In this document: piece after piece, positions 1-64,000 of the stretch
How the letters are laid out: each line of letters begins with the position of its first letter
Numbering within the stretch: position 1 is the first letter of the stretch
DNA from: Haliclystus octoradiatus
Lineage: Eukaryota; Cnidaria; Staurozoa; Stauromedusae; Haliclystidae
Reading direction: 5' to 3'
Assembly: GCA_916610825.1 (NCBI GenBank)
Contig: OU744447.1
Coordinates: forward strand, 38,167,171 to 38,231,170
DNA: 64,000 bases
Notes under the pieces: model-generated
Told to the model about the DNA's origin: nothing
What the model saw: only the letters and a program-made list of their open reading frames with translations
The model's database searches: none
Program-made: the position numbers and the translations under genes

Positions 1-135
1 ATGAACATGTTCATGAAGTGTACTATTCACAAAATGTTCGTGAATGCCTTCAAAACATTTTCATAAACTGTTCATGAAGTTTATGAACTGTTCATAAACC
101 CAAAAAAAATTGTCATGAGCTGTTCATTAATCCAC
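1..135. repeat. GTTCATGAA-type dispersed repeat cluster
   Basis: The stretch is a dense run of short near-palindromic words such as TTCATGAA, GTTCATGAA and TTCATAAAC in both orientations. The same kind of cluster continues at about 3045-3085, on the far side of the Mutator-like insertion, and recurs at 7650-7805, 10245-10420, 59635-59770, 61470-61625 and 63595-63745. It is an old dispersed repeat of unknown class; no ORF or terminal structure was seen. Confidence 0.6.
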
Positions 136-3025
136 GATTGGCTATTACGTCGAAAAGTTTTATGTCGAAAAGTTTAACGTCGAAAATTTAACGTCGAAAA
201 AAATAAACCGCAAAAATGGATGTTTAATGTCGAAAAGCGGTTTTATTGCCATTTTATTTTTCTGCGTTTTTTTTCTGCGATTTTTTTAATTGTGCTGTTA
301 AAGTGGGAATATACCCCCAGACTATCTTTACATATGTAGTAGAACTCGACGTGAAAAAAACAATGGCGTAATTTTTTTTTCGATCTGGAAATTATTTCTT
401 GGTGAAAAATGCCTTCAAAGTGGTGTTTTGACCCAAATGTCGCTGAGAAAAAAAAGGGATTGGATCTAGCTTTATGACGACAAAGTCACAAGTCAACTCA
501 AGAGTAGCAAAATTCCAGATGATTTAATGATTTTGAAGTTTACGAATTTGAAGAAAATAAAAATCAGAAAATGTTTCATTCGTAGCACGTGTTATACAGA
601 TTATATTTTAACATATCATTCTCACACATATTTAACACATATCAAAAGATTCTCTGGTGACCACAATAGCTAGATAAGTAGAATTTATTGTTGTAAGCAT
701 GAGTCTGAACTGATAATGGAGTATTCTTTTGAGGGTAAAAATCATAACGTATGGCGGGAAACGCTATAAGAACACCATAACCGTTAATTTTATAGTCCTC
801 TTTTCACAGAAACGAAATCTGCTCATCTGATTTATCGTCTCTGTAGAAAGGTATTTTTTGCAAAGTATAGCTTCTGCACTGTACATTACCACATCCTATA
901 AACTACAGATTGTGATATGAATGATGCTAACATGTTCTACTTTCTAGCCAAAGGAATGAATACTAGACTGGTAATACAATTTGGTGGCGTATGTATAATC
1001 AGGAACGAGACTTCACATTGCAAAACCCTAATTTTGTTAATCAGATAACGTTGGTAGAGAGGATAACAATTTATGCAATGAAGATATAACGCAAAACCGA
1101 AAAATGATAGAATATGCATAACCGTAGTTCTGGTATACGGCTGTAAACTTGTATAAGAACGTCCAAGCCCTCATATCATTGTTGTACTATTTTCCGATAT
1201 TTTATAGAATTTTAGAGTGTAATGTACTGAAGAATTTTCGATGCTTTTATAATAATTGAATGCTTGGTGAATAAATGATGAACACTTTGTTAGACTATTG
1301 AGTATAATATATGATATATCTGTCTACAGTCGTATAAACTATACGATTACATGGTTAAAGAATTACTAGACAAACATCAATTTCAACTTAAACTTTGAAA
1401 TGATAATTGAAAAATGTCTATTTAATAATTTAGTAATACTTAAAGAAATCCGAAAAAGTACAATTAATACTTTGCAGTACCAACTATTTCGAAAGAAAAG
1501 TCGTCTGTGCATGCCTGTGCAAATCGAGTCAGTTTACATTCACATTTAGATCAAGAAAAGGATATCTTGTAGAAATATTTACTCAAGAACAAATTTCAGA
1601 TAGAGTTAAAAATAGTTATAACTTATTTATATAGCGTAGGATAAAGCTATTTCGAAGGGCACGTGTCTAATTAAGATTTGAAGAAGTACTGCGGTCACAC
1701 AGAATACGTAACTAATATGTATCACTAGACTATAGGTGCACGCCGGTAATATTCTTTATATTTAGTTTGATGTGCACGCCGGTAACATTCTTCAGATTTA
1801 AATTTAAGTTTTAAGTGCACGCCCTCCTATAGGTGCCCGCCGGTAATATTCTTTATATTTAGTTTTATGTGCACGCCGGTAACATTCTTCAGATTTAAAT
1901 TTAAGTTTTAAGTGCACGCCCTCCTATAGGTGCACGCCGGTAATATTCTTTATATTTAGTTTTATGTGCACGCCGGTAACATTCTTCAGATTTAAATTTA
2001 AGTTTTAAGTGCACGCCTTTCTATAGGTGCACGCCGGTAATATTCTTTATATTTAGTTTTATGTGCACGCCGGTAACATTCTTCAGATTTAAAGTTAAGT
2101 TTTAAGTGCACGCCCTCCTATAGGTGCACGCCGGTAATATTCTTTATATTTAGTTTTATGTGCACGCCGGTAACATTCTTCATATTTAAGTTCAACTTTT
2201 AAGTGCACACCCTGCTATAGGTGCACGCCGGTAATATTCTTTATATTTAGTTTTATGTGCACGCCCTGCTATAGGTGCACGCCGGTAATAATCTTCATAT
2301 TTAAATTCAAGTTTTAAGTGCACGCCCTGCTATAGGTGCACGCCGGTAATATTCTTTATATTTAGTTTCATGTGCACGCCCCTGCTATGTACACGCCGAT
2401 AATATTCGTATTTAAAAAAGTTTTTAAGTGCACGCCCTGCTATAGGTGCACGCCGGTACTATTCTTTATATTTAGACGATACGATAGGGTGCACGCCGGT
2501 AATATTCTTCATATTTAAATCCAAGTTATAAGTGCACGCTCATACGATAAGTGCACTCCGGTAATATTCTTATTTAGTTTTATGTGCACGCCCCTACTAT
2601 AAGTACACGCCGGTGATATTCTTCATATTTAAATTCAATTTATAAGTGCACGCCCACACGATAGATGCACGCCGGTAATATTATTCATATTTAAAAAAAA
2701 ATTAAATGCACGCCCATGAGATAGGTGCACGCTCTTAACATTTAAAAACTTTTACGTCCACGCCTCTGTTTTAGGTGCACGCTGTCGATATTTTAGGTTT
2801 TCGTTTCGTGTAAAATTGCGGTAATTATTTTACTTCCGCGGCAAATCGTGCCGGCTCCTTCTTGTATCTACGTCATTTCGTGCAAAATTGCGGCGACACT
2901 TTTTGCCGCGCGGCAAAATCTCGTAGATGCACGTGGAAAAACGTACATTTTGGGATTTATGTCGAAAATTTAACGTCGAAAAAATTTTTTCGACGTTAAA
3001 CTTTTCGACGTTATAGCGTACAATC
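136..3025. mobile_element. Non-autonomous Mutator-like (MULE) DNA transposon, 2.9 kb
   Basis: The ends are inverted copies: the left end reads GATTGGCTATTACGTCGAAA, and the reverse complement of the right end reads GATTGTACGCTATAACGTCG. Both continue into repeated ACGTCGAAAA words (four near 148-205, several near 2955-3010) that look like sub-terminal transposase-binding sites. An 11-bp direct repeat CATTAATCCAC lies immediately outside, at 125-135 and 3026-3036, which fits the 9-11-bp duplications known for Mutator-like elements. The insertion splits a GTTCATGAA repeat cluster. No transposase ORF is present, so it would need a source in trans. The middle holds a 97-bp tandem array. Superfamily assignment is inferred from duplication length and is not proven. 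Confidence 0.75.
1731..2790. repeat. Tandem array, 97-bp unit, inside the Mutator-like element
   Basis: About ten units recur, with starts at 1731, 1828 and 1925 giving a 97-bp period. Each unit holds two copies of the half-unit GTGCACGCCGGTAAYATTCT, separated by AT-rich spacer and followed by GTGCACGCCCTCCTATAG. The first units are nearly identical. From about 2370 on they lose bases, change spacing and decay. The array is GC-rich in phase with the GTGCACGCC words, unlike the surrounding DNA. Confidence 0.9.
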
Positions 3026-3835
3026 CATTAATCCACCAAAATATTTTCATGAACTGTTCATGAACCCACAAAAAAATGCTCATGTAATAATGATTTTTTT
3101 TCACATGGGTAAAGAGGACTGTCACGTGACATTATATTAACACTAAATGTGCTGCTGGGCCTTACTACAGTTGGGATTCCCTTCTACGACATATTTGTGA
3201 TTTTGTTATTCTTTTCTTGTGACTCATTAAGCTCCGGTTGTATTCATAGAAAACTTTACATATCTTTTTGGACAAAACTATGTAATTCAATTTATTTTAA
3301 TTTTAGACGTTGATATGGAAGCTAGTCTGTATACCCCCAAACATTATGTTGAGGCTACATCATTTACATTAGACATTGTGATTGCTGAACAAGAGAATTA
3401 ACAGATGCTTGTAAAGTTCAAATATAATTTTATGCTAATAGATAAGTAGTCGATACAGCTCTGATTAATATAAGTGAATATCTACTATATATATGACTTA
3501 TTACAAGGTTACATGATTACGAGGCTATGGCATCTATATATATTTATTATTAGAAATTATGACTCAAAGATTACGAGTTCGGTCCGTTACGCTACAGAAC
3601 TAAAACAGCAGGTTTCTCTGGGCATCTCGAAATTCACATAAAATGTTCATAAAAATACCATAAATACTTTCCCGTTTCTTGTTTTGGTCAAATTTTATTG
3701 TGGAGCTCACCAGAGATGAATTTATAAATCATTTCACGATCTGAACCCTTTTAGTTCATACATTTTGTGTTTGTTGGATTAATCATGTATCCACAAGCGG
3801 GGTAAGCTGGCACCTTTTTTTCACCGGTGCTGTTG

Positions 3836-3985
3836 GCTAATTTGTTAGTATTTTGAAGCTTGTGTGCGTTTTAATAGCCGGATGCCCTTCCTGACGCCAA
3901 CCTACAATGCTCCGGACAGGGATTGAACCTGAGACCCTGCGGGCCGTGGTCCAACGCTCTAGCAACTACACCAAGGCCGCTTTCG
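3836..3985 (-). repeat. tRNA-derived SINE
   Basis: On the minus strand the sequence opens with a tRNA-like head containing an A-box-like stretch TTGGTGTAGTTGCTAGAGCG and, about 30 bases later, a B-box GGTTCAATCC. These are the two internal RNA polymerase III promoter elements. The 3' part includes GCGTCAGGAAGGGCATCCGG, a phrase seen in tRNA-derived SINEs of several animals. The acceptor stem does not pair, so this is not a working tRNA. Confidence 0.65.
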
Positions 3986-4387
3986 TTATGCTTCTATGGA
4001 TTCGCAATAATCTTTGGAGAACAAAAAAATCAAAGACGATGAAGCTGATATGTAGCATTTTCTCAAAATGATAAGAAGGCTTTGACCGTGAATCATGAAA
4101 CATAAATTGGATTTTTGAAGGGTTTACAATAGAATTTAATTAAAACAAAAAATAGGTAATTGTTTAGCATATTTTTATGGACACTTTTATTAGATTTTCG
4201 AGTTGCCCGGAGAAACCTGCCATTTTAGTTCTGTGGCGTTCAGTCTACATAGGTCTAACATTATTCCAAACATTTTCTCCATGAATCACAGTTTAGTAAA
4301 CAAATTTTTTTTAGTTTCCTTTAGTAATAATTTGAGATTTGTATTGTCAAATTTGATTTGCATTCTTGTCTTGTTTTGTTTTAAAAG

Positions 4388-7300
4388 GTAAAGTAAAATT
4401 TGGTTTAGTATATGATTTTGAAGAGCAAGCGTTAAAAATCACAATATTTGAAGCACGTGATTTGCCATCTGCTGACGAGGATGGTACATCTGATCCGTAT
4501 GTGCGTGTTTATCTGCTGCCTGACCTCAAACGAAGATATGAAACAACGGTAAGTTAAACTCTCTCCTTTACACAAATATTGATTTTAATCACAGCCTTTC
4601 TTCTTGCTACAACAGTCACTTATGTTAATGTTAAATATCCTACGTCCTTTGTATTTATTTATTTATGAAGAGTCAAAATAATAAATATTGTAAAATATGA
4701 CGTCGTCGTAATTGTTCAATTTGATTGGTTGGTCTGTGTGTTTGGAAATTTTAGGATGAAAATTTTTCAAAAATTTCTGTCAACATTTGACTGTAAAACT
4801 TTGTCAGATGCTCAAAGCTGAAGAAGAATATAAAACTAAAACATGTAATTAAAGGGATATTACCAAGTAAAGCTGCCTCTATGCTGCTCTTCTGTCACGC
4901 CCACCAAGGGCCAGAACTATCTATCTATTAGAGTTGGGACATTCTTTCATTTGCTGGAATTTGCTCCCATTGGAAAAATGCCAGTCACATGATTTTATGG
5001 ACGCCATCTTTGTTCCGTCAACCCAGGCTCGCAAAATTTGAGCAAATCGCACAAAAATAGTATTAAAATTCAAAAAAACTTCTTGCTTAAAAGTGAAACC
5101 TCGTTTTCAATTCAATCGAACGAAAATGACCATTTTAGAGCCCCAGAACTTGCGTATCCCAACTCTTACAAATAAATAGATGGCTCTGCCTAGGGCCCTT
5201 CATAGACGAGGAAATTAAAAACTCTAAAATTGTTAATACTGCTCTTACCGTCCATAAACATTTTCACAAGAAGAACTATTATAAAATAACCTTATACATT
5301 TATCAATAAATAACTTAAGCTTCAAATATGATAGATAATATTATTTCGGATGATATTGTAACATCAAAAACTATTGCTCAATTCAAGGAGAAACTATGAT
5401 CATTTAATTTGTCAGCATTTTGTAAAGTGTTTATATAGATAAAAAAAAATCAGTCTTATAGTTTTACATATACCTAATATATAGATACATATCAAATACA
5501 TAATTTATAACCTTTATTTAATCCAGTTCTTAATTAATATTAAGGCTGTATGTAAGTGACACTTTCTATAGCGTAAAGTGTCCTTTATTTGCCGGTCAAA
5601 ATGACAAAATATATCATATCATATCAAAATATGTATTTCATCGGAAATGTCAAACAATTGGTTTTGTATTTAGGTATTGGATAGCACTTTGAATCCCGTT
5701 TACAATCAAGAATTTACATTTGCTAATCTACCTTACAGTGAAGTAACAAATCGAACACTTTGTATCAGAGTATTAGATTATGATCAAATGCCAGGCCATG
5801 ATATTCTTGGTGAAGCTCTTCTTCCTATGATTGATATTAATCTTTATAAACCGGTCGAAGAAGAATGGAGAATATTGGTACCAGGTTATGAAGACGATGG
5901 ATCAGGGGTGAGTTATTGCTCCACTTCAGTATTATATAATTTGGATTGACCAAAAGCTATTCTATAATTACGAATTTAGTTTGATCAATCAGATCGGTTT
6001 AGATTTATGACGCCAAATCACCATAAAAACCCAAATAACACGAATGGTATTGCGATTAAGAATTTCCAATTTGATCTACAACAGTTTTGGAAATCATGTA
6101 AAAGTTCATAAAAGTGTGAAGGCAATTGGCGCACACCTTCCTATGAGCTATTAATATTTTGAGCACGCAAGTCACCTCAGGAGAAAACTTCACGAAAATT
6201 ACTCGCCGAGGTGGCTAGTTGTTACCATAGATTTGTATATAGACAGGTTATGCTATATAAAATATCACATGACCTAGTATACTTAACGCTAGATACCTTA
6301 TCTTTACATTACGACCATTATAAATACACGCTACTCGAACATAGATTCAAACTCAAATCAATTCACCACGCCTTGAGTCCAGCAAGCATCGATTTTCCCT
6401 TCGTACCATCCAATGGTGGAATTCATTAGAAGGACATATTGTCACAGAATCAAAAACATTAACGGCATTCAATCATCATTTAAACAAAGCAGACATTTCA
6501 TCTTTTTGCAAATTGTATGAACAAGCCGCTTATGATTAATTAATATAGGTACTGTTATAATGATAGAAATAATAATCATGTAAAATGTAAATGTATAGTC
6601 AATATATAGATATTTTTTCGTGTTTATTACTGGCTGTATGTAAGTGGAGGTTTTCAATTTAATCAAGTCTCCCTTTATTTGCCCATCAAATTCCATTGAC
6701 AAAATGCATCATCTCATATCACATCATATCAATATGTGACGTCACTCTAGCCACACCATTGGGAAGATTCTTCAAAATGGCTGACGCTTGCAATATTAAA
6801 GTAAAATACGTATAAATACTTATTAAATAAATAAATAATGGAATGAATTTTAATTTCTGTAAAGCAACAATGATCGTGAATTACTTGCAGAAAATCTGAT
6901 TATTTACAAATTAATTATATTTAAGATATTTTGATAAGTCTTTATAGTCTGTATTTCAAAGGAAAACTTTTATTGTCTGCTCTTATTTATCCCCAATAAT
7001 AGTTTTCCTTTTCTCAGTCTGTCAATGTGATTTACAATCTATGTAAATCTTTAAGTTCATGGTAAATACAAAAATGAGAGTCAAAAATGAAACATTCTAG
7101 AGATTTCCGGGATTTCCGCAACTTCAAGTTTCACACCAGAAGGTGACCATCAGGTGATTTATTTCAACTATCTTACAAATACAAACAAATAATTTATTTT
7201 TTACATCCTTGTTCTATTGTTTTAGGAGTTTCGTAAAGCCGTCTCTGAATATGGTGATATCTGTATATCAGTCCGATACGTCCCTGTAACGAAGCGTCTT

Positions 7301-8383
7301 TCAGTTTATTTGCTTGAATGTAAGAACTTAAAAAGCACAGATGTTGGAGCACTCTCAGGTAAGTCTTTATCATTTGTCATTGAATCAAGGATTCCTCGAT
7401 TCTCTGTATCTCAGATATCATAATTCTATCAAGATTGTTATTTTATTTCGATTGTTAACTAGACGCATCACACAAGCTCTGTCGTCAGCTATATGTGCAT
7501 ATACCACCCCTTTGGAAACAGTCTATGAACGTTAGATGGCTCAATTTTCACGTAGACAGTTTGAAATATATTATGTCATGGAAAGCATTCCATTTATATA
7601 TTATTGAACTAATCCATATACGACTCAAGAAATTTTTTTTGTAAAATATTCATGAACAGCTTGTAAAGAATGTTTGTAAAGTTAATGAAGTTTGTGAACA
7701 GTTTTATGAACTCGAAAAATTTCTTAGCAGGGTGTTCATTAATCTTAATAGTTCATTAGAAAGTTCATTAATAGTTCATGAATTGTTTGTGAAAAGTTCA
7801 CGAAACGATCATGAACTCATTAAGCAACAAGGTCTGACAAAAGGTTTAGCCTCCCTTCTGGAATCATCTCTAGAGGCATTTAAACATTTTCTTCAGAATT
7901 TATTTGTTGATGTTTGACCAATGAATCATAAAATATCAAATCTGAATTTACTTTTAGCCTTCTGGAATCTAGGATTGTACGGTTTCTACTGTTGTTTCAC
8001 TCTTGGCAGCAACAACAAGTGGTTTAAAAAATGGTTGATATTATTTTTTCACAGATCCCTTTGTCAGAATTACTGTTTACATTAATAAGAAGAGAGTAAA
8101 GCGGCGTAAATCACGCGTCATCAAACAGAGTTTAGATCCATATTATAACGAACAATACCATTTTAAAATTTCACCAGCTGATATTGAATTAACAACAGTT
8201 GAATGCCTTGTAATGGACTATGATTTAATTGGAGCAGCAGATGTTATTGGCCAGGTAAAGATTGGAGCGTTTACCTATGGTCCACAGTTAAGACAATGGT
8301 GTGATATGTTAAAATTTCCAAGGCGGCCATGTGCACAATGGCATATGCTAAGAGCGAAGCCAAAGAAAGGAGAAGAAGATTAA
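4388..8383 (+). CDS. Synaptotagmin, C2A-C2B part (N-terminus outside window)
   Basis: Four exons join in frame: 4388-4548, 5674-5907, 7226-7358 and 8055-8383 (stop TAA), giving about 285 residues. Synaptotagmins are membrane-anchored calcium sensors that couple calcium to SNARE-driven vesicle fusion. C2A begins with [17 protein letters not shown]. Calcium-site aspartates are present in loop 1 ([10 protein letters not shown]) and loop 3 ([10 protein letters not shown]). C2B starts at the [11 protein letters not shown] strand, has a basic stretch ([10 protein letters not shown]) that normally binds acidic lipids, keeps its loop aspartates ([21 protein letters not shown]), and ends with QWHML, the WHXL motif of synaptotagmin C2B domains. 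All ten expected calcium-binding aspartates appear to be kept, so both domains should bind calcium. The signal/transmembrane and linker exons are missing and probably lie upstream of position 1. The paralogue cannot be fixed without a tree. Introns 1-2 carry transposon relics. Confidence 0.9.
4912..5188. mobile_element. hAT-type MITE in synaptotagmin intron 1
   Basis: This 277-bp element carries degraded CAGAGCCATCTATTTACAAG-type inverted ends: the left starts CAGAACTATC and the right ends GATGGCTCTG. Both continue into GAGTTGGGAC / TCCCAACTCT. The flanks are an 8-bp duplication, CCAAGGGC versus CCTAGGGC (7/8). Eight-base duplications and CAG-type ends are typical of hAT elements. Related copies lie at 8718-8953 and 46487-47169. 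Confidence 0.8.
5530..5640 (+). mobile_element. 3' tail of a non-LTR retrotransposon
   Basis: The tail GGCTGTATGTAAGTG...CCTTTATTTGCC...TGACAAAATATATCATATC ends in an ATCAT-type repeat. It matches the 3' end of the longer copy at 6195-6735 (GGCTGTATGTAAGTGG...CCCTTTATTTGCCCATC...). It is 5'-truncated and has no coding part. Confidence 0.6.
6195..6735 (+). mobile_element. 5'-truncated non-LTR retrotransposon, end of ORF2 plus 3' UTR
   Basis: One frame around 6390-6537 reads [20 protein letters not shown] and on to a stop. This is the WNxLP-like C-terminal signature that ends the reverse-transcriptase ORF of many CR1/L2/RTE-like elements. Upstream, the related frame around 6290-6400 is shifted, so the copy is broken. 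The 3' UTR ends in a CATCTCATATCACATCATATC simple tail. It lies in synaptotagmin intron 2, about 0.6 kb from a second, shorter tail of the same family. Confidence 0.65.
7640..7805. repeat. GTTCATGAA-type repeat cluster
   Basis: Repeated words ATTCATGAACAG, GTTCATTAATAG, GTTCATGAATTG and similar fill this stretch of synaptotagmin intron 3. The short ORF that crosses it consists of repeat sequence and is not a gene. Confidence 0.6.
7829..7995. repeat. Dispersed repeat with GTCTGACAAAAGG end
   Basis: The sequence GGTCTGACAAAAGG, then TTGTTGATGTTTGACCAATG, then TAGCCTTCTGGAATCTAGGA matches copies at 56538-56715 and about 60400-60575. The 56.5-kb copy ends CTACTTTTGTCTGACC, an inverted copy of its start, so the family is probably a small DNA transposon with inverted ends. 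Confidence 0.55.
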
Positions 8384-8717
8384 ATTTGGGCAATTCACAA
8401 TAGTTTATTATGTGATATCTAACGCGATAAAAGCAGATTTAGTTTTGATCTGTCCACTGCCACAAGTTTGAATTTTTCACCTAATTCAAACCAATTTTTG
8501 ACACGTTTCAAAGGTTTATCAGACCAATCTTGACATATTTTTAAAACATGGACTTCCACTTTTCATAAAATTCAGTTGAAAAATTATCTTGTTTATTCAA
8601 TTTGTTGGCAATTAATCAACAAATGTCACCACAGCAGGGATACAAAAACAGATACAGCCGCTAAAATCAACTTTTCATGCTAAACTTTTTACTTGATTCA
8701 GTATAAATTGTATTAAT

Positions 8718-8953
8718 CAGAGCCATCTGTTTATAAGAGTTGGGACACACCACTTTTCTGGCTCGAAAATCATCATTTCCACCAAAAAGTTTTTTGAATT
8801 CATGATTTTCGCGCGCTTTGTTCAACTTCCGCAAGCCTTTGTTTGATGGAACGAAAATGGCGTACATAAAATCACGTGACTTGGCATCTATCCAATTGGA
8901 GCTGAGAGCGGCACATGAAAGAGTGTCCCAACTCTTTTTAATAGATTGATCTG
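8718..8953. mobile_element. hAT-type MITE, 236 bp
   Basis: The left end is CAGAGCCATCTG...AGAGTTGGGAC; the right end is GTCCCAACTC...GATTGATCTG. The flanks GTATTAAT (8710-8717) and GTATTACT (8954-8961) are an 8-bp duplication with one mismatch. It lies in the synaptotagmin 3' flank, and the spurious minus-strand ORF here is contained in it. Confidence 0.85.
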
Positions 8954-9825
8954 GTATTACTTGGTAGTCATTTGTCAATTGGAATCGATATATCAACCAC
9001 GAATTAACCTAGGTTAAGTTACGTTGTATTTCTTTATGCACAGCAGTAGCACCTCGCACAAGATGGAAGCAATTATTTGCTTATTAAATTCTACGATTTT
9101 GTAATTTAGTCCTAAACCTACTTCCATTAACAACATGCCACAAATTTGAATCTAAATCTGAAACAAATCAATTATTTTTAATTATTATAAATATATAAAA
9201 AGAAATTCAAACTCACAAAAAACTACGATACTGTATATATAAAGATACAAAAATCGGAGCTTCTTATATTGACTTTAATTTATCATGATATTTTTTTATA
9301 GATCATAAAATAATTTAACTTAAATTGATTGTTTGATACCATACAAAATAAAAAATATAAAGTTTACTGTATTAATTTTGTAAATATTAAATTAGCATAT
9401 AATTATAATATTCTCTTGCAGGACAAGAAAAATAAACTACTATATTTAATAAATTAATAAACATTGAATTGTGTGTCTTGTAATTACTACAAAATCTCAT
9501 TTCGAAATGATTTAAACTCATCTGTCGTCCCTTTTTTCCTTAGAAAAGAGTTCATCAATTTTTTCAAAACTGTTCGTAAACTTTACTAACTTGGAATATT
9601 TTTATACAATTTGAGATTCTCATGTGTGACCTCAATTTGGAATTGCAAGATCGACTGCGTTATCGAACCTGGTTTTGTTTAATTGTATTAATATGAGGAT
9701 TTGGGATTATATCTCTTAACCAATCAGAATTTAGTTGTTATCATACACTGAAGAATAGCTCATGGAATGTTCACCTATCTACGCGACGTTGAATTACCTT
9801 TTGTGGACATTTCACCAAAGAGTTA

Positions 9826-10020
9826 CTGCACGGCAGTCGTGTTTGGGTTCTCTGATACCAACACGCGGGGTGTTGGGAGACAGGAGAAAGCATTTATTTA
9901 GAACTTTTGGGTGTTTTGTTTTTATCTATCATGATGTCCAAGTTGTTTTGGCTTGCGTGATCCAAACACTGGAGTTAGCCAATCAAATTACTAGAACAGC
10001 ATTCGAAAATCACTCGAGTT
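9826..10020. mobile_element. Foldback-family arm (GGTTCTCTGATACC repeat)
   Basis: The segment CTGCACGGCAGTCGTGTTTG, GGTTCTCTGATACCAACACG and onward, then GATGTCCAAGTTGTTTTGGC, is related in inverted orientation to 11731-11830 and to the foldback at 11948-12137. It is probably one end of a decayed element. Confidence 0.55.
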
Positions 10021-10466
10021 TTACAATAGCAATTCTAAGAAGATTAAACAAACCATTTAACGTCATTAAATATCATTCAATTCATTCCGCGTGAATGATT
10101 ACATCATATTTACATAATTACATTTTAATGACTAAATTATAAATATAATTTACAACATATTATTTACAAACTTTCATGTTTCATAATAATAAATTTTTAT
10201 ATATCATATCTTAACTTTGGCAATGTTACGTCTGAAAACAAACATTGATGAGTTCATGATCGTTTCGTGAACTTTTCACAAACAATTCATGAATTTTTAA
10301 TTAACTTTTCATCAACTATTCATAAACTCTAAATGAACTTTCCACAAACAGTCCATGAACTTTCTAATGAACTATCAAGATTCAGGAACAGCTCATGTAG
10401 CGTTCGTGAACTGTTTGCACTACGAGGTCAACATTTGAAAATCAATGTTCATAATTTCTATTTGCT

Positions 10467-30191
<19,725 letters not shown>

Positions 30192-31312
30192 TTCAAAAAC
30201 AACAACTTTAATAAAAATACCAATAATTGACTACTTTTACAATTGAGGTTTCAGCTTTAAAATCTGCTTTTTTCAATTTTTACACTATGTCAAAGATTAC
30301 TATCGTGCTTTAAGAATACACATACATCACCCTCTATCATCAATTTCGACTGTTTTAAATTCGCGTAAAACAGCCGTCTTTTTCCACGTATTGCAGATTT
30401 GAAAATCACGCATCAATCTTAATTAACATACTATGCGCAATTCAAATATCCATATTTCATGTACACTCCAAACTTCAATATGTATATATACAATAGAACG
30501 CAAATAACCTTTTCTTTTTATAATTAACACTCAAAATAAGTTGAATAATGAAAACAGCTTTTTGTATTATTAGTGATTTTGAAATTCAAATAAGTGTTCT
30601 TGAGAGAAGCAAGTATTTTGTTATTTGAGAGATTAACGTTGCTTAGCAACAATAATACTACTTTGACCTGCTCGGACGCTCAATAAATGAGCTCAAGTTT
30701 TAATTTTCTTTTAATCAAATAACAAATCGAATAATTCCCTTAATTTATTATTTTTTAAAACAACAATTTCATGTTAAATATGTGGTGATCTTCTCACAAC
30801 GTTTTTTTTTAATCCTTTTTTACAAACAGATAATATCATCTTTACTTGTATTTTGATGCAAACAGATGTTTATAATAAGACGTGTTTCAAACGAACCAAA
30901 ATTTATATCTTATCTTATATATAAATATTATATAGCTGGTCTATTACGTATGGATGTGGTAGGTGTTCAACGAAATTTTGAACCACAAACAAGTTTTGAT
31001 AAATCTGCTTTATGTATTTTCATATAACTCAATTATGCTATCGCTACAATATTTCTCCCTTTATAGATCTGACACAGTATTTAGTTTGTTACATCTGTTT
31101 TTTTTTCAAAACCACCTACATGTAATTTGAAAATTAAACCCACCTGCACTCTCTAACTATCTGGAGATGCATGGAATGAGCATTTATGGGGGAATTCGTA
31201 TATTGAAACAATGAATATGAAAACGAGGGTCATAAAAAAATATCTATATTACTTCATTTAATAATTTTCATTTAATAAATAATAGCGACAAAGGCAAAGG
31301 CTATTGACATAG

Positions 31313-31411
31313 TAGCCTGCTCGCAGACTCACTTTCAAAATGTAAACTTGGTAAATAGTGGTCTACTGTTTACCAAGTTTACATTTTGACAGTGAGTCTG
31401 CGAGCAGGCTA
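31313..31411. mobile_element. TAGCCTGC hairpin MITE, copy 1
   Basis: A 99-bp near-perfect hairpin: TAGCCTGCTCGCAGACTCAC...AACTTGGTAAA pairs with TTTACCAAGTTTACA...GTGAGTCTGCGAGCAGGCTA. The flanks TTGACATAG and TTAACATAT agree at 7 of 9 positions, which fits a 9-bp duplication. It lies upstream of the PKG start codon in intergenic DNA. A one-sided relic of the same family begins at about 25524 in PKG intron 1. Confidence 0.85.
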
Positions 31412-32299
31412 TTAACATATTAGGAGGTTTTTTATTAGTCACCATATACAATTCATTGAGTGGCATGGTGGTACCAATATATATCAAACAACTTCTGCAT
31501 CATACACACCTATACTCGTGCATTATCATCATCGGTCAAAAAGCTTCTTGTTCAGCCTGAATTTATTTAAAAAACCTACAAAAGTCGAGCGTTGCCACAC
31601 ATCGCACCTGAACTATGGAATTACCTCACTCTCGAAATACGTAGCGTTTAGTCTATTGCGGAGTTTGTAACTCTCAGAATTAAAAACATTTCTGCTCAAA
31701 GAAGCATATACGAATAGTAACATTCAGTTAGTTAATTCTTAATCTATTATAAACATTATATATTGGTTTGAAATTAGTTAAATTTGAACGATTTGGAATA
31801 ATAGTTCAAATTGGTAGCTATATATATTAGTATATTTATTGATCAATTATAGATTGTAAAGCACCATTGGATTGTTTCATTAAGAAATGGCAATACAATA
31901 TATACAAAACATGAATCGAGATACACATTTTTAACAGCGCCTTCAGTTCTTTGGTCTTAGAATGATTTTATTTTGATGCAATGACTTTAAAACTTCATAT
32001 ATAAAAAGATGAGTCAATTGAAGCCTTATGCACTATACTGTGAGATATTGGGTCCCCTATATTGTTACAAAATATTTTACGGACTAGGTTATTAATTATT
32101 TGAGCAGTTTCTCAATGTTTTAAGAAAATATATATTCATATTTTTATTTAAATTGTTTCAACCATACTTCGCAATACACAGCCATTATGCACTAGTCAGT
32201 CGACATCACGAGCCTCGTACCTCCGGGAAATAATTCGTGTCTAACGCGTCACATCACGTTCTTTTAACAAGATATCTCTCAGTATATTTGCAGGTTACA

Positions 32300-32680
32300 A
32301 TCGGTGTAGTAGTAATATTTAATTAAATAGAAACAACCAATCATATGGACAATTTGACGGTCATATACTTATTGGTAATAGTCTAGAATCATTCAACATG
32401 ATATTCTCAACTAATTAGAGTCAAAAATATTTCGAAATGTGCACGTGGAACTAGTCCCAGGCCCTTTTAATTCATATCTGAGTTCTAAACAGAAAAAAGC
32501 CTTGAACGAGTTCCACTGTCCTTTTTAAAACATTTTTTTGACTCTAATTAGTTCAGAATATCATGGAGAACTATTATAGACTATTTCTAATAATTATCTG
32601 ATAGTCGATGTGTCCATATACGATTGGTAGGTTTTACCTATGGAACTATACTTACTACTATTACAGTCTTACAGATTATA
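32300..32680. mobile_element. Foldback element C
   Basis: Arms of about 170-200 bp are imperfect reverse complements: CATGATATTCTCAACTAATT AGAGTC in the left arm pairs with GACTCTAATTAGTTCAGAAT ATC in the right arm. Pairing runs outward to ACCAATCATATGGACA at the left and GTCCATATACGATTGGT at the right. The centre carries GAACTAGTCCCAGGCCCTTT, the same phrase as in foldbacks A and B. The outer boundaries are approximate. Confidence 0.7.
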
Positions 32681-33870
32681 GATTTGCCTCTCACATTCAT
32701 TATTTCACTGCTATTCGAAATGAAGTAGGACTCGTATAAATCAGAACAATCAGGCCATGCTTATTTAATAAACAAGTAAAAACGTCACTCAAATCAAATA
32801 CCGGGGGAATAGGTACCCCTCAATATTTGAACGTCACCGTGTACGAAGAATTGATTTATAACGATGAAAAAATATTTAAATCATTCATTTAGTCAAATCA
32901 TAGTACTGTATATAAAGGTCAAATGGTCAAATCATAAACAAAGTTCTGCCAAATCATGATTTCCCGCCTTTTTTCTCTCGTTTTGCCTCTTTTACATATC
33001 TTGAATTTCAGAATGAGTTTCATGATTCTCGTGCTCTTTCATTTTTTAAACTATCAAAATGGCGTTCTAAATGCGGAGAATTTCCATCGAAATTGGAAAC
33101 ATTGGATTTTACGTCGTGTTTATCAATACCTACCTTGTCTGTATTTAGAAAGGTATAAAATAAAATGGTTATATGGTGATTCAATAAAAGAATAATAAAG
33201 ATGGTAAGTTATAAAATGCAAGATAAAATTACGACACTTGCTTCAAAAGTCAATGTGTATTTTAAGCTTTTCTTCAGTCTGAGTTTTCAACTTTTCACTA
33301 GGCAAAGCTAAGCTAAGCTTACATACGCGAAGGTTTACCGCAGTTTAATAACACTAAACCGTTAAAAGGTATTGTTCATCCAAGCCTTGACTGGCTCCAA
33401 GTGGACCAAGTCCCGCTTACTTCGATGTGCCGAGATTCGATGGTTGGTAAGCGGGCCTTGTGTCCTTTGTCAACTGTTGGGCCCAACGCCGGCTTGTATG
33501 ATTTCATTTTTGTCTAAATTTTACGTCTTCAAAAGATGAAATAATCGGGGGTTTACATGGCGTCAAGTTATGGATAAAAACATCCACCTTTAAAGAGCTG
33601 ATCTGAACTAAATAATCATGGAAGTTATGTCATTCTCTTATAGAACACGGATAAAATTATGAAATGCGTGGCTGGAATTCTAGCTGCAAAAATGATTGCG
33701 TTGTCAAGATCTTGCCCGCAAACAGCAAATTTTCCAGTGTGGCACTCCTGCTCTTGATATTTTATCATTGGTGTGCCAATCTGCAAATAATGGCAACCTC
33801 GACAAGATCTTGAGCTCAAACCAAACTGAATCTCAGGCGAGAACCACAGGGTAATTCCATTGTGACTGAC

Positions 33871-33874
33871 CTAC
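33871..33874. repeat. Left target-site duplication CTAC
   Basis: CTAC abuts the first base of the left inverted repeat. An identical CTAC at 41572-41575 abuts the last base of the right inverted repeat. Confidence 0.85.
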
Positions 33875-34719
33875 GGGTCATTCCATGTGAAATCGGCACT
33901 TTCTCGCCACCCCCTCGTCAAATTTAACAAAAACATATGTGCAAGTACAACTCGATGAGCTGAGTTCAGAAATGTAACTTTTATCGAAAAATTTGCAACA
34001 GTGTCAATTTTATAGCACTTTAAAGTTTCCGAAAATGGTGTGAAAATCGTATTTTGTGCTTCATTTAAAACGGTGATATCTTCGCCATTTCTTATTATAA
34101 ATTAAAGAATTAAAACGTCTGCAATACTTGAATAATTAATCTTTTCAAATATCGTAATTTTAATTCCGTAGAATCTATTTTAACTACCTAAAAAGTCAAA
34201 ATAAAACTTCGAAAGAACATACCTGAAAAACCTATTAATTCATTCCGATGAAAAATACATAAAAAGTTGTGTTCTGTGTAGTAGATTATCGCTGTGTAGG
34301 TCATTCTGATGCGAGATTGCGATCCGCCCTGCTTTTTTACATTTTGTGTTCAAAAAGCAATATTTTCGTTTTCAGCTGGAGTCTTTCCGAGTTGATCAAA
34401 TCGATGTCACAAGAACGCTAAGTGACTGATTCACACCTTTCGGTTTGCTCTGCTCGAATTATTTTTAGATCGCTCAACTCACAGTTCGCAAGTTATTGAT
34501 GATTAATTCAATGACCATTTGTCTATTTATACCTCATTCATAAACGTATGTGATTTATTCATTTGCCGGTCTATTGAATCTTTCAAACTTTTCTATATTT
34601 CTATTTTTTACGGCTTTTATGAAATGACTATTAAACGGACAACACAAAAAGAACATTGAACAGTTATTCTATAAAAAGCGATTTATTTCAAGAGATTGCT
34701 AATATTATTTGTTGTCATT
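33875..34719 (+). repeat. Left terminal inverted repeat of the 7.7-kb transposon
   Basis: 845 bases that are the reverse complement of 40732-41571 with few differences (e.g. one extra T near 34711). The homology stops just after GTTGTCAT. It contains no ORF. Confidence 0.9.
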
Positions 34720-34909
34720 AAAAAGAAGCCAGAAAGGTCGGATATCGACGTTAAATGTTAGTATATATTTTTATTGGTAATACATCCATATTAGTAGTTA
34801 TAATACTGATGTACAGCTGTAGTTAAAAAGAACCCTCGAAGCGCCTAGAACATGAAGCTATAGGCACTATATTTATATATATTAATGCCATTATGATGAT
34901 TATTATATA

Positions 34910-36051
34910 TTATTTTGAAATTGCTTTATTTAAATTTTTTATTTCGAAAAGTATTTCTATATTAGTTTCATTCAGTTTCTCTACGGCCGCTATTACCAGT
35001 TGAGTGCATTCGTCTCTTTTTGATCTTTTCTTGATACGGAAACCACTGTCCTCAGTCGATGATCGTTTTCTTGGCGTGCTGGTGGTGCTTGGTGAATGTT
35101 TTTCAAATTCTGAAAAAGTACGGAGGAATGCAAAAATATTATAGTTGAACATAATGGGGAAACCTGAGGACAAATAATGATAATGAGGATATTTTGTCAA
35201 CTATTATACCAGTAGAATATACTCATTTTCCAAATTATGAAATGTTATTATCTTGTAAATTTTGTCTTGGGTATGTAAAAGCATTTACTAGCCTGCGTGC
35301 AGACTCAAAATAGAACTTCTATAAAGTGTAGACTTTATACACTTTATAGAAGTTTTGTTTTAGATAGTCTGCACGCAGGCTAAGCATTTACCACTCAGTA
35401 GATAAAATAATTTGCAAGTCCTCGTTTCATATTTGGTATTTATAGCCTTCTAGAACGTTACATACTAGATGTTTTGAATGGCCTTTTAGGATAACAACAT
35501 GAATAGTAAAATCATTTACCTGAAACATAGGTCTCATCATGATCGTTTCCAGTTTTCGAATCCAACGCTATAAACGCTCCGCCTGGCCCTGCATTGACTT
35601 GGCATGACAACTCATCGTCGCTATCATTGGTTTTAGCAACCTGACTCCATTGTGTATTGTAGATATGAGGTGATTTAGAACTTTCACCTACATATTTTGT
35701 AGCATTCGGGAAATATCTGTCAATTCGAGCTTTAACAAAATGGAAGCCTTTTGCCATTGCTTCTCGTTCATGCAGTAAGCCATCTAGCCATTTTCTCTCC
35801 ATTTCCTTCGACAGCTCTACATATTCGGCCATGAAAAATGGGTATGCAGGTCCGAACGTTTTCGGATATTGAAGTGCCATGCTATGTCGGGCTATGCTGC
35901 AAAAATCATAATATTCTTTTTCCGACATACAATCTGTTGCTGACGTGTCTTTATTGGTCAGCCTATCGATGACAGCCCGTAGATCTATATCCATATCAGA
36001 ATGCCATTGGAATATTTTACTGTTTGAGATTTCTCCTGTTGTTGAATTCAT
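34910..36051 (-). CDS. Transposon accessory protein, unknown function (2 exons)
   Basis: Exon 1 is 36051-35520 and exon 2 is 35109-34910 (stop TAA), joined with donor CAG|GTAAAT and acceptor TTTTTCAG to give about 243 residues. I do not recognise the family. Exon 1 is acidic to neutral with a helical stretch (KEMERKWLDGLLHEREAMAK). Exon 2 holds a two-part basic cluster (PRKRSS...RIKKRSKRDE) that fits a nuclear localisation signal, then a short predicted helix. No zinc finger, transmembrane segment or catalytic motif is visible. A hairpin MITE (35289-35382) sits in its intron and would be removed by splicing. Lying inside the inverted repeats, opposite the transposase, suggests a helper role in transposition, for example DNA binding; that is inference. 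A downstream shared promoter in 36052-37802 is likely. Confidence 0.75.
35289..35382. mobile_element. TAGCCTGC hairpin MITE, copy 2, nested in the transposon
   Basis: A 94-bp hairpin, TAGCCTGCGTGCAGACT... to ...AGTCTGCACGCAGGCTA, with the arm CTTCTATAAAGTGTA paired to TACACTTTATAGAAG. An exact 9-bp duplication AGCATTTAC flanks it (35280-35288, 35383-35391). It entered after the large element formed, in the intron of the minus-strand gene. Confidence 0.9.
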
Positions 36052-37802
36052 TTTGTTTTATACGAACAGATGACTGAGTAACTGGCTCTACATAAGGTAC
36101 ATAGGCTCTGCATATAATAATCGTAAACTCACACCCATTAAGCCCTCAAAGTTAACAAGCCTGTAAAAGCTGGATGTCTAGGTCACAGGGGTGCACACTT
36201 CCGACCTTTACGCTAGCAGCTAGAGATGGAATTTTTACTTTCATGAGGTCTAGTCTGGTCAGTCTGGTCCGGTTTTGCTTCCGGATGGTCTAAACAACAC
36301 CACGACGAGGACAATAACGCTGTTCCCAGTATACAGTAGGCTAGACCTGGACGAGACTATCGAAAATAGTTACTTTAGTTTTGAAAAACGAGAAACAATT
36401 ATCGAGTTCTTTAATATTCCTTAATACTACGCATGATATCATCCCCCAGCTAAAGGGTTCATGTTCCAACTTTCGACACAGTTGAGTCTCTTGTTAGGAC
36501 TTAAGCTCAGATCAAAAGATATACTGCTAGCTTTGCAGTTAAATAAATATATACATATTTGTGAAACGTTGTCTTACTGATCGAACATAGGGCTCACTGC
36601 AATATATAGCAGAGCTCTAATAATAGCCAGAGAATCAGACAGTCATATTTGCTGCTTGAAGTTTCAAGCCGAGGCGATCATCAGGCAATCTATTCAATAT
36701 ATTCATAATCGGCCCATAATCTGATTGTATATTCAATCAGATTTTTAATAGATTAAAAAGATTGCCTGATGATCGTGTCGACGTGAAACGTCAAGTAGCA
36801 TATATGACTGTCTGATTCTCTGACTATTATTATATATATCAGTTATACTGTAGAGACTGTAGAAGACATTGTGCTATCGCAAACAAAGTTGTAAATTCAA
36901 GATATCAAAGATTAATGGCTTTCATTATTAAAAATAATCAAAAACATGTTTTAGTGAAACACGGACGGAACTAAAATATGTGCAGGAGTCTGTTTTATTT
37001 TGTCTGTCTGTGTCTGTCGCCGGCAACGATAATAAAATAGATATTAATAATTAGTCGTCGTAATCAGGGCATAAATTTCATCGGCTAACAATCAATTCAA
37101 TAAATTTCCGCTACACATGAATAATCAGAAACAAAAGTCGTGACAAACGTCAAGCAAGCATCGTCAGACCGGATTCTAAACAAATCATATAATGCATGTT
37201 TGTTACGCCCATTGCGCCTTTGTCTCAAATATAAATCGCAAGGCTTGTAGTTCACACCAACTTTAATAAACATGAATTTGTATAGATTGATAAACCAAAA
37301 TATATATGTCAAATATGCCGCCAGCAACTTTGTAATCAAAAGTTAAACATTTTTGTAAAAACACCGTACACGTAAAAAAGTAAACAAATTAAAAATGAAC
37401 TTTGATATTTGTTACTTGATTGAGATTTACTTAAACTATATTGTATTGTATTAAAGGTCAAGGACGGAAATTGGCTAGCCTGGTTCGGTTTGACAATTTG
37501 GTTGATGCTGTGAGAAACAAGATAGATGCTGCATAAATTCTATCCGCTTCCGAAATTGCAAACAATTTAAGGCTGGCATATTTATAGACGCTTGAATAGA
37601 GACTGATTTCTGATTGTCTAGTCATATAATATTAATTAGTTGTATTCATTTCCATGCCGATGTTGTCTAACTGCATGATTGATTTTCACGTGGGAATAAA
37701 TAGAGTGACATTCGATGCTTACGCTGATGTGTTAAGTAAGTTGTCGTTGGTTGAAATTCAGTAAATGATTATATTATATGCCGCTATATATATGTTTTCA
37801 TA
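36052..37802. other. Central spacer of the 7.7-kb transposon
   Basis: Lies between the two divergent transposon genes and so probably holds their promoters. It contains a repeat foldback at 36560-36850 (GAGAATCAGACAGTCATAT...ATGACTGTCTGATTCTC, with inner arms ATCATCAGGCAATCT / AGATTGCCTGATGAT), related in part to 28005-28205. No convincing ORF was seen. Confidence 0.6.
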
Positions 37803-40529
37803 ATGGAAGCCAAATCAAGATTATTAAGTTTGAATAAAAAACATAACAATTTACGATGCTGTGACCCGTTTAATTGCCACAGAAAGGCAATTTCAAAGCG
37901 TGTTTCTATGGTTACCGAAAATTACGCATCTCATGGTGTTACAATTGGTAAGAGCGTTTGCTATACATGTTTGGGAAAGCTATCAAAACCGACTGAAACA
38001 TCAGGTACAGAAAGTGAAGAGTCAAACAGTGAAACATCAAACAATGAAGAACATTTAAAAAGTAGCAGTAATGATGATAATGATGATGATTACGTTGATG
38101 ACACTGAGGATGGCTCCCAAAACTTTGAAGACTTCAATGAATCAATCGAGAGTGGTTTGGGCGTGTCACCTGTCCAGCGAAAAAGACTCAGAGAATCAAA
38201 ACGATATGCCAAGGACAAACTGCAGCGATTACACAACCAGCTGACAGAAAAATTTCAGGAGCATACGAGTCATAAAATTACCAGCGAAGAAACCAGTAAC
38301 TCAGACTTCAATTATACTGACGGGATTGAAGTGCTAGAGCAACTGAAGAGTAGATTTGCTGGGTCCATTTCAAAGAGTGAAAAGGTATGTACGTTTGACA
38401 GTATGTGGTATTTATTTTCCTCTGATGATAATATTAGCAATAACAGCCAATCTTCATAACACAATTACACACGTAAGCCTTATTTATAATTAGTAGTAAA
38501 ATCAGACTATGGTAGATTGCAATTTGTCTCGATTAATTGAAAATATGGCATATTTTTTACCAACTCACTTATTGGGTCGTATTTAGTTTCAGAAATACTT
38601 TTGTTAAATGTAATATTGTATCTATTTCATTTACCTTTATGCCAATAACATACTGTTTTATATTTTTAGATTCGAATTCTAACGGCACTACCAAAATCAT
38701 GGAAAATTTCTCAAATTGTTGCATTTGGTGCAACAAAGCACATGGCTACGGTAGCAAAAACGCTGGCAAAGGAAAATGGCATCCTGTCTGTACCAAAGGC
38801 AAGAGCAAGTGAATTTTCGTCTGAAATTGTCTCGATGGTTGAAAGTTTTTATCGAAGTGAAGAAGTATCGCGTACAATGCCAGGCAAGAAAGACTGCGTC
38901 TCAGTGAATATTAATGGTGTTAAAGAAACCAGACAGAAACATCTCGTCTTGTGCAACTTACAAGAAATATATGAATTGTTTACAGTCGAAAATCCCACGG
39001 TAAAGATTTCTTTTTCTAAATTTGCACAATTAAGACCCAAAGAGTGCATACTTGCAGGTGCAAGTGGTACACACTCTGTTTGTGTGTGTAGTATCCACCA
39101 AAATGTTATATTAATGATAGATGGTGTCGGACTGAAAGGACTAAAGTATACATTAGGAGAAATTAATTATAACATTGATGATTATCATGATTGTATAAAA
39201 CTGATTATATGTTCGACAGAAACGGATGATTGCTACTTAGGCAAATGCAAGGATTGCCCGGGAGTAGATTTACTACACGATATTATTGAGAAGCATTATG
39301 CGGATAAAGCAGTGGAGAATGTTGAGTTTCAACAATGGACTTCTACTGATCGCTGTAATTTGATTCGAGAAAACATGTCTGTAGATGATTTTTTAAATTA
39401 TTTCTTAACAAAATTAGTTTCTCTAAAACGGCATTCATTTATTGCCAAAAAGCAGAACGCGTTTTGTAAATTGCGAAAAGAAAACCTAATCGTTGGCGAA
39501 ATTTTAGTGGTGTGCGATTTTGCTGAGAATTATTCCTTTGTTATCCAGGATGAAGTCCAAGGATTTCATTGGAATAATTCTCAGGCCACCTTGCACCCAT
39601 GCGTTTGTTACTACAAAAATAACTTGAATAAATTGATGCATGTGGATTTTGTAGCAGTGTCAGATTGCTTGACGCATGACACTGTTGCAGTCCACATGTA
39701 TCAAAAAAGGCTTATTAAATTTTTAGAAGATTTCTTTGGAAAATTGCCTTCAAAAATGTTATATTTTTCGGATGGCTGCGCAGGCCAATATAAAAATTGT
39801 AAAAATTTTTATAATTTAGCCTATCACAAATCTGATTTCAATGTTGATGCGGAGTGGCATTTTTTTGCTACTTCTCACGGAAAAGGGCCTTGCGATGGCG
39901 TTGGAGGGGCTTTGAAGAGACTTGCAGCAAGAGCTAGTCTTCAACGCCCCCTCAACGACCAAATTATGACAGCTCGTCAACTGTTTGATTTTGGTATTAA
40001 AACCATGCCAGATATCAAGTTTTCCTTTTTTACAAAAGACGAATGAGCAGACGAAGAAAAAGATTTGTCAGATCGTTTTAAAATTGCCAAAACCATTGTT
40101 GGAACCCGCAGCCTTCATTGCTTTATCCCTCCGTCAATTTCTTCTATGGAAGTAAAAGATATATCATCTGCAACTGTATCAAGAACTGTATATTTGGAAA
40201 GTTTAGAAAGTGTCCGAGCGCATGATGACAATGATCTCACAATTGAAAACGTGCATGGTTTTATTGCATTACATTATTTTTCAAAATGGTACATCGGTTG
40301 TGTCCTCTACATCGACGAAGAAAATGATGATGCAACGGTGAGTTGTTTGACACCTCCTGGTCCAACAGGCTCATTTCTGTATCCAAGCATTCCCGATGTG
40401 ATAAAAGTAAACATAGCAAACATTATCTGCCTCATAGATCCAACCACGGCAACTGGTAGGACATATACTCTGTCTGAGGCAGATGTCACAAAGGTTACAA
40501 AATTATTTAATACCAATTACAATACATAA
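37803..40529 (+). CDS. Transposase-like protein, one in-frame TGA
   Basis: Exon 1 is 37803-38384 (donor AAG|GTATGT) and exon 2 is 38670-40529 (acceptor TTTTTAG). Translation gives 652 residues to TGA at 40044-40046; the same frame then stays open for 160 more codons to TAA. The N-terminus has paired cysteines (CCDPFNCH...CYTC) suggesting zinc binding, then an acidic Ser/Asp-rich linker and a basic helix. Exon 2 starts IRILTALPKSWKISQI, a helix-turn-helix-like segment, and continues with a PGKKDCVSVNINGVK region and a CVCSIHQN motif. The likely RNase-H-like core has Asp in VVCDFAENYS (39516), Asp in YFSDGCAGQYKN (39771) and Glu/Asp in AEWHFFATSHGKGPCDG, a D-about 84-D-about 26-E spacing. The TGA is either a recent nonsense change or a readthrough site; the downstream part (FIPPSISS..., HYFSKWYIG, LCLIDP-like) still looks like protein. 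Confidence 0.85.
40044..40046 (+). other. In-frame TGA in the transposase frame
   Basis: The codon order is ACA AAA GAC GAA TGA GCA GAC GAA GAA. Translation resumes in the same frame with acidic residues and stays open for 160 codons. One base change (for example from CGA) would make the stop; no frame change is involved. Confidence 0.85.
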
Positions 40530-40731
40530 TATCAATAATAAGTTTATTTCATAGTTCAATTAATTAAAATTCATGAAACAATAATATAACTATAATCAGT
40601 AGGCTATACTGTTGATATTACAGAAGTTTATTAAGTAATATACATTTTATTGTACTGTATTGTAAATATTCATAGTACACATTTTTTGTTAAATGCCTTG
40701 TAAAAAAGTACGTAAATTTCTAAAACTTTAT

Positions 40732-41571
40732 GACAACAATAATATTAGCAATCTCTTGAAATAAATCGCTTTTATAGAATAACTGTTCAATGTTCTTTTT
40801 GTGTTGTCCGTTTAATAGTCATTTCATAAAAGCCGTAAAAAATTGAAATATAGAAAAGTTTGAAAGATTCAATAGACCGGCAAATGAATAAATCACATAC
40901 GTTTATGAATGAGGTATAAATAGACAAATGGTCATTGAATTAATCATCAATAACTTGCGAACTGTGAGTTGAGCGATCTAAAAATAATTCGAGCAGAGCA
41001 AACCGAAAGGTGTGAATCAGTCACTTAGCGTTCTTGTGACATCGATTTGATCAACTCGGAAAGACTCCAGCTGAAAACGAAAATATTGCTTTTTGAACAC
41101 AAAATGTAAAAAAGCAGGGCGGATCGCAATCTCGCATCAGAATGACCTACACAGCGATAATCTACTACACAGAACACAACTTTTTATGTATTTTTTATCG
41201 GAATGAATTAATAGGTTTTTCAGGTATGTTCTTTCGAAGTTTTATTTTGACTTTTTAGGTAGTTAAAATAGATTCTACGGAATTAAAATTACGATATTTG
41301 AAAAGATTAATTATTCAAGTATTGCAGACGTTTTAATTCTTTAATTTATAATCAGAAATGGCGAATATATCACCGTTTTAAATGAAGCACAAAATACGAT
41401 TTTCACACCATTTTCGGAAACTTTAAAGTGCTTTAAAATTGACACTGTTGCAAATTTTTCGATAAAAGTTACATTTCTGAACTCAGCTCATCGAGTTGTA
41501 CTTGCACATATGTTTTTGTTAAATTTGACGAGGGGGTGGCGAGAAAGTGCCGATTTCACATGGAATGACCC
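40732..41571 (-). repeat. Right terminal inverted repeat of the 7.7-kb transposon
   Basis: 840 bases, the reverse complement of 33875-34719, ending in CATGGAATGACCC. The CTAC duplication follows at 41572-41575. Confidence 0.9.
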
Positions 41572-41575
41572 CTAC

Positions 41576-43400
41576 GCAACAGAGCATGTTTTGGTCAAGG
41601 GCATTGACTTAAAAGCAAACTTTGATAAATTTTTGTTCCCTAGAGACTAAAAACATCAAAAAGACTCTGTTTGACTGAACAAATAAAAAATTCCTGCAAA
41701 ATCATATAAATTAGAAGAAGTTTAAGGCTGTGACTGACCCACACGGATGCTCGTCATTTTATCAATCAGACACAAACATTTGCAAAATTCTATGTAGTCT
41801 TATCACAAATTAAAACAAAATCATTGTTTTCCAATACTTTAAAGATGTAATATTTATGTAAGTATATAATCAAGTTGACTTGAAATTCTTAAACAATTAA
41901 CGGCAATAAACCAATATGTTTCGTGACTGACCCTTCAACGATTTGTGACTCCACCCACGAGTCCCGAAAGCATTCGTGACTGACCTATACGTTTTCTTCA
42001 AAAAACACCAATAATACGCTGTTATGAAAATTTTTCTCAACTAAATTGTAATAAATAGCCATATGGTAATGTAAAATGGTTGTAGTATTTATTCAAACTG
42101 TACCACGAAAGCATCATTTAATCTAAACAACGAGGGTAATTGAAAATCTTTTCTCCTCCGAAAGCGACTAAATTGAAAACACGCCTTCTAATAAGAATGA
42201 GCACGTGGTGTGAAGTGTCTAATTCCAGCGAATATGCGATCGTCCGGCTTCTTTGTTTTTGTGACCCTTGCGGTATTTGCTTTGAAATACCGACCCTTGC
42301 GCTTGCATCGTAAAAAGCCGTAGCAAGTTTTCTATGAGTCAATCACATCGATTTAAAGTAGGTGGTTTACAAGAATGCCAATATTTCCCGCCAAAAATGC
42401 TAATTAGTAGCAAACTAACTTGCATATGAAAGGATTTTTTAATCAAACGTCACGCTGTGGAGTGAACAAAACTTTCTGGACTCTTTCGCTGGTGCATGAA
42501 CGCGCTTCAAGTGAATCTTAACTGTAACATAAATGTAATTTCGAGGTAAAATACACTCGTAATTCAAACTTTATTAATTCAATTCTACATAATAGGCCAT
42601 ATTAAATTGATTTTCATATTTTTTAAAGTTGAATAACCCAATCAAAATCGCGAAATTTGGAATTTTAGATTGTTATGATTCTCACAAATTTTCGAACGGC
42701 CACCTCGACGCGCTCTAGAAAACGTCGTTTTTCTCATAAATAAAATTTATAATATTAATAAAACATTCATATTATGATAGTAAAAGTAATTAATTGTAAG
42801 GAAAACAATAACGTTTTGTCTGGATTCCATGCATTATTTATGACGCTTGCAAAATTTTGTGGTTTCACTTCTGATGGAATTGCCCCACATATTCCTATGT
42901 AGGAATTGAAATAACTTTAATGCAGTAAATAAATCTACGGCAGGAATTTCTTTGTTCCTTTGTTTTGAAAGTTTGTCACACAGAGTCGAACTTCAACTAA
43001 AAGCAGAACAGAAACTTTTATAAATTATTTGTAATTAAAATTCTCAGAAAGACTTGCCTGTTAGTCCAAGTAAATTATTCTGATGGCAAACGAACAAGCA
43101 AGCCATAATAGTTTGGAATGACCTGCAAAAGCTGTGTTTATTATTAGATACACACAACCGTGACTCCATGCTTCTGACCGAGGATTTTGTCAATTTTGCT
43201 CCCGAAAAAAAAACATTATTTGGATATTGAGGAGCATCGGTTCTGAAATACTTTTACAATTTCACAATTTTGCAAATTTTCATCTCAAAATTATTCAAAA
43301 TATGAGTGAAATCTTCTCCTTATATTCATTAGAGATATCTTCTCCTTTTTATGTTTGTTTGGCCTCAGCTGATAAGTTACATGTTTTTACTTATCTCCAG
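41576..43400. other. Region upstream of the first recognised PRPF40 exon
   Basis: No coding sequence could be supported here. The phrase GTGACTGACC occurs at about 41731, 41923 and 41974 and also left of the transposon at 33863. The 5' exon and promoter of the PRPF40 gene should lie here or further left, but no start could be chosen with confidence. Open reading frames at 42118-42342 and 43227-43400 have no family signature. Confidence 0.5.

Positions 43401-64000
<20,600 letters not shown>

Follow-up and report, generated by a model that had tools for sequence, protein, structure and literature searches.

The window analysed in this study, a stretch of 64,000 nucleotides of the Haliclystus octoradiatus genome (assembly GCA_916610825.1, contig OU744447.1), contains a 7.7-kb DNA transposon with long terminal inverted repeats (TIRs) and two divergent spliced genes, one for a transposase and one, hereafter called gene 2, for a smaller second protein. 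The features of the element are as follows (positions are those of the window).

33875..41571, no strand: whole transposon, 7,697 bp, delimited by its inverted repeats and by ends common to five further full-length copies
33871..33874, no strand: left target-site duplication (TSD), CTAC, 4 bp, exact match to the right copy
41572..41575, no strand: right TSD, CTAC, 4 bp, exact match to the left copy
33875..34721, plus strand: left TIR from end-to-end alignment, its outer ~140 bp being overall the best conserved between related families
40727..41571, minus strand: right TIR, 99.06% identical to the left one
35520..36051, minus strand: gene 2 exon 1, holding a conserved domain of about 110 residues
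35110..35519, minus strand: gene 2 intron, GT...AG, 410 nt, containing an internal inverted repeat
34910..35109, minus strand: gene 2 exon 2, with a basic stretch and the C-terminal tail
37803..38384, plus strand: transposase exon 1, 194 codons, with a Cys/His-rich start followed by an acidic linker
38385..38669, plus strand: transposase intron, GT...AG, 285 nt, splice sites read from the sequence
38670..40529, plus strand: transposase exon 2 with a candidate DDD triad (D at 39516-39518, 39771-39773 and 39894-39896)
40044-40046, plus strand: premature in-frame stop in the window transposase, codon 653 of 814

The initial annotation had described this locus as a recent DNA transposon of 7.7 kb with near-identical inverted repeats of about 840 bp, an exact CTAC duplication and two divergent spliced genes, and each of these points was borne out. 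The ends at 33875 and 41571 could be confirmed to the base, with CTAC on both sides (33871-33874 and 41572-41575), the end-to-end alignment of the TIRs spans 847 columns at 99.06% identity with 6 mismatches (an inverted-repeat search gave arms of 805 nt at 99% and 36 nt at 100%), and both genes have GT-AG introns in an arrangement that is confirmed across the copies. The sequence GGGTCATTCCATGTGAAATCGGCA is present at both termini, 33875 and 41571, giving a GGG start and a CCC end. With up to 3 mismatches allowed, the outermost 22 bp occur twice in the window, i.e., at the two ends of the element, and 0 times in 100 dinucleotide shuffles.

A search of the genome (261.9 Mb, 33 contigs) with the left TIR resulted in at least 56 matches; the copy counts derived from it are lower bounds because only 40 of the 165 first-look candidates were scored. 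Inspection of 20 regions revealed five additional full-length near-identical copies (L025-L029), one truncated copy without the gene 2 half of the element (L030) and one rearranged copy that keeps the DNA of gene 2 exon 2 and not that of exon 1 (L031), the remaining regions being more diverged relatives of the window element. The initial annotation had advised aligning all copies to look for differing ends or for flanks without duplications; all six full-length copies, window included, turned out to have the same GGG...CCC ends and exact 4-bp TSDs, which are all different (CTAC, AAGG, TATT, AATT, AGTC and GTTC). Pairwise substitutions among these six copies amount to 0.14-0.87% over 7,639-7,703 sites. 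Duplications of 4 bp are also present in the relatives L046 (TATT) and L047 (GACC); in a decayed relative at C1:9311952-9322324, no TSD was found and the GGG is gone at one end. With its near-identical copies, common ends and 4-bp TSDs, the window element is a young, recently mobile cut-and-paste DNA transposon.

The insertion site itself lies in an older repeat, which the transposon has split into two pieces.

33849..33874, plus strand: left piece, the first 26 bp of the GGG...CCC repeat entered by the transposon
41576..42885, plus strand: right piece; the repeat has its own TSD, CACA, at 33845-33848 and 42886-42889

Without the insert, this repeat is 1,336 bp long, starts with GGGTAATTCC and ends with CCC. 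Comparison of the flanks, joined without the element, with the genome yielded at least 41 rows of matches (a lower bound, 40 of 48 candidates having been scored), two of which are the window's own halves. All 39 non-self rows cross the empty junction as judged from row lengths, 31 of them matching the length of the query part exactly and the others within 10 bases; these rows are not all separate copies, as two of them adjoin on C1. The left end of the older repeat is common to 30 of the 39 rows (starting at query position 58-61), and its right end to 31 of the 39 non-self rows of the right-end search (stopping at 144-147, which corresponds to 42883-42886). Therefore, the 7.7-kb element has inserted into another GGG...CCC repeat carrying a 4-bp TSD.

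Across the six full-length copies, the left and right TIRs are separated by 2 fixed differences in 870 columns. The TIRs of L047 are 95.5% identical to each other over 683 nt and ~66% identical to those of the window element, and those of L046 are 94.5% identical over 1,136 columns; L045 retains GGGTCAGTCC at one end, the other end being lost. Because left and right differ so little within an element, compared with the ~66% between L047 and the window element, the two TIRs of an element seem to evolve together, judging from these sequences. Among nine related TIRs, which were picked for matching the window TIR and include L041 in part only, conservation in the outer 140 bp is 0.79-0.93 in six 20-bp blocks and 0.74 in the seventh, and in the 27 inner blocks it is 0.39-0.79 except for two blocks at 0.84 and 0.86. 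The recognition sites of these long TIRs probably sit in the outer part.

Other inverted repeats were observed in and near the element. One lies between the two genes (36594-36856, 117-nt arms, 79%) and another in the gene 2 intron (about 35289-35382, about 97 columns, 82-85%); since both are present in the five other full-length copies too, they represent either hairpins nested within the element or pieces of the element itself. A second GGGTCATTCCATGGAGAATCTGCA terminus, which belongs to a related family, is located at window position 49599, and a search for its partner end found none. Numerous GGGTCATTCCATGGGGAATCTGCA ends of this related family occur in the genome, and several form pairs that face each other at a distance of about 0.5-2.8 kb.

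According to the gene model read from the sequence, the two transposase exons join to encode 813 residues. The coding frame is open in two of the six full-length copies, as the window copy has the premature stop at codon 653, a point absent from the initial annotation, and three further copies have frameshifts or other stops; the splice sites are intact in all six. A Cys/His-rich start of the form C-x(5,6)-H ... C-x2-C is recognisable on visual inspection in the window copy as well as in L045 and L047. The candidate aspartates reside in DFAEN, SDG and CDG, with 84 and 40 residues between them in the window copy, and the D...D...D arrangement is retained, as a pattern only, in L047, L046 and the 31%-identical L053. 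L045 and L046 have transposases with 46-52% identity to that of the window in the pieces matched, and L047 has an open exon 2 of 618 residues. Comparison of exon 2 between the window and L047 over 458 codons revealed 90, 62 and 215 differences at the three codon positions, corresponding to a dN/dS of 0.095 at a dS of 1.8, which is near saturation. The genome search with the transposase returned 105 rows (E <= 0.001), which represent pieces and not loci. The relative L053 (L053:34-2307) is an open 758-residue transposase with a different N terminus, and a second site, C1:15284666, agrees with it in identity and in frame length.

No match to a named family was obtained for the transposase in Pfam, NCBIfam or PHROGs, no relatives were found in IMG/VR viral contigs or prokaryote genomes, and its motif strings retrieved nothing concerning transposons from the literature. 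AlphaFold2 runs on the single sequences of gene 2 exon 1 and transposase exon 2 gave unusable models (mean pLDDT 38.4 and 32.9).

Gene 2, as read from its two exons, encodes 243 residues in all and is open in all six full-length copies. The initial annotation had reported a second gene with no recognisable domain, in agreement with our searches of Pfam, NCBIfam, PHROGs and PDB sequences, none of which gave a significant match; the best domain matches, CLZ (E 0.018, L045 exon 2) and GeBP-like DBD (E 0.026, L045 exon 1), are both below the cut-off. A PDB profile match to PHIKZ029 (E 0.014) was judged to be chance, and a C-terminal leucine zipper was dropped as a candidate, its heptads not exceeding random expectation (801 and 1112 of 5000 shuffles). 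Relatives were not found in IMG/VR viral contigs, and no description of this protein was found in the open-licence literature on Sola and on second or accessory proteins, which does not prove it undescribed. Over 169 codons, gene 2 of the window and that of the older relative L032 differ at 50, 43 and 80 sites of the three codon positions (dN/dS 0.20, with dS near saturation at 1.6), and on this comparison of sequences gene 2 looks conserved against that one relative. The dS between the window and L045 is saturated. Close pairs gave a dN/dS of 0.46 (L045-L046), 0.48 (L048-L049) and 1.45 (L048-L050); because these pairs rest on 6-14 differences each, selection on gene 2 is seen only in the older comparison.

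The genome search with gene 2 returned 21 rows at E <= 1 (again pieces and not loci) and demonstrated that gene 2 is not unique to the window element, as relatives occur in other transposons. A head-to-head arrangement with a related transposase was observed in L032 (C1), L045 (C7) and L046 (C4); L034 and L042 show a decayed version of it. No gene 2 was detected in L047, whose transposase exon 2 is open and which has TIRs and the TSD GACC, and there was no gene 2 match in the rearranged L043 or near the L053-type transposases listed in the transposase search. A broken gene 2 relative in L052 adjoins a frame that by eye resembles a Gypsy-type retrotransposon.

Two other kinds of transposase were found beside relatives of gene 2. 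In L048, L049 and L050, which lie on three contigs and have most of an 8.5-kb stretch in common (95-99% identity per aligned piece), the gene 2 relative is located upstream of a different transposase, which follows 1.7-2.6 kb downstream on the same strand. This transposase has sub-cut-off Pfam matches to DUF4218 (E 0.039) and DUF1258 (E 0.045), both of which occur in EnSpm-type proteins. It also contains the strings CERC and HYTDH, which by eye agree with the C(2)C and H(3-4)H motifs that PMC12730594 describes in EnSpm and related groups. On these motif strings, we refer to it as EnSpm/CACTA-like; this likeness to EnSpm/CACTA (CMCT group) concerns only the gene 2 carriers L048-L050, a neighbour system, and not the window element. 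The second additional kind is an unclassified, third transposase in L051 and L054, which are 89% identical over 2.5 kb and 92% over 0.9 kb; the common stretch includes gene 2 and, in divergent orientation, the first exon of this transposase, the second exon being present in L051 only. At L051:3605-4718 and L051:5576-6001 there are the unclassified protein adjoining the gene 2 relative (HWDGKKV...CFDTTASSTG) and a second frame on the other strand; both L051 reading frames look transposase-like. The transposases of the window and L045 have no significant match at these loci, with best E-values of 0.017 (an 18-residue piece of the acidic linker, L049) and 0.30 (L051).

Between the transposon types, pairwise identity of gene 2 is 23-40%. 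With a profile built from window-type gene 2 sequences (window, L032, L045 and L052), E-values are 1.7e-11 to 1e-10 for the EnSpm-like set and 2.3e-7 for the third-type gene 2. In the reverse searches, the window gene 2 scores E 1e-7 with the EnSpm-like profile, and the third-type profile detects L045 at 1.1e-5 but the window gene 2 no better than at 0.012. These profile searches (Z = 1e6) used a database of 3,447 six-frame segments of the loci analysed, and they therefore test relationship and are no survey. No gene 2 match was found near the other listed sites of the third transposase (best C4:32065595, 81% identical).

The presence of the gene 2 family beside two other kinds of transposase therefore suggests a helper gene that is passed between different mobile elements. 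DDD transposases of this class have an RNase H fold. In the mechanism that we infer, the 813-residue transposase would recognise the outer part of the long TIRs, pair the ends, cut at the GGG ends and join the element to the target with a 4-bp stagger, and the gene 2 product would be a small accessory protein that aids its transposase in end binding, complex assembly or nuclear entry. In this respect, gene 2 would work like ORF1 of PIF/Harbinger transposons. That ORF1 is Myb-like, whereas no Myb match was obtained for the window element in Pfam and its TSD has 4 bp. In both systems, the element encodes a transposase and, separately, a second protein, and in PIF/Harbinger both ORF1 and the transposase are required, as stated in PMC2836001.

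Gene 2 probably encodes an accessory protein of transposition that has been exchanged between lineages of transposons; in this genome, three or more kinds of DNA transposon may have kept or exchanged it as a module. The sharing of one accessory gene between superfamilies is an already known kind of event in the relevant passages of two sources: Fanzor1 is carried by several transposon superfamilies, Sola2 included (PMC3627910), and among the DNA transposons of fungi, 11 lineages carry TET/JBP genes (PMC12730594). Gene 2 resembles Fanzor1 as a single accessory protein in different superfamilies, but Fanzor has a C4 zinc-finger (OrfB_Zn_ribbon) motif, whereas gene 2 has no significant family match. 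It resembles TET/JBP as an accessory gene exchanged between superfamilies; the difference is that no enzyme domain was detected in gene 2 and that our data come from one genome and not from a survey. We consider the chances evenly balanced that gene 2 represents a previously unnamed accessory family, found in a head-to-head or upstream position next to three or more different transposases (Sola-like, EnSpm/CACTA-like and the third type) and exchanged as a module.

The main rival to a role as transposition helper is that gene 2 encodes an anti-silencing or regulatory protein, retained for escape from host repression as may apply to the transposon-borne TET/JBP of fungi. The occurrence of its relatives beside three transposase types, as described for TET/JBP in that part of PMC12730594, and the otherwise complete relative L047 without a detected gene 2 are consistent with such a role; the short conserved core of gene 2 and the absence of an enzymatic domain in the searches of Pfam, NCBIfam, PHROGs and PDB sequences argue against it, and we regard it as possible but rather unlikely.

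As to the transposase, the element most likely belongs to the Sola superfamily, an assignment by general features from the published description and not by sequence homology. The Sola entry in PMC10741241 lists a DDD transposase, a 4-bp TSD, a size of mostly 2-9 kb and TIRs of 11-1124 bp. The Sola-like guess of the initial annotation agrees with every feature checked against that description: 4-bp TSDs in all six full-length copies as well as L046 and L047, three candidate aspartates in the DDD pattern (pattern only), and an element of 7,697 bp and a TIR of 847 columns, both within the published ranges. Its remark that the inverted repeats are unusually long was not supported for Sola, because TIRs of ~850 bp fall within the 11-1124 bp of PMC10741241 and are thus not unusual if the element is a Sola. 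The passages on Sola in PMC10741241 and PMC3627910 differ from our element in that they mention no gene-2-like second gene. Kolobok, described as TTAA-specific in the pertinent part of PMC9587614, is excluded because the six TSDs differ and none is TTAA, and PIF/Harbinger was rejected on its TSD, 3 bp in the corresponding part of PMC2213677 and 4 bp here. It is unlikely that the transposase belongs instead to another or an undescribed superfamily sharing the 4-bp TSD: the general nature of the features behind the Sola assignment and the lack of a named-family match in Pfam, NCBIfam and PHROGs would fit such an origin, but the DDD pattern, TSD, size and TIR length all fit Sola as outlined in PMC10741241, and the exclusion of Kolobok also speaks against it. 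Finally, it is quite improbable that the likeness of gene 2 among the three transposon types is due to chance, or to mere adjacency to EnSpm-like and third-type transposases outside their elements, since the low pairwise identity, the lack of complete ends for both kinds of element here and the third transposase found elsewhere without a nearby gene 2 match stand against profile E-values as low as 1.7e-11 with matches in both directions, three EnSpm-like loci on three contigs that share gene 2 and transposase at 95-99% per piece over most of 8.5 kb, and two third-type loci that are 89-92% identical in gene 2 and transposase exon 1 and agree in the order of the two.

Taken together, it is likely that the window element is a young DDD-type cut-and-paste transposon, most likely of the Sola superfamily, whose gene 2 is a transposition helper kept or exchanged between kinds of transposon. 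Many DNA transposons of eukaryotes are regarded as machines with a single protein. Exceptions to this view appear in the relevant parts of three sources, namely the two-protein PIF/Harbinger transposons (PMC2836001) and the passengers Fanzor1 (PMC3627910) and TET/JBP (PMC12730594). If our reading is true, this small conserved protein, found next to transposases of three types, would provide a new and testable case of a shared helper or passenger, and the window family, with its recent copies, defined ends, gene 2 open in six of six copies and transposase open in two of six, would be suited to such testing.
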